The notes under the pieces were generated by a model. The model saw only the letters and a program-made list of their open reading frames with translations. It was not told where the DNA came from and did no database searches. The position numbers and the translations under genes are program-made. A DNA stretch of 64,000 nt from Methylotuvimicrobium alcaliphilum 20Z (lineage in GTDB: Bacteria > Pseudomonadota > Gammaproteobacteria > Methylococcales > Methylomonadaceae): assembly GCF_000968535.2 (NCBI RefSeq), contig NC_016112.1, positions 2,852,001 through 2,916,000 of the forward strand. The letters run 5' to 3'. This document shows positions 1 to 64,000 of this stretch, piece by piece. Numbering within the stretch: the first letter of the stretch is position 1; each line of letters starts with the position of its first letter.

Positions 1-628
1 CATCGAACCAATCCATACCGGCAATTCGATAAGCGATCGCACAGATTATCGTAATCCCTAAATAGATCACCCAAAGCGCCTTAGCGGTCCCGGCTATACG
101 TGGCGTCAACTTACTATCTTTGACAGGCCCCGGAACTTCGGCCCGAAACAACTGCATGCCACCGATGCCCAATACCGGCAAAACCGCCAACGCCAACACG
201 ATAACGCCCATCCCGCCGAACCATTGCAATAATTGCCGATAAAACAAAATCGATTTCGGCATATCGTCCAAACCTTCGAGAATGGTCGCGCCGGTCGTCG
301 TGAAACCCGAAACCGATTCGAACACGGCATCGGTAATCGATAAACTAGGCGTATCGCCTAAAATAAACGGCACGGCCCCCATCGTCCCCAGAATCATCCA
401 AAATAAAGCGACGATCAAAAAACCGTCGCGATGATAGAGTTGACGCTTTTCATTACGGAATGGAAACCAAAGCACGGCACCCGCAGTCAATAGGATCAAA
501 AAACTTTGCCAAAACAATGATTCGGCTTGATCCTGGTAAATATAAGAAACCAACAACGGCAGGAACAGTGTGGTGCTGAACATCATCAACATCAGTCCGA
601 TGCTTCTTAAAACGACTTTAGCTTGCAT
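1..628 (-). CDS. trkH: Trk potassium uptake protein TrkH, partial (N-terminal 209 residues)
   Basis: Membrane subunit of the Trk K+ uptake system, which translocates K+ across the inner membrane together with TrkA. The frame starts at the ATG whose complement is at 626-628 (MQAKVVLRSIGLM) and stays open to the window edge, so the C-terminal half is missing. Visible are several hydrophobic segments and the first pore-loop region, SGFTTTGATILEGLD, in which the TTTG stretch resembles the K+ selectivity loop of the TrkH/KtrB family. Next come GGMGVIVLALAVLPVLGIGGMQL and the GPVKDSKLTPRIAGTAK loop, both typical of TrkH. It lies 11 bp downstream of trkA on the same strand, so the two are almost certainly co-transcribed. 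The assignment is firm; only the end of the gene is unseen. Confidence 0.93.
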   Translation of the reverse strand, partial: MQAKVVLRSIGLMLMMFSTTLFLPLLVSYIYQDQAESLFWQSFLILLTAGAVLWFPFRNEKRQLYHRDGFLIVALFWMILGTMGAVPFILGDTPSLSITDAVFESVSGFTTTGATILEGLDDMPKSILFYRQLLQWFGGMGVIVLALAVLPVLGIGGMQLFRAEVPGPVKDSKLTPRIAGTAKALWVIYLGITIICAIAYRIAGMDWFD

Positions 629-639
629 ATGATAGTCCG

Positions 640-2007
640 TTAAATGCGCTGAAAATAACTTTCAATATTTTTAACGAGTTTCTTATCCAGCGCGAACATC
701 ACGATATGATCGTTCTCTTCGAAAACCGTATCGTGATGAATCGGAACGACTTCTTTATTTCGAATCAAGGCGCCCAGCACGACACCTTCGGGAAGTTTCA
801 CTTCATCGACTCTAAGCCCCACGACCGATAATGAGCGGCCGTCTTCGTCCTTATGCGCTATTGCCTCGATAGCTTCGGCGCTCCCGCCGCATAAAGAGCT
901 TACCCTGGCGACATCGCCTTTGCGAACATGTTTGAGTATATGCCCTAAGGTTTCCTGATTCGGTTGAACCACGACATCGATTTCACTGCCCGTCAATAAC
1001 TTGATATACGAGCCATGATTGAGCAAACAAATCGTTTTTTTGACTCCCAGTTTTTTTGCCAAGGCGGCGGCAATAATATTGACGCCGTCGTTATTAGTAA
1101 CTGCGCAAAACAAATCGGTCTTGGCAATTAGCTCATCGACGAGTAACGTTTCCTCGGTACAGTCGCCCTGTAGTACCACAGTATTTTCGAGTTCGTTGGC
1201 AATTTTCTTAACCCGTACCGGGTCATGCTCAATAACCTTAACCTGGTGATTATGCTCCAGCGCCATCGCCAAGCGTTTGCCTATGTGGCCGCCGCCGGCA
1301 ATCATGATCGTTTTGACCGGTTCTTCCAAGGTATGAAGTTCGGTCAATACTTTGCGGATTTTATGCCGCGGAGAAACGAAAAAAACTTCGTCGCCTTCGA
1401 GAATATCGGCCTCGCCATTAACCTCCAATGACTCGCCCTGTCTGAATATCGCCACGACTCGAATCTTTCCATTAGCGAGTTTTTGTTTGAGCGCCTTGAT
1501 TTTTTTGCCGGTTAAAAAACCCTCGGGCACGGCCTTGATCGAAAAGAGCCTTACCAGTCCATCCGCAAATGAAGAAATATGTAAAACACCCGGGAACTTG
1601 ATTAAATTATGAATCGCTTCCATCACAATCTGTTCGGGACTGATCACGATATCGATCGCGATACCATAAGGATTGAATAATTCGGGATGCTTAAGAAAAT
1701 CGATAGCTCTTACCCGAGCGATCGTTTTTGGCTTACTATATAAAGTGTTGATGATCTGGCAAGCCAGCATATTGGTTTCATCCCGGTCGGTTACCGCGAT
1801 GACGATATCGGTATCGCGGACACCGGCCATCTCTAATATACTGGGATGGGCCGCATTACCGGCTACCGTGGCAATATCGTAGCGTTCCTTCAACGCCGCT
1901 AATAATTCCGGTTTTCTATCGATTACAACAATATCGTTTTCTTCGCTTGCCAAAGCACTGGCAACGGACGAGCCGGTCACGCCGGCGCCTAAAATGAGTA
2001 TTTTCAT
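640..2007 (-). CDS. trkA: Trk system potassium uptake protein TrkA
   Basis: Cytoplasmic NAD(H)-binding regulatory subunit that gates TrkH. The 455-residue product has the full-length two-module layout of TrkA: Rossmann RCK-N (residues 1-130, starting MKILILGAGVTGSSVA with the GxGxxG nucleotide loop), RCK-C, then a second RCK-N (IMIAGGGHIGKRLA near residue 235) and a second RCK-C to the C-terminus. The acidic residue ending the second strand (VVIDRK) is the usual NAD ribose ligand. The start is the only ATG next to the first beta strand. The stop is 11 bp before trkH, which supports a trkA-trkH operon. Nothing looks truncated. Confidence 0.96.
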   Translation of the reverse strand: MKILILGAGVTGSSVASALASEENDIVVIDRKPELLAALKERYDIATVAGNAAHPSILEMAGVRDTDIVIAVTDRDETNMLACQIINTLYSKPKTIARVRAIDFLKHPELFNPYGIAIDIVISPEQIVMEAIHNLIKFPGVLHISSFADGLVRLFSIKAVPEGFLTGKKIKALKQKLANGKIRVVAIFRQGESLEVNGEADILEGDEVFFVSPRHKIRKVLTELHTLEEPVKTIMIAGGGHIGKRLAMALEHNHQVKVIEHDPVRVKKIANELENTVVLQGDCTEETLLVDELIAKTDLFCAVTNNDGVNIIAAALAKKLGVKKTICLLNHGSYIKLLTGSEIDVVVQPNQETLGHILKHVRKGDVARVSSLCGGSAEAIEAIAHKDEDGRSLSVVGLRVDEVKLPEGVVLGALIRNKEVVPIHHDTVFEENDHIVMFALDKKLVKNIESYFQRI

Positions 2008-2209
2008 TAAATCATAAAGTCGTCATAGTTGAGCTAGTTCATGGCAAGCTCGAATTAAACCGCAACATCAAGGTAAACCCGCTCATTTTATAGCAATTAC
2101 CGGTCTGCTTCGAGCCTTAGATTCCTTATTTTCTTGCCGGTTTTATAACGCGCAACTATTATTGACAATTGCGTCACAATAGTTCAACTCACACGAATCA
2201 CATCAAGCC

Positions 2210-3346
2210 ATGAAAATATTGGTCGTAGACGACATAGAGCAAAACAGATTGATGCTGTTTAAGCTATTATCGCGAAAAGCGCATCAAATCCTATTTGCCG
2301 AAAACGGACTCGAAGCCATCGAACAATTCAATCACGAACAGCCGGACTTAGTACTGATGGATATCATGATGCCGGTCATGGATGGCTTTGAAGCGACCGC
2401 CAAAATCAGAGCCTTGAATATCGATAAATGGGTTCCGATTCTTATTTTGAGCGCTGTCGACGGCGAGGATAATGTCGTCAAAGGCCTTGAGGCCGGCGCC
2501 GACGATTATTTGCCCAAGCCCATCAATCCAGCGATTCTCTATGCGAAGCTAACAAGTATCGAACGGTCGATCGAGATGCAAAACAGCATCATTGAAGGAA
2601 AGCGCCAACTCCAAGCTTACCAAGACCAAAATGAAGTCGAACAGCGTTTCGCGCAGACGATCTTCGATCGTTTGATTCATCAAAACGACTTACAAGACCC
2701 GCAGTTGAATTATTGGCTACTGCCAGCCAGACGTTTTAGCGGCGATTTAGTTTGCGTTAAACGTATCAGCCCCGACCGTCTCTATTTTATGTTGGCCGAT
2801 TCGACCGGACACGGACTCGCTGCCGCGCTGCCGACCATCATCGTCAACCAAGTCTTTCAAGGGATGACGAAAAAAAGATTATTGGTTTCTTGCATTGCCA
2901 GAGAAATCAACAATCGCCTAAAAAAAGAATTACCAGCCGGGCATTTCGTGGCATTAGCCCTAGGCATGGTCGATAACCGTAACCAATGGATTGAAATATG
3001 GAACGGGGGCTTACCCGACCAATGGGCTCTGGATCTTCAAGGCATTCCTATCCGTGCTTTCAAATCGCAACATACATTCGCCGGCGTACTGGACAATGAC
3101 GAATTTGACGATGGCACAGAAATCTGGCAATGGCAGCAAGCGTGCGAATTATTTTTCTATTCCGACGGACTCGTCGACATTGAAGACCCTCTCTCCGAAT
3201 GTTCCGGCCATGATTGGCTGCTGAAAACCTTAAAGCAATCCACATCGAGAGAACGGATACAAGCCATTCAAGCCCAATTATCCGATTACATGCAAAAAAA
3301 TGAAATTCACGATGATATTTCTTGTCTATCTATTCAATGCCGTTAA
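2210..3346 (+). CDS. Response regulator with PP2C-type (SpoIIE/RsbU) phosphatase output domain
   Basis: Signal-transduction protein of 378 residues. Residues 1-120 are a CheY-like receiver with the acidic pair D7-D8, phosphoacceptor D51 (VLMDIMMPVMDG), S81 and K103 (LPKP), so all the catalytic positions are present. A short linker leads into a SpoIIE-type Ser/Thr phosphatase domain from about residue 160 (RRFSGDLV, DSTGHGLAAALPT, FFYSDGLVD, HDDISCLSIQ), which contains the Asp/Gly signatures of metal-dependent PP2C enzymes. In known relatives this output dephosphorylates anti-sigma-factor antagonists. No partner-switching partner is visible nearby, so its target is unknown. It is divergent from trkA with about 200 bp between them. 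Confidence 0.9.
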   Translation: MKILVVDDIEQNRLMLFKLLSRKAHQILFAENGLEAIEQFNHEQPDLVLMDIMMPVMDGFEATAKIRALNIDKWVPILILSAVDGEDNVVKGLEAGADDYLPKPINPAILYAKLTSIERSIEMQNSIIEGKRQLQAYQDQNEVEQRFAQTIFDRLIHQNDLQDPQLNYWLLPARRFSGDLVCVKRISPDRLYFMLADSTGHGLAAALPTIIVNQVFQGMTKKRLLVSCIAREINNRLKKELPAGHFVALALGMVDNRNQWIEIWNGGLPDQWALDLQGIPIRAFKSQHTFAGVLDNDEFDDGTEIWQWQQACELFFYSDGLVDIEDPLSECSGHDWLLKTLKQSTSRERIQAIQAQLSDYMQKNEIHDDISCLSIQCR

Positions 3347-3356
3347 GGATTTGGGC

Positions 3357-3526
3357 ATAAATAACCTCCCTATTTTTAATGCAAGGTAAGCAGGTTCGGT
3401 AGCTCGATTGGCAGGTGTCGGCGGCAGGGAAAGCCGCCGTCAAGCCTACACGGACGTATTCACGGCGTCCTGTCAAGCGAGTTACCGAACCCGCTACAAA
3501 ACTCATAGCTCCAGGAAGTTATTTTT
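3357..3526. repeat. Family A repeat, copy A1
   Basis: Non-coding repeat between two plus-strand genes. Its core runs from GGTTCGGTAGCTCG (3393) to CGAGTTACCGAACC (about 3476-3492) and can fold as one long stem with two internal arms, GGCGGC/GCCGCC and GGACG/CGTCC. Outer weak inverted repeats (AAATAACCTCC at 3359, GGAAGTTATTT at 3514) extend it. Related copies are at 9638-9807, 43480-43655 and 47800-48028. No protein is encoded. Confidence 0.85.
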
Positions 3527-3612
3527 CACGAAATCCTAACCGATAAGCGGAATTTTAAACCCCTATCGAACCGTGCAGGCAAACGAATGAAACATTGGCA
3601 AAAGGTGAGCTT

Positions 3613-4149
3613 ATGCTGTCGGACTTAACCAGCATTCAACCCGCTTTTGTAGGATTTAATTTTCGAAATACGGTAGCTGCCGAACAAAATCCTAGCGCTG
3701 ACGAAAACGACACTCAAATCCAAGGACGAGACACAAGCCTTGCGGATGATGCGCAATTTTCTATCGAGGAACAGCGTCAAATCGAGGCATTAAAGGCCCG
3801 GGACGCCGAAGTCAGGGCTCATGAGCAAGCGCATCTAAATGCGGCCGCAGGCATTGCCGTCAGCGGCGCAAGCTTTTCCTATCAAACCGGTCCCGACGGA
3901 AACCGCTACGCCATCGGCGGCGAAGTCCAAATCGACACCTCCCCGGTCCCCGGCGATCCGGAGGCAACGCAGAGAAAAGCCGAATCTATTCGCAGAGCGG
4001 CACTTGCTCCGGCGCAACCATCCTCTCAAGATTTCAGTGTGGCAGCCAACGCCGCCAGAATGGCAAGCGATGCCAGAATTGAACTTCTCAAACAAACGCA
4101 GGAAAACGCCGACCCTAAGTTTGGCACCGCCATCGATATCGCCGTTTAA
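3613..4149 (+). CDS. SprA-related putative zinc metalloprotease-like protein
   Basis: A 178-residue protein matching the small SprA-related family of proteobacteria, whose function is not established. The diagnostic features are a polar N-terminal half, then a helix IEEQRQIEALKARDAEVRAHE that runs into HEQAH (H70-E71-x-x-H74), an HExxH motif like a zinc-protease site. After this come AGIAVSGASFSYQTGPDG, YAIGGEVQIDTSP and an Ala-rich tail. An in-frame TTG at 3595 gives a slightly longer frame, but the ATG at 3613 is preceded by a good ribosome binding site (AAAGGTGAG, 3601-3609) and is preferred. No signal peptide is obvious. It follows repeat A1 and precedes two terminator-like hairpins. Proteolytic activity is only an inference from the motif. 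Confidence 0.8.
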   Translation: MLSDLTSIQPAFVGFNFRNTVAAEQNPSADENDTQIQGRDTSLADDAQFSIEEQRQIEALKARDAEVRAHEQAHLNAAAGIAVSGASFSYQTGPDGNRYAIGGEVQIDTSPVPGDPEATQRKAESIRRAALAPAQPSSQDFSVAANAARMASDARIELLKQTQENADPKFGTAIDIAV

Positions 4150-4171
4150 ACCAGAAAAGAACAGTTGGCAT

Positions 4172-4225
4172 GTGTTGTAGACCGTTCATGCTTCGACTCG
4201 GCTCAGCACGAACGGTCTACAACAC
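4172..4225. terminator. Perfect 16-bp stem hairpin (REP-like, bidirectional terminator candidate)
   Basis: The arms GTGTTGTAGACCGTTC (4172-4187) and GAACGGTCTACAACAC (4210-4225) are perfectly complementary around a 22-nt loop. It lies between convergent genes (SprA-like ending 4149, HerA-like ending 4393), the usual place for a shared terminator. The loop carries the TTCGACTCGGCTCAG-type sequence of family G REPs. Confidence 0.6.
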
Positions 4226-4243
4226 TTTCACCGGCCAGGTGAA

Positions 4244-4324
4244 GCCTCAAACTACCGCCCATCCTTCGACGAGAGGCTCTCCTGAGCGCAGCCGAAGGGC
4301 TCAGCGCGAACGGTAGTTTGAGGC
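4244..4324. repeat. Second REP-like hairpin in the same convergent gap
   Basis: A 14-bp perfect stem, GCCTCAAACTACCG (4244-4257) with CGGTAGTTTGAGGC (4311-4324), encloses an inner imperfect hairpin (CCTTCGACGAGAGGC...GAAGGGCTCAG). The sequence just outside it (CTCAACTG, then ATTTTTTAGGTT) recurs after the hairpin at 44820-44869, so the two are members of one repeat class related to family G. Confidence 0.6.
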
Positions 4325-4392
4325 TCTCAACTGCATTTTTTAGGTTAAACGCAGGTGTGGGCCAAAATTCACCTAGAGAGTAAAAGAAGACA

Positions 4393-6057
4393 TTATTTTC
4401 GGGTTTGAGTGCGCCATAACTGCACAATTTGATCCACATCCAAATCGTCAGGGCCTTCACGCCAACCCGTATAATAATCCACGTCATTACTTTTCGGCTC
4501 GGGATTAGGGCGATAGATCTGCACGCGCGTCGGCAACGGCGCAGCCTCACCCAGCACTAACGCCTCACCTCTTCCGAGCGAGGTTAAAATATCGGTCAAG
4601 TCGCCTTCGGCTTCCGGAACCAATCCGCGTATATAAGCTTGATCGTCCGGGTTAGTGGTTCTCAGACAGAAAAACGAACTGCATTGGGCCAACATCGTTT
4701 CCGATAACTCGGTCGGCCTTTGGCTAATGACCCCGATCGAAACGCCGTATTTTCGCCCTTCTTTTGCGATACGCTCCATCATCCTTTTTGTTCCTTCGAA
4801 CTGACCGCCTTTCTCACGCGGGATATAAGCATGAGCCTCTTCGCAAATCAGCGTAATCGGAAATTCCCGGCGTCTCGGATTCCAATAATTGAATTCATAG
4901 GCCAACCGGCCCACTTGTGCGGAAACCGCCGGCCGAACATCGGTCGGCACCGAACTCAGATCGACAACGGTAATATTGGCCTTGTTATCGCCCAATCCTA
5001 TGAACTGCCGCAGTAAATCGGCCATGCCGGCAGAAGTATTGCGTTTTTTCGGCTTTAATAAAAAATCGTAACGCACATCGTTGAATCGACTCTGCATTCT
5101 GACTAAAAATTCGTCAAATTGACCAAATAAAGCACCCTTGCTTTTACCGAAATCCTTACGCTCTTCATTGGCATTTTTGAACTGCATATACAATTCGGCC
5201 AGCGAAAAATAGATCGGCGTATCGATCGAAACCACGCCTAAACCGATTTCCTTTGCTTCCTTCCGCTTGAGTTGTTGCAAGATTTCACGCATGAATGCCA
5301 TCTGCATCGAAGCGCCGTTATCGTTGCGATCGATAAAGAGATCGACCAGCTCTGCATAACTCATCATCCAATAAGGCATCTCCATATCCATCGCATCGAC
5401 ATAGTTGACCATGTCGCTAGGAAAGGCAGATTGAATTGTGCCATTATCGTCCTTCCAACAATATTCCCCGTGTAAATCCAACATAATCAAATGCGCTTTC
5501 GGCATGGCCTTGATGGTATGTTGAATCAGGCTAGTGACGGTCCAGGACTTACCCGAACCGGATTGCCCGATGATCGCGAAGTGACGCCCGAACAAGGCGC
5601 GAGGATCGAGACTGAGATGATATTCCTTATGCGATGCCAATTGGCCGATAAAAAATTCGTACTCCCTAAAGGCAGAAAAAATAGCGTTAATTTCGCTTAA
5701 GCCGACAGCGTAAACTTTCGCACCGGGCGTCGGATAATGTCTAACGCCTCGAACGAAGCTGCCGTTTTCCTGGATTTCCCCGACCGGAATCAACGAAATA
5801 AAACGATCCGCCTTGCGTATCCCGACCGAATCGAAACGATCGCGCTCCCACATTTTAAAAACCAAAGCCAGAACGCCAATTGTTCCTTGCCTTATAACGA
5901 CATACGAACCAATATGACCGGCAAGGATTTCTTCGTTACCAATTCGAATAATCGGCAAGTCGGAAGAATGCTGTTCGGCTATTCTGGCCTCCATGCCATC
6001 TCCGCGCACTTCGGAAAGATAGCCGATTAGAATACTATTTAAGGGTTGCTCGGACAT
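4393..6057 (-). CDS. HerA-type hexameric ATPase (DUF87, FtsK/HerA superfamily)
   Basis: A 554-residue cytoplasmic ATPase. A small beta-rich N-terminal HAS-barrel-like region (residues 1-110) precedes the motor domain. Walker A is GQSGSGKS at 164-171, Walker B is ITLICEEAHAYIP, and the GVISQRPTELSETMLAQCSSFF stretch contains the sensor Gln and downstream motif seen in HerA/VirB4-like proteins. Archaeal HerA works with the nuclease NurA in DNA end resection, and bacterial relatives pair with other nucleases or Sir2 proteins. Neither NurA nor any other nuclease is adjacent here, so the role is open. It ends convergently with the SprA-like gene. The ATG at 6057 is the natural start (MSEQPLNSILIGYL). 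Confidence 0.85.
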   Translation of the reverse strand: MSEQPLNSILIGYLSEVRGDGMEARIAEQHSSDLPIIRIGNEEILAGHIGSYVVIRQGTIGVLALVFKMWERDRFDSVGIRKADRFISLIPVGEIQENGSFVRGVRHYPTPGAKVYAVGLSEINAIFSAFREYEFFIGQLASHKEYHLSLDPRALFGRHFAIIGQSGSGKSWTVTSLIQHTIKAMPKAHLIMLDLHGEYCWKDDNGTIQSAFPSDMVNYVDAMDMEMPYWMMSYAELVDLFIDRNDNGASMQMAFMREILQQLKRKEAKEIGLGVVSIDTPIYFSLAELYMQFKNANEERKDFGKSKGALFGQFDEFLVRMQSRFNDVRYDFLLKPKKRNTSAGMADLLRQFIGLGDNKANITVVDLSSVPTDVRPAVSAQVGRLAYEFNYWNPRRREFPITLICEEAHAYIPREKGGQFEGTKRMMERIAKEGRKYGVSIGVISQRPTELSETMLAQCSSFFCLRTTNPDDQAYIRGLVPEAEGDLTDILTSLGRGEALVLGEAAPLPTRVQIYRPNPEPKSNDVDYYTGWREGPDDLDVDQIVQLWRTQTRK

Positions 6058-6237
6058 TATATGCTTCCTATCAATTCAAAGATATTAAGCATTCTAGACG
6101 AAATTTAAATTTTAAACTTCGTTAGAAAGTTTTTTGGCGGTCATTTCAAATTTGGAGAAAAAGTATGCTGTCAAACGATAAGAATTTAATCCGATCGTGT
6201 TTTACGTGAAAAATAGCGCCCACCTTCCTTACTTCGC

Positions 6238-6284
6238 GAAGCTAGAGCTTCACGTACCGGTTTCCCAAGCTGGAGCTTGGGAAA
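6238..6284. repeat. Two short palindromes of the (C)AAGCTxxAGCTTG type
   Basis: GAAGCTAGAGCTTC (6238-6251) and TTTCCCAAGCT-GG-AGCTTGGGAAA (6261-6284) are back-to-back palindromes downstream of feoC. The second type recurs three times near the right window edge (about 63815-63895), inside repeat E4. Confidence 0.7.
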
Positions 6285-6293
6285 CAGCGGATT

Positions 6294-6335
6294 CACCTTT
6301 CACCTTTCACCTTTCACCTTTCACCTTTCACCTTT
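6294..6335. repeat. Tandem heptanucleotide repeat, six perfect CACCTTT units
   Basis: Six consecutive CACCTTT units run to 6335 and abut the feoC stop codon (TAA complement at 6337-6339). In the feo transcript this would read as (AAAGGTG)n just after translation ends. A heptamer array can change length by slippage, and because it is outside the frame any effect would be on the transcript. Confidence 0.9.
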
Positions 6336-6336
6336 T

Positions 6337-6558
6337 TTAATCAACCCATTCATAAAATTCGGTCAATGCCGGGTCGCATTTACAGCAACTGGTCCCGCAC
6401 GACCCATTCGGCGATGACGATTTAATTTTTCCTTTACTGATCCATTTACCTAACATGCCTCTAATCGCATCGGCATCCATATCGAAATGATTGACTAAAT
6501 CCACCATCGCCACTTTATGCCTTTGCTTGATATAGTTTCTAAGATCGGACAGTATCAC
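6337..6558 (-). CDS. feoC: FeoC-type small winged-helix Fe-S regulator of FeoB
   Basis: A 73-residue protein, the last gene of the feoABC operon. Residues 1-45 read as a winged helix (MILSDLRNYIKQRHKVAMVDLVNHFDMDADAIRGMLGKWI). A cysteine cluster (C54, C58, C59, C61 in SCGTSCCKCDP) follows, as in FeoC proteins that bind an oxygen-sensitive Fe-S cluster. In enterobacteria FeoC associates with FeoB and protects or tunes it. The start overlaps the feoB 3' end by 20 bp, which implies translational coupling. The assignment rests on length, cysteines and position. Confidence 0.88.
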   Translation of the reverse strand: MILSDLRNYIKQRHKVAMVDLVNHFDMDADAIRGMLGKWISKGKIKSSSPNGSCGTSCCKCDPALTEFYEWVD

Positions 6559-8863
6559 CGGTTTTCTCCTGTTGAACGGGATTGCTGTAGTTTCGCCCGG
6601 ATAAGCGCAACACTAACAACACCAATAAAAAGAAAAGACTTAGCCCAATCAACCATGTCAACGAATAACTCGGATGATCGCTAAAGGTCGATAATTGATA
6701 GAAAAATGTTGCGGTCATATAGGCAATACCGGTCGTCCAAAAGACGACAAACAATGTCCAGCCCAGATTAGTTTCTCGATAGATCGCCGCCGTCGCCGCA
6801 ACGCAAGGCGCATACAATAAAATGAATAATAGGTAAGCGAAAGCCCCGGCTTGACCGTCGAAACTGACTCGCATTGCCCCGTAAGTTCCTGTATCGACTT
6901 CTTGCTCATCGACCGCCGTTTCAATGTCGAGTCCCAATGGATCCAACAGATTACCGGCGACACTCAGTAAGTTTTCAGGAATCGTCTTCACCGCCTCACT
7001 CAGGGTTGCGACCAAATCGAAACCTTGATCGTCAGCCTCTTCGCCATCGAACGCCATTTGGCTGTAAAGAGCATTCAAAGTACCGACTACGGCCTCTTTA
7101 GCCAACACGCCGGTAAAAATACCGACCGTGGCAGGCCAATTGTCTTTCTCTATGCCCATGGGTTTGAATACCGGCGTCAAACCACGACCTATTTCGCTTA
7201 GTACCGATTGATCGCTGTTTTCACGACCGAAACTACCGTCCGTACCCATCGCATTGAGAAAGTTCAAAACCAATACCATCGGCACAATCACCTTACCGGC
7301 ATTGAAAATGAAAGTTTTGAGTCGATCCCAAGTTCTAAGTAAAACACTCCGCAGACGCGGAATATGATAAGCAGGCAGTTCCATGATAAATGGCGTGACC
7401 TCGCCCTTGAATAAGGTATGGCGCATAATCAGGCCGGTAAAAACCGCCACCGCAATGCCGATCAAATACAATCCGAACACTAAATTTTGTCCGCCGACCG
7501 GGAAAAAAGCCGCTGCGAACAAAGCATAAACCGGCAACCGAGCACCGCAGGACATGAACGGGTTCATCATATTGGTTAGAATACGATCACGTTGATTTTC
7601 CAGCGTTCTGGTCGCCATGATTGCAGGTACGTTACAACCGAAACCGACGATCATCGGCACGAAAGATTTTCCCGGCAAACCGATCATCCGCATAAAACGG
7701 TCCATCACGAAGGCGGCACGCGCCATGTAGCCTGAATCCTCCAAAGCGGACAACACCAAAAATAGAAACCCGACAATAGGAATAAACGTCGCGACGACTT
7801 GCACCCCTCCGCCCGCGCCTTGAGCGATTAAAACCACTAACCACTCCGGCCAATTCATTTGATTTAATACAAACGCTAAGCCATCGACAAAAAATGCTCC
7901 GGTCACTTGTTCAAAAAAATCTATGAAAGCGCTACCGATATTAATCGTGAACATGAACATCATATACATCACCAGCAAAAAAATCGGTATGCCTAAAAAG
8001 CGATTCAACACCAAGGCATCAATTCGCTCGGTAGTATGCCGATTTAATTGTTGAGTATGGATCACGCAACGCTGAGTCAATGAATTAACGAATCCGTAAC
8101 GAGCGTCTGCCGCGAGAATATCGATCTCGTCATCAGCTTCGGTTTCTATTTGTCGTTGCAGAGCCGCAACAGTCCCTTTGAGTTCATGACCGGCAATTTG
8201 TTTGGCTAAAGTATCGTCTTCGAGCAAACGAACAGTCAACCAACGCCGGTCGCAACGGTGCTGTTCGGCCAGCGGTTGCAATAACGGCGATAACTTGTCG
8301 ATAGCTTGTTCTAAAGCCGGCGCATAAGGAATATCGAGACTCGGAACGGGCTTATCCTGCGCGGCACGATTAATGACTTCCTTTAAATGACTTATTCCTT
8401 CTCCGGTCGATGCACTGATTGGCACAACCGGGCAACCCAATAGATTGGAAAACTCATCGACATCGATCGCCACGCCTTTTAGTCGAGCGGCATCGATCAT
8501 GTTCAATGCGATCATCATCGGCACTCGCATTTCCAGGAGCTGGGAGGTCAAATAAAGATTGCGCTCGATGTTAGACGCATCGACGATATTAATGATCAAA
8601 TCCGCTTCCCTAGCCGCAACATAGTCTCTGGCCACTTTCTCATCGAGAGAAACATCGTCATCGGCAGCTTCCAGGGAGTAAGTACCGGGCAAATCGACCA
8701 CACGGACGATTTTATGATCGAATCGATATTCGCCGGTTTTCTTTTCGACGGTCACACCCGGCCAATTACCTACATGCTGTTTAGAGCCGGTCAAAATATT
8801 AAACAGCGTCGTTTTACCGCAATTCGGATTACCGACGACGCCTATCGTAAAGTCGATTGCCAT
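6539..8863 (-). CDS. feoB: Ferrous iron transporter FeoB
   Basis: Inner-membrane Fe2+ importer of 774 residues, full length for the family. The N-terminal G domain shows G1 GNPNCGKT (11-18), the G3 region VDLPGTYSL and G4 NMID. The GDI-like linker covers about 160-265. The membrane domain has repeated Gate motifs (GCNVPAIMATRTLEN, FMSCGARLPVYALFAAAFF, and GILAKEAVVGTL-like sequence in GVLAKEAVVGTLNALY). A hydrophobic C-terminus with a final transmembrane segment follows. The start codon shares one base with the feoA stop (TAATG). A Fur-box-like site upstream of feoA suggests iron repression of the whole operon. Confidence 0.97.
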   Translation of the reverse strand: MAIDFTIGVVGNPNCGKTTLFNILTGSKQHVGNWPGVTVEKKTGEYRFDHKIVRVVDLPGTYSLEAADDDVSLDEKVARDYVAAREADLIINIVDASNIERNLYLTSQLLEMRVPMMIALNMIDAARLKGVAIDVDEFSNLLGCPVVPISASTGEGISHLKEVINRAAQDKPVPSLDIPYAPALEQAIDKLSPLLQPLAEQHRCDRRWLTVRLLEDDTLAKQIAGHELKGTVAALQRQIETEADDEIDILAADARYGFVNSLTQRCVIHTQQLNRHTTERIDALVLNRFLGIPIFLLVMYMMFMFTINIGSAFIDFFEQVTGAFFVDGLAFVLNQMNWPEWLVVLIAQGAGGGVQVVATFIPIVGFLFLVLSALEDSGYMARAAFVMDRFMRMIGLPGKSFVPMIVGFGCNVPAIMATRTLENQRDRILTNMMNPFMSCGARLPVYALFAAAFFPVGGQNLVFGLYLIGIAVAVFTGLIMRHTLFKGEVTPFIMELPAYHIPRLRSVLLRTWDRLKTFIFNAGKVIVPMVLVLNFLNAMGTDGSFGRENSDQSVLSEIGRGLTPVFKPMGIEKDNWPATVGIFTGVLAKEAVVGTLNALYSQMAFDGEEADDQGFDLVATLSEAVKTIPENLLSVAGNLLDPLGLDIETAVDEQEVDTGTYGAMRVSFDGQAGAFAYLLFILLYAPCVAATAAIYRETNLGWTLFVVFWTTGIAYMTATFFYQLSTFSDHPSYSLTWLIGLSLFFLLVLLVLRLSGRNYSNPVQQEKTGDTVRS

Positions 8864-9096
8864 TAAATTTTCTCGATCAATAAGACGGAAGCTTCATCCT
8901 TGCGTAATGTCAATGAAAAACCACGTAGCTTTATCTCGACAGGATCCCCCATTGGAGCAAAGCGCGTCACGCAAAACTGCGTGCCGGGCGTCAAACCCAT
9001 CGCCAACAAACGTTTTCGGTAGGCCTTTGCAGATTTATCGAAGCCGGTAATGCGGCCGCAATCGCCAACGATGAGGTTTTTTAAACTTAAGTTCAT
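8863..9096 (-). CDS. feoA: Ferrous iron transport accessory protein FeoA
   Basis: A 77-residue SH3-like cytoplasmic protein, first gene of the feo operon. The sequence LRDLxxGxxGRITGF...RKRLLAMGLTPGTQF...APMGDPVEIKLRGFSLTLRKDEA matches the FeoA core (conserved RLxxMGLxPG and GDPIEI..RG.xLxLR elements). It is thought to interact with FeoB and support Fe2+ transport. The stop overlaps the feoB start by one base. A Fur-like site lies about 45 bp upstream. Confidence 0.95.
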   Translation of the reverse strand: MNLSLKNLIVGDCGRITGFDKSAKAYRKRLLAMGLTPGTQFCVTRFAPMGDPVEIKLRGFSLTLRKDEASVLLIEKI

Positions 9097-9140
9097 TTGC
9101 TTAGCCTCTTAGTCTTGGATACCCAAAACAATATAATAAG

Positions 9141-9161
9141 TAATAATGATTCTCATTAAAT
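9141..9161 (-). promoter_or_regulatory. Fur-box-like operator upstream of feoA
   Basis: The sequence TAATAATGATTCTCATTAA (9141-9159) matches the 19-bp Fur consensus GATAATGATAATCATTATC at most positions and has the expected dyad (AATGA/TCATT). It lies about 45 bp upstream of the feoA start codon, so Fur-Fe2+ binding would block the feo promoter. Visual match only. Confidence 0.75.
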
Positions 9162-9637
9162 GAACTATATCATAACTAGACTTAACGTCAAACGATGGTT
9201 GTCGAGGCTTTAACCGAGAAGTTTTAAACTGTTGGCTCAATCGCAATAGGCGCCTTGTTTTGAGCTATTTGTGAATGAACGAAAACTCAATACGACAACG
9301 CTTCGCTTGATTATTAGAATAGAATCTATTTATCGTGCTTGAGAGTCCGTCGCAGATTAACGGATTCTTACTGTGAAAGTTCGCAGTTTTGCATTCCTTA
9401 TCTAATTTTTCGATATGCAAAAGACAGCTGTACAAATGCCGGTACCGAGGCATAGGTATCTACACAAGTTTTCAGCTTTATAAAACAATTAGTTAAGTTA
9501 ATTTTTCTGTAATCTAGGATAAAAAAGTAGACTAAAAACTTCAATTTTTAGTCCCTGTCTTCATAAAAAACCAGAAGAAACTTTATAACAACATGATTTT
9601 AAAAGATAAAGATATGTAGATACTTATGGTACCGAGA
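9162..9637. other. Non-coding stretch without recognised features
   Basis: AT-rich sequence between the feo operator and repeat A2. A 62-codon minus-strand frame at 9265-9453 has no ribosome binding site or recognisable sequence and is not called. Confidence 0.5.
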
Positions 9638-9807
9638 AGGGTGCGGTTGCTCGATCGACAGGCGTCGGCGGCAGGGAAAGCCGCCGTCGAGCCTACACGG
9701 ACGTATTTACCCAGCACCTAAATTATCTATTTATCTATCATGGCCAATAATCTATGGAATTTAGGTGCTGGGTTTACGGCGTCCTGTCGGGCGAGTGACC
9801 GCACCCT
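9638..9807. repeat. Family A repeat, copy A2, interrupted by a family B element
   Basis: Terminal stem AGGGTGCGGTTGCTCG (from 9637) pairs with CGAGTGACCGCACCCT (to about 9807). The internal arm GGCGGC/GCCGCC is intact. The second arm (ACGTATTT...TTACGGCGTCC) is split by the 65-bp element B1. Compared with A1, the stem sequence differs on both sides in a complementary way. Confidence 0.9.
9709..9773. mobile_element. Family B mini-element, copy B1 (65 bp, diverged)
   Basis: Bounded by ACCCAGCACCTAAATT and AATTTAGGTGCTGGGT, a perfect 16-bp terminal inverted repeat. It is inserted in the arm-2 loop of repeat A2 and the flanking dinucleotide TT is present on both sides (ACGTATTT | TTACGG), whereas uninterrupted copies have it once. 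The interior differs from the three identical copies B2-B4. Confidence 0.9.
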
Positions 9808-9911
9808 CCGCCACGCCCCGCACTTTCATTTGCCGGGGCGATTGCCTGGCCTTCATGAACATTATTGTAAACGACTAAAATTCAGCATGAATTCTAAGTA
9901 TTTTATGGTTG

Positions 9912-9933
9912 AATAGCCTGGGTTTAGGCTATT
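9912..9933 (-). terminator. Hairpin at the end of lapA
   Basis: AATAGCCT (9912-9919) pairs perfectly with AGGCTATT (9926-9933) around a 6-nt loop. It overlaps the lapA stop codon and closes the long gyrA-to-lapA transcription unit. There is no clear U-run, so an intrinsic terminator is only possible. Confidence 0.45.
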
Positions 9934-10174
9934 GTCCTTTTTCGATTTTCTTCATTAATTTTGCATATTGGCTTTTCCATTTAAACGAACTAATACCGGA
10001 AACCAATACGCCAATGATAATACCCGCCAGCAACTCTAACGTTAAAGCCAAAGTGAGCGGCATCGAAATAGTAAAGAAATAAAAATTAATTTGAACTGAA
10101 TGAAAATTCAGAATGGAAAAGATCAACGCAACAATGAAAATACTGATGAAAATAACGATCGAAAGAAATTTCAT
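9929..10174 (-). CDS. lapA: LapA family (DUF1049) inner-membrane protein
   Basis: An 81-residue protein with two predicted transmembrane helices (residues 3-25 and about 40-64) separated by the conserved LNFHSVQINFYFFTISMPLTLALTLELLAGIIIGVL stretch. A short basic cytoplasmic tail follows (KWKSQYAKLMKKIEKGQ). In Escherichia coli LapA works with LapB at the inner membrane and affects LPS assembly through LpxC turnover. Its position behind ihfB matches the gammaproteobacterial order rpsA-ihfB-lapA-lapB, but lapB does not follow here; repeat A2 and the feo operon come next. Confidence 0.87.
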   Translation of the reverse strand: MKFLSIVIFISIFIVALIFSILNFHSVQINFYFFTISMPLTLALTLELLAGIIIGVLVSGISSFKWKSQYAKLMKKIEKGQ

Positions 10175-10263
10175 TATTGTCCAATTGTTACGTTGACTGG
10201 GGGGATATAACTGTCATTGCCTGCATTATTAAACACTGGTATAGCAAACTAACGAAACGGCAA

Positions 10264-10569
10264 TTAATCCGTTATTTTGCAATTTTCACGAGACATATCG
10301 ACCCTGTCTCGAAGCTCCTTACCAGGTTTAAAGTGGGGTACATATTTTTTGGGTAAGGCCACCGATTCACCGGTTTTTGGATTGCGTCCCATTCTAGCTT
10401 CACGTTCACGCAACGAAAAACTGCCAAACCCTCTGATTTCTATTCTTTCATTGGAAGACAACGACTGACTCATCTGTTCGATGATGCATTTGACCGCCAA
10501 CTCGACATCTTTTAAAGCAAGATGCGGTTGATGTTTTGCGAGTGCTTCTATTAATTCCGATTTTGTCAC
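10264..10569 (-). CDS. ihfB: Integration host factor subunit beta
   Basis: DNA-bending protein of 101 residues in the HU/IHF family; with IhfA it bends DNA at specific sites. It starts [11 protein letters not shown] and carries the beta-arm motif GRNPKTGE ([12 protein letters not shown]), with [12 protein letters not shown] before it and the [11 protein letters not shown]-terminal helix. The NP-proline that intercalates at the DNA kink is present. It is the gene after rpsA, as in most gammaproteobacteria, and is separated from rpsA by a strong terminator hairpin, so it may also have its own promoter. Confidence 0.96.
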
Positions 10570-10601
10570 ATTCTATCCTGCGAAAATGAATAAAATCAAA
10601 A

Positions 10602-10623
10602 GGGTGCGCACTAATGCGCACCC
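10602..10623 (-). terminator. Intrinsic terminator downstream of rpsA
   Basis: GGGTGCGCA (10602-10610), loop CTAA, TGCGCACCC (10615-10623): a perfect 9-bp stem. In the direction of transcription it is followed by TTTTGATTTTATT. It sits 13 bp past the rpsA stop. Confidence 0.85.
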
Positions 10624-10635
10624 GTCTGCATGACT

Positions 10636-12297
10636 TTACTTTTCCATTTGCTTGAAGATATCGCCCAAGGTAGGCGTACCTGCAGGCTGTTGAGTATAGT
10701 CTTTGAGCGCTTCGGATTCTTCATCCTGATCCTTTGCCTTAATCGACAAGGAAATCGATTTGCTCTTTTTATCGACACCGATAAATTTCGCTTCGATTTG
10801 CTCGCCTTCTTTCAGTAAAGTCCGAGCATCTTCAACGCGATCCCGTTGAATCTCGGAAGCACGCAGATAACCTTCGACATTATCGGCTAATGTGATGACA
10901 GCGCCCTTCGCATCGACTTCTTTAATCGTTCCGTTAACCAGACTGCCTTTTTCATGCAGTGCCAGGTAGTTTTGGAACGGGTCTTGCTCAAGTTGCTTAA
11001 TGCCCAGGGAAATACGTTCCCGCTCGGCGTCGACTGCCAAAATAACAGTTTCTACCTCATCGCCTTTCTTGTAATCGCGCGCGACTGCTTCAGTATCGTC
11101 GGTCCAGGAAATATCGGACATATGAACCAAACCGTCAATACCCCCATCCAGTCCGATGAAAATACCGAAATCGGTGATCGATTTGATTTTTCCGGAGATT
11201 TTGTCGCCTTTGTTATGAGTCGCGGCAAATTCATCCCATGGATTAGTTTGGCATTGCTTCATACCCAACGAAATGCGGCGACGCTCTTCGTCGATTTCCA
11301 ATACCATGACTTCGACTTCATCGCCCAATTGCACGACTTTGGAAGGGTTGACGTTTTTGTTGGTCCAATCCATTTCGGAAACATGCACCAAACCTTCAAC
11401 GCCCTCTTCGATTTCGATGAAGCAACCGTAATCGGTCAGATTATTGACTTTACCGAATACGCGAGTACCGGCCGGGTAGCGACGAGCAATATTTTGCCAT
11501 GGATCTTCACCCAATTGTTTCATGCCCAACGAAACGCGGTTTTTCTCTTTATCGAACTTCAGAACCTTGACTTTGACCTCTTGGCCTATTTCGACACACT
11601 CGGAAGGGTGACGAACACGGCGCCACGCCATATCGGTGATATGCAACAAACCATCGATGCCGCCCAGATCGATAAATGCGCCGTAATCGGTCAAGTTTTT
11701 GACGATACCGGTAACTTCGGCACCATCATGCAGAGATTTGAGTAGTTCTTCTCTTTCTTCGCTGTATTCTTTTTCAACGACTGCACGACGCGACAATACG
11801 ACATTGTTACGTTTTTGGTCGATTTTAATAACCTTGAATTCCAGGTCGCGATTTTCTAGAAAAGTCGTATCTCTAATAGGACGAACATCGACTAATGAGC
11901 CTGGCAGGAACGCTCTCAACGCGCCTACGGAAACGGTAAAGCCGCCGCGAACCTTGCCGGTAATACGACCGGTAATGGTTTCTTCATTTTCAAAGGCCTG
12001 TTCCAGTTCGATCCAAGCTTTGTTTTTCTTGGCTTTATCGCGGGAAAGAAGAGTGGCACCCAGGCCGTCTTCAAATAAATCGAGAGCGACTTCGATTTCA
12101 TCGCCGACTTCTACTTCCAAATCGCCATCGGCATTCAAAAACTGCCATTTAGGGATCACACCCTCTGATTTGGCTTGGGTACTGACGATCACGAATTCAT
12201 TTTCGATATCGACAACGGTACCCATTAACATTGCACCAGGACGCATTTCCGTCTTGGCTAAACTTTCTTCAAATAATTCAGCAAAGCTTTCGCTCAT
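10636..12297 (-). CDS. rpsA: 30S ribosomal protein S1
   Basis: Full-length 553-residue S1 that docks mRNA on the 30S subunit. Six S1 (OB-fold) repeats can be followed by their recurring signatures, e.g. [97 protein letters not shown] and [13 protein letters not shown]. Each of the middle repeats ends with a VSLGMKQ-like strand. The start ATG lies just downstream of a leader hairpin. It is the seventh step of the supraoperon, after cmk, and is closed by a terminator. Confidence 0.97.
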
Positions 12298-12311
12298 TGT
12301 TCTTCTTTCCC

Positions 12312-12338
12312 AAGCTTGTTGTAAATAGGCACAAGCTT
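12312..12338 (-). promoter_or_regulatory. Leader hairpin upstream of rpsA
   Basis: AAGCTTGT (12312-12319) pairs with ACAAGCTT (12331-12338) just upstream of the rpsA ATG (12297). S1 represses its own translation in E. coli through leader hairpins, so a similar role is plausible, but this is inferred from position only. Confidence 0.45.
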
Positions 12339-12357
12339 CATATAAGTTATCAAGGTT

Positions 12358-12388
12358 AAAAAAAAAGCCGCTTAATACTGCTTGCGGC
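12358..12388 (-). terminator. Weak terminator/attenuator between cmk and rpsA
   Basis: In the transcript the sequence reads GCCGC, a 12-nt loop, GCGGC and then a run of nine U residues (12358-12366). The stem is only 5 bp, so it may attenuate rather than end transcription. Confidence 0.5.
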
Positions 12389-12406
12389 GTATGTAAATAC
12401 TACTAC

Positions 12407-13063
12407 TCAGCGAATCAAATTTATTATCTGCTCAATGACCGTCTCGATAGACATATCGGAAGAATCGATAAAAACAGCATCATCCGCCTGCATCAACGGC
12501 GCGGCTTTGCGCTGTTGATCGCGGCGATCACGCTCTTCAATCTCTTGAGTAATAGACGAAAGATTAGCATCAATTCCTTTTTCTTTCAACTGTTTATATC
12601 GGCGCATTGCTCTTTCCTCAGCACTAGCCGTTAAAAACACCTTATTTTGAGCATCAGGAAATACGACGGTACCCATGTCCCGACCGTCTGCAACTAAGCC
12701 GGGCGGCCTTCTAAAATCCTTTTGTTTTTGCAGTAGAACCTTTCTGACTTCAGGCAAAGCAGCAACCATTGAGGCTGCATTGCCTGTACTTTCAAGACCC
12801 AATTGACCGGTTATATCCTTACCATCAAGCTTAACGGTTAATTCCTCGGCGCATTCGAACTCCAATACCATCGCTTTGGCAACTTCCGCAACGACCGTCT
12901 CGTCGCTCAAGTCGACTCCTTCTGCAATGGCAGCAATAGCCAATGATCGATAGATCGAACCGCTGTCCAAATAGTGCCAGCCCAGTTTTCTCGCAATTGC
13001 TCGACTGACCGTGCCTTTACCGGCGCCGGACGGACCGTCGATTGTCAATACCGGAACCGACAT
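12407..13063 (-). CDS. cmk: Cytidylate kinase
   Basis: Phosphorylates CMP and dCMP with ATP in pyrimidine nucleotide metabolism. The product is 218 residues with P-loop GPSGAGKGT (10-18), the CMP-binding LDSGSIYRSLAI segment, GRDMGTVVFP and the lid region ERDRRDQQR. A longer frame runs to 13147, but MSVPVLTIDGPSG at 13063 is the conserved start and forms a TAATG overlap with the aroA stop, so the shorter form is called. The neighbours aroA and rpsA are the classic context. Confidence 0.96.
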   Translation of the reverse strand: MSVPVLTIDGPSGAGKGTVSRAIARKLGWHYLDSGSIYRSLAIAAIAEGVDLSDETVVAEVAKAMVLEFECAEELTVKLDGKDITGQLGLESTGNAASMVAALPEVRKVLLQKQKDFRRPPGLVADGRDMGTVVFPDAQNKVFLTASAEERAMRRYKQLKEKGIDANLSSITQEIEERDRRDQQRKAAPLMQADDAVFIDSSDMSIETVIEQIINLIR

Positions 13064-14382
13064 TAGCCTTGCTCGGACTGCAATTTTAAACCCAAAGCCG
13101 GAGCAATCTCTATGAACTCCGGAAAGGATGTATTGACATTTTCGCAATCATTGATGACGATTTTTCCGTCGGCTCTGAGCCCGGCGATTGAAAAAGCCAT
13201 CGCGATACGATGGTCGCCATGCGACTCGACCGAACCCGAACCGATTTTTCCGCCTTGAATGATCATGCCGTCCGGCGTCGACTGAGCATCGACTCCCAAA
13301 ATTTGTAAGCCATCGGCCATGACTTGAATACGGTCGGATTCCTTGACTCTGAGCTCTTCGGCGCCGGTCAAGCGGGTTTGTCCTTCGGCGCAAGCCGCAG
13401 CAACAAACAATACCGGAAATTCATCGATCGCCAGCGGAACCAATTCCTCAGGAATATCGATGCCTTTCAATGGTGCCGATTTAACATGCAGATCGGCTAC
13501 CGGTTCTCCACCGACGATACGCTCGTTCAATATTTCGATATTTGCACCCATCAGTCGCAGAATATCGATCACACCGGTACGAGTAGGATTGATACCCACA
13601 TGATTCAGCACGATATCGGAACCTGGCGCAATGGATGCTCCGACCAAAAAAAACGCCGCCGAAGAAATATCGCTGGGCACATCGATATCGGCCGCCGTAA
13701 GTCTGCCTTCGGCAGTAATCGTCACCTTGGCCCCTTCCTTTTCGACCGGATACGAAAAACCGCTCAGCATCCGTTCGGTATGATCGCGTGTCGGCGCCGG
13801 CTCGGTAACGCGGGTCGCCCCTTCTGCATACATTCCGGCCAATAACAAACATGACTTGACTTGAGCGCTGGCCATTGGCATTTGATAATCGATACCTTTA
13901 AGTTTGCCGTCTTGCCCTTTAATATGCAGCGGTGCCGTGCCCTTTTCCGTCGTTTCAATTACAGCACCCATTTGCGCCAACGGATCGGTAACCCGTTTCA
14001 TCGGCCTCCCGGACAAGGATTTGTCGCCAGTCAATATCGAGTCGAAAGCCTGCCCCGCCAACAACCCGGACAGTAAGCGCATCGATGTGCCCGAGTTGCC
14101 TAGATACAATGGTTTTTGCGGCGCCTTCAAACCGTGTTTGCCGACCCCATGAATCGTTAATTCGCCATTTTTCGGCCCTTCGATAACGACACCCATGTCT
14201 TTAAATGCCTGCAACGTCGCCAATGCGTCTTCGGCTTCGAGAAAGCCTTTGACATGCGTGACGCCATCGGCCAGGGAACCGAGCATGATAGAACGGTGAG
14301 AAATCGACTTGTCGCCAGGGACTCTTGCCTGCCCATTTAATGAACCGCCGGGTTGTACAGTGAAAGTTATCGTTTTAGCCAT
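13063..14382 (-). CDS. aroA: 3-phosphoshikimate 1-carboxyvinyltransferase (EPSP synthase)
   Basis: Sixth step of the shikimate pathway: shikimate 3-phosphate plus PEP gives EPSP. The product is 439 residues with the two-domain inverted alpha/beta fold. Visible are GDKSISHR with K25, LGNSGTSMRLL, SGRPMKRV, PMASAQVKSCLLL, DEFPVLFVAAA and RVKESDRI, plus GDHRIAMAF near the end. The LGNSGTSMR motif with Ala after NSGT-type spacing places it closer to the class II (Bacillus-like) enzymes than to E. coli AroA, which has LGNAGTAMR. It lies 1 bp from tyrA and overlaps cmk by one base. Confidence 0.95.
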   Translation of the reverse strand: MAKTITFTVQPGGSLNGQARVPGDKSISHRSIMLGSLADGVTHVKGFLEAEDALATLQAFKDMGVVIEGPKNGELTIHGVGKHGLKAPQKPLYLGNSGTSMRLLSGLLAGQAFDSILTGDKSLSGRPMKRVTDPLAQMGAVIETTEKGTAPLHIKGQDGKLKGIDYQMPMASAQVKSCLLLAGMYAEGATRVTEPAPTRDHTERMLSGFSYPVEKEGAKVTITAEGRLTAADIDVPSDISSAAFFLVGASIAPGSDIVLNHVGINPTRTGVIDILRLMGANIEILNERIVGGEPVADLHVKSAPLKGIDIPEELVPLAIDEFPVLFVAAACAEGQTRLTGAEELRVKESDRIQVMADGLQILGVDAQSTPDGMIIQGGKIGSGSVESHGDHRIAMAFSIAGLRADGKIVINDCENVNTSFPEFIEIAPALGLKLQSEQG

Positions 14383-14383
14383 T

Positions 14384-15259
14384 TTAATTTATCAATTGAT
14401 CGAGAAAACGCTGCCGGGCTTGACCCGCGTATGTGAAGGTTTGAAAAATCTGCTGGCTATCGTCGTTTTCGAGGGCCAGTTCCATCGTATCCAGTTCTTG
14501 CTTTAGCTGTTGAATCAGCGGTATTAATTTTTGCTTATTAGCCAAACAAATATCCAACCACATGGTCGGATCGCTTGAAGCGATGCGCGTAAAATCCTTA
14601 AAACCACCGGCTGCGTATTTAAATATTTCGACTTGCTCGTCCTTACGCCCGAGTAGATCGACCAGCACAAAAGCCAGTAAATGCGGCAAATGACTGGTCG
14701 CGGCTAGCACCGCATCATGATGATCGACTTCCATGATCGACACGATCGCGCCCAACTGCTGCCAAAACTGCTGCATTGTTGCCGTCGCCTTGGGATCGGT
14801 TTGCTCAACCGGCGTGATAATCAGCCGCTTATCATCGAATAAACCGTTCACCGAAGCCGTTACACCGCTTTGTTCGGCTCCGGCAATCGGATGGGCCGGA
14901 ACAAAATTACTCGGCAGGTAACCGAATACTCGTCTAGCGGCATCGACGACATTGCCCTTGGTACTGCCGACATCGGAATAAACGGCTTGCTCGGACCAAT
15001 AAGGCTTCAACTCGCCAAGTACCTTTTCGATTGCGCCAACAGGCGTCGCGATAATAATGCAATCGGCACCCTGCACGGCCGCTTCGAGGTTTATAAAATA
15101 CTCGTCGATGACACCCAGTCGCCGAGCTTCTTTCAGATTATCGAGATCTATTTCACGACCGTAAGCGACAATAGTCGTACATAAGCCGCGATCACGCGCG
15201 GCACGAGCTATCGAGCCGCCGATCAGCCCGACGCCAATTAGACACAGCTTGTTAAACAT
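14384..15259 (-). CDS. tyrA: Prephenate dehydrogenase
   Basis: NAD(P)-dependent oxidative decarboxylation of prephenate to 4-hydroxyphenylpyruvate in tyrosine synthesis. The 291-residue monofunctional form has no chorismate mutase domain. The N-terminal Rossmann loop is IGVGLIGGSIA, followed by DCIIIATPVGAI, SDVGSTKGNV, PAHPIAGAEQSG and LAATSHLPHLLAF (catalytic His region). Start ATG 15259 is chosen over an upstream in-frame TTG; it overlaps the hisC end by 8 bp. It sits between hisC and aroA in an aromatic amino acid block. Confidence 0.95.
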   Translation of the reverse strand: MFNKLCLIGVGLIGGSIARAARDRGLCTTIVAYGREIDLDNLKEARRLGVIDEYFINLEAAVQGADCIIIATPVGAIEKVLGELKPYWSEQAVYSDVGSTKGNVVDAARRVFGYLPSNFVPAHPIAGAEQSGVTASVNGLFDDKRLIITPVEQTDPKATATMQQFWQQLGAIVSIMEVDHHDAVLAATSHLPHLLAFVLVDLLGRKDEQVEIFKYAAGGFKDFTRIASSDPTMWLDICLANKQKLIPLIQQLKQELDTMELALENDDSQQIFQTFTYAGQARQRFLDQLIN

Positions 15260-16364
15260 CGGCAAGCACAGCCTTTAACGCCTCGAGACAACGGCTATTT
15301 TCGGCGGGCGTACCGATACTAATGCGTAAATAGTCGGGCATTTCATAATTCGCGACCGGTCGTACAATGACGCCTTTTTGCAACAAAGCCTGATAAACAG
15401 CCTCTCCCGAGCGTTTGACATCGACCGATACAAAATTGCCGGCCGACGGAATCCATTCCAGTTCGAGCTGACGGAATCCATCGATTAACTGCTGCATGCC
15501 ATCGTTGTTGATCGCTATCGTACGTTGCAAATGCTCATGATCTGCAAGCGCCGCTTCAGCCGCCGCCAATGCGAGCATGTTATTATTGAAGGGCTGGCGT
15601 ACTCGATTCAGAAAATCGGCAATCCCCGGATTGGAAAAACTGTAACCGACACGCAGGCCCGCCAATCCGTAGGCTTTGGAAAAAGTCCGGGTCACGATCA
15701 AATTGGGATGATCAACCAACCAAGCGATTGAATCGGCACGACTTTTCGGGTCGATGAATTCGTAATAAGCTTCGTCCAAGACGCAAAGCACATGACTCGG
15801 CAATGCCGCAATAAATCGGCGCAGCTCATCGGACGCCAACAGGGTGCCGGTCGGATTATTCGGATTCGCAATAAAAACAAGCCGGGTTTTATCATTGACA
15901 GCCGCCAACATCGCATCGAGATCATGGCCGTATGCGCGCGCCGGAATAACGACGCCGGTAGCACCGACGGCCTGCGTCACAATCGGATAAACCGCGAATG
16001 CGTGCTGCGAAAAAATCACTTCATGAGTCGATGTTAAAAAAGCTCTGGCCAGTAACTCCAGAATTTCATTTGAACCGTTACCCAATGTAATTTGCGACAT
16101 TTCGACGCTAAATTTTTCGGCTAACGCGCGTTTCAACTTGAAACCGTTACCATCGGGATAACGCGCCAAATCCGGCAAGGTCGCATTTATCGCCGCCAAA
16201 GCCATTGGACTCGGCCCTAGCGGGTTTTCATTCGATGCCAATTTAACGATATCGCTTAGACCTAATTCGCGTTCGAGCTCTTCGATCGGTTTACCGGGCG
16301 TATAAGGAACAAGTCGCTGCACGCCAGGCGTGGCCAAGGAATAAAAATTGTCGGTTATGTTCAT
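15252..16364 (-). CDS. hisC: Histidinol-phosphate / aromatic aminotransferase
   Basis: A 370-residue PLP-dependent class I/II aminotransferase. Signatures are YTPGKPIEELERELG, KLASNENPLGPSP, FIANPNNPTGT, CVLDEAYYEF and the PLP-lysine segment TRTFSKAYGLAGLRVGY. Sequence type is HisC, but the position between pheA and tyrA suggests it also, or mainly, transaminates prephenate-derived keto acids to phenylalanine and tyrosine (the HisC2/HisH-like role known from other proteobacteria). Substrate preference cannot be read from the sequence. Confidence 0.93.
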   Translation of the reverse strand: MNITDNFYSLATPGVQRLVPYTPGKPIEELERELGLSDIVKLASNENPLGPSPMALAAINATLPDLARYPDGNGFKLKRALAEKFSVEMSQITLGNGSNEILELLARAFLTSTHEVIFSQHAFAVYPIVTQAVGATGVVIPARAYGHDLDAMLAAVNDKTRLVFIANPNNPTGTLLASDELRRFIAALPSHVLCVLDEAYYEFIDPKSRADSIAWLVDHPNLIVTRTFSKAYGLAGLRVGYSFSNPGIADFLNRVRQPFNNNMLALAAAEAALADHEHLQRTIAINNDGMQQLIDGFRQLELEWIPSAGNFVSVDVKRSGEAVYQALLQKGVIVRPVANYEMPDYLRISIGTPAENSRCLEALKAVLADV

Positions 16365-16471
16365 TAATAAATATGATTTTAAACGTTATCGGCACACGAA
16401 TGACGCTGATTAAGCCGATTATCAAGAAGCTTCGACGTTCCGGCGTTTACGCAATTTACGCGTTTCATTTT

Positions 16472-17557
16472 TTATAGAACCGCCTTCGGGTACGATCCTA
16501 ATATATTCAACATACTGACTCGGGCGCCCAGCATTTTTAACGCCGCCGCGACATTTTCGTCCTCGGCATGACCCTCGATGTCAATAAAGAACACATAATC
16601 CCACAGACCTTGACGCGACGGCCTCGATTCGATATGCATCATGCCGATACCGTGATGCGCGAACGGCTCCAAGACTCGATAAAGCGCGCCCGGCTGATTG
16701 CCGGTCGACACCAACAGCGAGGTTTTATCCTTACCGGTCGGACCTGAAATCTGGCGACCGATAATGATGAATCGAGTGGTATTATTCGACTCGTCCTCGA
16801 TGTTGCGCTCGATGACCGAGAGCCCGTAAAGTTCGGCAGCGAATTTTCCGGCTATCGCCGCCTTATCTTTGGAACCGGCAGCCAAGCGAGCCGCCTCGCC
16901 GTTACTGTTGACAGCGGTGCGTTTCGCATCGGGCAAGTGCAGATCCAACCATTGACGGCACTGCGCCAAGGATTGCTGGTGCGAAAAAACTTCCGCGATA
17001 TCCGCAAGACTCCCGGCATTGCCGATGAGATTATGATGAACCCGTAATTCAACCTCGCCGCAGATCTTCAGCGGCGAACTCACGAATCGATCCAGGGTAT
17101 GATTGACCACCCCTTCTGTCGAATTTTCGACCGGGACTACTCCGAACTGGCAATGCTCGTTTTCGACCGCATTGAATATTTCCGCGATCGTCATAGCGGG
17201 CACTGCATTGACCGCATGCCCGAAATGCTTGATCGCTGCCTGTTGAGTAAACGTTCCTTCCGGTCCCAAAAACGCGACATCCAATGGCTTTTCAAGCGCC
17301 AAGCAAGCCGACATCAACTCTCTAAAAAAACGCATCGCGGTTTCATCGGCAAGCGGACCTTGATTGAGCGCCTTAACCCGTCTTAATACCAATGATTCCC
17401 TATCCGGTCGGTAAAAACATCCCGACTCGCCTTCCGCCATCTTGGTTTTAGCCACCTCGATGGCACAAGACGCGCGTTGATTGATCAACTGCAGAATCTG
17501 TTCGTCGATCGCATCGATTCGCGCCCTTAAATCGGCAAGAGGAGTAATTGAAGTCAT
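16472..17557 (-). CDS. pheA: Bifunctional chorismate mutase / prephenate dehydratase (P-protein)
   Basis: Makes phenylpyruvate from chorismate. The 361-residue form has an N-terminal AroQ chorismate mutase (LADLRARIDAIDEQILQLINQRA, with the helix Arg/Lys residues). The prephenate dehydratase domain starts at FLGPEGTFTQQAAIKHFG and contains the substrate-site VVPVENSTEGVVNHTLD and NTTRFIIIG. A C-terminal ACT domain (KTSLLVSTGNQPGALYRVL, HIESRPSRQGLWDYVFFIDIEGH) gives feedback control by phenylalanine. A longer frame to 17605 overlaps serC; MTSITPLADLRARID at 17557 is the natural start, 11 bp after the serC stop. Confidence 0.95.
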   Translation of the reverse strand: MTSITPLADLRARIDAIDEQILQLINQRASCAIEVAKTKMAEGESGCFYRPDRESLVLRRVKALNQGPLADETAMRFFRELMSACLALEKPLDVAFLGPEGTFTQQAAIKHFGHAVNAVPAMTIAEIFNAVENEHCQFGVVPVENSTEGVVNHTLDRFVSSPLKICGEVELRVHHNLIGNAGSLADIAEVFSHQQSLAQCRQWLDLHLPDAKRTAVNSNGEAARLAAGSKDKAAIAGKFAAELYGLSVIERNIEDESNNTTRFIIIGRQISGPTGKDKTSLLVSTGNQPGALYRVLEPFAHHGIGMMHIESRPSRQGLWDYVFFIDIEGHAEDENVAAALKMLGARVSMLNILGSYPKAVL

Positions 17558-17567
17558 GTTGCGGTAC

Positions 17568-18650
17568 TCAGGCTCGGGTTCTTTCGAATTCGGCCATGAA
17601 TTCAATTAACGCTTTAACGCCTTCCTCGGGCATTGCATTATAAATACTCGCACGCATACCGCCTACGGAACGATGCCCCTTTAATTCGGCGAATCCATTG
17701 GCTTCGGCTTGGCTTAAAAATTCTTTATCGAGCGATGCATCGGATAAGATGAAAGGCACGTTCATTCGCGAGCGAAATTCGGTTTGCACAGGATTGCTAT
17801 ATAACGAAGAACGATCTATTGCGTCGTACAAACTTGCCGCTTTTCTGATATTGACGGCTTCTATCGCCCCGACGCCACCAGCCGATTTGAGCCATTTCAA
17901 CACCAAACCGACCAAATACCAATTGTAAGTCGCCGGCGTATTCAGCATCGATTGATTCTTGGCCTGTACCGCGTAATTGAATACATCGGGCAAGCGGGAG
18001 TCGGTCTCACCGATCAAATCATCGCGCACGATCACGACGGTAACCCCGGCAGGTCCCATATTTTTCTGGGTTCCGGCATAGATCAAGCCGAATTGGCTTA
18101 CGTCGACTTTGCGCGACAAAATATTCGACGACATATCGGACACCAACGGTAATCCTTGCGCATCCGGAATAAACGGAAATTCAACGCCATGTATCGTTTC
18201 GTTGGAGGTGTAGTGCAAATACGCCGCATCAGGTTCAATTTGCCACTCGGCAACAGCAGGAATCGTTGTAAATTTTTCCGACTCCGAACTAGCCGAGACG
18301 ACGACCTCGCAGAACCGTCCGCCATCCTTGATCGCTTTCTCGGACCAGGCTCCGGTATTGATATAGCAAGCTTTGGTCTTGCCGCGCAATAGATTCAAAG
18401 GAATAAATGAAAACTGCCCGGTCGCGCCGCCTTGTAAAAACAAGACCTTATAATTATCGGGAATCGCCATCAATTCGCGCAAATCGACTTCCAATTGTTC
18501 GGCAATATTCGAAAAATGCTTGCCTCGATGACTCATTTCCATCACCGACATGCCGCTAGCCTGCCATTCAAGCATTTCATCGCGCGCCTGCCGAAGCACC
18601 GCCTCGGGTAATGCCGATGGTCCAGCGCTGAAGTTATATATTCTGGCCAT
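17568..18650 (-). CDS. serC: Phosphoserine aminotransferase
   Basis: PLP enzyme of the phosphorylated serine pathway (3-phosphohydroxypyruvate to phosphoserine) and of pyridoxal synthesis. The 360-residue product begins NFSAGPSALPEAVL and has EMSHRGKHF, FLQGGATGQFSFIPLNLL, DMSSNILSRKVDVSQFGLIYAGTQKNMGPAGVT (PLP-lysine in QKNMGP) and a C-terminal GGMRASIYNAMPEEGVKALIEFM. The ATG overlaps the gyrA stop by one base (TAATG). The gyrA-serC-pheA arrangement is common in gammaproteobacteria. Confidence 0.97.
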   Translation of the reverse strand: MARIYNFSAGPSALPEAVLRQARDEMLEWQASGMSVMEMSHRGKHFSNIAEQLEVDLRELMAIPDNYKVLFLQGGATGQFSFIPLNLLRGKTKACYINTGAWSEKAIKDGGRFCEVVVSASSESEKFTTIPAVAEWQIEPDAAYLHYTSNETIHGVEFPFIPDAQGLPLVSDMSSNILSRKVDVSQFGLIYAGTQKNMGPAGVTVVIVRDDLIGETDSRLPDVFNYAVQAKNQSMLNTPATYNWYLVGLVLKWLKSAGGVGAIEAVNIRKAASLYDAIDRSSLYSNPVQTEFRSRMNVPFILSDASLDKEFLSQAEANGFAELKGHRSVGGMRASIYNAMPEEGVKALIEFMAEFERTRA

Positions 18651-21271
18651 TATTCTTGTTCTCCCGAGTCCTGTTCTATCTCTGTTTCATTATCGACTTC
18701 CCCACCTAAATCGGAATCCGCGTCCATTACTGCGTCCTCGTCTTCGGCCAAACCTTCTATTCGATCGACCCCAACCACTTTTTCGTTTTTGTCGAGACGA
18801 ATAACCGTAACGCCTTGCGTATTCCGGCCGACGATCGATATTTCATCGACGCGGGTCCTAACCAAGGTACCGCCGTTGGTAATCAGCATGATTTCATCAC
18901 GCTCGGACACCAATACCGCCCCAACGACATTACCGTTACGCTCGGACGTTTGTATCGAAATCACGCCCTGCCCGCCCCGGCCTTTGCGCACGAATTCTTT
19001 CAAATGCGTCCGTTTACCGTAGCCGTTTTCGGTGATCGTCAATACAGTGCCTTCAGCCGATACGATCAGCGAAATAACTTTTTGTCCCGGCTGCAGTCTA
19101 ATGCCGCGCACACCCGCCGCAGTCCGGCCCATTGAGCGGACGTCCTCTTCGTTGAAACAAACCGCCTTGCCGTCGGTCGAGAATAATAAGATATTTTGCT
19201 GACCGTCGGTCACGGCCACACCGACTAAGGCATCCTCTTCACGCAAATCGATCGCGATTTTACCGTTGGTGCGCTGACGCTCGAATTCGGGGAGCGGCGT
19301 TTTTTTAACGGTGCCGTTCGCGGTTGCCATGAAAATGAACTTATCGGCACTGAACTCTCTTACCGGCAGCAAGGCGTTAATATTTTCCCCGGCTTCCAGC
19401 GGCAGTAAATTGACGAAAGGCTTGCCCCGCGAAGCGCGGCTCGCGACCGGCAATTGATAAACCTTAAGCCAATAGACCTTGCCTAGCGACGAGAAACAGA
19501 GAATCGTATCGTGCGTATTCGCAACGATCAATTTGTCGATAAAGTCGGTTTCCTTCGTTGCCGTCGCCGATTTGCCACGACCGCCTCGCCGTTGCGCCTT
19601 ATAGTCGTCGAGCGGCTGTGCTTTGACATAACCTTCGTGCGATACGGTCACGACCATATCTTCCTCGGTAATCAAATCCTCGTCGGTCAGATCAAGGTGA
19701 TCCTGCAAAATCTCTGTGCGCCGCTCGTCGCCGTATTCGGCTTTAATCGCTTCAAGCTCTTCCTTGATAACCTCCATCAACCGAACATCGCTGCCTAGAA
19801 TCTCTAGATATTCGTCGATGAGTTTAAGTAAATCCCTATATTCATTGACAATTTTTTCCTGTTCAAGGCCGGTCAGACGGTGCAGGCGCAAATCTAAAAT
19901 CGCGCTTGCTTGCGTTTCGGACAATCGGTAGTACCCGTCGACCAAGCCAAATTCGGGCGTTAAATCTTCGGGCCTAGACCGGTCGGCATCGGCATGATCG
20001 AGCAAGGCATTGACCAAGCCGGCTTCCCAAGTCCTAGACAAGAGTCCGGCCTTCGCTTCGGCCGAGTCTTTAGCCGATTTAATCAATGCGATCATTTCGT
20101 CAATATTGGCCAAAGCGATCGCCAAGCCTTCCAATATATGAGCCCTATCCCGCGCCTTGCGTAAATTATAAACCGTTCTGCGCGTAACGATTTCCCGGCG
20201 GTGATCGATAAAGGCCGTGAGAATCTCTTTTAGATTCATGCAATGAGGACGACCGCCTAAAAGCGCAACCATATTGATACCGAATACCGTCTGCATTTGC
20301 GTTTGCTTGTACAAATTATTCAGTATCACTTCGGGAACTTCGCCGCGCCGAAGTTCGATAACCATACGCATACCATCCTTGTCGGATTCGTCGCGCAGAC
20401 CGGAGATCCCTTCCAGCTTGGCTTCCTTAACCATTTCGGCAATTTTTTCCAACAGCCTGGCCTTATTGACCTGATACGGCAACTCGGTCGTAATGATCGC
20501 ATAACGGCCGCTCTCGCCGATTTCCTCGAAATGACAGCGAGCGCGTAAATAGACCTTGCCTCGACCCGTGGCATAGGCGCTACGAATCCCAGCCGCTCCG
20601 TTGATCGTTGCCGCCGTCGGAAAATCGGGCCCCGGAATAAATTGCATCAACTCGCTAATCGTAATTTCAGGATTTTCAATTTGTGCAAGACAGGCACTGA
20701 CGACTTCGGTTAGGTTATGCGGCGGGATATTGGTTGCCATGCCGACTGCGATACCGGACGACCCGTTGATTAGAAGCGTCGGTACCCGAGTCGGCAAGAC
20801 TTTGGGTTCGGATTCGGATTCGTCGTAATTCGCTATGAAATCGACGGTTTCTTTATCGATATCGGCCAATAATTCATGCGCAATCTTGGCCATGCGAACT
20901 TCGGTGTACCTCATCGCCGCCGGAGAATCACCGTCGACCGACCCGAAATTGCCTTGCCCGTCAATCAGCATGTAACGCAGTGAAAAAGGCTGCGCCATCC
21001 TAACGATCGTGTCGTAAACCGCGGTATCGCCATGAGGGTGATATTTACCGATAACGTCACCGACTACACGCGCTGATTTTTTATAAGCTTTGTTCCAATC
21101 ATTGCCGAGTTCGCTCATTGCATAGAGAACGCGGCGATGCACCGGTTTTAGGCCGTCCCGAACATCGGGGAGCGCGCGGCCGACTATGACGCTCATGGCA
21201 TAGTCGAGATAGGACTGTTTCATCTCGTCTTCGAGATTGACAGGAATAATTTCTTTAGCAAAGTCCGACAT
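18650..21271 (-). CDS. gyrA: DNA gyrase subunit A
   Basis: Type II topoisomerase subunit that cuts and rejoins DNA; with GyrB it introduces negative supercoils. The 873-residue product is full length. Catalytic tyrosine Y122 lies in [10 protein letters not shown]. The quinolone-resistance region reads [10 protein letters not shown], with Thr83 and Asp87, a wild-type-like pattern. The GyrA box QRRGGRGK marks the start of the C-terminal DNA-wrapping beta-pinwheel, whose blades ([43 protein letters not shown]) can be followed. The acidic C-terminal tail is typical. It is the first gene of the supraoperon. Confidence 0.98.
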
Positions 21272-21686
21272 TGATCCGTTTTTTACAAAAATAAAGCCCG
21301 TTACCTAAATCGGCAAACGGTTTCCTTCAATGGGATAATTCCGAAAAGACTTAAAAAACCCTTACATCCAATGGAATTACACGAGATACCAAAACCGGGT
21401 GATTATAACAAAATGTCGAACGAGAGTCGAAGAGCTTACAACTTTATCAAAGCTTCTCAAATAGGGCTAGCGCAACAAATGGCGCAAGACTGCAAAACGT
21501 TCAGCACAAACGCCATTTTTGACACAAAAGCGTCACAGACCTGCCGTTTCTGTCACTTTTTTTTACAAAAGCCTAATACGCTCTTTAATAACATATGACT
21601 AAATCATTGAAAATACTTATTTTGATTAGATGGGCCTTGATATTGCTTCATTTATTATGAAACAACATTGATCAGAGGTGACGACA
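21272..21686. other. Divergent promoter region between gyrA and a small plus-strand gene
   Basis: The 415-bp gap carries the gyrA leader. A terminator-like stem on the plus strand pairs GTCACAGA (21532-21539) with TCTGTCAC (21549-21556), one mismatch, followed by a T-run to 21564. No upstream plus-strand gene explains it. A 75-codon frame at 21371-21598 runs through it and looks spurious. A small RNA ending near 21564 is possible but unproven. Confidence 0.4.
21629..21686 (+). promoter_or_regulatory. Upstream block conserved between the two 68-residue paralogues
   Basis: From GATGGGCCTTGATATT (21629) to AGAGGTGACGACA the sequence is nearly the same as 45479-45534, upstream of the second copy. 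The gene was therefore duplicated with its promoter and leader, or both leaders are under selection. The core AGAGGT is the ribosome binding site. Confidence 0.6.
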
Positions 21687-21893
21687 ATGGAAAATCAAAC
21701 TATAGAAATCACAAGCCAAGCACAGTCCGCATTCATCGAAATGCTAAGCGCTGAATTTATTGCGCAAACCGGCGTTGGTGTTTATGCCTATCTAACACCG
21801 CTTGCGATCAACAGCTTATTCAGACAATATTTACAACACAGAGAGCCGCTAAGGGCATTCACGAAGCAATACGTAAAAACCGTTTTGGTTTAA
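21687..21893 (+). CDS. Small conserved protein of unknown function, paralogue 1
   Basis: A 68-residue protein that I do not recognise. It starts at ATG 21687 behind AGAGGTG; an upstream in-frame GTG at 21678 is less likely. The middle is hydrophobic and aromatic (EFIAQTGVGVYAYLTPLAINSLF) and the C-terminus is basic (QYLQHREPLRAFTKQYVKTVLV). There is no signal peptide, cysteine cluster or clear DNA-binding motif. A second copy at 45535-45741 is identical at 57 of 68 positions, with most substitutions conservative, which indicates purifying selection and argues that both are real genes. It is convergent with hemN. Confidence 0.75.
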   Translation: MENQTIEITSQAQSAFIEMLSAEFIAQTGVGVYAYLTPLAINSLFRQYLQHREPLRAFTKQYVKTVLV

Positions 21894-21948
21894 TTGCAAC
21901 CAAAAACAGGAAACGAAGAACGCTATAATCGGTTTTTCTGGATTTCTT

Positions 21949-21984
21949 AGACACGGATTTGCAAAAAACGCAAATCCCATGTCT
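21949..21984. terminator. Bidirectional terminator between the small gene and hemN
   Basis: AGACACGGATTTGC (from 21949) pairs with GCAAATCCCATGTCT (21970-21984), allowing one bulge, around a short A-rich loop. It lies between two convergent stops (21893 and 21993). Confidence 0.6.
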
Positions 21985-21992
21985 AACGGATT

Positions 21993-23369
21993 TTAAATAA
22001 CTTTGGAAAACTGTTGCTTTTCAGTAAGATAACGATCAAATACCATACAGATATTACGGATCAGCAAACGCCCAGCCGGTCGCACTAAAATTTGGTCGGT
22101 ATCGATCGTCAAAAGTCCGTCTTCGGCCATTTTCTGCAACTCAATCAATTCCTGCTCGAAGTATGTCTTGAAATCGATTGAGAACTCGCGCTCGAGCTCT
22201 CTGAATTTAAGCTCGAAGTGACAGATTAACCCGCTGATGACCGCTCGCCTTAGCTTATCGTCCCAGCTCAATTCAAACCCTTTGAACACCGGCAAACGTC
22301 CCTGCTCTATCGTTTGCCGATAAGTGTCAAGATTTTTTACATTTTGAATGTAGGCATCGCCCACTCGACCGATTGAAGTAATCCCCAAGCCAATCAAATC
22401 GCATTCGGAGTGTGTCGAATAGCCCTGAAAATTTCGGTACAGCTTCCCTTCGCGCTGAGCAACCGCCAATTCGTCATTCGGTTTTGCGAAATGATCCATG
22501 CCGATATAAACATAACCGGCTTCGGTCAAGCGCTGAATCACCATTTGCAAAATCGCCAACTTGACTTCCGGAACCGGTATGTCGGCATCATCGATCTGGC
22601 GCTGAGTTTTGAAGCGTTGCGGCAAATGCGCATAATTAAAGACCGAAAACCGCTCGGGAGAGACCTGAAGGATCTTTTCCAATGTTCGCGAAAACGACTC
22701 GACGGTCTGTAGCGGCAATCCGTAAATCAAATCGATACTGGTCGAACGAAAACCTTCGTTGCGCGCCGCCTCCAATACCGCAAAAGTTTCCTGTTCGGTT
22801 TGAATGCGATTGACCGCTTTTTGCACATCGGGTTCAAAATCCTGCAAACCCAAGCTAATCCGGTTAAAACCCAATTCCCGCAGCACGGCTATTGTCCGAT
22901 CGTCGGTTTCTCTAGGATCGACTTCGATCGAGTACTGTCCTTCGTCATCCTCGCGCAGATTGAAATGCCGACGAGTCGACACCATCAGCCGCCGCATTTG
23001 GCTCTCACTTAAGAAAGTCGGCGTTCCGCCTCCCCAATGCAATTGATCGACGACACGGCCTCGATCGAACAAAGCGCCCTGCATTTCGATTTCGCGACAA
23101 AGATCGTTCAAATACGGCTCGGCATGCGCGCGATTTTTGGTCACGATCTTATTGCACGCGCAGTAGTAACAGACCGTATCGCAAAACGGAATGTGAAAAT
23201 AAAGCGATAACGGCCCTCCAAGCCTATTCGATTGCTCGATATGACGTAAATAATCCGCTTCGCCGAAATTCTCGTGTAATTCCAACGCAGTCGGATAAGA
23301 CGTATATCGAGGCCCGGCCTGATCGTAACGATGGATGAGATCGAGATCGAACGTTAAGGACTGATCCAT
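21993..23369 (-). CDS. hemN: Oxygen-independent coproporphyrinogen III dehydrogenase
   Basis: Radical SAM enzyme that makes protoporphyrinogen IX without oxygen. The 458-residue product has the CxxxCxxC cluster motif at C63, C67 and C70 (CDTVCYYCACNK), the extra cysteine C72 of true HemN, the N-terminal YTSYPTALE substrate segment and the GGGTPTFLS SAM-binding loop. The C-terminal HemN domain follows. True HemN rather than HemW is indicated by YDQAGPRYTSYPT at the N-terminus. The ATG overlaps the ccmI stop (TAATG), so haem synthesis is coupled to cytochrome c maturation here. Confidence 0.94.
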   Translation of the reverse strand: MDQSLTFDLDLIHRYDQAGPRYTSYPTALELHENFGEADYLRHIEQSNRLGGPLSLYFHIPFCDTVCYYCACNKIVTKNRAHAEPYLNDLCREIEMQGALFDRGRVVDQLHWGGGTPTFLSESQMRRLMVSTRRHFNLREDDEGQYSIEVDPRETDDRTIAVLRELGFNRISLGLQDFEPDVQKAVNRIQTEQETFAVLEAARNEGFRSTSIDLIYGLPLQTVESFSRTLEKILQVSPERFSVFNYAHLPQRFKTQRQIDDADIPVPEVKLAILQMVIQRLTEAGYVYIGMDHFAKPNDELAVAQREGKLYRNFQGYSTHSECDLIGLGITSIGRVGDAYIQNVKNLDTYRQTIEQGRLPVFKGFELSWDDKLRRAVISGLICHFELKFRELEREFSIDFKTYFEQELIELQKMAEDGLLTIDTDQILVRPAGRLLIRNICMVFDRYLTEKQQFSKVI

Positions 23370-24574
23370 TATTGAACCTTTTGATCGATCGTTATAGTAA
23401 CGCCCTCTGTTTCAGCCGGTGCAACGCTCTCCACGATACCGATCCAATCGCCTGGACGTGACTCTGCCTGGCCCGACATCGAAATCCGGGCACTAATTTT
23501 AACGCGATCGAAGTTAGACAACTTCATCGCCGGCATCATCGCCTGCTCGTCGCTCAACACAACTGTTACCGGTAAATCAGCCACTTGCATCTTAACGATC
23601 GCTAGCGGCATCGGTGGGCCCTGTAATGCCTGAGCATAAACAAATACAGTATCGGTGGCGGAAACAACGCCTTGCAATTCGTCGGAGATAGCTACATTGA
23701 CTTTAAGGCCTTTCACAATAGCTGCCGGCTGCTGCTCGACAGGCGCCGTACCTAGCCTCTCCATGACTTGCGCAATCAAACCCTGAACCTCACGGTATGG
23801 CTCGGAGCCTTTCGGCATTTGCGCGGCTAATTTTTGCCAATGCCGTAAGGCTTCGTCATATTTACCCGCTTCGGCTTTAGCCATGCCCGACAACCACAAT
23901 GCCGTCGAATCATCCGGTGCCAATTTAAGTGCCTTCGCAACAAATTCCGCCGGTTTCCCGGCCAACCGACCATCATTAGCCATCGCCAACGCGTCGGCGT
24001 ACTGAAGCAGCACATCGGCTCTATCACCCAACAGACGATATGCCTCCGAAAAGGCTTGCGCCGATTCGGCATAGCGGTTCATATATTTGTAAGAACGCCC
24101 AAGCATCAACCAACCTTCCGCATCGTCGGGTTGGCTTTGCAAACGCTGCGCCAATCCTGAAACCATCGCATTGATTTCATCGATCTGCTGAGCGGTTCTG
24201 TCCGCTTCCGGCAACAACGCATCGGCGTTACCTAAAGTGCGGTACAAAGTCACCGAAACCAACGGAATAACAATCAATGCCAGAACGATCAACCACCGAC
24301 CGGAAGATTCCGATTGCCGCGAAACCGACTCAGTTTGCAAATCATCGGCCAGCACCGATTGCAATTCTTGGTATAAGTCTTCGTATTCATCAGCCGTAAT
24401 CGTTCCGGCCGAGCGCTGTTCTTTTAAATCCAACAGACGCTGCTTAGCGATATCGACATTGAAACGCTCAGTTTCGATGTCTATTGAGCCCGGTCGACGC
24501 CATAGCGGCGGCAATAAAAACGCAAACGCTATCGCAATCAAAACGCTTGCGGTCAGCCAAAATCCTGTCGTCAC
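23369..24574 (-). CDS. ccmI: Cytochrome c maturation protein CcmI
   Basis: Membrane-anchored chaperone that delivers apocytochrome c to the haem ligation complex. The 401-residue product has two N-terminal transmembrane helices (residues 3-21 and about 95-113) with a leucine-rich cytoplasmic loop between them (DIAKQRLLDLKEQRSAGTITADEYEDL, the CcmI signature). TPR repeats follow in the periplasm (EGWLMLGRSYKYMNRYAESAQAFSEAYRLL and the next two). A beta-rich C-terminal domain (VNVAISDEL...ITIDQKVQ) completes it. It overlaps ccmH by 4 bp and hemN by one. Confidence 0.92.
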   Translation of the reverse strand: MTTGFWLTASVLIAIAFAFLLPPLWRRPGSIDIETERFNVDIAKQRLLDLKEQRSAGTITADEYEDLYQELQSVLADDLQTESVSRQSESSGRWLIVLALIVIPLVSVTLYRTLGNADALLPEADRTAQQIDEINAMVSGLAQRLQSQPDDAEGWLMLGRSYKYMNRYAESAQAFSEAYRLLGDRADVLLQYADALAMANDGRLAGKPAEFVAKALKLAPDDSTALWLSGMAKAEAGKYDEALRHWQKLAAQMPKGSEPYREVQGLIAQVMERLGTAPVEQQPAAIVKGLKVNVAISDELQGVVSATDTVFVYAQALQGPPMPLAIVKMQVADLPVTVVLSDEQAMMPAMKLSNFDRVKISARISMSGQAESRPGDWIGIVESVAPAETEGVTITIDQKVQ

Positions 24575-25038
24575 CGATCATCTCCTTGTTCCAATAAGCG
24601 GCGAATTTCTTCCGATTGCGCGGAATCATGCGCAGACTCGGAACGAGTCGCCAAACGTTTTTTACGCACGACACTCCAAGCCACCAATAAACCAATCACT
24701 AAAAACAATAACGGCGCCAACCATAATAAACTGGTCTTAGCCTTCATCGGAGGATTGTACAATACGAAATCGCCATAACGCTGAGTCATAAAATCGACAA
24801 TCTCCTGTCTTGATTTGCCTTGTTGCAGCATTTTGTAGACTTGGGCACGCAAATCCTTCGCCAAATCGGCGTTCGAATCGGCAATAGTCTGGTTTTGACA
24901 AACCAGACAACGTAACTCGGAAATCAGCGAGTTGTAAACGCGTTCCTGCTCGGGAGTATCGAAATTTTTGACCTCGACGGCCGCAGCATTGGCCTGAACG
25001 ACCCATAATAAAAAAAAGGCTAAAAATAAAATACGCAT
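24571..25038 (-). CDS. ccmH: Cytochrome c maturation protein CcmH (CcmL/NrfF type)
   Basis: Periplasmic membrane-anchored thiol protein that reduces the CxxCH motif of apocytochromes. With the start MRILFL at 25038 it has a signal peptide ending in QANAAA. The active site LRCLVCQNQ has C44 and C47, and DFVLYNPPMKAKTSLLWLAPLLFLVIGLLVAWSVVRKKR forms the C-terminal anchor. A longer in-frame ATG at 25071 exists but would put extra residues before the signal peptide. It is followed by ccmI, so the fused E. coli-type CcmH is split into two genes here. Confidence 0.93.
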   Translation of the reverse strand: MRILFLAFFLLWVVQANAAAVEVKNFDTPEQERVYNSLISELRCLVCQNQTIADSNADLAKDLRAQVYKMLQQGKSRQEIVDFMTQRYGDFVLYNPPMKAKTSLLWLAPLLFLVIGLLVAWSVVRKKRLATRSESAHDSAQSEEIRRLLEQGDDR

Positions 25039-25137
25039 AATTGCATTGATCGGATGATTAGTAACGTGCATGAATTAACCTGAATAAGCGCCTACTTTGC
25101 CCTTCGAGAGAGGTTTGGATCAAGGAAACACCTTAGG

Positions 25138-25965
25138 CTATATCCGCAATAGAAAAAAACGCATGACCCGATAAATTCCGTTCATGACGAATAGAAAACC
25201 CAGCATGAATAGCAAATTAGAAACGGTCAATAATTTGGGTAAATTGATGAAATATGCAAAAAGGCCTTCCGGCTCGGTATCATAGCGGCGATTATTGATC
25301 TCCGAGTCGGCATATTGCGCGGCCAGTTTTTTGAATTCGACAGCATGGTTATTAGCTTGAGAATTACCCTCAGAAAATTGATTATCAAAACCGAGATAAC
25401 TGACTCCTTGGTAAACTTTATGCGTGACCTTTTCATTCAATGTATTCCAGGCCTCGTTAACATGAAGTGCCATAGCGACCGTATCGTCGACCATTTCTCG
25501 TAAGGCTTCATCAGTAACAAGCTCATCATCGATAATTTCCAGGCTCATAATAAACTCTTTCGATACAAGTAAAGGATTAAAACCGGATTGATGATCGGAA
25601 GCGGACTGTTTAAAAATATACGGCGAAACTTCAGTCTCGGCAAACGGGTTGAAATACAGAGGGGTTTCGGCTTCGACGGCTTTAAGAGTAGAGGATTTAG
25701 CGCCAAAATCACCTTGCTTTTTTTGGGGTGCCAATTGCTGCCGATCGCCCGTTTCACGGGAAGACAATTCGGATTTTTTTTGTATTTGCCTTAAGGCATC
25801 GGCAACAAGAGACCTTTCTTCAAGTTCGGCGCCATTACCAAACCGACTTTCGGATTCGATTGTATCGAGATTGCTCGCACCACCTTGAACCTCAAGCATA
25901 ATGCTAGCCGCGGTAGCGAACAGACTATAAGCGCTCAACAAAAAAAGCAGAAATAACTTCGTCAC
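25138..25965 (-). CDS. Unrecognised exported membrane protein inside the ccm operon
   Basis: A 275-residue product that I cannot assign. Residues 1-19 form a signal peptide (MTKLFLLFLLSAYSLFATA). A long polar, low-complexity region follows (residues 30-110, rich in Ser, Glu, Gln and Lys), then an acidic segment (SLEIIDDELVTDEALREMVDDTVAMALHV) and a C-terminal transmembrane helix (LLTVSNLLFMLGFLFVMNGIYRVMRFFLLRI). There are no cysteines or obvious haem ligand motifs beyond single His residues. It lies between ccmG and ccmH, with 23 bp to ccmG and 99 bp to ccmH, all same strand, so it is probably co-transcribed. A role in cytochrome c assembly is only suggested by position. Confidence 0.75.
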   Translation of the reverse strand: MTKLFLLFLLSAYSLFATAASIMLEVQGGASNLDTIESESRFGNGAELEERSLVADALRQIQKKSELSSRETGDRQQLAPQKKQGDFGAKSSTLKAVEAETPLYFNPFAETEVSPYIFKQSASDHQSGFNPLLVSKEFIMSLEIIDDELVTDEALREMVDDTVAMALHVNEAWNTLNEKVTHKVYQGVSYLGFDNQFSEGNSQANNHAVEFKKLAAQYADSEINNRRYDTEPEGLFAYFINLPKLLTVSNLLFMLGFLFVMNGIYRVMRFFLLRI

Positions 25966-25988
25966 ATAACCGTACCATTTCTAGGAAT

Positions 25989-26516
25989 TTATTCAGACAG
26001 CAAAGTATTCAACAGCGGTAAGAATGTCGTTTCAATATCTTTGTCAGTCACGGGCCCTGTATGCTTGTAACGAACTACGCCCTGCTTATCGATTACAAAC
26101 GTTTCCGGAACACCATAGACTCCCCAATCGATTCCAGTCAAGCCTTCCATGTCTAAAACACTGACGTCATAGGGATTACCCAATTTGGCCAGCCAGTTTT
26201 TCGCATCTTCCGGTTCATCCTTGTAGTTGAGGCCAATAATAACAGCCAATTTTTGCTCCGCCAACCGATTAAGCACCGGATGTTCGGCACGGCACGACAC
26301 ACACCAGGAAGCCCAAACATTCAGCAACCAAACTTGCCCCTTCAAATCCGCCGTACTCAAGGTACGAGTGGGATCATCCAAAGTCTGTAGCGTAAAAGGC
26401 GGAGCCGGCTTATCGATGAAGGGCGACGGAATTTCACGCGGATTGAGATTCAAACCGATCGCCAAAAAAATCGCCAGTACTGCAAAAATTAAAAGTGGCG
26501 TCAAAAATTTAAGCAT
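25989..26516 (-). CDS. ccmG: Thiol:disulfide interchange protein CcmG (DsbE)
   Basis: Periplasmic membrane-tethered thioredoxin that keeps the apocytochrome pathway reduced. The 175-residue product has an N-terminal anchor (residues 4-22), the thioredoxin active site WCVSC (C72, C75) in LLNVWASWCVSCRAEHP, the CcmG-type GLNYKDEPEDAKNWLAKLGNPY insert and the cis-Pro segment YGVPETFVIDKQG. It overlaps the end of ccmF by 8 bp. Confidence 0.95.
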   Translation of the reverse strand: MLKFLTPLLIFAVLAIFLAIGLNLNPREIPSPFIDKPAPPFTLQTLDDPTRTLSTADLKGQVWLLNVWASWCVSCRAEHPVLNRLAEQKLAVIIGLNYKDEPEDAKNWLAKLGNPYDVSVLDMEGLTGIDWGVYGVPETFVIDKQGVVRYKHTGPVTDKDIETTFLPLLNTLLSE

Positions 26517-28467
26517 TTTTGCTGACTCGCTGTTTTTTATTGCCTATTCGATAACGTCTGTCGCAGACAGCCCAGAGACCGCCCAATGCCATGAAAACAC
26601 CGCCGATCCATATCCACCGTATAAAGGCTTTATAATAAACGCGCATACTCCATGCGCCCGAATCGCCCAACGGTTCGCCGATCGCGACAAAAAGATCGCG
26701 AAACAGACCGGCATCGATCGCGGCCTCGGTCATCGGCATTTGTTGCACGCGATAAATTCTTTTTTGAGGTTCGAGTTTAGCCACCGTCTTATCATCGTAA
26801 CTGACCGTCAAGTGGCCTTGTTGCGCCCGATAATTCGGCCCATCGACTACATCGATACCATGAAATTCGAACACATAACCGGACATTTCTAGCTTGTCGC
26901 CGGGGGCCATTCTAACGTCTTTTTCGATGCTATAAACCGAGGTCAAGGTAATCCCGACGATGAAGACCGCAATACCCAAATGCGCCAAGGTCATGCCGTA
27001 AAAGGCTCTCGGCACTTTCAGCAAGGCTGTAAAATCAGGCATTTTATGCCCTAAACGCTCCGAAAAGGCCAGTCCGGTCAGCGCCGTCGTCCATAGCGCC
27101 AACGTCAAACCGATCGCGGCAGCCCACGAATAAAAGGGCATCAACAACGGCAATGCCGCGCCGAGCACCAGGCAGCCCAGCATCAGCCACCGGATTCGTA
27201 GCGCGAGCGCATTGAACTGGTCTTTTTTCCAGCGCAGCAAAACGCCGATACCCGAGACCACGGCAAGCGGTGCCATCAAAGGAATAAAAATCGCATTGAA
27301 ATAAGGGGGACCGACCGAAATCTTGCCCATGCCCAAGGCATCGATAAACAAAGGATACAAGGTGCCGACCAAAATGCTGGCCGCCGTCACGACCAGCAGC
27401 ACGTTATTCAACAGTAATGCGGATTCTTTCGAAATCATTTCGAAACTGGCGCTGCTTTTAACCGCCGGCGCTCTAATCGCATAGAGCAATAAAGATCCGC
27501 CGACGACAATAGCCAAAAAAATCAAAATGAACAAACCGCGGGCCGGATCGCTGGCAAAGGCATGCACCGAGGTCAATACGCCGGAACGGACCAAAAAAGT
27601 CCCCAGCAGACTTAACGAAAACGCGAAAATCGCCAACAGCACGGTCCAAGTCTTGAACACACCGCGTTTTTCACTGGCTGCCAATGAATGAATCAACGCC
27701 GTGCCGACCAGCCAAGGCATAAACGAAGCGTTCTCGACCGGGTCCCAAAACCACCAGCCGCCCCAGCCTAATTCGTAATAAGCCCACCAACTGCCCAGCG
27801 TGATGCCCAAAGTCAGAAACATCCAGGCGATATTGGTCCAAGGTCTGGACCAACGTGCCCAGGCGCTGTCCAAACGACCTTCGAGCAAGGCCGCGATCGA
27901 GAACGCAAACGCGACCGAAAAGCCGACATAACCCATGTATAACATCGGCGGATGAATCGCGAGCCCAGGGTCTTGCAACAGAGGATTCAAATCGCGGCCT
28001 TCAGGCGGCGCCGGAATCATGCGCTCGAACGGATTCGAGGTCAGCAACAAGAACAGTAGAAAACCGATACTTACCAAGCCCATCACACCGAGAACCCGTG
28101 CAATCGTCGCGTCCGGAATACTGCGGCTAAACTGCGCAACCAAACCGGTCCAGATCGTCAAACTCAAGGCCCAAAGTAACAATGAGCCTTCATGCGCGCC
28201 CCATACGCCGGAGACTAAATATAGTACCGGCAAATGAGTATTCGAATTGTTCGCGACATAGGCGACCGAAAAATCATGCGTCAAAAACGCATACGTCAGA
28301 CACAAATAAGACAAGCCGACAAAGAACAATTGCCCGAACGCGGCGGGACGCGCCACGGCAATCCATCCAGGAATCGCACGAAAACTACCGACGATAGGGA
28401 CAATACCCAACATCACGGCCATGCACAAAGCCAGTATTAAGGAAAAATGCCCCAGCTCAGGAATCAT
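26509..28467 (-). CDS. ccmF: Cytochrome c haem lyase subunit CcmF
   Basis: Large polytopic membrane protein that, with CcmH and CcmI, attaches haem to apocytochrome c. The 652-residue product has about 14-15 transmembrane segments and the periplasmic WWD domain GWGGWWFWDPVENASFMPW. Conserved His residues flank it (HPPMLYMGYVGF and HSLAASEKRGVFKTW). A hydrophilic domain and a final helix form the C-terminus. It overlaps ccmE by 4 bp (ATGA) and ccmG by 8 bp. Confidence 0.96.
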   Translation of the reverse strand: MIPELGHFSLILALCMAVMLGIVPIVGSFRAIPGWIAVARPAAFGQLFFVGLSYLCLTYAFLTHDFSVAYVANNSNTHLPVLYLVSGVWGAHEGSLLLWALSLTIWTGLVAQFSRSIPDATIARVLGVMGLVSIGFLLFLLLTSNPFERMIPAPPEGRDLNPLLQDPGLAIHPPMLYMGYVGFSVAFAFSIAALLEGRLDSAWARWSRPWTNIAWMFLTLGITLGSWWAYYELGWGGWWFWDPVENASFMPWLVGTALIHSLAASEKRGVFKTWTVLLAIFAFSLSLLGTFLVRSGVLTSVHAFASDPARGLFILIFLAIVVGGSLLLYAIRAPAVKSSASFEMISKESALLLNNVLLVVTAASILVGTLYPLFIDALGMGKISVGPPYFNAIFIPLMAPLAVVSGIGVLLRWKKDQFNALALRIRWLMLGCLVLGAALPLLMPFYSWAAAIGLTLALWTTALTGLAFSERLGHKMPDFTALLKVPRAFYGMTLAHLGIAVFIVGITLTSVYSIEKDVRMAPGDKLEMSGYVFEFHGIDVVDGPNYRAQQGHLTVSYDDKTVAKLEPQKRIYRVQQMPMTEAAIDAGLFRDLFVAIGEPLGDSGAWSMRVYYKAFIRWIWIGGVFMALGGLWAVCDRRYRIGNKKQRVSKNA

Positions 28468-28913
28468 ATACCACCCTCTGCCGGAGGCTCCGGTTGTTTT
28501 TTCAGGCTATCTGCGACTTCGGGCGGCATATAATTTTCGTCATGTTTGGCCAAGACTTCCTCGGCAACGAACACACCGTTTTCGGACAAACGACCTTTTG
28601 CGACGATGCCTTGCCCTTCCCTAAACAAATCCGGCAAAATGCCGGTATATTCCACGGTTACTTCTTTATTGAAATCGGTCAACTTAAAGCGCACAAGCAA
28701 ACTCTCCGCCGGGCGATCGACACTGCCGTCGACGACCATACCGCCAATTCGAAACAAAGCGTTTTCCGGCGCCTTGCCTTCTACGACTTCGGTCGTCGAG
28801 AAAAAATACATCAAATTTTCATTGAACGATTTCAGTGCAAAGGCGACGGCAAGCCCCATACCGGCCAGCATCAATCCAATTAAAATAAGTCGTTGTCTAC
28901 GAATCGGTTTCAT
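28464..28913 (-). CDS. ccmE: Haem chaperone CcmE
   Basis: Periplasmic haem carrier anchored by one N-terminal helix. The 149-residue product shows the family pattern: basic start KPIRRQRLI, transmembrane helix 9-27, OB-fold beta strands (FRIGGMVVDGSV, VEYTGILPDLFREGQGIVAKGRL) and the haem-binding LAKHDENYMPPEV with H124 and Y128. It starts in a 4-bp overlap with ccmD. Confidence 0.96.
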   Translation of the reverse strand: MKPIRRQRLILIGLMLAGMGLAVAFALKSFNENLMYFFSTTEVVEGKAPENALFRIGGMVVDGSVDRPAESLLVRFKLTDFNKEVTVEYTGILPDLFREGQGIVAKGRLSENGVFVAEEVLAKHDENYMPPEVADSLKKQPEPPAEGGI

Positions 28914-29077
28914 GATTTTTTCATCCGTTTCATTTTATGAGCCAACTCTTTTAAAAAAAGTTTACGTTGAATAACGGGCAAAACCGCAATCGCAAGCAAC
29001 ACGAGTAAAGTCACCCCATAAGAAGTCCAAACATAAAAGGCGTAACCGCCCATTGCAAAAAATTCTTGCCAATTCAT
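28910..29077 (-). CDS. ccmD: Haem exporter protein CcmD
   Basis: A 55-residue membrane protein that helps release holo-CcmE from the CcmABC complex. Reading the minus strand from the ATG at 29077 gives MNWQEFFAMGGYAFYVWTSY, one transmembrane helix (residues 18-37) and a strongly basic tail (RKLFLKELAHKMKRMKKS), the standard CcmD layout. It overlaps both neighbours by 4 bp (ccmC stop at 29074, ccmE start at 28913), which makes it unmistakable despite its size. Confidence 0.95.
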   Translation of the reverse strand: MNWQEFFAMGGYAFYVWTSYGVTLLVLLAIAVLPVIQRKLFLKELAHKMKRMKKS

Positions 29078-29826
29078 TCTATTAAGCCTTTAACCCATTG
29101 ACTGTTTCGTTCGCGCTGAATCAATTCGGTCCGCGCGCGCTGCAACATCGCAACTAGATAATAAAATTTGAAGGCGACCGCCATCGTCAACAAGGGAATC
29201 AACATGCTGACATGAATCGACGGTTTATCGATCTTCGACACGGTCGGGCCTTGATGCAAGGTATTCCACCACTCGACCGAATAATGAATGATCGGAATAT
29301 TGACTACACCGACAATCGCCAGAATTGCCACCGCTCTCGAAGCTGTTCGTTTGTCGTCGATCGCTCCGTACAATGCGATGACGCCCAGATACAGAAACAG
29401 CAGAATCAATTCCGAAGTCAAACGTGCATCCCAAACCCACCAGGTCCCCCACATCGGCTTACCCCATAGAGAGCCCGTTAATAGGGCGATAAAAGTAAAA
29501 CCGGCGCCGACCGAGGCGCTGCTGATCATGACGATTTCGGCCAATTTGATACGCCAAACCAGTCCGATGGCGCCGGCAACCGCCATCACGACATAGATGA
29601 ACAATGACATCCAGGCGCTCGGCACATGGATATAAATAATCCGGTAGCTATCGCCCTGCTGATAATCGGCGGGCGCCAAAAACAAGCCGCCATATAGACC
29701 TACGGCGGTCAAAATAATAAAAATCGCCGTCAACCAAGGCAATAATCGGCCGGTAAACGCATAAAAATGCGGTGGCGAGGCCATGCGATGGAAAAAACGG
29801 CCTACGGAATCAGGAATCAAAAACAT
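29074..29826 (-). CDS. ccmC: Haem exporter/delivery protein CcmC
   Basis: Membrane protein that loads haem onto CcmE. The 250-residue product has six predicted transmembrane helices and the WWD domain KPMWGTWWVWDARLTSELILLFLYLG, with flanking histidines IIYIHVPSAWMSLFIY and VNIPIIHYSVEWWNTLHQGPTV. It starts MFLIPDSVGRFFHRM, about 124 bp after the ccmB stop. Confidence 0.96.
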   Translation of the reverse strand: MFLIPDSVGRFFHRMASPPHFYAFTGRLLPWLTAIFIILTAVGLYGGLFLAPADYQQGDSYRIIYIHVPSAWMSLFIYVVMAVAGAIGLVWRIKLAEIVMISSASVGAGFTFIALLTGSLWGKPMWGTWWVWDARLTSELILLFLYLGVIALYGAIDDKRTASRAVAILAIVGVVNIPIIHYSVEWWNTLHQGPTVSKIDKPSIHVSMLIPLLTMAVAFKFYYLVAMLQRARTELIQRERNSQWVKGLIE

Positions 29827-29899
29827 GCGATAAGCTTATAAAGTGATCTACGATAATGAGCAAAATTGATTCAATATCGAATAGTAAATTTAGAAGACC

Positions 29900-29919
29900 G
29901 GGCATTCGAATATGCCCGC
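29900..29919. other. Intercistronic hairpin between ccmB and ccmC
   Basis: CGGGCAT (29900-29906) and ATGCCCG (29913-29919) form a 7-bp stem in the only long gap (124 bp) within ccmABCDEF. There is no U-run, so it may adjust mRNA stability rather than end transcription. Confidence 0.4.
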
Positions 29920-29950
29920 ATGGATGAATAGGACGCTATTTTACGAAAAA

Positions 29951-30628
29951 TTATCCATTCATACTCATTTTTAATGCGGCGGCGGCCGGTAACGGCGCCA
30001 GCACCAAGGCCGCGAATAAAATCGCCGCCAGAATATTGAGTTGCGCGCCGACCGGCAAACCGCTACCCGCCATTTCGACGGCATTGCCGGCAAAGATCAG
30101 CACCGGAATGTACAACGGCAAAACCAACAACGCCAAGATCATCCCGCCTCGTCGTAAACCCACCGTCAGCGCGACACCGATCGAACCGATCAAACTCAAT
30201 ACCGGCGTACCAAGCAACAAGGTCCACAGCAGCACAGGCAAGGACTGTTCGGGCATGCCCAAAAATATTGCCAATAAGGGTGAGATCAACAATAAAGGCA
30301 AGCCCGTCACCAACCAATGCGCGACGATCTTAGCCAAAATCAGCACCGAAAGCGGATGCGGGCTCAAGATAAACTGTTCCAGCGAGCCATCGTCGAAATC
30401 CGACCGAAACAATGAATCCAGCGATAGCATCGCGGCCAATAGCGCGGCAATCCAAATGATTCCCGGGGCCATCGCTTGCAATAACTTAGTTTGCGCACCT
30501 AGCCCCAACGGAAACAAGGTAATGACTAAGACAAAAAATAACAGCGGATTGGCGACTTCGGCACGCCGCCGATAAGCCAGGACCAAATCGCGTCGAATGA
30601 TGGCGGTAAATGCGTTCGACAATGTCAT
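29951..30628 (-). CDS. ccmB: Haem exporter permease CcmB
   Basis: Membrane subunit of the CcmAB ABC transporter that works with CcmC to release haem-loaded CcmE. The 225-residue product has six transmembrane helices and the family motifs AIIRRDLVLAYRRRAEVANPLLFFVLVITLFPLGLG and LFRSDFDDGSLEQFILSPHPL. The start shares one base with the ccmA stop. Confidence 0.95.
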   Translation of the reverse strand: MTLSNAFTAIIRRDLVLAYRRRAEVANPLLFFVLVITLFPLGLGAQTKLLQAMAPGIIWIAALLAAMLSLDSLFRSDFDDGSLEQFILSPHPLSVLILAKIVAHWLVTGLPLLLISPLLAIFLGMPEQSLPVLLWTLLLGTPVLSLIGSIGVALTVGLRRGGMILALLVLPLYIPVLIFAGNAVEMAGSGLPVGAQLNILAAILFAALVLAPLPAAAALKMSMNG

Positions 30629-31245
30629 TAAGCTAACCTGATTGTTTGCACGTCGATGCCGTGCAGCGTGATATCGTGATGCGAGGTCAAAACGACCATG
30701 CCTTCTCTGGCAATATGGTCGACCATCAGCGCCTCGAAAATGGCTATACCCTCTTTATCCAAAGAGGTGAAAGGCTCGTCGAGAATCCATAATTTATTGT
30801 CGGTAATCAATAAACGAGCTAGCGACAAACGGCGTTTTTGCCCGGCCGACAAAGATTGCACCAGCACATCGTCGTAACCGGATAAATAGACCTTCTCCAG
30901 TGTTTCCTCGATCGAATAATAGCCGGGCTTACCCAGAGCCGTGGCAATCTTGAGATTTTCCAGAACGGTCAATTCCTTTTTGACACCGTCCAAATGACCG
31001 ACATAGGCCATCTGTTCAAAGAAAGTACCGTTATTAATTTCTACACCGCACCACAAAACCTCTCCGGCATCCGGCTCCCGAAAACCGCATAAAATCTTCA
31101 ATAAAGAGCTTTTGCCCGAACCGTTTTGCCCTTCCAGCAATAACGCTTGCCCGGAAGAAACATTAAACGACAAATTATCGAACAACACTCTATCGTCGCG
31201 AATGCAGCATAAGTTTTTAACTTCCAGAGATAACAAACGTTCCAT
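30628..31245 (-). CDS. ccmA: Haem exporter ATP-binding protein CcmA
   Basis: ATPase of the CcmAB transporter, first gene of the ccm operon. The 205-residue product has Walker A GQNGSGKS (39-46), signature LSAGQKRRLSLARLL, Walker B LWILDEPFTSLD and the switch histidine in VVLTSHHD. The short length is normal for CcmA. Immediately upstream lie a small hairpin (TGTCGC 31288-31293 with GCGACA 31299-31304) and then repeat E1. Confidence 0.96.
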   Translation of the reverse strand: MERLLSLEVKNLCCIRDDRVLFDNLSFNVSSGQALLLEGQNGSGKSSLLKILCGFREPDAGEVLWCGVEINNGTFFEQMAYVGHLDGVKKELTVLENLKIATALGKPGYYSIEETLEKVYLSGYDDVLVQSLSAGQKRRLSLARLLITDNKLWILDEPFTSLDKEGIAIFEALMVDHIAREGMVVLTSHHDITLHGIDVQTIRLA

Positions 31246-31317
31246 CCTAAATTTAAAAAAAAATGATATCGAAAAACCTTCTCATCGTGTCGCATTTCGC
31301 GACAATCAAAAAAACTC

Positions 31318-31548
31318 CTGATTAGCAAGTTTCTTCAGCTAAAGCCCAAAAACCAGGATATCCCTGGCAGGACGGGGTTTGCAACCCCGTCCTAAACGTT
31401 TCGACTTTGGCCGAAGTCAGCCGAAATGTTTAGGGCAAACCGAAAAGTTGGGGACGGGTTAAATAACCCGTCCCGCAGAAGTCGCTGCGGTTACGACTAG
31501 CCCGCTCGGGCACTTGGCTCCGACAAGCTGAAGCATCTTGCTAATCAG
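31318..31548. mobile_element. Family E repeat, copy E1 (full, minus orientation)
   Basis: About 231 bp bounded by CTGATTAGCAAG and CTTGCTAATCAG, with the inverted repeat continuing imperfectly (TTTCTTCAGCT...AGCTGAAGCAT). The interior is a string of hairpins, including GGACGGGGTTTGC/GCAACCCCGTCC and GACGGGTTA/TAACCCGTC. The reverse complement matches E2 closely. No coding capacity. Confidence 0.88.
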
Positions 31549-31659
31549 GAAAAAACTTGAGCCGGATAAAACCAAGCCCGTTATACCCAAAATCCACCAA
31601 CTCGAGTAAGCCTCAAACAATAAAAAAGAGCTTAGACTTTCATCTAAACCCTTGATCAT
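31549..31659 (-). pseudogene. Possible 5' remnant of a small membrane-protein gene cut by repeat E1
   Basis: From the ATG at 31659 the minus strand reads about 37 residues with a hydrophobic helix (LLFEAYSSWWILGITGLVLSGSSF) and then enters repeat E1. The frame stays open into the repeat to 31459. It may be a broken gene or chance; there is no clear ribosome binding site. Confidence 0.3.
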
Positions 31660-31724
31660 AAAACCCTAAAACAAGGATTGCGGGCATGTAGATTTAATTA
31701 GAGCAAAAATCGACCAAACTAGCC

Positions 31725-31871
31725 GTAACTATTCAGTCCCTCGGCAATTATCGTTCCCACGCTCTGCGTGGGAACGCCTGAGTACCGCTCCAGCGGTACG
31801 AGACGCTAGAGCGTCTCGGTCTTCATTCCCACGCTGGAGCGTGGGAACGATAGGGACATGTGAATAATTAC
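31725..31871. mobile_element. Family F repeat, copy F1
   Basis: Starts GTAACTATTCAGTCCC and ends GTGAATAATTAC. It contains four consecutive short-loop hairpins: CGTTCCCACG/CGTGGGAACG, GTACCGCT/AGCGGTAC, GAGACGC/GCGTCTC and TTCCCACGC/GCGTGGGAA. Other copies are at 58510, 59914, 61853 and 62132. Confidence 0.88.
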
Positions 31872-32059
31872 AACTAGCCGGCACATCAACTATTAATACC
31901 GAAATTGGAATGCGCGATGAATAGCAACGACTTTATAGCCGGCCTAGATTAGGCAAAACCCCGGCATAAATCAAGCGCTTCGTTTTCTTTGTTACGAAAA
32001 TGATAAAGGGCGAATAAAATCGCCCTCTATGATTTTTACGCTATCATGATCCCAAACTT

Positions 32060-32245
32060 AGCTCTTTGCAAAACCAAGGCACTGCCCATAGATGCCGTGA
32101 ACCCAGCACCTAAATTATCCAAGATAGTTAACCATAGCCAATGGACTATGGAATTTAGGTGCTGGGTGAACGGGCGGTCCTCGATAGACACATCCCATAC
32201 CTTTTATTCTTAGACGGTTTTTCGATCAAAAAGGGAGTAAGTGCT
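32060..32245. repeat. Diverged family D-like repeat hosting element B2
   Basis: The right part (GGTCCTCGATAGACACATCCC... to TCGATCAAAAAGGGAGTAAG) resembles the second half of repeat D2 near 60175-60230. The left part ends GATGCCGTGA, the usual B insertion target. The host is degraded, so its limits are approximate. Confidence 0.5.
32101..32167. mobile_element. Family B mini-element, copy B2 (67 bp)
   Basis: ACCCAGCACCTAAATT ... AATTTAGGTGCTGGGT, with the inner palindrome CCATAG/CTATGG. Flanked by GA on both sides (CCGTGA | GAACGG). Base-for-base identical to B3 and, inverted, to B4. Confidence 0.93.
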
Positions 32246-32260
32246 AAACACAGCTACGGA

Positions 32261-32620
32261 TTACCCCATGCGCATACGCGGGAGCCCGCTCAAAACGCCG
32301 AACACACTCAGCAGCCACAAAATCACGGCGATGATCACCACAATGTTCAATATCTGCTTGATACGCCCGTCCATCGGAATATAACTATTGACCAGCCACA
32401 ACAACAAGCCGACGACAACCAAGGCGATCACTACCGAAACCAATGCCCTAGGGAACATACCCAAAATACCGAATATGCTCAGCAACCACAATACTACCGC
32501 GATGAGCACCACGATGTTCAGTATTTCCTTGATACGGCGCTCCATCGGCAAATACCTGTTGACTAACCATAAAAGCACGCCGACGACGATAAGAACGACC
32601 ACTAATGAAATAATGTCCAT
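32261..32620 (-). CDS. Tandemly duplicated Thivi_2564-like small membrane protein
   Basis: A 119-residue protein made of two similar halves, each with two transmembrane helices. Half one runs from ISLVVVLIVVGVLLWLVNRYLPM through RRIKEILNIVVLIAVVLWLLSIFGIL. Half two repeats it as LVSVVIALVVVGLLLWLVNSYIPM with GRIKQILNIVVIIAVILWLLSVFGVL. Single-unit relatives (about 50-60 residues, the Thivi_2564 type as I recall it) are common in proteobacteria and have no known function. The fusion of two units is the notable point. The last few residues (LPRMRMG) fall close to the degraded repeat region. Confidence 0.72.
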   Translation of the reverse strand: MDIISLVVVLIVVGVLLWLVNRYLPMERRIKEILNIVVLIAVVLWLLSIFGILGMFPRALVSVVIALVVVGLLLWLVNSYIPMDGRIKQILNIVVIIAVILWLLSVFGVLSGLPRMRMG

Positions 32621-32696
32621 TGTTTTTCTCCCATAAAGTTAAAAAATATATCTCTTTCATACTTCAACAGATTGAAAGAGCACAACAATACCTAAC

Positions 32697-35600
32697 TCAT
32701 TCCAACACACTGCTACCCAACACGACCCGCACCCGATGAACTTGTCCGTCATCCGTCAAGATAATGGAATTGCCGCTTGACTGGCGTTCGCCGTCCAACT
32801 CTATCGCGGCAATCCCGCGTGTTACGCCGTCCGGATTTTCCACGGCAATTTCGTAGCGGGAATTTCCGTGCCGATAAACGATGCTGTAACCGGACCAGTT
32901 TCTGGGAATGCATGGATCGAAACACAATGTATCGTTCCGGACTTGCAGGCCCAATACCCATTCCATGCCGGCACGATAAAACCACCCCGCAGCCCCCGTG
33001 TACCAGGTCCAACCGCCGCGTCGCACATGGGGCGACTCTGAATAGATATCCGCCGACAACACATAGGGTTCGACTTTATAGGCATAAACGCCGGTTCGAG
33101 TCGTCGTGCGCTTGATCGGATTCAGCATGCTTAGCAGTTCCCCCGCTTGGTCACCTTCGCCAAGCATCGCATAGGCGATAACGGTCCAAATCGCCGCATG
33201 AGTATACTGCCCACCGTTCTCCCGTATTCCCGGCGGATAGCTTTTGATATACCCCGGGTCCCGCTCGGTCTTGTCGAAGGGCGGGGTAAACAGCAACACC
33301 AAATCGTCGCCGTAACGGACCAAGTATTCCCGTACCGAACACATCGCCCGCCGGGCTCGCTCGGTCTCCGCGAAACCTGAAATCACGCCCCAGCTCTGTG
33401 CGATTGAATCGATACGGCATTCGGCATTAGCCGCAGATCCGAGCGGCGTTCCGTCGTCGAAAAAAGCGCGTCGATACCATGCTCCGTCCCAGCCTTCCGC
33501 TTCCACCGCAAGCTTGAGTTTATCGATATGGTCGCGCCAGCGGACGGCGCGCTCGTGATCTCCCCGCCTTTCCGCCAACGCCGCGAATTCGGGGAGCGTT
33601 GCCAGTAGGAACCACGCCATCCATACGCTCTCCCCTTTACCCTGGTTGCCGACCCGATTCATACCGTCGTTCCAGTCGCCGCTTCCCATCAATGGCAATC
33701 CGTGTGAGCCCGTCTCCAGGCTCAGGTCGAGTGCAAGCGCACAATGCTCGAAAAGACTGGCTTGTTGCGATGACCCAGTGGGTTCGTAATAAAGATCGTC
33801 TTGTTCCGGCCCCAGCACAGGCCCCTCCAGAAACGGCACCTGCACATCGAGTACATCGGCATCGCCGCTTACCTTGATATAATGAGACACCGCATAAGGC
33901 AGCCAAACACGGTCGTCGGAAAAGCGTGTCCGAACGCCACGCCCTGAGGGTGGATGCCACCAATGCTGTACATCGCCTTCAATAAACTGACGACCCGCGG
34001 CACGTAGCAAATGAGCGCGGGTTAAATCGGGTCTGCTGACAACAAAGGCCATACTGTCTTGCAATTGATCGCGAAAGCCGAATGCCCCGCCCACCTGATA
34101 AAATCCGGCCCGAGCCCACATGCGGCAACTCAAGGATTGATACAACAGCCAACCGTTCAACAGCAGATCGAGCTCGCGGTCCGGCGTTTTGACTTGAACC
34201 TTATCGAGTACTTGCTCCCACGATTGTTTGACGCGAGTAAATGTAGTTTCCACCTTGGTTTCCCGATAGCGTCGGACCAAATCGCCGGCATGGGCACGAT
34301 CATTTCCTTGTCCCAACAAGAATACAAGCTCGGCACTCCCGTTGGGTTCAAGTTCGATCATCGTCTGCAGCGCCGCGCAAGGATCCATTCCCGCGCCGAC
34401 TCGGTTTTTCAGCGTATGGGTTACCAACAAGCCGGCCGGAGCGTCAAGACTACCGTTGCGGCCAATGAATTCAGCACGATTACCAGTCCAACACGACTGT
34501 ATCCCGGAAAAATCGGCGAAGGCTATCCGTTGGCCGAACTCGGCGTCCCAGTGATTGAATGCGAACACTGCGCCCGTTTCAGTATCCAGTTCGGTAATGA
34601 CATGAGGCGCAGTCATGGAACGTGAAGCGCCAAGCACCCATTCCACATAGGCCGCGACTGTCAACCGGCGGGTTCGCCCGGATTTATTTGTTAACCTCAA
34701 TGAAGAAATTTTGATCGGATCGTCCGGACTAACGAATTGTAACAATTCGCTATGAATCCCGTGCGAGGCATGCTCGAAGCAGCTATATCCCTGACCGTGG
34801 CGTATGACATAACTTGCATTGTCGACCCTGATAGGCAATGCGGTCGGGCTCCATAATTCATTCGTCTCATCGTCACGAAGGTAAAAGATTTCTCCGGGAG
34901 GATCGCTAACCGGGTCGTTCGACCAAGGCGTCAATAGGTTTTCCCGGCTGTTACCGCACCACGTACAACCGCTGCCCAATTCCGAGACGATAAAGCCGAA
35001 TTCGGCGTTGGCGATCACATTGACCCAGGGAGACGGTGTCCACTGTCCCTTGTCGAGTACGATCACATATTCGCGTCCATCTTCGGCAAAACCGCCCAAG
35101 CCATTGAAAAACTCAAGCTTGGGTATCGTTAGCGTCGGTGCATCGGTTTCGGGAGCCGGCAATGCTCTCGGTTCGACAAAAGCGGCGTCCGGCCGAGTGC
35201 TTCTCAACAATTGTTCCGCCAAGGTCCCTCGGTTGCTAACCAGAACCGCGCGGGCGACCACCTGTAATTGGCGTTGTTCTTCTGCCGAAAGCTGATCGCC
35301 CCGTAGCACGAATATCGCCCCACGGTTTCCATATTCACGCTCAGCTGAACGCGCCAAGTTATCCCGCACCATGCCTTCCAGTAGGGTCTGCAAATCATCG
35401 ATATAAGATGCCTTCTTTTCGTTCAGAATCACGATGTCCACGGTAAGACCTTTCATGCGCCAGTACTCGTGGGCTCGCAACAATTGTTCGACGAGGGAGC
35501 GATCCTCAAGCGCTGTTATCCGGAGCAATAGGATAGGCCTATCTCCCGAGACGCCATGCCGCCATAATCCTGCAACGTTCATGTTATTCATTCGCATCAA

Positions 35601-38600
35601 CCTTCCTGACGACCGCAGCGATGAATCGGCATAGATCAGACGGTTAGCCAGAAACTGAAATAACTGAGCCTCATCGGGCATGGTACGCAAATGATGCAAT
35701 TGCACATGAGCGTGAGTCCACGCCAGTGCGGATACACGATCCCACACAGCCATGTTGTGATACTTGTCCGCCAAATCCTCCACTGCTTGGCGTGATTCAG
35801 CCATTAAGGTAGTCAAAATGATATGTTCGGTCGCGCCCGACTCTATACGAATTCGTTTGCGCAGACTGAATATCGGATCGAGAACGGCTCCAACCGTATT
35901 GGTCAGCGGCCGGTCATCCATCACCGCAACCGGATCCCGAAGCGTTTGCCCGCGCCCGACAAAACGCGCCCGATCGGTTTCATATTGAAGTCCATCGCCG
36001 GGCCGCCCATCGGCCAGCACATGGGCAGCCCAAATGTCAGGATCGCCATCGGACCGTCGGCGCCGATGCGCGACCAGTCCTTGTACCTTAGGAAAGTATT
36101 CGGTCCGGACAAACAGATTGGAAAATACCGGATGCGCAATATCCGAAGGCATCGGAGCAAGCACTACCTCCGCATAGGAAGTAATATCGATTTCACGTGC
36201 CTGCGGACCGTCATTGGTCAAAGTCAAGCGTCGGATTTCGGCATCGTCCTCCGGTGATACAATGATCTCCAGAGTAGTGACAATGCTGCCGTCCGTTCGC
36301 GTGATGCGGGCACGGTCTTCAGCGAAGACGACATCGTAATGGTCGGGAACCGCCGACGTCGGTTGATAGCCGGCCGACCAAACCTGACCGCTTGCAACAT
36401 CGCGCAGATAGAGATAGCTTCCCCAAGCATCCTTTGTTACGTCTTCGCGCCAACGCGTCACAGCCAGGTTCCGCCAAACGCTGTAGCCTGATCCGGCCGC
36501 AGTGATCATGACCGCGTAACGGCCGTTGGACAAGAGGTGCGCTGAAGGTACGGAAGACGTAGGCGATGGAACAAGGCGAACCGGTGGCTGCGCGGGTTCT
36601 TTTTCTTCGGCAAGAGCCTGCAACAACGGCGTGATCTTGGTATCCGCACCGTGCGGGATCCGTTCTTGCAACAATAAGTCGGCGGATTGTATCAGCGGCG
36701 CACGATGAAAACGATGGCGCATTTCCCCGTCATGTAGAACATTGGCAATAGCCACTAAGAACATACCTTGATGGTGCGCCATGTAGCAGCGTACCATCGC
36801 AACATTTTGACCTTCCGCCAACCGGATCGGCGTGAAATCGAGCGCTTCGTAAAAACCGAACAGGCCCAATGCGCCTTTTTTTTCCAAGCGTGCAAAGTTT
36901 TCCACGGCGGCATGCGGTAAATACATCGCCGCCAAAGCCGTGGCGTAGGGAGCAATCACCAATTCTTCGCTGAGACCCCGCTTCATTCCCAGGCCAGGCA
37001 CGCCAAAAGCCGAATACTGATAGGTAAAATGAAGATCGCGACCATTAAAAGCCGACTCCGAAACGCCCCACGGCACATTCCGTTCATTGCCATACTCGAT
37101 CTGCCGCTTAACAACCAGGCGGCAGGTCTGATCGAGCAGACTGTATCGTGGAGTGAAAGTCACCAGGGAAGGCATCAAGTATTCAAACATCGAACCCGAC
37201 CATGATAGCAACACAGTGCCATGTGCGGCGCGTGTCACCCTACGGCCCAGGTGGAACCAGTGAGATCGCGGCACATCGCGCTTGGCGATCGCAATGAAAC
37301 TTGCGAGACGTGCTTCGGACGCCAGCAAATCATAATAACTGGAATCAAAAGCACCTTCCGAAACGCGGTAACCGAGCGCGAAAAGATGACAGCCTTTGTC
37401 GTAAAGAAAACTAAAATCCATTTCGCGGAACAGTGTTTCAAACCGTGCGGCCATGTTTTCCAGTCGCTCGGTGACTGATTCAACGTGGGCTCCGGCGCTC
37501 CGTAATTGCATCGCCAAAGCATTACGATCCACAGTTGCAACAGACTGTTCGGACAATGCTTCGAGGTCAGCCAGGCACTGACGATAACAGCCGGAATAGT
37601 CACTCAGCGGAGACTCAAAGGTTAGATGAGTTTGAAACAGACGAGTCATCGCGGGTTCCATACCGGTCTCGTTACGGACCGCAAAATGAATCCAAGGAAC
37701 CAAACACTCCACATCGTTCGCATGCGAACGAATGTCATTCCGCATCAACGTAGCCCATACGAGTACTTCGCTGTCATCCTCATCGCCACACTCGGCGACA
37801 TAGGCATGAGCCAGATCCTGCAGTGTGTCGGCGCCGTCGGTCAGCTGTCGCCACTGACGGCTCCATTCGTCCGGATCAACAGGACTCTTGGCCAAAAGCT
37901 CCCCGAGCATGACGACATTTTGCCGCAGTTCTTTCAACGGAACGATGAGTGTTCGCCGGTCATCGCTAATTTTAGCGAGCGCGTCCATCAACAACCGATG
38001 AGTATCCTTAAGGCCTTCCAATGCAGAGCAAAACGCGAGCGGTCGATTCAGCGTTTCCCGGCAGAACTGCGCCAATACCAGCAAATGACCCGCTAAGTTA
38101 CCGCTGTCAACGGTTGACACATAACGTGGTTCCAGCATTTGCAAGTCGCGGGTATCGTACCAATTGTAAAAATGACCGTGTAAACGCGGCAGTACATCGA
38201 GCGTTTTCAGCGTGGCTTCGAGTCGCTCTACGGTGTCGATCAACCCGATCCAACCGAAATCACGGGCGGATACGACGGACAACAAATAGAGTCCGAAATT
38301 AGTAGGCGAACTACGATGAGCGATGACGGGTTGCGGGTCTTCCTGAAAATTATCCGGCGGCAGATAATGCTCCCCCTCGGTCACGAAGGTCGTGAAAAAG
38401 CGCCAGATACGCCTGCCGATCAAGCGCAAGCGCACAATATCCTCGGCCGGTAAGGACTCGGCCAGATCAAGCTTCGGCGGAAGACTCAACCATCGAGCGA
38501 TGATCGGTGACAATATCCATAATATTAAAAACGGCGAAGCAACATAGATTCCAATCGGATTTAATAGCAAAACTATTGTGCCCGCGCCAATAACGACTAT

Positions 38601-41423
38601 GGAGGATCGCCCCATGGGTCGAATAAGATTCTTCAGCGCATGATCCGACTGCGCCTTTGCCTGCAGGGCGGTAACCCATTTCAACAATTGCCGCCGAGTA
38701 ACGAACAAGCGTACCAAAGTGGTGACAATAGCATCCGTCATCAGCCAAGCGCGTTCTGCGAGTAAGGTCAACGCCACGAAGCTGTTGCCAATTGCCCATA
38801 ACGTATTTTCTCCCACCGCACGCAGATGGGTGCTCAACGCGATGCCACGACGAGGTAATGTAAACCCGCCGATGATCGCCAAGATCGCAGGAAAGGCTAA
38901 TGCCGTTAGTACGAAACCGGTCAGCACTAATACCGGTGCATTCGGGATGGCCCAGATTGCGACCAGGGAGGATAAAGCTGCCGGAGCCAATAGGGAGCGA
39001 CGCAAATTATCCAGCATTTTCCAACGCCCGATCATCGGCATATCCTTGCCGCGACGTCCGAAAATCCAAGGTAACAGTTGCCAATCGCCCCGAACCCAAC
39101 GGTGCTCACGTGAAGCCGCAACTTCGGTGTGGGAAGGAAATTCTTCGAAAAGCTCGATATCGCTCACCAACGCGCAACGCACATAAACACTCTCGAACAA
39201 ATCATGGCTGAGCTGAGTGTTGTCCGGTACACGTCCGGCCAACGCGGCCTCGAACGAGTCCACATGATACAAGCCTTTACCGCTGTAAGTACCGAGCCTA
39301 AACAAATCCTGATAAAGCTCGGATACCGAACTGGAATAGGCGTCAATTCCGGAAGCCCCGGCAAAAATCTGGTGAAACATCGAGTGCTCCCGCCGATGCG
39401 GCAAGGTCGGTGTCACGCGAGGTTGCAGAATCCCATAGCCGTCTACGACACATTGGGTGTCGGGATCGAATACCGGCTGATTGAGCGGGTGAGCGGCGAC
39501 ACCCACCAGTTGCGTTACGGCACCCATCGGCATCTTGGTATCGGCATCAAGAGTAATGACATAGCAAATGCCGGGCGGCGCCACGACTGGCTTACCATCG
39601 ACTGGAAGAAATGACGTATCGGCAGCGCCGCGTAACAGCCGATTAAATTCGTGTAGTTTACCTCGTTTGCGCTCCCATCCCATCCACTTGCCTTCGCTTG
39701 GATTCCACAAGCGTTTTCGGTGAAAAACATAGAAGCGTTGGTCTCCATACTTGGCATTGAGTGCGGCTACACCGGCAGTGGCTATATCCAGCAACGGTGC
39801 ATCGTCCGGCATGACTTCCCGATCGGCATCCGACCAATCGGACAACAGCGCGAAGCGCACCGCACCATCCGAGTTGGACAGATAGCGTACTTCAAGCTGG
39901 TTGATCTGCTCCTTGACCCCGGCCTCGTTGACGAACATCGTCGGCACGACGACGAATGTGCTCAATGCCTGAGGCACGCCGTCTTTTAGATCGATCCTTG
40001 GCAGGTGCTGCGGCGGAAGATTCGCACTGATGAAATGGTTTACTAGGCCGACAGCTATATCCGATGCCGGGAACAATCCGAACAGCGCGAGCAGGAATAG
40101 CGGTAATCCGCTGATACCAGCGGCGAAGCTCAAGCTCAACGGCAGCGCGAGCAACAAAAGTGTCAACAGAACCAAACTACCCATATATGCGAGCCCGGCA
40201 TGGGCGATATAGGCACGCAAGAACTTTTTTTTGAACGAAGGTCGAAACTTAACCTCCTTTTCGAATGCGTAACGGCCAGTACCGATCAAGTGATAACCCG
40301 GTTCTTGTTGTCGTTTGTCGGCAATGGCAAGTTCGCTTCCGCATCGAACTTTATCTATCACCTTGCGAGCGATCTCCAACTCTGAATACGGCGAGCGCTT
40401 GGCGAGGTCCTCGATCGCGTGCCGGTAACGATCGCGCGTCAAAAAATCGAAAGAACAATAGCTTTCATGAACACGCAGGCACTCGTCCACGAGACTCACA
40501 TCCTCGACGAATTGAGGCCACTCAAATGCAGAGATGGCGCGCATGCTGATAATGATATTCCGCACCGTCCAGTTATCGGCGATCTGATCGGCGTGCTCCC
40601 GGCTCACGATTTCATCGAGTCCTACACCTTGCCGGTTTAGCCATTCATTAAGAAAATCAAGGGAAACCACTGCGCCCAGATGCGGGTCGTGCGAGCGTTG
40701 CAAGATTTGGACGGCGTATGCTTGAATCAAGGGCTCGGCGGGTAATACCGGCACCGGTAATGGGGCGTCCGGCTTATCGCTTTGGGCGATAATTTGTTCG
40801 CATTTATCGACGAACTCGTCGGCCATCTTGCGACCGGTTTGGGAATGCAAGATACGGATCGCGAGTCGCCGAAGATTTTCGACCAGCAAGACCCGCAATG
40901 TAATCGGAATCGCCCAGAGTTCGCCGAGCGTGAGAGGATCGACACTTTGATAGGCGCGCACAAAGACTTTTAGTAACTCCGGGTCGAAGCGGCTATCCAA
41001 ATGCGCAACCAATGCCCAGGCAATACCGTAAACACGAGGAAAGCCTTCGAGCACGCCTTCGTCTAACTTAGGCAGTTCCCGGTAATAGCTTTCAGGCAAG
41101 TCAACGAGAATGTCACCGACTTGCTCTTCAATGACATGAAAATTATCCAGAAGCCATTCGGCAGCCGGCGTAATGGCGTGCTTGTCACGAACTGCCTTGG
41201 CGACTGCTTTATAAGCATTAAGCAGCACAAGAGAATTATCGCGCACCCGAGGAATCAGTTTTTGCCCCTTCTTGTGGCGACTGATTTTTTTTTGCGCTTG
41301 CGCCAAAGTGATCGCATGCTGTTCGAGCCGTTCGCGACTGAATAACTCGAACCGAATAGGCGATTCATCGCTAACCGGATGATCGACTCTAACATATCGT
41401 CTTTGTTCTCGCCGTTTGGCCAT
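32697..41423 (-). CDS. ndvB: Cyclic beta-1,2-glucan synthase-like protein (NdvB/ChvB family, GT84 + GH94 modules)
   Basis: A 2908-residue inner-membrane enzyme, the size of rhizobial NdvB. These enzymes initiate, elongate, cyclise and shorten beta-1,2-glucan. A cytoplasmic N-terminal region is followed by transmembrane helices near residues 410-470. The GT84 domain carries a DxD motif at D626-A-D628 (CYVITLDADTKMP), and further helices and a glucoamylase-like region follow. Two carbohydrate-binding/GH94-like blocks come next (both with GRYAVMIT- or REYVIVL-type openings). The GH94 phosphorylase core has GSGDWNDGMNRVG (D2583-W-N-D2586). The start MAKRREQRRYV at 41423 has a good ribosome binding site (AGGAGAG); a longer frame reaches 41489. 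It stands alone, with no ndvA-like exporter gene beside it. Confidence 0.9.
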   Translation of the reverse strand: MAKRREQRRYVRVDHPVSDESPIRFELFSRERLEQHAITLAQAQKKISRHKKGQKLIPRVRDNSLVLLNAYKAVAKAVRDKHAITPAAEWLLDNFHVIEEQVGDILVDLPESYYRELPKLDEGVLEGFPRVYGIAWALVAHLDSRFDPELLKVFVRAYQSVDPLTLGELWAIPITLRVLLVENLRRLAIRILHSQTGRKMADEFVDKCEQIIAQSDKPDAPLPVPVLPAEPLIQAYAVQILQRSHDPHLGAVVSLDFLNEWLNRQGVGLDEIVSREHADQIADNWTVRNIIISMRAISAFEWPQFVEDVSLVDECLRVHESYCSFDFLTRDRYRHAIEDLAKRSPYSELEIARKVIDKVRCGSELAIADKRQQEPGYHLIGTGRYAFEKEVKFRPSFKKKFLRAYIAHAGLAYMGSLVLLTLLLLALPLSLSFAAGISGLPLFLLALFGLFPASDIAVGLVNHFISANLPPQHLPRIDLKDGVPQALSTFVVVPTMFVNEAGVKEQINQLEVRYLSNSDGAVRFALLSDWSDADREVMPDDAPLLDIATAGVAALNAKYGDQRFYVFHRKRLWNPSEGKWMGWERKRGKLHEFNRLLRGAADTSFLPVDGKPVVAPPGICYVITLDADTKMPMGAVTQLVGVAAHPLNQPVFDPDTQCVVDGYGILQPRVTPTLPHRREHSMFHQIFAGASGIDAYSSSVSELYQDLFRLGTYSGKGLYHVDSFEAALAGRVPDNTQLSHDLFESVYVRCALVSDIELFEEFPSHTEVAASREHRWVRGDWQLLPWIFGRRGKDMPMIGRWKMLDNLRRSLLAPAALSSLVAIWAIPNAPVLVLTGFVLTALAFPAILAIIGGFTLPRRGIALSTHLRAVGENTLWAIGNSFVALTLLAERAWLMTDAIVTTLVRLFVTRRQLLKWVTALQAKAQSDHALKNLIRPMGRSSIVVIGAGTIVLLLNPIGIYVASPFLILWILSPIIARWLSLPPKLDLAESLPAEDIVRLRLIGRRIWRFFTTFVTEGEHYLPPDNFQEDPQPVIAHRSSPTNFGLYLLSVVSARDFGWIGLIDTVERLEATLKTLDVLPRLHGHFYNWYDTRDLQMLEPRYVSTVDSGNLAGHLLVLAQFCRETLNRPLAFCSALEGLKDTHRLLMDALAKISDDRRTLIVPLKELRQNVVMLGELLAKSPVDPDEWSRQWRQLTDGADTLQDLAHAYVAECGDEDDSEVLVWATLMRNDIRSHANDVECLVPWIHFAVRNETGMEPAMTRLFQTHLTFESPLSDYSGCYRQCLADLEALSEQSVATVDRNALAMQLRSAGAHVESVTERLENMAARFETLFREMDFSFLYDKGCHLFALGYRVSEGAFDSSYYDLLASEARLASFIAIAKRDVPRSHWFHLGRRVTRAAHGTVLLSWSGSMFEYLMPSLVTFTPRYSLLDQTCRLVVKRQIEYGNERNVPWGVSESAFNGRDLHFTYQYSAFGVPGLGMKRGLSEELVIAPYATALAAMYLPHAAVENFARLEKKGALGLFGFYEALDFTPIRLAEGQNVAMVRCYMAHHQGMFLVAIANVLHDGEMRHRFHRAPLIQSADLLLQERIPHGADTKITPLLQALAEEKEPAQPPVRLVPSPTSSVPSAHLLSNGRYAVMITAAGSGYSVWRNLAVTRWREDVTKDAWGSYLYLRDVASGQVWSAGYQPTSAVPDHYDVVFAEDRARITRTDGSIVTTLEIIVSPEDDAEIRRLTLTNDGPQAREIDITSYAEVVLAPMPSDIAHPVFSNLFVRTEYFPKVQGLVAHRRRRSDGDPDIWAAHVLADGRPGDGLQYETDRARFVGRGQTLRDPVAVMDDRPLTNTVGAVLDPIFSLRKRIRIESGATEHIILTTLMAESRQAVEDLADKYHNMAVWDRVSALAWTHAHVQLHHLRTMPDEAQLFQFLANRLIYADSSLRSSGRLMRMNNMNVAGLWRHGVSGDRPILLLRITALEDRSLVEQLLRAHEYWRMKGLTVDIVILNEKKASYIDDLQTLLEGMVRDNLARSAEREYGNRGAIFVLRGDQLSAEEQRQLQVVARAVLVSNRGTLAEQLLRSTRPDAAFVEPRALPAPETDAPTLTIPKLEFFNGLGGFAEDGREYVIVLDKGQWTPSPWVNVIANAEFGFIVSELGSGCTWCGNSRENLLTPWSNDPVSDPPGEIFYLRDDETNELWSPTALPIRVDNASYVIRHGQGYSCFEHASHGIHSELLQFVSPDDPIKISSLRLTNKSGRTRRLTVAAYVEWVLGASRSMTAPHVITELDTETGAVFAFNHWDAEFGQRIAFADFSGIQSCWTGNRAEFIGRNGSLDAPAGLLVTHTLKNRVGAGMDPCAALQTMIELEPNGSAELVFLLGQGNDRAHAGDLVRRYRETKVETTFTRVKQSWEQVLDKVQVKTPDRELDLLLNGWLLYQSLSCRMWARAGFYQVGGAFGFRDQLQDSMAFVVSRPDLTRAHLLRAAGRQFIEGDVQHWWHPPSGRGVRTRFSDDRVWLPYAVSHYIKVSGDADVLDVQVPFLEGPVLGPEQDDLYYEPTGSSQQASLFEHCALALDLSLETGSHGLPLMGSGDWNDGMNRVGNQGKGESVWMAWFLLATLPEFAALAERRGDHERAVRWRDHIDKLKLAVEAEGWDGAWYRRAFFDDGTPLGSAANAECRIDSIAQSWGVISGFAETERARRAMCSVREYLVRYGDDLVLLFTPPFDKTERDPGYIKSYPPGIRENGGQYTHAAIWTVIAYAMLGEGDQAGELLSMLNPIKRTTTRTGVYAYKVEPYVLSADIYSESPHVRRGGWTWYTGAAGWFYRAGMEWVLGLQVRNDTLCFDPCIPRNWSGYSIVYRHGNSRYEIAVENPDGVTRGIAAIELDGERQSSGNSIILTDDGQVHRVRVVLGSSVLE

Positions 41424-41693
41424 GATTTGACTCTCCTGTCTATATAATCGGCATAGCTGGTTTGCATTAGCCCGAAAGGCAATGCACAAGAACGCGCATC
41501 AGGAGTCCGGTCTCCGGATATAAAGCTAAACGTCTATGGCACTGGGATATCGGCTCTTGTGTCCTATGGGTATCCCGGGGGGAAATGACGATTACCTAAA
41601 TCGAAGAGTGCCTTACACTGAAGCACGAATGTGACACCCCGCATAGAGTTACGGCGCATGAAGATCCATAACGAGCAAGCGGGGTATTACAGG

Positions 41694-41852
41694 CTAGATG
41701 ATGCCCATTAAAACTAGAATCAATATGATAATCAAAATCGTCCCTAGCCCGCCGCTCGGTCCGTATCCCCATCCTCGGCTATGCGGCCAGACTGGAATGA
41801 TGCCGACCAGCATCAGAATAAGAATAATCAGTACAATTGTGCCAATTGACAT
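41694..41852 (-). CDS. DUF3309 family small membrane protein
   Basis: A 52-residue protein with two hydrophobic helices around a conserved linker: GTIVLIILILMLVGIIPVWPHS, then RGWGYGPSGGLGTILIIILILVLMGII. The W-P-x-S-x-x-W-G-Y-x-P-S-G-G core is the DUF3309 hallmark. The ATG at 41852 is preceded by AGGAGCG; a longer frame reaches 41918 but lacks support. Function unknown; such genes often occur with other small stress-type membrane proteins, as here. Confidence 0.85.
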   Translation of the reverse strand: MSIGTIVLIILILMLVGIIPVWPHSRGWGYGPSGGLGTILIIILILVLMGII

Positions 41853-41921
41853 AGTAGCGCTCCTGTTGGATAAAAAGCATAAGCTTGAAAATTCATTTAG
41901 GTCTAGGAACCCAATCACCTA

Positions 41922-42065
41922 CTACAACAGATTATTATGTTGCATTAGCCCCAAGACGCCTCGAACGATCAAATAAACAGCCACGAAGTAATTTAAAAAT
42001 CTAGGCACCACCAAAATTAATATCCCTATCACAAGTGCCAACATAGGTTCGATTGCAATAGTCAT
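41922..42065 (-). CDS. DUF3096 family small membrane protein
   Basis: A 47-residue product read from the ATG complement at 42063-42065: MTIAIEPMLALVIGILILVV, then PRFLNYFVAVYLIVRGVLGL and a short polar end. One to two helices with the PRxLNYxVAxYLIxxGxxGL signature identify the DUF3096 family. It lies 69 bp upstream of the DUF3309 gene on the same strand and probably shares its transcript. Function unknown. Confidence 0.82.
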   Translation of the reverse strand: MTIAIEPMLALVIGILILVVPRFLNYFVAVYLIVRGVLGLMQHNNLL

Positions 42066-42197
42066 TTCGATCCTTGTCGAGTTAAGAGATATTACAAACT
42101 AACGGTAATAATGAACTTAGTCTGTTCGGTATCGAACACATAGCTTCTTAAAACATGACATCCTTAATTCACCGCCGAACCTGATACACTGCTAGCC

Positions 42198-42348
42198 TAT
42201 ACTCATCGCAGATTAAAATTCGGCGCTGGGGTGCCCGTCAAAGGACGCCGTGAATACGTCCATGTAGGCTCCATGCTGGCAAAGCCTTTGTCGAGCACCC
42301 CGGTGCCTCCTTAGTCTCCCGCCGAATTTTGAAGTACGAAAGGTATAC
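42198..42348. mobile_element. Family C repeat, copy C1 (minus orientation)
   Basis: Bounded by TATAC and GTATA, with inner inverted repeats AAAATTCGGC and GCCGAATTTT. It contains the shared module as its complement (AAAGGACGCCGTGAATACG) and the GGGGTGCCCG/CGAGCACCCC stem. The B target in its loop is empty. About 151 bp. Confidence 0.88.
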
Positions 42349-42419
42349 TTTCAAAACTTGAATATCTGGTTACGTTGAGCCATTCAGTGTTTTCCTTGTC
42401 AGCCGTGACCCGAAAAATC

Positions 42420-42821
42420 TCAAGGCCGCACGTCAGCTTCCCAAGAAACGCTTGCCGGACACCATTGCCAGATTCCCAGACTAATGATTCTTGTCAGCGC
42501 TGTTGGGAAACATGCGCCTCGACCGACGATCACTTTGCGGTTAATCAATTTATCGGAGTCGCCGCACCGACTGAGATAATCATCGGCATTAATCTCATTG
42601 AGGTCGGCGTGGGGCATAAAAAATGCCAGTACAGGAATCGGTATGACGGCGATGGAGGAGTCATCGGCACCTTCACTACCGGAGCAATGAATGGTGCCTG
42701 CTTCGTCCATTCGCGTGTCATCCTTGACAAGGGTTTGAGAACAGCCGGACAAAACCACGATGGCAATACCCAAGAGTAATAGCAACCGGCTAACTTTGGC
42801 TCTTAACATGATATTTTTCAT
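42420..42821 (-). CDS. Small putative lipoprotein of unknown function
   Basis: A 133-residue product with an N-terminal signal of lipoprotein type (basic start MKNIMLRAKVSRLLLLLGIA, lipobox LSGC at residues 24-27). The mature part has a hydrophobic stretch (SSIAVIPIPVLAFFMPH) and three more cysteines (HCSG, SRCGD, GACFP, with another in QWCPA). This pattern suggests a small disulphide-bonded outer-membrane lipoprotein. The closing segment SLGIWQWCPASVSWEADV looks like a conserved motif but I do not recognise the family. It stands between repeats C1 and E2. Confidence 0.65.
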   Translation of the reverse strand: MKNIMLRAKVSRLLLLLGIAIVVLSGCSQTLVKDDTRMDEAGTIHCSGSEGADDSSIAVIPIPVLAFFMPHADLNEINADDYLSRCGDSDKLINRKVIVGRGACFPTALTRIISLGIWQWCPASVSWEADVRP

Positions 42822-42888
42822 ATAACCTCCAACGGTTATGGCGTACTAAAATTCAGCTAAATTACACCATGCGAATTCAATTCCGTTC

Positions 42889-43116
42889 CTGATTAGCAAG
42901 ATGCTTCAGCTTGCTGAAGCCAATTGTCCGAGCAGTGGCCAGTCGTAGCCACTTCTGCGGGACGGGTTATTTAACCCGTCCCCAACGTTTCGGTTTGCCC
43001 TAAATATTTCGGCTAACTTCGGCCAAAGTCAAAACGTTTAGGACGGGATTGCAAACCCCGTCCTGCTAGGGATATGCTGGTTTTTGGGCTTTAGCTGAAG
43101 AAACTTGCTAATTAGG
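42889..43116. mobile_element. Family E repeat, copy E2
   Basis: About 228 bp from CTGATTAGCAAGATGCTTC to GAAACTTGCTAATTAG. The interior has GCTTCAGC/GCTGAAGC, GTGGC/GCCAC, GACGGGTTA/TAACCCGTC and GGACGGG/CCCCGTCC hairpins. It is nearly the same as the complement of E1. Confidence 0.88.
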
Positions 43117-43270
43117 ATTCCGTTTGTCATTACGATGAGTCGAAACGCTCACGGTCGTTGATACAAAATCTAACACCATCATCAGCACAAGTCTGTACGG
43201 TAGCGAACACTCGATATTCAACCAAACGATCATGAAGAGGCTGTCATCACCCCGGATAATGAAAGTACCC

Positions 43271-43426
43271 AGGGTATGGTCCACTGCCATTAAGTTAAGG
43301 ATTTTTCCGTTCGCCCTGAGCCTGTCGAAGGGTGAATGGAAAAATCCTGGGGCGATAAGTTAAGCCGTCCATGGTTCGACAGGCTCACCACGAACGGCTT
43401 AACTTAATGGCAGTGAGGGTATGGTC
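43271..43426. mobile_element. Family G element, copy G1, with 11-bp target duplication
   Basis: The 134-bp element (43282-43415) has ends CACTGCCATTAAGTTAAG and CTTAACTTAATGGCAGTG. It is flanked on both sides by the exact 11-mer AGGGTATGGTC (43271-43281 and 43416-43426). Inside are two REP-like hairpins with the CGACAGGCTCA motif. The ends resemble those of IS4 as I remember them, and 11-bp duplications also fit that family. Confidence 0.92.
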
Positions 43427-43479
43427 AGGGTGCGGTATTTTTACAGCAGAGTTTTGCATATTGAAAAATTAAATAAGGA

Positions 43480-43655
43480 ACGAGCATGAAATAACTTAGA
43501 CAACGGTTGGAAGGGGATTTGGTGGCTCGATTGACAGGTGTCGGCGGCAGGGATAGCCGCCGTCAAGCCTACACGGACGTATTCACGGCGTCCTGTCAAG
43601 CGAGTCACCAAACCGCCACAAAGCCTACTACTTGTATAGGTTATTTTGTGCGTAT
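43480..43655. repeat. Family A repeat, copy A3
   Basis: Core stem GGATTTGGTGGCTCG (from 43514) pairs with CGAGTCACCAAACC (to 43614). Arms GGCGGC/GCCGCC and GGACG/CGTCC are both intact and empty. Outer inverted repeat GAAATAACTT (43488) and TTATTTTGTGC (43641) match copy A4. Confidence 0.88.
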
Positions 43656-43691
43656 TCCTAAGCAATCCAAAACTGCGCACTTTCAAAGTAA

Positions 43692-43850
43692 TATACCTTT
43701 CGCATTTCAAATTTCGGCAGTGCCTGAGGAGGCGCCGGGGTGCTCGGCAAAAGCTTTGCCGGCATGGAGCTGGCTAGAGCCTACAGGGACGTATTCACGG
43801 CGTCCTTTGACGGGCACCCCGGTGCCGAATTTTGATCTACGATGGGTATA
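43692..43850. mobile_element. Family C repeat, copy C2 (about 159 bp)
   Basis: TATACCTTTCGCATTTC ... CTACGATGGGTATA. It carries the outer AAATTTCGGC/GCCGAATTTT stem, the GGCGCCGGGGTGC/GCACCCCGGTGCC stem, arm GGCAAAAGCTTTGCC and an empty shared module GGACGTATTCACGGCGTCC. This is the best reference copy of family C. Confidence 0.9.
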
Positions 43851-43989
43851 ACTGATGTTACGAAGAATCATCACTTTTCCCACCGAATGTAGCGGTAAGA
43901 GTTTCGGGGTTTGCTCTACATGCAGTAGCGGCGCGTAACATCGGCAAATAATTTGCACCATTCACGGCAAATGAGCGTTTGCGGTTGCA

Positions 43990-44736
43990 TTACAATCGTT
44001 TGGGATCAAAATGCACCAGCCGAAAACCTTGTTGCTGAAGATTGGCGACAATTTCATCGAGATGTCGGTAGGTGGCGGGACGATTGTCATGGAATATCAG
44101 TAGACAGGGATGCGGCTTGCTCCATGCCGCCAAAATAGACTGCGTCTTTTGTTGAATCATGGCAACCGTTGCCCCCGGATTAGAATCGCCTACCAATTCC
44201 CCCATGACGATCTGATAGCCTAATCGATCAGCCGTTTCACGCACATGGTTATTGAGAATCAAATAGGGCGATCGAAATAAACGCAAGTCCGATTTACCTA
44301 ATACCCTTTCATGAATAGCCTCCCACTCGGTAAATTCGGCGAGCACAGCCTTCTTCGTATCCAGCCAAGGCCATCGAAACCATGGATGATGAGTCGTATG
44401 ATTACCGATAATATGTCCTTCCTGTTTGATTCTCCGGGTAATTTCCGGATATCTTGCGATACTGCCCTTTTGAGTCCAGAGTTCGTAGGGTGCGTAATAA
44501 AGCCGCCTTCGCCAAAAATCATCGGGCGCATCGGCCAGCAAGAAAAAACCGGCTTTTACCGGTGCCCCGTCAGAAGCCTTAAGTTTTGCCAAACTATCCA
44601 ACACGCGCTCGGTTGTTTCGGGCAGCGGCCCATCATCAAAGCTGAGCATAAACTCGACACTTCTCGTTGGTGTGTATCCTCGCAGATAGCTCTCGTCCCA
44701 TCCTGTCACACAGCCAAATAATAGACCCGAGACCAC
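43990..44736 (-). CDS. Polysaccharide deacetylase (NodB-type carbohydrate esterase 4)
   Basis: A 248-residue deacetylase of N-acetylated glycans, probably exported. The NodB motifs are present: SFDDGP (D34, D35) and the metal histidines HTTHH (H113, H117); the RSPY and LLIFHD motifs complete the site. The only usual start codon is GTG at 44736, giving MVSGLLFGCV. Codons upstream of it (44737-44778) continue in frame as ...IKKSIIWLVLVVSGLLFGC, an ideal lipoprotein signal with lipobox LFGC, but contain no ATG, GTG or TTG before a stop. The real start may be unusual, or the 5' end may have decayed. Confidence 0.85.
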   Translation of the reverse strand: MVSGLLFGCVTGWDESYLRGYTPTRSVEFMLSFDDGPLPETTERVLDSLAKLKASDGAPVKAGFFLLADAPDDFWRRRLYYAPYELWTQKGSIARYPEITRRIKQEGHIIGNHTTHHPWFRWPWLDTKKAVLAEFTEWEAIHERVLGKSDLRLFRSPYLILNNHVRETADRLGYQIVMGELVGDSNPGATVAMIQQKTQSILAAWSKPHPCLLIFHDNRPATYRHLDEIVANLQQQGFRLVHFDPKRL

Positions 44737-44819
44737 TAGGACTAACCAAATAATAGACTTCTTGATTACGTTGATTTTTTAATTACCTTTCAATCTAGAA
44801 AAAATCAGGCGAACACGTG

Positions 44820-44905
44820 AAATCCGTTCGTTCTGAGCCCTTCGGCTAGGCTCAGGGCGAACGGGATTTAGAATGCTCAACTGATTTTTTAGGTTCAATT
44901 CAATA
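44820..44905. repeat. REP-like hairpin related to family G
   Basis: AAATCCGTTCG (44820-44830) pairs with CGAACGGGATTT (44858-44869) around an inner GAGCC/GGCTC hairpin. The following CTCAACTGATTTTTTAGGTT copies the context of the hairpin at 4244-4324. Confidence 0.65.
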
Positions 44906-45014
44906 GTCACCTCGCCTAGGCAGTCGTTCATATGCCCAACCTTTTCCGATCAGCAAATATCAATCTCAGAAAACGAATTCGCCCGGAAAAATAGTTAAAT
45001 TAGCGGGTGGATAT

Positions 45015-45163
45015 TATACCTTTCGCACTTCAAATTTCTTCGGTAGTGTCTGAGGAAGCGCCGGGGCGTCCAACAAAGGCTTTGCCAGCATAGATCCTAC
45101 ATAGATACATTCACGGCATACTTTGACGACCCCGGCGCCGAATTTTGATCTACGATAGGTATA
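45015..45163. mobile_element. Family C repeat, copy C3 (diverged)
   Basis: TATACCTTTCGCACTTC ... CTACGATAGGTATA. The shared module has decayed to ATACATTCACGGCATAC, so the arm-2 pairing is lost. Between 45164 and 45478 I see nothing beyond unremarkable sequence. Confidence 0.85.
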
Positions 45164-45478
45164 TATCGGAAAACTTTCGCCAGTATGTACGATAGCGTAC
45201 AGACCAATAAGCATCCGATACTTCACTATATCTCTCAGAGCAGATATAAAAAGCGAACCGTTTCTTGCATCCCCAACCGGATCTAACGATCCAAGTCTTA
45301 TGTAGATGCCTTACGTTAATCATGTATCCATCTAAGACCAAGACAGGCACGCCAAGAGATCACGCCGATTTAGAACAGGAATCCGGTATGCCTTCAATTT
45401 CTCCTCGAGGAAAGTTGACTAGACCAAGCTTTACCTTTGAATAATTTATTAAACTATTGAAACTATTTATATTCTTTA

Positions 45479-45534
45479 GATGGACCTTGATATTACTTTT
45501 TATTATGAAAAATCATTGATCAGAGGTATCGACA
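45479..45534 (+). promoter_or_regulatory. Conserved upstream block of the second 68-residue paralogue
   Basis: GATGGACCTTGATATTAC ... AGAGGTATCGACA closely follows the block at 21629-21686. It includes the ribosome binding site AGAGGT, and the similarity extends some 30 bp further upstream. Confidence 0.6.
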
Positions 45535-45741
45535 ATGGAAAATCAACCGATAGAAATCACAAGCCAAGGGCAGTCCACATTCATCGAAATGCTAAGCGGT
45601 GAATTTATTTCGCAAACCGGCATTGGCGTTTACGCCTATCTTACACCGCTTGCGATCGACAGCTTATTCCAACAATATTTACAACACAAAGAACCACTAA
45701 GGGCATTCACAAAGCAATTAGTGAAAACCGTCTTAGCTTAA
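45535..45741 (+). CDS. Small conserved protein of unknown function, paralogue 2
   Basis: A 68-residue protein identical to the 21687-21893 product at 57 positions (changes at residues 5, 12, 15, 22, 26, 30, 42, 46, 52, 62 and 68). Conserved parts include ITSQ, FIEMLS, the GVYAYLTPLAI core, QYLQH and EPLRAFTKQ. The start ATG follows AGAGGTATCGACA. It stands alone between repeats C3 and C4. I know no family for it; the duplicated and conserved leader suggests a regulated small protein. Confidence 0.75.
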   Translation: MENQPIEITSQGQSTFIEMLSGEFISQTGIGVYAYLTPLAIDSLFQQYLQHKEPLRAFTKQLVKTVLA

Positions 45742-45805
45742 TTGCAGCCAAAAACAGCCACCGAAGAACGCCGAAACCGATTTTCATGCATTGCTTCGGA
45801 CATGA

Positions 45806-46101
45806 TATACCCATCGATCGTAGATCAAAATTCGGCACCGGGGGGCCAGTCAAAGGACGCCGTGAACCCAGCACCTAAATTATCCAAGATAGTTAACCAT
45901 AGCCAATGGACTATGGAATTTAGGTGCTGGGTGAATACGTCCCCGTAGACTCTATGCCAGCTCCATGCCGGCAAAGCCTTTGCGAGCGCCATGGATGGCG
46001 TGTATTAGGACAATGCAGGAGCGATTGCCGAGGAGCGAAAATCGACCTAGCACAGCAGCGCCTTCTAAGGCACTACCGAAATTTGAAGGGCGAAAGGTAT
46101 A
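45806..46101. mobile_element. Family C repeat, copy C4 (minus orientation), hosting B3 and an extra arm
   Basis: TATACCCATCGATCGTAG ... CGAAAGGTATA. The shared module (GGACGCCGTGAATACG) is split by element B3 at CCGTGA. The other arm carries an extra cassette with GCGCCATGGATGGCG and AATGCAGGAGCGATTGCCG, matching the complement of the cassette in C5. Total about 296 bp. Confidence 0.88.
45866..45932. mobile_element. Family B mini-element, copy B3 (67 bp)
   Basis: Identical over 67 bp to B2. Flanks CCGTGA | GAATACG duplicate the dinucleotide GA. Inserted in the loop of the shared module of C4. Confidence 0.95.
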
Positions 46102-46157
46102 TTTTTAAAAACGCTAATCCCACACATCACAAACTATCAAAATTTTGGAGAACAACG

Positions 46158-46586
46158 ATGACTTTGGATCAAATTGAAGACAAATCGGTAATATCAAAAG
46201 AGAAATTCGGGGAAACATCGAAACTTGACCTGAGCCATTCGGGAGAGCAGATGCGGCCATCCATGAGAGCAGGGTTGACGCTTGGCGTGATGAGTCTCGT
46301 AGCCGGCCTCAGCGGTTGCATGATTGTCGATGCGCCGATTAAAGGCGTTTTAGGTACCGAAGTCATCTGGGGCGACATAGCGACCGGGGAAACTACCGAC
46401 CCAGCCACTTTGAAGGAAGGCAAAGCCTGCGCGGAATCCATACTTGGCTTGCTGGCCCGCGGCGATGCTAGTGTTCGCGCGGCAAAGCAAAATGGCAATA
46501 TCACGGAAGTCACTTCAGTGGATCACTCGGCGAGGAACTTACTCAACATCGTCGGCGAATGGTGTACGATCGTCAGAGGCCATTAA
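46158..46586 (+). CDS. TRL-like family putative lipoprotein
   Basis: A 142-residue protein. After a polar N-terminal stretch of about 35 residues comes a hydrophobic segment with lipobox (RAGLTLGVMSLVAGLSGCM). The mature part has the TRL-like pattern: GVLGTEVIWGDIATGE, LKEGKACAESILGLLARGDAS, AAKQNGNITEVTSVDHSARNLL and a closing EWCTIVRG. Family members are small secreted or lipid-anchored proteins of unknown role. The ATG at 46158 has GGAG upstream; a longer frame to 45924 lies inside repeats B3/C4 and is rejected. The long pre-signal extension is odd and an internal start at MRPSMRAG is possible. Confidence 0.75.
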   Translation: MTLDQIEDKSVISKEKFGETSKLDLSHSGEQMRPSMRAGLTLGVMSLVAGLSGCMIVDAPIKGVLGTEVIWGDIATGETTDPATLKEGKACAESILGLLARGDASVRAAKQNGNITEVTSVDHSARNLLNIVGEWCTIVRGH

Positions 46587-46720
46587 CCCCCTTTTACGTG
46601 ATGGCAACGAAAGAAAGGTCACTGCGAATGAACTCCGGTTCACATCCATCTGCGCAACACAGAATGAGGAGTGACATAGCCAATTCGTATACATCGATAA
46701 AGCCCCGCATCAACCGGCTT

Positions 46721-46882
46721 ATGAGCAACAAAGGCAACACAATCGTCATTGCGGGGCAAGCCTACCGACTGAAACCCATCCATCGCAAAAACGATCCGGT
46801 TTGTTTCAGCTGCAAATTCCTCGGCCGCGAGCAAGTTTTCGGCCCCTTCTGCATCGCGTCCCATGAAACAGGCTTGGCTTGA
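46721..46882 (+). CDS. Small protein with three cysteines, overlapping the acyltransferase gene
   Basis: A 53-residue frame, MSNKGNTIVIAGQAYRLKPI, then KNDPVCFSCKFLGREQVFGPFC. The C-x-x-C and third Cys suggest a small metal-binding fold, but I know no family. It ends 20 bp inside the next gene (46863), which suggests translational coupling. The frame is open further upstream to 46559, and the ribosome binding site is weak. Confidence 0.45.
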   Translation: MSNKGNTIVIAGQAYRLKPIHRKNDPVCFSCKFLGREQVFGPFCIASHETGLA

Positions 46883-47756
46883 AGTACCGGAGCGAAGCAG
46901 CCTGTTCTGGTTAAACACCATCAAATGGATCGCCTTGCGGGCCGGGCGATGGTTGTCGCGTCTCCTGCTTTACCCGATCACAATCTATTTCGTTGTGTTC
47001 TCGTACCGCGCCCGCTCGGCATCCCGCAACTTTCTACGAAAGGTTTTGGGCAGGGATTGCGGCTGGGCCGAGGTATTCCGGCATTACCACACCTTCGCCC
47101 ACACGTTGCTCGATCGGGTTTACATGTTTGCCGGACAAGGTCAGCGATTGGATATTCGCATCAAAGGCCTGGAAGTGCTGGACGAATACGCCCGTTCCGG
47201 GCGCGGCTGTCTGCTCGTAGGCGCGCATCTCGGCAGCTTCGAAATCATCCGTGCGGTAGGCAAATTACAGAGCGGATTCCATATCAAAGCGCTCGTTTAT
47301 GGGGAGAGTACGCCCCAAGTTACCGGCATATTCCGAAAGTTGAACCCGGCATTGTTCGAAGATATTGTCTATGTGGGCGATATCGGTTCATTGATTGGGC
47401 TCGACGAGCACGCGCGCCAGGGCGGTCTCATCGCGCTATTGGGAGACCGCAGCGTGCGTGCCGACAAACGGATACGCTGCGAATTTTTCGGCGAGCCGGC
47501 ATGGTTTCCAGAGGCTCCTGTCTTGCTGTCTCGAATTCTCGACATGCCCTTGGTTACGTTCTTCTGCCTACATCGGAATGACGGAGGCTACGACGCCTGG
47601 TTTGAACACCTGGCCGACCCGCCGCGGGTCGGCCGAAACCAGCGGGAAACAGCGGCTCGTTGCATTATGCAAAACTACGCCAACCGCCTGGAATATTATT
47701 GTCGATTGGCGCCGTACAACTGGTTCAATTTTTATGATTTTTGGAAGGACGAATAG
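46863..47756 (+). CDS. LpxL/HtrB-like lysophospholipid acyltransferase family protein
   Basis: A 297-residue membrane-associated acyltransferase. An N-terminal hydrophobic anchor (residues 31-47) precedes the HX4E catalytic motif GAHLGSFE (H122, E127). The LPLAT blocks LLGDRSVRAD and FFGEPAWFPEAPVLLSRILDMPLVTFF follow, then YCRLAPYNWFNFYDFW near the end. True lipid A acyltransferases have this layout. Paired with a family-2 glycosyltransferase it also resembles the acyltransferases of aryl polyene clusters, but no ketosynthases are present. The substrate is unknown. Confidence 0.85.
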   Translation: MKQAWLEVPERSSLFWLNTIKWIALRAGRWLSRLLLYPITIYFVVFSYRARSASRNFLRKVLGRDCGWAEVFRHYHTFAHTLLDRVYMFAGQGQRLDIRIKGLEVLDEYARSGRGCLLVGAHLGSFEIIRAVGKLQSGFHIKALVYGESTPQVTGIFRKLNPALFEDIVYVGDIGSLIGLDEHARQGGLIALLGDRSVRADKRIRCEFFGEPAWFPEAPVLLSRILDMPLVTFFCLHRNDGGYDAWFEHLADPPRVGRNQRETAARCIMQNYANRLEYYCRLAPYNWFNFYDFWKDE

Positions 47757-47799
47757 AAACGCGGCTAATGCCTTATTGCCTGACAACGATTCGCTAAGG

Positions 47800-48028
47800 A
47801 ACGAACATGAAATAACTTCATCAAATGTCGGAAGGGGGTTCGTTGGCTCGATTGACAGGTGTCGGCGGCAAGGCAGATTTTTGCTCCTGCAAAATCTGCA
47901 TTCATGCCATCCTTGGCAATCAGATTCCGCCGTCAAGCCTACACGGACGTATTCACGGCGTCCTGTCAAGCGAGTCAACGAACCTCCACAAAGCTTACTG
48001 TTTCGCGAAGTTATTTTGTGCATATTAC
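47800..48028. repeat. Family A repeat, copy A4, with an extended arm 1
   Basis: Core stem GGTTCGTTGGCTCG (from 47837) pairs with CGAGTCAACGAACC (to 47984). Arm 1 is enlarged by a cassette with GCAGATTTT/AAAATCTGC and GCCATCCTTGGC hairpins, related to the cassettes in C4 and C5. Arm 2 (GGACG/CGTCC) is empty. Outer GAAATAACTTC/GAAGTTATTTT. It sits between the acyltransferase and the glycosyltransferase. Confidence 0.88.
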
Positions 48029-48048
48029 TTATGAATGGAGAGATCAAC

Positions 48049-48798
48049 ATGAACGGAAGAGACAAATACGTACTGGTAATCCCAGCCTATAACGAATCCG
48101 CCACCATCCGCGAGGTAGTGCAAGGCGCCTTACGGCATCTCGGCACGGTGATTGTCGTTGACGACGGCTCCAACGATGGCACTGCGGACAAACTCTCAAA
48201 TTTACCGGTGACATTGCGGCGCCATCCCGAGAATCAGGGAAAGGCGGCAAGCTTGTGGAACGGCATGCAGACCGCCTTGAATCTCGGCGCGAAAGGAATC
48301 GTCACCATGGACGGGGACGGCCAGCACGATCCGGCAGACTTGCCAAGGCTCTTGATGGCGGCAAAAGTCCATCCGGACAAACTGGTGATTGGCTCACGCC
48401 TCTGGAACCGAGACGTGATTCCAAAGGCGCGCTACCGGGCCAACCGTTTCGCCAACTTCTGGATCGCCTGGGCCGCAGGACAAACCATCGAAGACAGCCA
48501 GTCGGGTTTCCGCGTGTATCCGGCACAATTGATCCGACGCTGCCGTTTCGTATTGGGCCGGAAACAGAGCTTCGTTTTCGAAAGCGAGATCATCATCGAA
48601 GCCGCCCGACACAGATTTCCATGCGCCTTCGTACCCGTGAGTACAACCTACCCCGAAAATGCCAGACCCAGTCATTTCCATCCGATGAACGATATCGCTC
48701 ACATCACCCGCATGGTGGCATGGCGTTTGTTTATTCAAGGCTTTTTTCCGTCCGGATTATGGCGAAGCCTTAATGGCAGCCAAAGTCTAAAACTGTGA
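48049..48798 (+). CDS. Family 2 glycosyltransferase (dolichyl-phosphate-mannose synthase-like)
   Basis: A 249-residue GT-A enzyme: VIPAYNESATIREVV, VIVVDDGSNDGTADKL, HPENQGKAASLWNGM, the metal-binding DGDGQHDP (D88, D90) and the acceptor loop SQSGFRVYP. The C-terminal YPENARPSHFHPMNDIAHITRMV replaces the transmembrane domains found in some relatives. The start at 48049 is preceded by GGAGAG at good spacing; a much longer frame starting at 47395 runs out of phase through the acyltransferase gene and repeat A4 and is rejected. It probably acts with the acyltransferase on a lipid or glycolipid. Confidence 0.87.
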   Translation: MNGRDKYVLVIPAYNESATIREVVQGALRHLGTVIVVDDGSNDGTADKLSNLPVTLRRHPENQGKAASLWNGMQTALNLGAKGIVTMDGDGQHDPADLPRLLMAAKVHPDKLVIGSRLWNRDVIPKARYRANRFANFWIAWAAGQTIEDSQSGFRVYPAQLIRRCRFVLGRKQSFVFESEIIIEAARHRFPCAFVPVSTTYPENARPSHFHPMNDIAHITRMVAWRLFIQGFFPSGLWRSLNGSQSLKL

Positions 48799-48850
48799 AA
48801 ATTATTGTGCTTTCACCTATCGAAGGTATTTCGACACTTTCGCGTAAAAC

Positions 48851-48877
48851 GTCGGGTTACGCTATCGCTAACCCGAC
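48851..48877. terminator. Hairpin between convergent glycosyltransferase and squalene-hopene cyclase genes
   Basis: GTCGGGTTA (48851-48859) and TAACCCGAC (48869-48877) form a perfect 9-bp stem between the two stops at 48798 and 48888. It is a likely bidirectional terminator, or a REP. Confidence 0.55.
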
Positions 48878-48887
48878 CTACGCAACT

Positions 48888-50855
48888 TTATGATATAAAG
48901 TCCCCGCATTCGTTGCGGTAGCGCCCTAGCGCCCAAAGCGGAAAGTATTTTTCGTAACCGTGATATTTTAAATAAAAAAACTTGGGAAAACCCGGCGCAT
49001 TAAAGCCATCGTCTTTCCAAAACCCATCGTCTTGTTGGTTTTTCAAGAGATAATTAATTCCCGATTTAACTTCGGGGCAACCCGCCTCGCCGGCCGACAT
49101 CAAGGCCAGCAGCGCGAGCGCGGTATGAAATGCCGAGCCGGTTTCGCTTTCGCCGCGAACCCCGACATCGTGATAACTATCATTGTCCTCCCCCCAACCG
49201 CCGTCGGCACGCTGCTTGGATTTTAGCCAAACCACAGCTTTACGAATGTGGGAATCATGCTTCGAAATACCGGCGCTTTCGAACCCGGTCAATACAGACC
49301 AAGTTCCGTAAATGTAATTTGTTCCCCACCGACCGAACCAGGATCCGTCGGCTTCCTGCTGATTGCGCAAATAGGTAATGCAGGTGTCGATAACGGCCCG
49401 GTATTCCGGCTGTCTATCGACCAGTTTGCTCAAAAACATAACGCAGCGTCCGCTGACATCAGCGGTAGGCGGGTCGAGCAAAGCGCCGTGATCGGCGAAC
49501 GGTATATGGTTGAGATAGCTATGCGTATTGTCCGCGTCAAAAGCGCCGTAGCCGCCATTGGCGGATTGCATGCCGGCAATCCATACGCCTGCCCGTTCGA
49601 TATTTTCGGCAAACTCGCGATCGCCGGACTCTATCATCGCCAGCGCAACCACCGCGGTATCGTCGACATCGGGATAATGACTGTTGCCGAACTGAAAAGC
49701 CCAGCCGCCGCCCGGCAGATTGGGCCGTTGCACCCGCCAATCGCCCGGTTCGTTGCTCAATTGCCGACCGGCCAGCCAATTTAAAGCCTTAGTGAGCGAT
49801 TGTTCGGCAATCGGATCACGCTCGCGGCGATCGACTTCCTGCAGAACCAGCACGGCTAGACCGGTATCCCAAACCGGTGAAACGCAAGGCTGACAGTAGG
49901 CCTTATCCGGCTTGACGACTAGCAATCGATCGATCGCTTCCCTGGCGATACGCCGCCGTTCATCGTCGGCAGGAATCCCTAAATAATCCATGGCCTCATA
50001 GGCATTAACCATGGATGTAAAGATAGCACCCAGTCCATCGTACCCATTCAATCGGGACATAAACCAATCGCGAGCCTTGATCGTTGCCTTGCGGCGAACG
50101 AAACCGGGAATCAACGGTTCCATCAAGCGGCCCATGCGGTCCGCGGCCAATATGGACTTGCCTAGCGGTGTTTTAACGTGTGCAAAATAATTTTTTTCCG
50201 ACTCAGGCTGCGTGATAAAGAGCTCTGAAATCCCCACGTTATTCGGATTACGAGCCTTGACTTTATAAGTACACAAGATGAATAACGGCACCATTACGGT
50301 ACGGGACCAATACGAAACTTTATCGATATGGAACGGAAACCATTTCGGTAAAAGCATGATTTCGACCGGAATAAAAGGCACGCCGCGCCAAGGGATCTGC
50401 TCGAACATCGCCATCATGATACGCGTAAAGACGTTAGCCTTGGCGCCGCCGCCCCGAGCCAGTATCCAACGGCGCGCTTTGACCATGTGCTGCGCTTGAA
50501 TCGAGTCGCCGGCCAATTTCATCGCGTAATAAGCCTTGATCGTGCAACTCAGGTCTCCCGGTCCGCCTTTATAAAGCGGATAACTGCCGTCCCGGTCTTG
50601 TTGTTCGTGGAGATATTGAACGATCTTGGCCTGGTGCGTTGCATCGATTTCACCCATGAAATGCATCATCAAGATGTATTCGGAAGGAATCGTGCAATCC
50701 GCTTCGAGCTCGAAAACCCAATAGCCTTCCTCGTTTTGCAGTTCTAAAAGCCGCGCCTTGGCGCAAGTTATCGCATCGTTCAAGCTCAAACGTGGATAGG
50801 ACAGGCTAGTCGATGAAGCATCCTGATCAGGATGAAAAATGGTCTCTATTAGCAT
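48888..50855 (-). CDS. shc: Squalene-hopene cyclase
   Basis: Cyclises squalene to hopene/hopanol, the first committed hopanoid step, at the inner membrane. The 655-residue product has the catalytic DxDD motif D396-V-D398-D399 (YPDVDDTAVVAL), several QW repeats (QNEEGYWVFELE, QDRDGSYPLYKGGPGDLS, QEADGSWFGRWGTNYIYGTW, QRADGGWGED, QQDDGFWKD) and the substrate-channel region. The start MLIETIFHPDQ at 50855 begins the conserved part; a frame to 51023 adds an unconvincing extension that reaches into repeat C5. No other hopanoid gene is adjacent. Confidence 0.95.
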   Translation of the reverse strand: MLIETIFHPDQDASSTSLSYPRLSLNDAITCAKARLLELQNEEGYWVFELEADCTIPSEYILMMHFMGEIDATHQAKIVQYLHEQQDRDGSYPLYKGGPGDLSCTIKAYYAMKLAGDSIQAQHMVKARRWILARGGGAKANVFTRIMMAMFEQIPWRGVPFIPVEIMLLPKWFPFHIDKVSYWSRTVMVPLFILCTYKVKARNPNNVGISELFITQPESEKNYFAHVKTPLGKSILAADRMGRLMEPLIPGFVRRKATIKARDWFMSRLNGYDGLGAIFTSMVNAYEAMDYLGIPADDERRRIAREAIDRLLVVKPDKAYCQPCVSPVWDTGLAVLVLQEVDRRERDPIAEQSLTKALNWLAGRQLSNEPGDWRVQRPNLPGGGWAFQFGNSHYPDVDDTAVVALAMIESGDREFAENIERAGVWIAGMQSANGGYGAFDADNTHSYLNHIPFADHGALLDPPTADVSGRCVMFLSKLVDRQPEYRAVIDTCITYLRNQQEADGSWFGRWGTNYIYGTWSVLTGFESAGISKHDSHIRKAVVWLKSKQRADGGWGEDNDSYHDVGVRGESETGSAFHTALALLALMSAGEAGCPEVKSGINYLLKNQQDDGFWKDDGFNAPGFPKFFYLKYHGYEKYFPLWALGRYRNECGDFIS

Positions 50856-51035
50856 GGATAGTTTTTCTGACTTCCCTTTAGTATTAGCGGTATCAGACCT
50901 GAAATAAAGTCGGTGGTGCAGGACAAAAAAAACTGCAGCAATCAATTGCCGCAGCGAGCCGGGAGGAGCGCAATAACAAAAATGAGTTTTATGATGGATT
51001 AAGTTAAGCCAACCTTTCGGCAATCCGTACCGGAA

Positions 51036-51293
51036 TATACCTTTCGCACTTCAAATTTCGGCATTAGCCAATGGAGGTGCCGGGGTGTTAGGTCGATTTT
51101 GCTCCTCGGCAATTGCTCCTGCATTGCCCTACTACACGCCATCCTTGGCGTAATGCAAAATCGACATTCACGCCATCCATGGCGCTCGCAAAGGCTTGGA
51201 TAGCATGGATGCTATCATAGAGCCTACTTGGACGTATTTACGGCGTCCTTTGACGGGCACCCCGGCACCGAAATTTGACAAGCAAAGGGTATA
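51036..51293. mobile_element. Family C repeat, copy C5 (long form with extra arm cassette)
   Basis: TATACCTTTCGCACTTC ... AGCAAAGGGTATA, about 258 bp. The shared module (GGACGTATTTACGGCGTCC) is empty. Arm 1 holds a cassette of about 100 bp with GTCGATTTTGC...GCAAAATCGAC and ACGCCATCC...GGCG hairpins. Just beyond its right end, CTTAACATAATGGCACTG (about 51299-51316) looks like a solo end of family G. Confidence 0.88.
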
Positions 51294-51510
51294 ACGACTT
51301 AACATAATGGCACTGTTGACCAGATATGTGCCGCTGAGTTATCACGCTGTATTGCCGATTTAAGCCATCCCGGTAACATTGCTTATATGTCTGCAAATTA
51401 GTTTTCTGTCGATACGTTACTTTGCGGTAATGATAACAGTGACTTTTAAATGTCGTCGGTACGCTGCCGCACATATAACCATTTCCGGTTTTTAAGAATG
51501 CTTCCTTCTG

Positions 51511-51576
51511 TACCCGTGGATCAAAGTTCGGCGCCTCTTCAGGTACAGCCGAAATTTGAAGTGCGATAAGGTATAC
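51511..51576. repeat. Family C remnant, copy C6
   Basis: Only the two ends remain: TACCCGTGGATCAAAGTTCGG and CCGAAATTTGAAGTGCGATAAGG (shown in parts), 66 bp in all. The inner arms are deleted. It lies upstream of the first Crp-type gene. Confidence 0.75.
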
Positions 51577-51766
51577 ATGCACTTGCCGACAATTACTCCT
51601 CTCCGTTCGCTTGCACCCCTTAAAGTTCTCTGCTATAAATTAGTTGCCTTTATTTCCATAAAAAATACCCGGCTTTTTCTATAAGCTTATCGAGGCTACG
51701 AACCGGTTCGCCACATAAACCATTCGTAGAATATCCCCTTCCATGACTATCTAGTTTGGATTACTT

Positions 51767-52519
51767 ATGACCGATGCATGCGATCCTCGACAAAACCATC
51801 TGCTCAACTTGCTGCCCTCAAACCAATATGAGCGGATAATACCTCATCTTGAAGGCGTATCCATGCGACTTGGCGAAGTCCTTTACGAATCCGGGGGCGA
51901 ATTGAATTATGTCTATTTCCCCACGAATTGCATCGTTTCGCTGCTTTATGTCATGGAAAATGGCGCTTCGGCAGAAATTGCCGTAACCGGCAACGATGGT
52001 ATTATCGGCGTTGCGGTATTCATGGGCGGAGGAACCATGCCGAACCGAGCCGTCGTACAAAGCGCTGGACATGCTTACCGACTTCGAAAAAAGTCGTTCA
52101 TGCAGGAATTTAACCGATCGGGCGGCCGCCGCTCGAGTGCTTTGCAACATCTGATGCTTCGTTATGCTCAAACCTTGATCACTCAAATGTCGCAGACTGC
52201 AGTTTGCAATCGGCATCATTCGGTGGATCAGCAGCTTTGCCGATGGCTATTGCTCAGCCTCGATAGACTGCCTACCAATGAATTGCGCATGACGCAGGAG
52301 CTAATCGCCAATATGCTTGGCGTTCGCCGGGAAGGTGTCACGGAAGCCGCCGGTAAATTACAGAAAGCCGGATTGATCGAATACAGCCGTGGACGCATCA
52401 TGGTAATAGATAGACCCGGATTGGAGGAACGCGTCTGCGAATGCTATGACGTCGTAAAAACCGAATTCGATCGTCTGCTCCCCCCCCCCGATCTAAACGC
52501 TGCGCTCCTTTCTTACTGA
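51767..52519 (+). CDS. Crp/Fnr family transcriptional regulator 1
   Basis: A 250-residue regulator with an N-terminal cyclic-nucleotide-binding-like beta-roll (residues 20-140: LEGVSMRLGEVLYESGGELNYVYFP, AVTGNDGIIGVAVFMGG) and a C-terminal winged helix (MTQELIANMLGVRREGVTEAAGKLQKAGLIEYSRGRIMVIDRPGLE). The usual cAMP-contacting GE...R-S/T signature is absent and there is no N-terminal Fe-S cysteine set, so it is neither true Crp nor Fnr. It belongs to the large group of related regulators in stress gene clusters. Ligand unknown. A paralogue follows. Confidence 0.88.
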   Translation: MTDACDPRQNHLLNLLPSNQYERIIPHLEGVSMRLGEVLYESGGELNYVYFPTNCIVSLLYVMENGASAEIAVTGNDGIIGVAVFMGGGTMPNRAVVQSAGHAYRLRKKSFMQEFNRSGGRRSSALQHLMLRYAQTLITQMSQTAVCNRHHSVDQQLCRWLLLSLDRLPTNELRMTQELIANMLGVRREGVTEAAGKLQKAGLIEYSRGRIMVIDRPGLEERVCECYDVVKTEFDRLLPPPDLNAALLSY

Positions 52520-52802
52520 ATAATCGTCCAACTTGTTGAGATTTGATGAAGGCATTTATGGGCGCTAGCGTACAGACGCTAGAAAGCTTATCCGTTAGTC
52601 TAATTTCCACTTACGGAGCCATCCACTGACATCAACCGATGTGCCGAGCCTTAACCGGTTATTCATTTCGACTACGCTCACCTGCTCCGAAGCGTCGCGT
52701 CATTCTTATCGAACCTATGTTTTTCTAATTAAAGAACATAGGTTTTCAAAAAATGTAATGACTTGAGTGATGAAAATCTAAGAGTTCCAGGAGAGCAATC
52801 CC

Positions 52803-53516
52803 GTGCAGACCTCCAAAGCCGGCTCAACTACGAATCAACTGTTGACGGCACTACCCTGCAAGGATCGCAAACGGTTGCTCGCACATTGCGAACCCATCGA
52901 TCTTATTTTTGCCGAGGTACTCTGCCGTCCAGGAGATCTCATTACACACGTTTATTTCCCGACCGGAAGCTTTATTTCCCTGGTAACATCCATAGATAGC
53001 TCCAATTTGGAGATAGGAATGGTCGGTAACGAGGGGCTTTTCGGAATTACTCTGATGCTGGAAGTCGACATCGCCCCGTTTCATGCAGTAGTCCAAGGAG
53101 CAGGCCCTGCGTTACGCATTACAGCGGAGGCATTTCTCCATGAACTCGAACAAAGTCCCGCATTACAAAAAGAGCTAAAGCGTTACCTCTGTGCATTGAT
53201 GAGACAACTTGCGCAAACGGCCGCATGCTCGCAATTCCATAGGGTAGAAGCCCGCCTCGCGCGTTCGTTGTTGATGATTCATGACCGGGCGCATTCCAAT
53301 ACCTTCCATGTCACGCACGTAGGTCTTGCCTATATGCTAGGCGTAAGGCGCGTCGGTATCACCAGAGCTGCGAATTCACTACAGCAACAAAAACTTATTA
53401 GTTACCGACGAGGAAACGTTAGGATTATCGACCGACCAGGTCTAGAAGCCGTTGCTTGCAGTTGTTACCGAGCCGACAATGAAATTTATGAGCGAATGAT
53501 GAGATGTAGACGCTAG
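52803..53516 (+). CDS. Crp/Fnr family transcriptional regulator 2
   Basis: A 237-residue paralogue of the preceding gene with the same layout: beta-roll (EPIDLIFAEVLCRPGDLITHVYFPTGSFISL, GMVGNEGLFGITLMLEV) and winged helix (THVGLAYMLGVRRVGITRAANSLQQQKLISYRRGNVRIIDRPGLE). A Cys-x-Cys-Tyr tail (ACSCYRAD) is shared with the neighbour (CECYDV). The start is GTG at 52803 behind a strong AGGAGAG site. The 283 bp between the two genes hold no other recognisable feature. Confidence 0.87.
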   Translation: MQTSKAGSTTNQLLTALPCKDRKRLLAHCEPIDLIFAEVLCRPGDLITHVYFPTGSFISLVTSIDSSNLEIGMVGNEGLFGITLMLEVDIAPFHAVVQGAGPALRITAEAFLHELEQSPALQKELKRYLCALMRQLAQTAACSQFHRVEARLARSLLMIHDRAHSNTFHVTHVGLAYMLGVRRVGITRAANSLQQQKLISYRRGNVRIIDRPGLEAVACSCYRADNEIYERMMRCRR

Positions 53517-53639
53517 ACATTTTAACGAAATCTTTCGAGCCCAACATAAATTCACTAGCTTCCACCCCGCGGCCGCTAGAACCGATAAATGTCGACTTCA
53601 ATAACATTTACCGATTGATCAGGGATAGAAGAACACCGG

Positions 53640-54218
53640 TCATTCGATCTGTTCGAAAGAGGCATCTTGTTGAGTAATATCGGTCAAAGCGACCCGCAAC
53701 TTCGAAGAGGCATCCAAAGATTCGCGATGCAAACAATCGAGATAACCGGAAAAAAGAGTCCCATCGGCACGCATCATCGTTAAACCGAATCTTTGCTTTT
53801 CCCCTTCAGGTTTTTCCTTCATATTCAAAAACAGTCGATACCAACGGTCACTGTCCTGAGGAGAAACAAACTTAGAGAAACGGCTATTGATCAGTTTAGC
53901 GCGATCGACACCCAACAGTGCCGCCCCGGCCAAGTTGATTTCGCTAATCAAACCATCCCTGTTAACCGTAATGTAGGCAACCGGTGCGAACTCATAGAGA
54001 TCGACATATCGATCCAGCGCATCTTCCAGTGAGGTGCGAGCTTTTCGTAACTCCTGATTTTGCAGCTCCAATTCAATCTTATGAATAATGAGCTCATGCA
54101 TCAAAACTTCGGCAGGACGGGCCGATTTTTCATCCACTGATAAGCTAGCCACCATGGATTCCGCATCTTTTCTTAGCGATTTACGAATCTCAACCGCCTC
54201 CATCTTTTTCTTCATCAT
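53640..54218 (-). CDS. Stand-alone PAS domain protein
   Basis: A 192-residue cytoplasmic sensor-like protein. Residues 1-75 form a helical, probably coiled-coil segment (VLMHELIIHKIELELQNQELRKARTSLEDAL). A PAS domain follows (YEFAPVAYITVNRDGLISEINLAGAALLGVDRAKLINSRFSKFV) and ends with a PAC-like GTLFSGYLDCLHRESLDASSKLRVALTDITQQ. There is no kinase, GGDEF or other output domain, so it is either a truncated kinase input module or a protein acting through a partner. It is convergent with the second Crp gene and overlaps no other gene. Confidence 0.85.
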   Translation of the reverse strand: MMKKKMEAVEIRKSLRKDAESMVASLSVDEKSARPAEVLMHELIIHKIELELQNQELRKARTSLEDALDRYVDLYEFAPVAYITVNRDGLISEINLAGAALLGVDRAKLINSRFSKFVSPQDSDRWYRLFLNMKEKPEGEKQRFGLTMMRADGTLFSGYLDCLHRESLDASSKLRVALTDITQQDASFEQIE

Positions 54219-54321
54219 TCATGCCTCTTTGCTGACTCATCGTCGCTTATACCTTCAGCCATCGCTTGAACCGAAAAAAACGGCCGTTTATTTGCTTTGC
54301 CGACAATGCGGCGCGCATCCG

Positions 54322-54440
54322 GATTTTATCAGTTATCGCCAAAAAAACGCCAGGATTCTCGACTGGCCAGTCTAGAAGCGGCGACTTGCGGATGTTACCA
54401 AGCCGATAAAGACATCAACAAGTCAATTCTGCGTTGCAAC
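54322..54440 (+). pseudogene. 3' remnant of a third Crp/Fnr-type regulator gene
   Basis: The sequence encodes DFISYRQKNARILDWP and then, after a one-base frame change near 54369-54373, SLEAATCGCYQADKDINKSI. This matches the end of regulator 2 (LISYRRGNVRIIDRPGLEAVACSCYRADNEIYERM) at many positions. The upstream half is missing and the PAS gene lies in opposite orientation beside it. It is a decayed duplicate, not a functional gene. Confidence 0.75.
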
Positions 54441-54453
54441 TTACCCTGTCCGC

Positions 54454-55275
54454 TCAGATGTCGAGAAAGGCAAGCAAGTCGGTATTCAGTTGTTCTTTAT
54501 GTGTTTCGGCCAAGCCATGCGGGCCGCCTGAATAAACCTTTAGAGTCGCATTTTGAACAAGTTTTAACGACGCGTGCGCCGATGCGTCGATCGGTACAAT
54601 CTGATCGTCGTCGCCATGGATAATCAAAGTCGGCCTATCGCATTTCTTGAGATCCTCGGTAAAATCCGTTTCGGAAAACGCCCTGATACAATCCAGTTGA
54701 TTCTTGAGGCCGCCCTGCATGCCTTGCAACCAGAAGGCTTCACGCACGCCTTGGCTAGTTTTGGCGCCCGACCGGTTAATGCCGTAGAACGGCACCGTGA
54801 GATCCATAAAGAATTGTGAGCGGTCGGCGGCGACGCCGCTACGAATATCGTCAAACACCTTGATCGGCAAACCAGTCGGATTATTGTCCGTCTTGACCAT
54901 CTGTGGAGATACCGACCCTATCAGCACGACCTTAGCGACACGTTGACTGCCGTAACGACCGATGTACCGGGCAACTTCGCCGCCGCCGGTCGAATGACCT
55001 ACCAAGGTAATACCGTTCAGGTCTAAGCTTTCAATAAGTTCCGACAAATCGTCCGCGTAAGTATCCATGTCGTTGCCGTTCCATGGTTGACTCGAACGGC
55101 CGTGACCGCGTCTGTCATGCGCAATGCAGCGGTAGCCGTGGGATGCCAAAAATAACATCTGGCTTTCAAAGGCATCGGCGTTGAGTGGCCAACCGTGACT
55201 GAAGAAGACGGGTTGTCCAGCACCCCAGTCCTTGTAATAAATCTCTGTTCCGTCTTGGGTGATAATAGTGCTCAT
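54454..55275 (-). CDS. Alpha/beta hydrolase (non-haem chloroperoxidase/esterase type)
   Basis: A 273-residue hydrolase with the nucleophile elbow GHSTGGGE (S95), oxyanion [13 protein letters not shown], the acid DDDQIVP (about D225) and the base [10 protein letters not shown] (His near 254). This set is typical of cofactor-free chloroperoxidase/aryl esterase proteins, whose natural substrates are usually unknown. There is no signal peptide. The start [18 protein letters not shown] is conserved in the family. Repeat E3 lies upstream. Confidence 0.9.
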
Positions 55276-55326
55276 GATGAGTTTTCCTAATCTGAGTGAG
55301 TTAAACAGTTATCGTCATTGTCGGAC

Positions 55327-55425
55327 CTGATTAGCAAGATGCTTCAGCTTGCTGAAGCCAATTGTCCGAGCAGTGGCCAGTCGTAGCCACTTCTGCGGAA
55401 CGGGGTTGCAAAGCCCGATAGGCTC
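55327..55425. mobile_element. Family E repeat, copy E3 (left half only)
   Basis: CTGATTAGCAAGATGCTTC through the GTGGC/GCCAC hairpin and CACTTCTGCGG match E2. After GGGGTTGCAAAGCC the similarity ends, so the right half is deleted. Confidence 0.8.
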
Positions 55426-55457
55426 ATACTGCGTCCGAGCCTTGCCAGTTGCTATTC

Positions 55458-56813
55458 TTAGTGCGCGGCTTGCGATCGGGTTGGGGCAGTAGCCGTGGTT
55501 GGCGGCGCCGTTACACGCCAGATAGTATTGCCGACATCATCAACGACCAGTAAAGCCGATTGTTTGTCGAGCGCAACCCCCACAGGCCTACCGTAAGCTT
55601 CACCGGCTTCACTAACAAAACCCGTCAATACTTCGATGGGCTCACCGAAAGGCTTGCCAACACGAAAAGGGATGAAGATGACCTGATAGCCGCTGCGTGG
55701 CTTGCGGTTCCATGAACCGTGCTGACCGATGAAAACCCCATTATCGAATGGCGCCGGCCAAATGGTACTTTTTGAATATGCCAAACCGAGTGAAGCGGTA
55801 TGAGAACCCAGCGCATAATCCGGAACCCTTGCCTCAGCGACTAAGTCGGGCCGCTGAGGCTTAACGCGTATATCCACATGTTGGCCAAAGTAACTGTAAG
55901 GCCAACCGAAGAAGCTGCCATCGGGTACCGATGTCAGGTAATCCGGAACCAAGTCGCTCCCGAGCTCATCGCGCTCGTTGACTACGGTCCAAAGCGCTCC
56001 GCCACCCGGCTCCCACGCAAGTCCATTAGGATTGCGCAATCCCGATGCGTAAATGCGGTAATTGCCGTTCCTAGGATCCACCTCCCAAATGGCAGCGCGA
56101 CCGACTTCTTGTTCAATCCCACTTTCGGCAATATTACTGTTAGAACCCACTGTCACATAGAGCCTTGCACCATCTTCACTGGCCAAGAGGTTTTTGGTCC
56201 AGTGGTGATTGATTGGCCCAGCCGGCAGATCCAGAACCTTGGTGCCCGGTTGAGTGATTCGAGTTGCACCTTCGGTATAGTGAAACTTCACCAGCGCATC
56301 CGTGTTCGCCACGTAGAAATCGTTGCCGACCAGCGCCATGCCGAACGGCGAGTTGAGTCCCTCGATAAACACCGTTCGTATTTCCGCTACACCGTCGCCA
56401 TCGCTATCTCGCAGCAAGGTGATGCGATTAGCGCTCGGACTAGCTGCGCCAGCCTTTTTCATCGCCCGCTTCATCATCCAGCCTTTGATGCTCCAACTAT
56501 CGTCGGACTGTTGCGGCGCATTGGTCTCGGCAACGAGTACATCTCCATTCGGTAACACATAGAGCCAGCGCGGATGATCGAGATTGCCGGCAAAGGCATT
56601 TACGGTCATACCAGGCGCCGGCACAGGTTTTATATTTGATGGCCAGCCCACAGCCTTAGCGATGTTTACAGTGGGAATCAACGTCGGGTTGGGTGGCGGT
56701 AATTGTGGATTAGGACCGATACCCGCAGAAATCGGCAACAGTGCCGACTCGCCGCATGCGGTCAGCACTGTCGTCATTACCGAGCATAAAAAAACTATCC
56801 TTGGATACCACAT
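55458..56813 (-). CDS. PQQ-dependent sugar (sorbosone/aldose) dehydrogenase-like lipoprotein
   Basis: A 451-residue exported protein. The signal peptide ends with a lipobox (VLTACGES), so it is probably anchored in a membrane on the periplasmic side. The beta-propeller motifs of the soluble glucose/sorbosone dehydrogenase family are clear: [92 protein letters not shown] and [12 protein letters not shown]. Such enzymes use PQQ and Ca2+. It ends 5 bp before the start of the Csp gene's stop, on the same strand, so the two are likely co-transcribed. Confidence 0.88.
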
Positions 56814-56817
56814 GGCC

Positions 56818-57168
56818 TTAATGCTGAGCGCTTATCATTTTCCGGCAACTGTCGGCACATGCTTGACACGCTTCAACACATTCGTCCATATCGCCGATTT
56901 TCTTGCAATCGGATGCGCACGCTTCGCAAATCTCGGCGCAAACTTCGTGGAGGCGATGCTGGAAACGAGAGCTACTCAGTTGGAAATTCGCCGAGGTCTG
57001 GCAAATCTCGGCACAGTTCATCATCAGACGGAAATGTTTGGCCTCGACGTGCTTTCCGCCGGTTTCCAGGCAATGATTCATAGCGGTTTGCAAGCAAACC
57101 TGATGGCAACGCGTACAAGTCTCTATGCAGGCTTGCATAGCGGAATCGGTGTGGGAAGATTGATGCAT
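56818..57168 (-). CDS. Four-helix-bundle copper-storage protein (Csp family, cytosolic Csp3-like)
   Basis: A 116-residue protein with 15 cysteines arranged as CxxxC/CxxC runs along helices: [32 protein letters not shown] and [13 protein letters not shown]. This is the DUF326/Csp pattern in which Cys residues line the core of a four-helix bundle and bind many Cu(I) ions. There is no signal or Tat peptide from [10 protein letters not shown] (57168, preceded by GGAG), so it is cytosolic like Csp3. A longer frame to 57225 is less likely. Csp proteins were first described in a methanotroph, which fits the inferred host. Confidence 0.9.
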
Positions 57169-57248
57169 GGGGTACTCCAAAGAAAAGTTAAATGAAAGTG
57201 TGTCGTCTTGATTGACACACTCCACGCTTTATGAAAGTTGTTTTATTT

Positions 57249-57331
57249 ATATACCCTTCGTACTTGAAAATTCGGCAGCGACTAAGAAGGCTCCAGGCTG
57301 CTAGGCCGAATTTTGATCTTCGATGGGTATA
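57249..57331. mobile_element. Family C short form, copy C7
   Basis: TATACCCTTCGTACTTG ... CTTCGATGGGTATA, only 83 bp. Outer stems AAAATTCGGC/GCCGAATTTT are present, the shared module and arms are absent. Confidence 0.8.
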
Positions 57332-57440
57332 AACCAAAAAGGAATAGTAATATTGCCGATGAGCAAAAATCCGTTTTTGGAGAACTGAGTAATCGCAGCA
57401 GGATTGATCAGGTCAGACGCTCTCTCATCAAAGCTGACAT

Positions 57441-57719
57441 TTAATTGCCTTCCTTAATATCCTTTTTAATATCGCCATAGCCTTTCTGGATCTTGCCTTT
57501 ATTCTTTTGAATATTTCCTTCTATCTCCATACCTTTGTCGTCTAGTAGCTTGCCGGTGCCTTCCTTGACTGTCCCTTTCATTTCTTCGACGCGGCCTTCT
57601 ACTTGATCTTCGTTCATGGGGGCTTCAATTTTGTTATCTTCGGCATAAGCGTTTAAGGATAAAAGTGCCAAAATGAAACCAGCCGATAAAACGCTGAGTT
57701 TGTTGTGTGTATGTTTCAT
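57441..57719 (-). CDS. Exported CsbD-like stress protein
   Basis: A 92-residue protein with a signal peptide (MKHTHNKLSVLSAGFILALLSLNAYA) followed by a CsbD domain: MNEDQVEGRVEEMKGTVKEG, then GKLLDDKGMEIEGNIQKNKGKIQKGYGDIKKDI. CsbD proteins are small, helical, highly charged stress proteins, usually cytoplasmic; the signal peptide makes this one periplasmic. It lies in a row with a cytoplasmic paralogue upstream. Confidence 0.87.
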   Translation of the reverse strand: MKHTHNKLSVLSAGFILALLSLNAYAEDNKIEAPMNEDQVEGRVEEMKGTVKEGTGKLLDDKGMEIEGNIQKNKGKIQKGYGDIKKDIKEGN

Positions 57720-57805
57720 GATTATTTCCTGTAATAATGTTGGGAATCTTAGCTCCCTCGAACAGTTAGCCCGTCATTCAGGGCTCGCTGCGCGATTCGG
57801 TATTT

Positions 57806-57988
57806 CTAGTTATCAGTCGCCTTCTTAACATCTTCTTTAAGATCGCCATAACCCGACTGAACCTTGCCGCGGCTTTCATCGACCTTACCTTCTAACTCCA
57901 TATCCTCGTCATCCATGACTTTGCCACTGACCTTTTTGACTTTACCTTTGGCCTGTTCGACTCGACCTTTTACTTGATCTTTGTTCAT
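57806..57988 (-). CDS. CsbD family stress protein
   Basis: A 60-residue protein, MNKDQVKGRVEQAKGKVKKV, then SGKVMDDEDMELEGKVDESRGKVQSGYGDLKED. The repeated GK/GKV heptad-like pattern is the CsbD signature. There is no signal peptide, so it is cytoplasmic. It lies 86 bp upstream of the exported paralogue on the same strand, and the two align across the whole CsbD part, so one arose from the other. Confidence 0.9.
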   Translation of the reverse strand: MNKDQVKGRVEQAKGKVKKVSGKVMDDEDMELEGKVDESRGKVQSGYGDLKEDVKKATDN

Positions 57989-58260
57989 GAGAGTTCCCGA
58001 TAGTTGGTTGAATGGTTATTGAGCAATTTCCGAAGTTATTCCGGCGCTCGAATATAATCATACTCATAATACTGAATACAGTCGGTACGTCACCGCACAT
58101 TGAGTTTTATTATTAACGACTAGTGCTGGAAAAAAAGGGTAGGAGAGATAAGGTAATTGTTAAGACTCTGCATTTAAAACAAGTTGTTACTTTGCCTCCC
58201 CCTTTGAAAAAGGGAGATGTGCATAGTAAAGCCCTACTTTTATTTAAGGTTATGTTCGTG

Positions 58261-58425
58261 CAGCAATTCCCAGTTTGAGCATTTTCGCCGATCTTAGGGT
58301 GTGGGGTATGCCTGTCGAGGAACGCCGTAAACCCATCCATGGGGGCTTGGCGGCAGCTCCCTGCTGCCGACATCCTCGCCAAGCACACCCCACACCCTTT
58401 TTGATCCCCAAATTGGGAATTGCTG
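58261..58425. mobile_element. Family D repeat, copy D1 (about 165 bp)
   Basis: Perfect 12-bp ends CAGCAATTCCCA and TGGGAATTGCTG. Inner stem GGGTGTGGGGT/ACCCCACACCC, arm GGCAGC/GCTGCC and a B-target-like segment GGAACGCCGTAAACCC. The last part is a diverged form of the module shared by A and C. No B element is inserted. Confidence 0.85.
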
Positions 58426-58509
58426 ATGTTCGTGTTAATAGTTGAAAAAATGAATACTACGCCAATGTCGAAACTTTAAGATTGTAGGATACGCTGTGCG
58501 TACCACAGC

Positions 58510-58642
58510 GTAATTATTCACCCCACGCTCTAGCGTGGGAATGAAGACCGAGACGCTCTAGCGTCTCGTACCGCTGGAGCGGTACTCAGGCATTCCCACG
58601 CAGAGCGTGGGAATGATAATTGTCGGGGGACTGAATAGTTAC
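58510..58642. mobile_element. Family F repeat, copy F2 (inverted relative to F1)
   Basis: GTAATTATTCACC ... GGGGACTGAATAGTTAC with the hairpins CCCACGCT/AGCGTGGG, GAGACGCT/AGCGTCTC, GTACCGCT/AGCGGTAC and TTCCCACGC/GCGTGGGAA. Confidence 0.87.
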
Positions 58643-58844
58643 TACCACAGCTGTCCCAACCGCAGTTTAACGTGCCCTCCATGCGGATGTCTTGCGCCGG
58701 GATTCGGTATGCTGACATTAGGTACGCGTAGCGTACCCTACGATTCACTTTGAATTTTTAAGTGCTGCGGAAAGTGGTGGATGTTTTCAACTATTACCGC
58801 ATACAGCGTCTTATTTAAAACGCGGCAAGCGAATTCAATAATTG

Positions 58845-59894
58845 TTACCGTTGACTTGCGATATTTTCTTTTCCCAATATGTCCCAACACGTAACGAACA
58901 ATGCCGCAATAATAGGGCCTAATACAAATCCTGTTAATGAAAACCAAGTTAATCCACCTAAAGTGGATACGAGTACCAAATAATCTGACATTTTAATATC
59001 TTTACCTATTAGCCGGGGCCTTAGAAAATTATCTATCGTGATAATAACTAAAACAAAGACTGATAATAATATGAGTGCTCGTATAGTTTCGCCCTGTAAA
59101 AATAAAATTAATGCAGCGGGAACCCAAATCAGAATGCTTCCCACGGGCAGCAAGGATAGAACGACCATGATCGTACCCCATAAAAAAGCCGTGGGAATAC
59201 CAACAAACCAAAATACCAACCCTCCAATAACCCCCTCAATAATAGCCACTATTAACCCTCCTTTAACAGTACCCCTCGCTACGCTGGTAAAACGTTTAAA
59301 TAACTCTATTTCTATCCTGTCGCCTATCGGAATTAGTGAAATGAGTTTTCTTATCAAATAATGACCATCCCGTAACATAAAAAACAGCATGTAAAAAGTT
59401 AACGAAAATTGAACGACAATACTCAATATGTTCTGAGTTAATATGGGGACTTGTTGTGCTAAATATTTTACTGCTTGAGAGAATATGTCTCCTACTGCCG
59501 ATCCCATTTGCTCAACACTGACAGCCTCAACATATGGAATCTTATTGAATATTGGTAAAAAAAGCTCGAGATTATCTTGAAAATAAAGCTGTGGATTTAT
59601 TTCTCCGCTTTCAATTTTTTTATAAAAAGTAGTGCTTTCTTCCGCAATCATTAAGGTTATCGTTAAAATTGGAATGATAAAAACTATAATAATCACCACC
59701 AAGGTCAGAAGCACAGGCAGTATTTCGGTATTTTTAAAATATTGTTTCAACTTTTTATGAATAGGATCAAAAACTATAGCTAGAATGATTGCCCAAAAAC
59801 AAGCTAATAAGAAATCCTTGATTAAAATAAAAAAAGACACCGTTACTAGCAAAATAAATATCAGAAATAAAATATATGGGGTATTCTTTTGCAT
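58845..59894 (-). CDS. AI-2E family transporter (PerM/YdiK-like permease)
   Basis: A 349-residue inner-membrane protein with about eight transmembrane helices in the family order: an N-terminal pair (ILFLIFILLVTVSFFILI, FLLACFWAIILAIVFDPIHKKL), then VLLTLVVIIIVFIIPILTITLMI, a periplasmic helical region and the conserved block GGLIVAIIEGVIGGLVFWFVGIPTAFLWGTIMVVLSLLPVGSILIWVPAAL. It ends with IDNFLRPRLIGKDIKMSDYLVLVSTLGGL and GLVLGPIIAAL-like sequence. ATG 59894 is preferred over an upstream TTG at 59912. The substrate is not known; related proteins export AI-2 or act as Na+/H+ antiporters. Base composition is more AT-rich than the neighbours. Confidence 0.88.
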   Translation of the reverse strand: MQKNTPYILFLIFILLVTVSFFILIKDFLLACFWAIILAIVFDPIHKKLKQYFKNTEILPVLLTLVVIIIVFIIPILTITLMIAEESTTFYKKIESGEINPQLYFQDNLELFLPIFNKIPYVEAVSVEQMGSAVGDIFSQAVKYLAQQVPILTQNILSIVVQFSLTFYMLFFMLRDGHYLIRKLISLIPIGDRIEIELFKRFTSVARGTVKGGLIVAIIEGVIGGLVFWFVGIPTAFLWGTIMVVLSLLPVGSILIWVPAALILFLQGETIRALILLSVFVLVIITIDNFLRPRLIGKDIKMSDYLVLVSTLGGLTWFSLTGFVLGPIIAALFVTCWDILGKENIASQR

Positions 59895-59913
59895 TGAAGA
59901 AACCTGTGTCAAA

Positions 59914-60059
59914 GTAGTTATTCACCCCCCCTATCGTTCCTACGCTCCGGCGTGGGAATGAAGACCGAGACGCTCTAGCGTCTCGTACCGCTGGAGCGGT
60001 ACTCAAGCGTTCCCACGCAGAGCGTGGGAACGATAATTGCCGGGGGACTGAATAGTTAC
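59914..60059. mobile_element. Family F repeat, copy F3
   Basis: GTAGTTATTCACC ... GGGGGACTGAATAGTTAC, about 146 bp, with all four hairpins. It starts 20 bp upstream of the AI-2E permease start codon, so it may carry or disturb that promoter. Confidence 0.88.
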
Positions 60060-60099
60060 GTATCAAAGAGTAAGTATTCAGACCCAGTTGGCAAACTTT

Positions 60100-60280
60100 A
60101 TGAAGGTATGGGGGTGTGGCTAGCGAAGATGTCGGCCAGCAGGGAGCAACCGTCAAGCCCCATGGAAGGACTCACGCCGGTCCTCCCTTTTTAGTCTTAG
60201 ACGTCTGTTCAATCAAAAGGGAGCAAAATCTGTCCTGCTACCGACATTCTCACCCCCGTACTTGCTGATAATTAGACTTT
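60100..60280. repeat. Family D-like repeat, copy D2 (diverged)
   Basis: GGGGGTGTGGCTAGCG ... CTCACCCCCGTACTTGCTG. The outer stem (GGGGGTG/CACCCCC) and TGTCGGC...CCGACA pairing are kept. The middle contains CCATGGAAGGACTCACG and GGTCCTCCC, related to D1 and to the host of B2. Confidence 0.65.
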
Positions 60281-60301
60281 AATTCTCTCAGATTGGATTA
60301 A

Positions 60302-61093
60302 CTAGCGTTCTTTAACGATGCCTGTTTCATCAGAGATGACTATTTCAACTCTGCGATTTTGTTGCCTGCCAGAGGAAGTTGTATTGGTGGCAATGGGATA
60401 AGTCTTGCCATAGCCAATAGCAGTCATACGCGCATCATCGATACCCGCATGCCGCAGTGCTCTGTGAACGGCTTCGGCTCGGCGTTCAGACAACTGCTGA
60501 TTGTAAGAATCGGAACCGACACTATCCGTATGACCTTCTATGCTAACTGTTATTTCCGGATGTTGTTTTAGGAATTCAGCCAATTGACTAATTATTCTCA
60601 TGCCTCCAGCTTTGACATTGGATTTGTCGTATTCGAATAATACGTCACCCATCGTCACAATCATTCCTCTTTCACTCGGTTTAGCCTTTAATTCAGCGAG
60701 TTGTCGAGCCAAGTCATCTGCTTCACGCGTGCGCGCCTTGATCTGAATTTGTTGTCTTTCTGTTTCAGCTTGAGCGATGAAATCTTTAGCAATGGCGGTA
60801 TTGGCTTTTTCGCGGGCAATTTTAGTTTTGATCTCCGTCTTATAAGCTACTCTTTTGATTTCCTTATCTTTGGCACCGTCTTCAACCATCCATTTTAGTT
60901 TTGCTAATGACTCTTCGGCTTCAGCATGAGGAATGGGAGCCTTAGCTGCAACTAAAGGATCGGCATTGATTTCGTCAAAAAGCCTCTGCGCACTGACCAA
61001 GTCCGGATTAGGAGACGTTGATGCGCATCCGTATATTAATCCAGCAATACTCAGTACAGTAATAAACTTCAAGTCAGTGATTAACTGCTTCAT
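60302..61093 (-). CDS. OmpA family lipoprotein with N-terminal DUF4398 region
   Basis: A 263-residue outer-membrane lipoprotein (lipobox IYGCAS after FITVLSIAGL). The DUF4398-type helical region (residues 35-125) is rich in Ala, Lys and Glu. From about residue 140 comes an OmpA/Pal peptidoglycan-binding domain: GDVLFEYDKSNVKAGG, PEITVSIEGHTDSVGSDSYNQQLSERRAEAVHRAL and GYGKTYPIATNTTSSGRQQNRRVEIVI, with the diaminopimelate-contacting Asp and Arg positions present. It probably tethers the outer membrane to the cell wall. It lies directly behind a second DUF4398 lipoprotein gene. Confidence 0.9.
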   Translation of the reverse strand: MKQLITDLKFITVLSIAGLIYGCASTSPNPDLVSAQRLFDEINADPLVAAKAPIPHAEAEESLAKLKWMVEDGAKDKEIKRVAYKTEIKTKIAREKANTAIAKDFIAQAETERQQIQIKARTREADDLARQLAELKAKPSERGMIVTMGDVLFEYDKSNVKAGGMRIISQLAEFLKQHPEITVSIEGHTDSVGSDSYNQQLSERRAEAVHRALRHAGIDDARMTAIGYGKTYPIATNTTSSGRQQNRRVEIVISDETGIVKER

Positions 61094-61148
61094 GATAGAT
61101 TCCTTATTAAATTATTGAATGACGTAAATGATGCAAACGGCCCGATGT

Positions 61149-61535
61149 TCAACGGGCAGGATGATATCTTTTAAGTTCTTCTTTTAAGATACGATTACCA
61201 TCCTTGATCTCTTCAGCTGATTTCTGGACTTTTAATGCTTCAGCTTTTGCTTTAGCGAGCTCCCCTTCCAATTCTGCTTGAGCCGCTAAATTACGCGCTT
61301 TTTGGTAATCTTTATCATCCATGGCAGCCCGTGCGTTTTCAAGAGTTTGGCTTGCATTTCTAAGTTCGAGTGGTGCAAGTTGCCTTGCACCATCAGCCTC
61401 CGCCTCTTTAATAACATAAGAACTGCGCGTAATTTCTTCATGAGGCGGGACTCCAGCACAACCCAGGATAAACATAGAAACTCCAAAGGCTAGCCCGAGC
61501 TTAATTGTTTTTGTAACGCTTCGATAATTTTTCAT
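61149..61535 (-). CDS. DUF4398 family lipoprotein
   Basis: A 128-residue lipoprotein: signal MKNYRSVTKTIKLGLAFGVS and lipobox ILGCAG. The mature part is a long amphipathic helix (EITRSSYVIKEAEADGARQLAPLELRNASQTLENARAAMDDKDYQKARNLAAQAE in parts) matching DUF4398. The 55-bp gap to the OmpA/DUF4398 gene suggests an operon in which the pair forms a cell-envelope complex. Function unknown. Confidence 0.87.
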   Translation of the reverse strand: MKNYRSVTKTIKLGLAFGVSMFILGCAGVPPHEEITRSSYVIKEAEADGARQLAPLELRNASQTLENARAAMDDKDYQKARNLAAQAELEGELAKAKAEALKVQKSAEEIKDGNRILKEELKRYHPAR

Positions 61536-61852
61536 ATTAACAACCTCATTTTTGTTGTAGTTGGGCCTGGCAATTTAGCCGATGACAAGTTTAATTGGCG
61601 ACACAAAGCGTTTCTTAATACTGATGCAAGCCAGTGACCAACCGATTATCACATGCTAATAAATATTTCGCGCTTACCTCAAATCAATAAACCTTCACTG
61701 ACATTATTTGAATCATCCTATGCTTAAAATTGCGAATAATATTAAAAAGCGAGGAAAAGATTTCGCTAGAATGTAATATTTTATTTTTAGTTCAGGCTCC
61801 CCAAAAATCCTCATTTATCACTTACAATCGTAATTTTTATAACCCCTGCATT

Positions 61853-61925
61853 GTAATTATTCCCCCCCCTATCGTTCCCACGCTCTAGCGTGGGAACGAT
61901 AATTACCGGGGGACTGAATAGTTAC
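61853..61925. mobile_element. Family F minimal copy, F4 (73 bp)
   Basis: GTAATTATTCCCCC, CGTTCCCACGCTCTAGCGTGG and GGGGGACTGAATAGTTAC: both ends of family F with a single hairpin. The three other hairpins are cleanly absent. Confidence 0.85.
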
Positions 61926-62131
61926 CTGCATTTAAGACAAGCTAGAATTTTGCCTCTCCCTTTGAAAAAAATGATTGAGGAGGATATATTTAAATAATCA
62001 CCCCATACCCCATATTTTTCAAAGAGGGGAACTGAATATTTACAAGTTGGATACTACTATATTACTTAGAATTTCTCTGTTCGTTATCGAACATAACATT
62101 CCCAATTTAAGGTTTGCTGAACATATGTAAT

Positions 62132-62175
62132 GTAACTATTCAGTCCCCCGACAATTATCGTTCCCACGCTCTACG
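62132..62175. repeat. Family F fragment, copy F5, cut by element G2
   Basis: GTAACTATTCAGTCCCCC and the first hairpin arm CGTTCCCACGCTCTACG are present; the element G2 starts at the loop. Confidence 0.82.
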
Positions 62176-62296
62176 TCACTGCCATTAAGTTAAGGATTTT
62201 TCCGTTCGCCCTGAGCCTGTCGAAGGGTGAATGAAAAAATCCTGGGTCGATAAGTTAAGCCGTCCATGGTTCGACAGGCTCACCACGAACGGCTTA
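62176..62296. mobile_element. Family G element, copy G2 (right end missing)
   Basis: Starts CACTGCCATTAAGTTAAG like G1 and follows it through CCACGAACGGCTTA, where family C copy C8 takes over at the TATACC boundary. The target duplication cannot be seen because the right end is lost. Confidence 0.85.
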
Positions 62297-62525
62297 TACC
62301 TTTCGCACTTCAAATTTCGGCAGTGCCCGAGGAGGCGCCGGGGTGTCCGACAAAGGCTTTGCCAGCATGGATACTGTCATAGAGCCTACATGGACGTATT
62401 CACCCAGCACCTAAATTCCATAGTCCATTGGCTATGGTTAACTATCTTGGATAATTTAGGTGCTGGGTTCACGGCGTCCTTTGACGGGCACCCCGACGCC
62501 GAAATTTGACGAGCAAAGGGTATAC
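62295..62525. mobile_element. Family C repeat, copy C8, hosting B4
   Basis: TATACCTTTCGCACTTC ... AGCAAAGGGTATA. Stems AAATTTCGGC/GCCGAAATTT and GGCGCCGGGGTG/CACCCCGACGCC are present. The shared module (GGACGTATTC | TCACGGCGTCC) is interrupted by B4. It has itself replaced the right end of G2, giving an F-G-C-B nest. Confidence 0.9.
62402..62468. mobile_element. Family B mini-element, copy B4 (67 bp, inverted)
   Basis: Its reverse complement is identical over 67 bp to B2 and B3. Flanked by TC on both sides (CGTATTC | TCACGG). Confidence 0.95.
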
Positions 62526-62569
62526 ATGAGGTGAACAATTACGGCCAAGAGGTAAATACTTACCATTAA

Positions 62570-63568
62570 TTACTCGAGGCAAAGGCGCTCCATGACCGAA
62601 CGCCGGGTATATAATTTCCGGGCTATATCCTGCTCTGCTTCCAGCCAATCGTACATTTCATTGCCCGGCTCAAAACCGCGTTTCTCGGCTTTAAAATAAG
62701 CCGCCTCGGCAATCATCGGCATGGTCTCCTGCCCCCCTACATCAAAAGGAATTGCTTTGGGCCCCTGGGTTACACCGAACTTCAACAATTTTAAAAACGT
62801 CAACGGCGGCTTGCCATTGATGCCAATTTGATTGGGCTCCAATTCGGCCAAGGTCCCGAACAGACGGTCCCAAATCGAAAACACCGCGCCGTAATTTCTG
62901 TCGTGTTCGACTCGAACCGTCGAATGATGGACCCGATGCAGATAAGGTGTAATAAACAAATACCCTAGGTTTTGTTCACGGGAAAATGCAATATTTGCGT
63001 GATGAAACATGACAAACAGCATCATCAATAATTCGTAAGCCAATACGCTGGCTTTATCGAAACCGAAAATGACTATACTGAGTACCTTAATCAGCGTTAC
63101 CGCCAATATTTCCAATATATGCACACGGTATGCGGTTGAGACATTGAGATGCGGCTCGCTATGATGGACTTTATGAAATAACCATAAGCCATCGAAATCA
63201 TGGCATGCCTTGTGCCAAAAATAAAATACCAAATCCAGCAACAGTAATGACAGAGCGGCTTTTATTGCCGCATTCGACATCCCGCTCAAAATTCCCGCAC
63301 CGGAAAAATGTTCGGCGACGATTAGCAACGAAGCAATCGACATTATCGACAACACTAAACTGTTAAACAAAAACAATGTGATATTAACCCGGTAAGAGTT
63401 TTTCAACTCATGTGTCGGTAACTTTTTTCTAGGGCGATGCGTTTCGATGATGAACAAAATGGTAAAAAACATCAATATTGAAAATCCCGCCAGATCGAAT
63501 GATGTGATCATCGACCAAACAGCCACCGCATCAAAAAGATTCATGGAAGCATTCATTGTTAGAGTCAT
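62570..63568 (-). CDS. Sterol desaturase / fatty acid hydroxylase family membrane protein
   Basis: A 332-residue di-iron membrane oxygenase. About five transmembrane helices and the three histidine boxes are seen: FWHKACHD, WLFHKVHHSEPHLN and LHRVHHSTVRVEHDRNYG, with the additional HHANIAFS. The reaction is an O2-dependent hydroxylation or desaturation of a lipid. Relatives include hopanoid, carotenoid and fatty-acid modifying enzymes. A squalene-hopene cyclase 12 kb away makes a hopanoid substrate conceivable but unproven. The C-terminal 70 residues (GINGKPPLTFLKLL...RRSVMERLCLE) are typical of the bacterial subfamily. The start has GAGGAT upstream. Confidence 0.88.
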   Translation of the reverse strand: MTLTMNASMNLFDAVAVWSMITSFDLAGFSILMFFTILFIIETHRPRKKLPTHELKNSYRVNITLFLFNSLVLSIMSIASLLIVAEHFSGAGILSGMSNAAIKAALSLLLLDLVFYFWHKACHDFDGLWLFHKVHHSEPHLNVSTAYRVHILEILAVTLIKVLSIVIFGFDKASVLAYELLMMLFVMFHHANIAFSREQNLGYLFITPYLHRVHHSTVRVEHDRNYGAVFSIWDRLFGTLAELEPNQIGINGKPPLTFLKLLKFGVTQGPKAIPFDVGGQETMPMIAEAAYFKAEKRGFEPGNEMYDWLEAEQDIARKLYTRRSVMERLCLE

Positions 63569-63626
63569 GACTTATCCTCACTGAAGTTACAAAAAATTGT
63601 CAAACAACCGGCTAGGATTACAACAA

Positions 63627-63700
63627 TTCCCAGTTTGAGCATTTTTTGCCGGGTTTAAAGTATGAAGTATGCCTGTCGTGGAATATCTTGCCCCTTGATT
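63627..63700. repeat. Family D fragment, copy D3
   Basis: CAATTCCCAGTTTGAGCATT and TATGCCTGTCGTGGAA follow D1; the right half is absent. Confidence 0.7.
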
Positions 63701-63731
63701 ATCGAGATTCGATCCAGCAGCTAATACATTA

Positions 63732-64000
63732 CTGATTAGCAAGATGCTTCAGCTTGCCGAAGCCAAGTGTCCGAGCAGGGGCCAGTCGTAGTCGCAAAAA
63801 CTAAAATATGCTGTTACCCAAGCTCCAGCTTGGGTAACCTGTTCAGGAAGCTGGAGCTTCCGGGGGGCTTTCCCAAGCTGGAGCTTGGGAAAGCGCGTGA
63901 TGTGGCGGCCGTTTTTAGCTTGACGCGCATGGCTTGCGAACCCCGTCCTGCTAGGCATATGCTGATCTTTGGGCTTTAGCTGAAGAAACTTGCTAATCAG
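63732..64000. mobile_element. Family E repeat, copy E4 with a foreign palindromic centre
   Basis: Starts CTGATTAGCAAGATGCTTC and ends GAAACTTGCTAATCAG exactly at the window edge. The middle of E is replaced by CCCAAGCTCCAGCTTGGG, GGAAGCTGGAGCTTCC and TTTCCCAAGCTGGAGCTTGG palindromes, the class also seen at 6238-6284. About 269 bp. Confidence 0.83.

Follow-up and report, generated by a model that had tools for sequence, protein, structure and literature searches.

Double-hairpin arm units of nearly fixed geometry are shared by six MITE-like families of Methylotuvimicrobium alcaliphilum and nest in their own hairpin tips

The interior arm carried by many MITE-like repeats of Methylotuvimicrobium alcaliphilum 20Z is a unit whose geometry is nearly constant; it consists of two hairpins with a total length of ∼48–49 bp, is common to six MITE-like families and nests in the tip of its own hairpin. 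One such unit, K, has been gained or lost as a whole in place, as evident from the comparison with a sister species, the direction of the K events being unpolarised. These observations are best explained by a non-autonomous REP-like double-hairpin element, which would enter hairpin tips and later be reshuffled by recombination (probability about 0.55). The analysis bears on the question of how REP-like palindromes spread without an adjacent transposase, which becomes testable here owing to the near-identical filled and empty sites, the near-fixed unit size, the precise insertion point and the recursive target. If the insertion is real, structured DNA grows from interchangeable parts and the MITE families are shuffled.

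Results

Armed and armless elements of the window

All coordinates refer to the window, the 64-kb stretch of DNA that was analysed as a whole. Element A4 of family A (47798–48028, plus strand), with the inverted ends GGAACGAACATGAAATAACTT and AAGTTATTTTGTGCATATT, has one unit in its inner hairpin. This unit, U (47873–47921, plus strand, ends approximate), is composed of hairpin 1 CAGATTTTTGCTCCTGCAAAATCTG and hairpin 2 ATTCATGCCATCCTTGGCAAT, and is enclosed by the host inner hairpin GGCGG...CCGCC, where armless copies have AGGGAWA. Element C5 of family C (51036–51293, plus strand, ends TATACC...GGTATA) displays a U(K) arm, in which the outer unit Uc (51091–51187, plus strand) reads GGTCGATTTTGCTCC, K, TGCAAAATCGACATTCACGCCATCCATGGCGCTC, and the 48-bp K (51106–51153, plus strand) lies inside the loop of Uc. 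Element C4 of the same family (45806–46101, minus strand) retains an eroded U(K) arm (45987–46043, minus strand), in which the hairpin 2 of K and that of U appear to be merged into one, resembling the 34-bp difference at the orthologous pair L002/L202. C4 also contains an insertion of element G (∼64 bp, 45862–45935, no strand assigned, CCCAGCACC...GGTGCTGGG) in its GGACGTATTCACGGCGTCC arm, with a 4–5-bp TTCA(C) duplication.

The first-pass annotation had assigned a similar extra cassette to A4, C4 and C5; all three are indeed armed, but the arms are not the same, being U, eroded U(K) and U(K), respectively. The motifs named for these copies are present. GCCATCCWTGGC, which is the hairpin-2 motif, has four exact matches in the window (45988–45999 on the minus strand, 47906–47917, 51138–51149 and 51172–51183) and six matches with at most one mismatch against 0.67 expected, and it occurs 235 times in the genome as compared to 2 for the reversed control. 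GATTTTGCTCC is weak in the window (three matches with at most one mismatch against 1.73 expected), because A4 reads GATTTTTGCTCC and C4 reads GATTTTCGCTCC. DNA-mode folds of the three armed stretches are far beyond those of shuffled controls (z of −8.8, −6.0 and −7.9). A plasmid collection searched with C5 gave no match.

The copies A1 (3347–3536, plus strand), A2 (9638–9807, plus strand, G insertion at 9711–9771) and A3 (43476–43668, plus strand) had been taken as one family, which does not hold, as A1 has family-E ends, A2 a family-F stem (by eye) and A3 the stem and ends of family A. The simple arms attributed to them and to C2 (43692–43850, plus strand) were confirmed, all four being armless, with AGGGAWA loops in A1–A3. 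Further copies of family C are C1 (42198–42347, minus strand), C3 (45015–45163, plus strand) and C8 (62295–62524, plus strand, G insertion at 62404–62466), and an armless family-D copy with the ends CAGCAATTCCCA is located at 58261–58425 (minus strand). Family A fits a MITE by its 3-bp TTA duplication (L038, absent in L237) and family D by a duplication of 9–10 bp (L163, L173); family C fits by its TATACC...GGTATA ends and by a C element located at a TA of an A element (L087, by eye).

Geometry of the arm unit

Hairpin 1 of the unit is bulged and comprises a stem, a single unpaired 5′ base and a GC-TCCT-GC tip, while hairpin 2, placed 3′ of it, has the form X-CATCCNTG-X′. The core of hairpin 1 spans 23 nt including the bulge, and the core length of the unit is 46 nt in 116 of 132 complete units. 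The single unpaired 5′ base below the hairpin-1 tip was recorded at 159 of 164 stem-forming sites and is T in 151 of these. The stems vary yet stay complementary, and the tips are constant. Stem cells are paired in 86.5% of cases as compared to 66.8% in shuffled and at most 37.5% in slid alignments, a percentage inflated by the preselection of the sample for pairing (at least 5/7 and at least 3/5), and double-change stem cells number 81 against 25.5 after shuffling; two of the five stem-pairing measures do not exceed the shuffles (189/500 and 208/500). U, K and R themselves lack terminal inverted repeats, and the two ends of a unit show no mutual pairing (by eye). The target duplication of K is 0–1 bp in two filled/empty pairs, and TC, which precedes K-type hairpin 1 at 35 of 36 sites, may belong to the unit itself.

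Sharing and nesting of arms in the genome

Among 174 parsed elements of the genome, armless and armed copies are found in all six outer families; the stretches that supplied them were retrieved mainly with armed queries, so the armed fractions are not genome frequencies, and damaged-anchor elements were left out. A loose-anchor parse of 1226 rows was mostly false, and the 174-row parse was used in its place. The four DNA searches of the genome scored 40 of 620, 569, 141 and 206 candidates, which makes the copy numbers lower bounds; K was thus located at no fewer than 40 places with 94–100% identity and once more in a short match (40 of 141 candidates scored). Among the 100 of 235 GCCATCCWTGGC places listed, 53 were outside the earlier loci and yielded 48 stretches.

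U is located in the loop of the inner hairpin in six outer-stem families, and the nesting follows the series U, U(K) and U(K(R)), with R inverted within the K loop; tandem copies also occur. One identical 48-bp K sequence is present in families C (2 copies), D (2), E (2), F (1) and A (1), and one identical 49-bp R sequence in C (3), A (3), D (2) and E (1). As the same K occurs in five families and the same R in four, the inner arms do not follow the outer stems. The proposal that arms differ as units while the outer stems stay is therefore borne out by the two states in 6/6 families, together with orthologous A elements differing by one K unit, and the idea that arms might always track the stems is contradicted by the identical K and R crossing families. 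The outermost unit, by contrast, partly follows the stem groups A/E/F, D/H and C, and one K sequence is confined to C (12 of 38 copies). The ends of A and E are similar, which means that at least some of the six families are related.

Filled and empty sites in sister species

Two orthologous A elements (L048/L345 and L036/L204) differ by exactly one 48-bp K, which is present in M. buryatense 5G. At L048/L345, the remaining 373 aligned positions are identical, the differences being the 48-bp K in 5G and a 68-bp G in the 20Z genome. At L036/L204, K occurs in 5G alone; the stretch shown also differs by one substitution and by a deletion of 8 bp, which lies 38 bp from K and is the difference nearest to it. 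The A element of the L048/L345 site is absent in four sister species; hence K most simply changed after A had landed.

Other differences are of several kinds. Element G is filled or empty at nine orthologous sites and at L015. L002/L202, L020/L219 and L157/L221 differ between short direct repeats, which are most simply deletions; L302/L357 is a rearranged array, L187/L389 a chimera, and the C/D chimera L019 is present in 5G as well. L187/L389 was also considered as a clean gain of U, which the alignment ruled out, as D lies inside A and each copy has undergone deletion. Swapping of arms, as first proposed, does take place, but it is only one process among several, the others being insertion-like gain, differences between short repeats and the fusion of nested elements.

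Units in other genera and near Y1 genes

Related sequence is present in 54 of 121 genomes of the family, and recognisable units in 19 of 29 sampled genera. In other genera, K occupies the tips of hosts with differing stems (GATTTTT, GATATTT, GAAAACT, GTTATTT and K itself), and K within K and a five-copy tandem are found. An R-type unit at L466 lies in a K-like hairpin tip at the same point and in the same orientation as in Methylotuvimicrobium, and at L404 a unit is found with no recognised outer element. Host sites were marked as GCTCC in 22 of 36 cases by rule and in 18 of 36 by eye, three of them with one mismatch; among the hosts not so marked, the flanks form a stem of at least 7 in 2 of 14.

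The search for a mobilising enzyme gave a unit-like hairpin at 0 of 5 Y1 loci of the 20Z genome. Units near the gene were recorded at 2 of 30 loci of the genus, 20Z included, namely L264 and L277; L273 shows a C-arm hairpin and L278 a hairpin 2 at a distance. Among 70 loci from 15 genomes of the family, they were recorded at two, both in other genera (L466 and L492), by the wider scan for GCTCC-tip hairpin 1 and hairpin 2, and at one by the narrower K-type hairpin-1 pattern. None of these 5, 30 and 70 loci has complete units on both sides of the Y1 gene, and none of them presents a cognate RAYT flanked by the same repeats. Among the fetched Y1 loci, a subset of those listed, no Y1-gene-bearing element with unit ends was found.

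Discussion

Origin and spread of the units

In the favoured reading, the unit would insert into an exposed hairpin tip after the third loop base (TCC/T or AGG/A) of single-stranded DNA that is prone to form cruciforms, leaving no clear target duplication. The mobilising enzyme would act in trans and most likely be of the Y1/HUH type, a class favoured because the bulge and the loop are conserved. Insertion would be recursive, since each unit carries a new target tip. The shared hairpins may then recombine: arms flanked by short direct repeats would be lost, and chimeras may form by fusion of nested hosts. A broader statement is offered tentatively, namely that double-hairpin mobile elements target hairpin tips, carry such tips themselves and could insert into one another without limit, with MITEs as shared docking hosts (loop-in-loop transposition). 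Counting against insertion are the lack of an enzyme at the scanned loci, the possible divergence of host stems after insertion, the partial agreement of the outermost unit with the stem groups, the K sequence restricted to C, and the few host flanks that form a stem among the hosts not marked as GCTCC.

Gene conversion or ectopic recombination alone, with U, K and R each of a single origin and copied via shared flanking sequence, is a rather unlikely alternative to which several observations lend weight. K and R were seen at the same positions only in the parsed elements of the 20Z genome, the U flanks are alike within A/E/F and within D/H (by eye), and recombination of arms is clear at the three short-repeat pairs, L302/L357, L187/L389 and L019. 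K in a clearly unrelated host was not seen in this genome, which fits homology copying and insertion equally. Conversion does not readily explain the K of L048/L345, which came or went with no accompanying substitution, or that of L036/L204 with its nearest difference 38 bp off; the inverted R within K and the L404 unit also speak against it, as do the different stems of the K hosts, though these may have diverged later. Replication slippage together with template switching at palindromes could instead make, copy and repair arms with no mobile element. Imperfect palindromes regain stem complementarity through template switching, which would explain the compensatory stem changes without selection; the tandem 48–49-bp arrays and the short-repeat differences are compatible with slippage. 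This explanation is nevertheless very unlikely, as the two K polymorphisms are not bordered by usable repeats, and near-identical units dispersed in the genome and recognisable across genera need transport.

A classic REP/RAYT system, in which the units would be GTAG-tagged REPs and these genomes would encode the cognate TnpA-REP that moves them, is unlikely. The tag is inconsistent: inspection by eye showed it in V and in K of the CTAC type, in some units on the minus strand beside the bulged hairpin, while no GTAG adjoins U, R or CTAAT-type K. The units upstream of Y1 genes at L264, L277 and L466 would suit a REP origin, as would the loop and bulge, which are recognition features in excerpts of PMC8266576; excerpts of PMC3733652 also record that in A. 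variabilis and H. neapolitanus some REP dimers have inserted into palindromes, and that T. roseum has REPs inside small palindromes. The rarity of units at Y1 loci, and their absence as complete pairs around any scanned gene, argue to the contrary. A role of the arms as functional RNA elements, for example as GGA-in-loop sites for CsrA/RsmA-type proteins, is highly improbable. TCCT and TCCN loops do correspond to AGGA and NGGA on the opposite strand, and several base arms have a GGA loop (by eye). Set against this, an Rfam scan of 42000–52000 stayed below the gathering score of every family (best 25.2 bits against 70), and the GGA loops of U and K are opposite in strand to those of the host elements, so no single transcript has all of them; the CsrA-sponge reading is placed low because GGA loops occur on both strands.

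Comparison with known systems

In the open literature searched, nothing on MITEs in Methylotuvimicrobium was found, and no description of these repeats in titles and the beginnings of abstracts. Double-hairpin elements are known from the mitochondrial DNA of Allomyces. Unlike these, the present units are located on a bacterial chromosome. Both the mitochondrial elements and the RHEs of sponges (PMC2800124, excerpts) are small and mobile-looking like the units; in the sponge RHEs, as there described, the stems are conserved and substitutions fall in the loops, whereas in the units the tips are conserved and the stems vary.

Hairpin 1, an imperfect palindrome in high copy with a 23-nt core, fits the 20–40 bp expected of a REP. 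Like the GTAG/CGTC-tagged REPs and REP dimers described in excerpts of PMC3733652, the units are short imperfect palindromes found in high copy and in pairs or clusters, and their stem types vary with complementarity kept. They differ from the REPs of those excerpts in the inconsistent tag, the two differing hairpins with a 46-nt core, the recursive nesting, the hosts, which include several MITE families, and the lack of a cognate RAYT at the scanned loci. TnpA-REP and IS200/IS605 enzymes of the Y1 HUH class recognise bulged hairpins together with their loops (excerpts of PMC8266576 and PMC6006769), features that the units share. As in derivatives of IS200/IS605, the unit has hairpins near both ends and lacks a target duplication, that of K being 0–1 bp; as compared to the IS200/IS605 features in those excerpts, no scanned Y1 gene is bounded by units and no tetranucleotide guide is established. 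Nesting of MITEs within MITEs is the remaining parallel, as A, C and D are MITE-like, with duplications of TTA, TA and 9–10 bp, and G nests with 4–5 bp. U, K and R differ from nested MITEs, having neither a terminal inverted repeat of their own nor a clear duplication, and sitting in hairpin tips and loops.

Architecture and nesting of the hairpin units

The motifs noted in the first-pass annotation were recovered in the window, and GCCATCCWTGGC occurs 235 times in the whole genome (4.80 Mb, two contigs) as compared to 2 occurrences of the reversed control. Genomes matching the pattern include Methylotuvimicrobium buryatense 5G (5G) and Methylomicrobium sp. wino1. Comparison of armless and armed copies of the MITE-like host elements revealed that an arm is a unit of ∼48–49 bp. 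The armless inner hairpin of outer-stem family D reads GTCGGCAGC-AGGGA-GCTGCCGCC, and armed copies carry unit U (49 bp, CAGATTTTTGCTCCTGCAAAATCTGCATTCACGCCATCCTTGGCGTTCG) within its AGGGA loop. Unit K (48 bp, TCGGCAATTGCTCCTGCATTGCCCTAATACACGCCATCCATGGCGTAA) can occupy the tip of U, with GCTCC before it and TGC after it, while unit R, inverted, is located in the tip of K, giving the nested arms U(K) and U(K(R)). One locus (L184) displays a tandem of three U and another (L302) two nested U(K(R)). Every unit consists of two hairpins, a bulged one with the tip GC-TCCT-GC and one containing CATCCNTG. An extra insert of ∼23 bp (CGCCTAAAGCGCCTACTGTTGGT) was recorded in the K stem of L283, L289 and L302.

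A stem of at least 6/7 is formed at 164 of the 246 GCTCCTGC sites taken from all loci fetched to that point, and 159 of these stems have one unpaired 5′-side base below the tip (T in 151, C in 7, A in 1), with none in the other 5. Pairing across 17 stem types is 0.891 versus 0.613 with arms swapped between types (maximum 0.782). The core is 46 nt long in 116 of 132 complete units, 47 in 10 and 45 in 6. When 26 distinct cores chosen out of 60 were aligned, 86.5% of the cells were paired, a figure inflated by the selection of cores for pairing, versus 66.8% on shuffling and at most 37.5% on sliding. Cells changed on both sides numbered 81 versus 25.5 in shuffles, these cells not being independent events as the loci were fetched by similarity and the copies are related; two other measures, pairs with both sides changed and further pair types, did not exceed shuffles in the 26 cores (189/500 and 208/500).

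Relation of arm type to outer stem

Altogether 174 elements with 173 distinct upstream keys were parsed from fetched stretches of this genome and assigned to families by the 5′ stem, using short stretches picked by the analyst as markers; 6 have no family by this stem. The counts of no arm, U, U(K), U(K(R)), tandem and other, whose fractions per family are skewed by the search queries used, are 6, 21, 2, 2, 4 and 1 in family A (n = 36); 27, 15, 19, 5, 0 and 0 in C (n = 66); 15, 2, 7, 2, 1 and 0 in D (n = 27); 6, 3, 4, 0, 1 and 1 in E (n = 15); 3, 10, 1, 0, 0 and 0 in F (n = 14); and 1, 7, 1, 0, 1 and 0 in H (n = 10). The ends of A resemble those of E; A, C and D are distinct in ends and duplications, and whole-MITE differences gave duplications of TTA for A and 9–10 bp for D.

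The 38 K copies in these elements fall into 14 sequence types, one common to C, D, E, F and A, a second found in C, in D and in one element with no family assigned, and one confined to C (12 copies). The 13 R copies fall into 5 types, one being common to C, A, D and E. The sequence of U varies by stem group (A/E/F, D/H and C), and thus the outermost arm follows the stem in part, whereas the inner arms do not. The proposal that arms are gained, lost or swapped as units between families while the outer stems stay is supported by this sharing of inner arms, with the behaviour of the outermost arm as a qualification.

Differences at orthologous sites

Fifty site pairs were compared for 49 elements of this genome against loci fetched from other genomes, for the most part 5G. 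No indel of at least 15 bp was found within or beside the element in 29 of them, and among the remaining 21 several alignments are poor or complex. In L036/L204 and L048/L345 the difference in place is exactly one K unit, present in 5G and missing here. All other aligned positions of L048/L345 are identical (373/373), the sole further difference being a 68-bp element G in this genome only; L036/L204 also shows one substitution and an 8-bp deletion, the latter 38 bp from K. The A element of the first K site is missing in four other species, so the K difference most simply arose after this element had landed in the shared ancestor of the two genomes, its direction being unreadable.

Differences bounded by direct repeats are most simply deletions, unpolarised: 34 bp between repeats of 10 exact and 16 imperfect bp (L002/L202), 47 bp between 7-bp repeats (L020/L219) and a multi-unit difference between short repeats (L157/L221). 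An array is rearranged in L302/L357, a D-in-A element is deleted differently in each copy of L187/L389, and a C/D chimera (L019, same site as L063) is found in both species.

Element G, a separate mobile palindrome of ∼64 bp (CCCAGCACC...GGTGCTGGG), lies at 9711–9771, 32103–32165, 45868–45930 and 62404–62466, three of the four copies being embedded in the GTATTCAC arm of another MITE and accompanied by a 4–5-bp duplication. It is filled here and empty in 5G at 9 compared sites, plus L015, and so seems to have been active recently in this lineage. Another repeat family, with CACTGCCATTAAGTTAAG ends, is present at 43282–43415 and in L281, L286, L288, L313, L319 and L325; in these six loci GCCATCCATGGC adjoins a hairpin similar to CGTC-tagged REPs (ATTCCGCC...GGCGGAAT-GACG). 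The window also holds a fragment resembling D at 60111–60230, which includes the beginning of an armed hairpin (GATTTTGCTCC, minus strand), and a ∼350-bp repeat pair of 85% identity at 21600–21948 and 45450–45796.

Units in other genera and near Y1 genes

Matches to a 102-bp query were obtained in 54 of 121 sampled family genomes, in 19 of 29 genera with its own included, many weaker matches spanning hairpin 1 only. In other genera, K-type units occupy the tips of U-type hairpins whose stems are of several kinds, and at L412 and L414 the host is K itself; others lie in stems like CCTTCTC/GAGAAGG or CCCTCTC/GAGAGGG (L417, L098). L409 has K-type units in a tandem of five 48-bp copies, and L404 has a K-type unit with no outer element recognised. 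In L466 an R-type unit lies at GCAGG|AGC within the tip of a K-like hairpin that is itself inverted; position and orientation both match those of R in Methylotuvimicrobium. Host flank stems of at least 7 were found at 12 of 36 sites versus 1.1% of random windows, and at 2 of 14 sites on excluding GCTCC-marked hosts.

Y1/HUH enzymes bind hairpins that have a bulge and loop bases which are recognised (PMC8266576). No unit-like hairpin was found at the five Y1 loci of this genome. Of 30 Y1 loci from the genus, two (L264, L277) have units near the gene, as do two of 70 from the family (L466, L492); none of these 30 and 70 has complete units on both sides. In L264 and L277, from two species, the Y1 gene is preceded by another element whose CCCCTC|TTTTTCAAAGAGGGG hairpin contains a 47–49-bp unit, V. 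In L466 (921–1036), two R-type units, 82% alike, lie within an inverted K-like repeat, and a truncated Y1 frame of another genus follows ∼40–150 bp downstream. A REP-like hairpin (CGTCGGGTTACGC...GCTAACCCGAC) is present at 48842–48880 of the window; similar hairpins flank a Y1 gene of this genome (L275) on both sides, and hence the cognate REP of that gene may be a different one.

Mode of spread and comparison with known repeats

The arms are units that are shared, nested and different in place. Insertion-type mobility followed by later recombination is the favoured origin, at a probability of roughly 0.55. K would go into hairpin tips directly behind loop base 3 (TCC|T), R into AGG|A of the opposite strand and U into AGG|GA or AGGG|A, each presumably without a clear duplication. 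Copying by gene conversion is a serious rival to such insertion, because in this genome K and R were found at no other than the same positions; a spread of arms by recombination alone is considered less likely than insertion with later recombination.

Some REPs and REP dimers are located within palindromes (PMC3733652), the nearest parallel in the literature consulted. An assignment of the units as REPs was rejected, since they lack a consistent GTAG tag and no cognate RAYT was found among the Y1 loci scanned. They resemble a REP-like variant in which the geometry is that of a double hairpin and the nesting is recursive.
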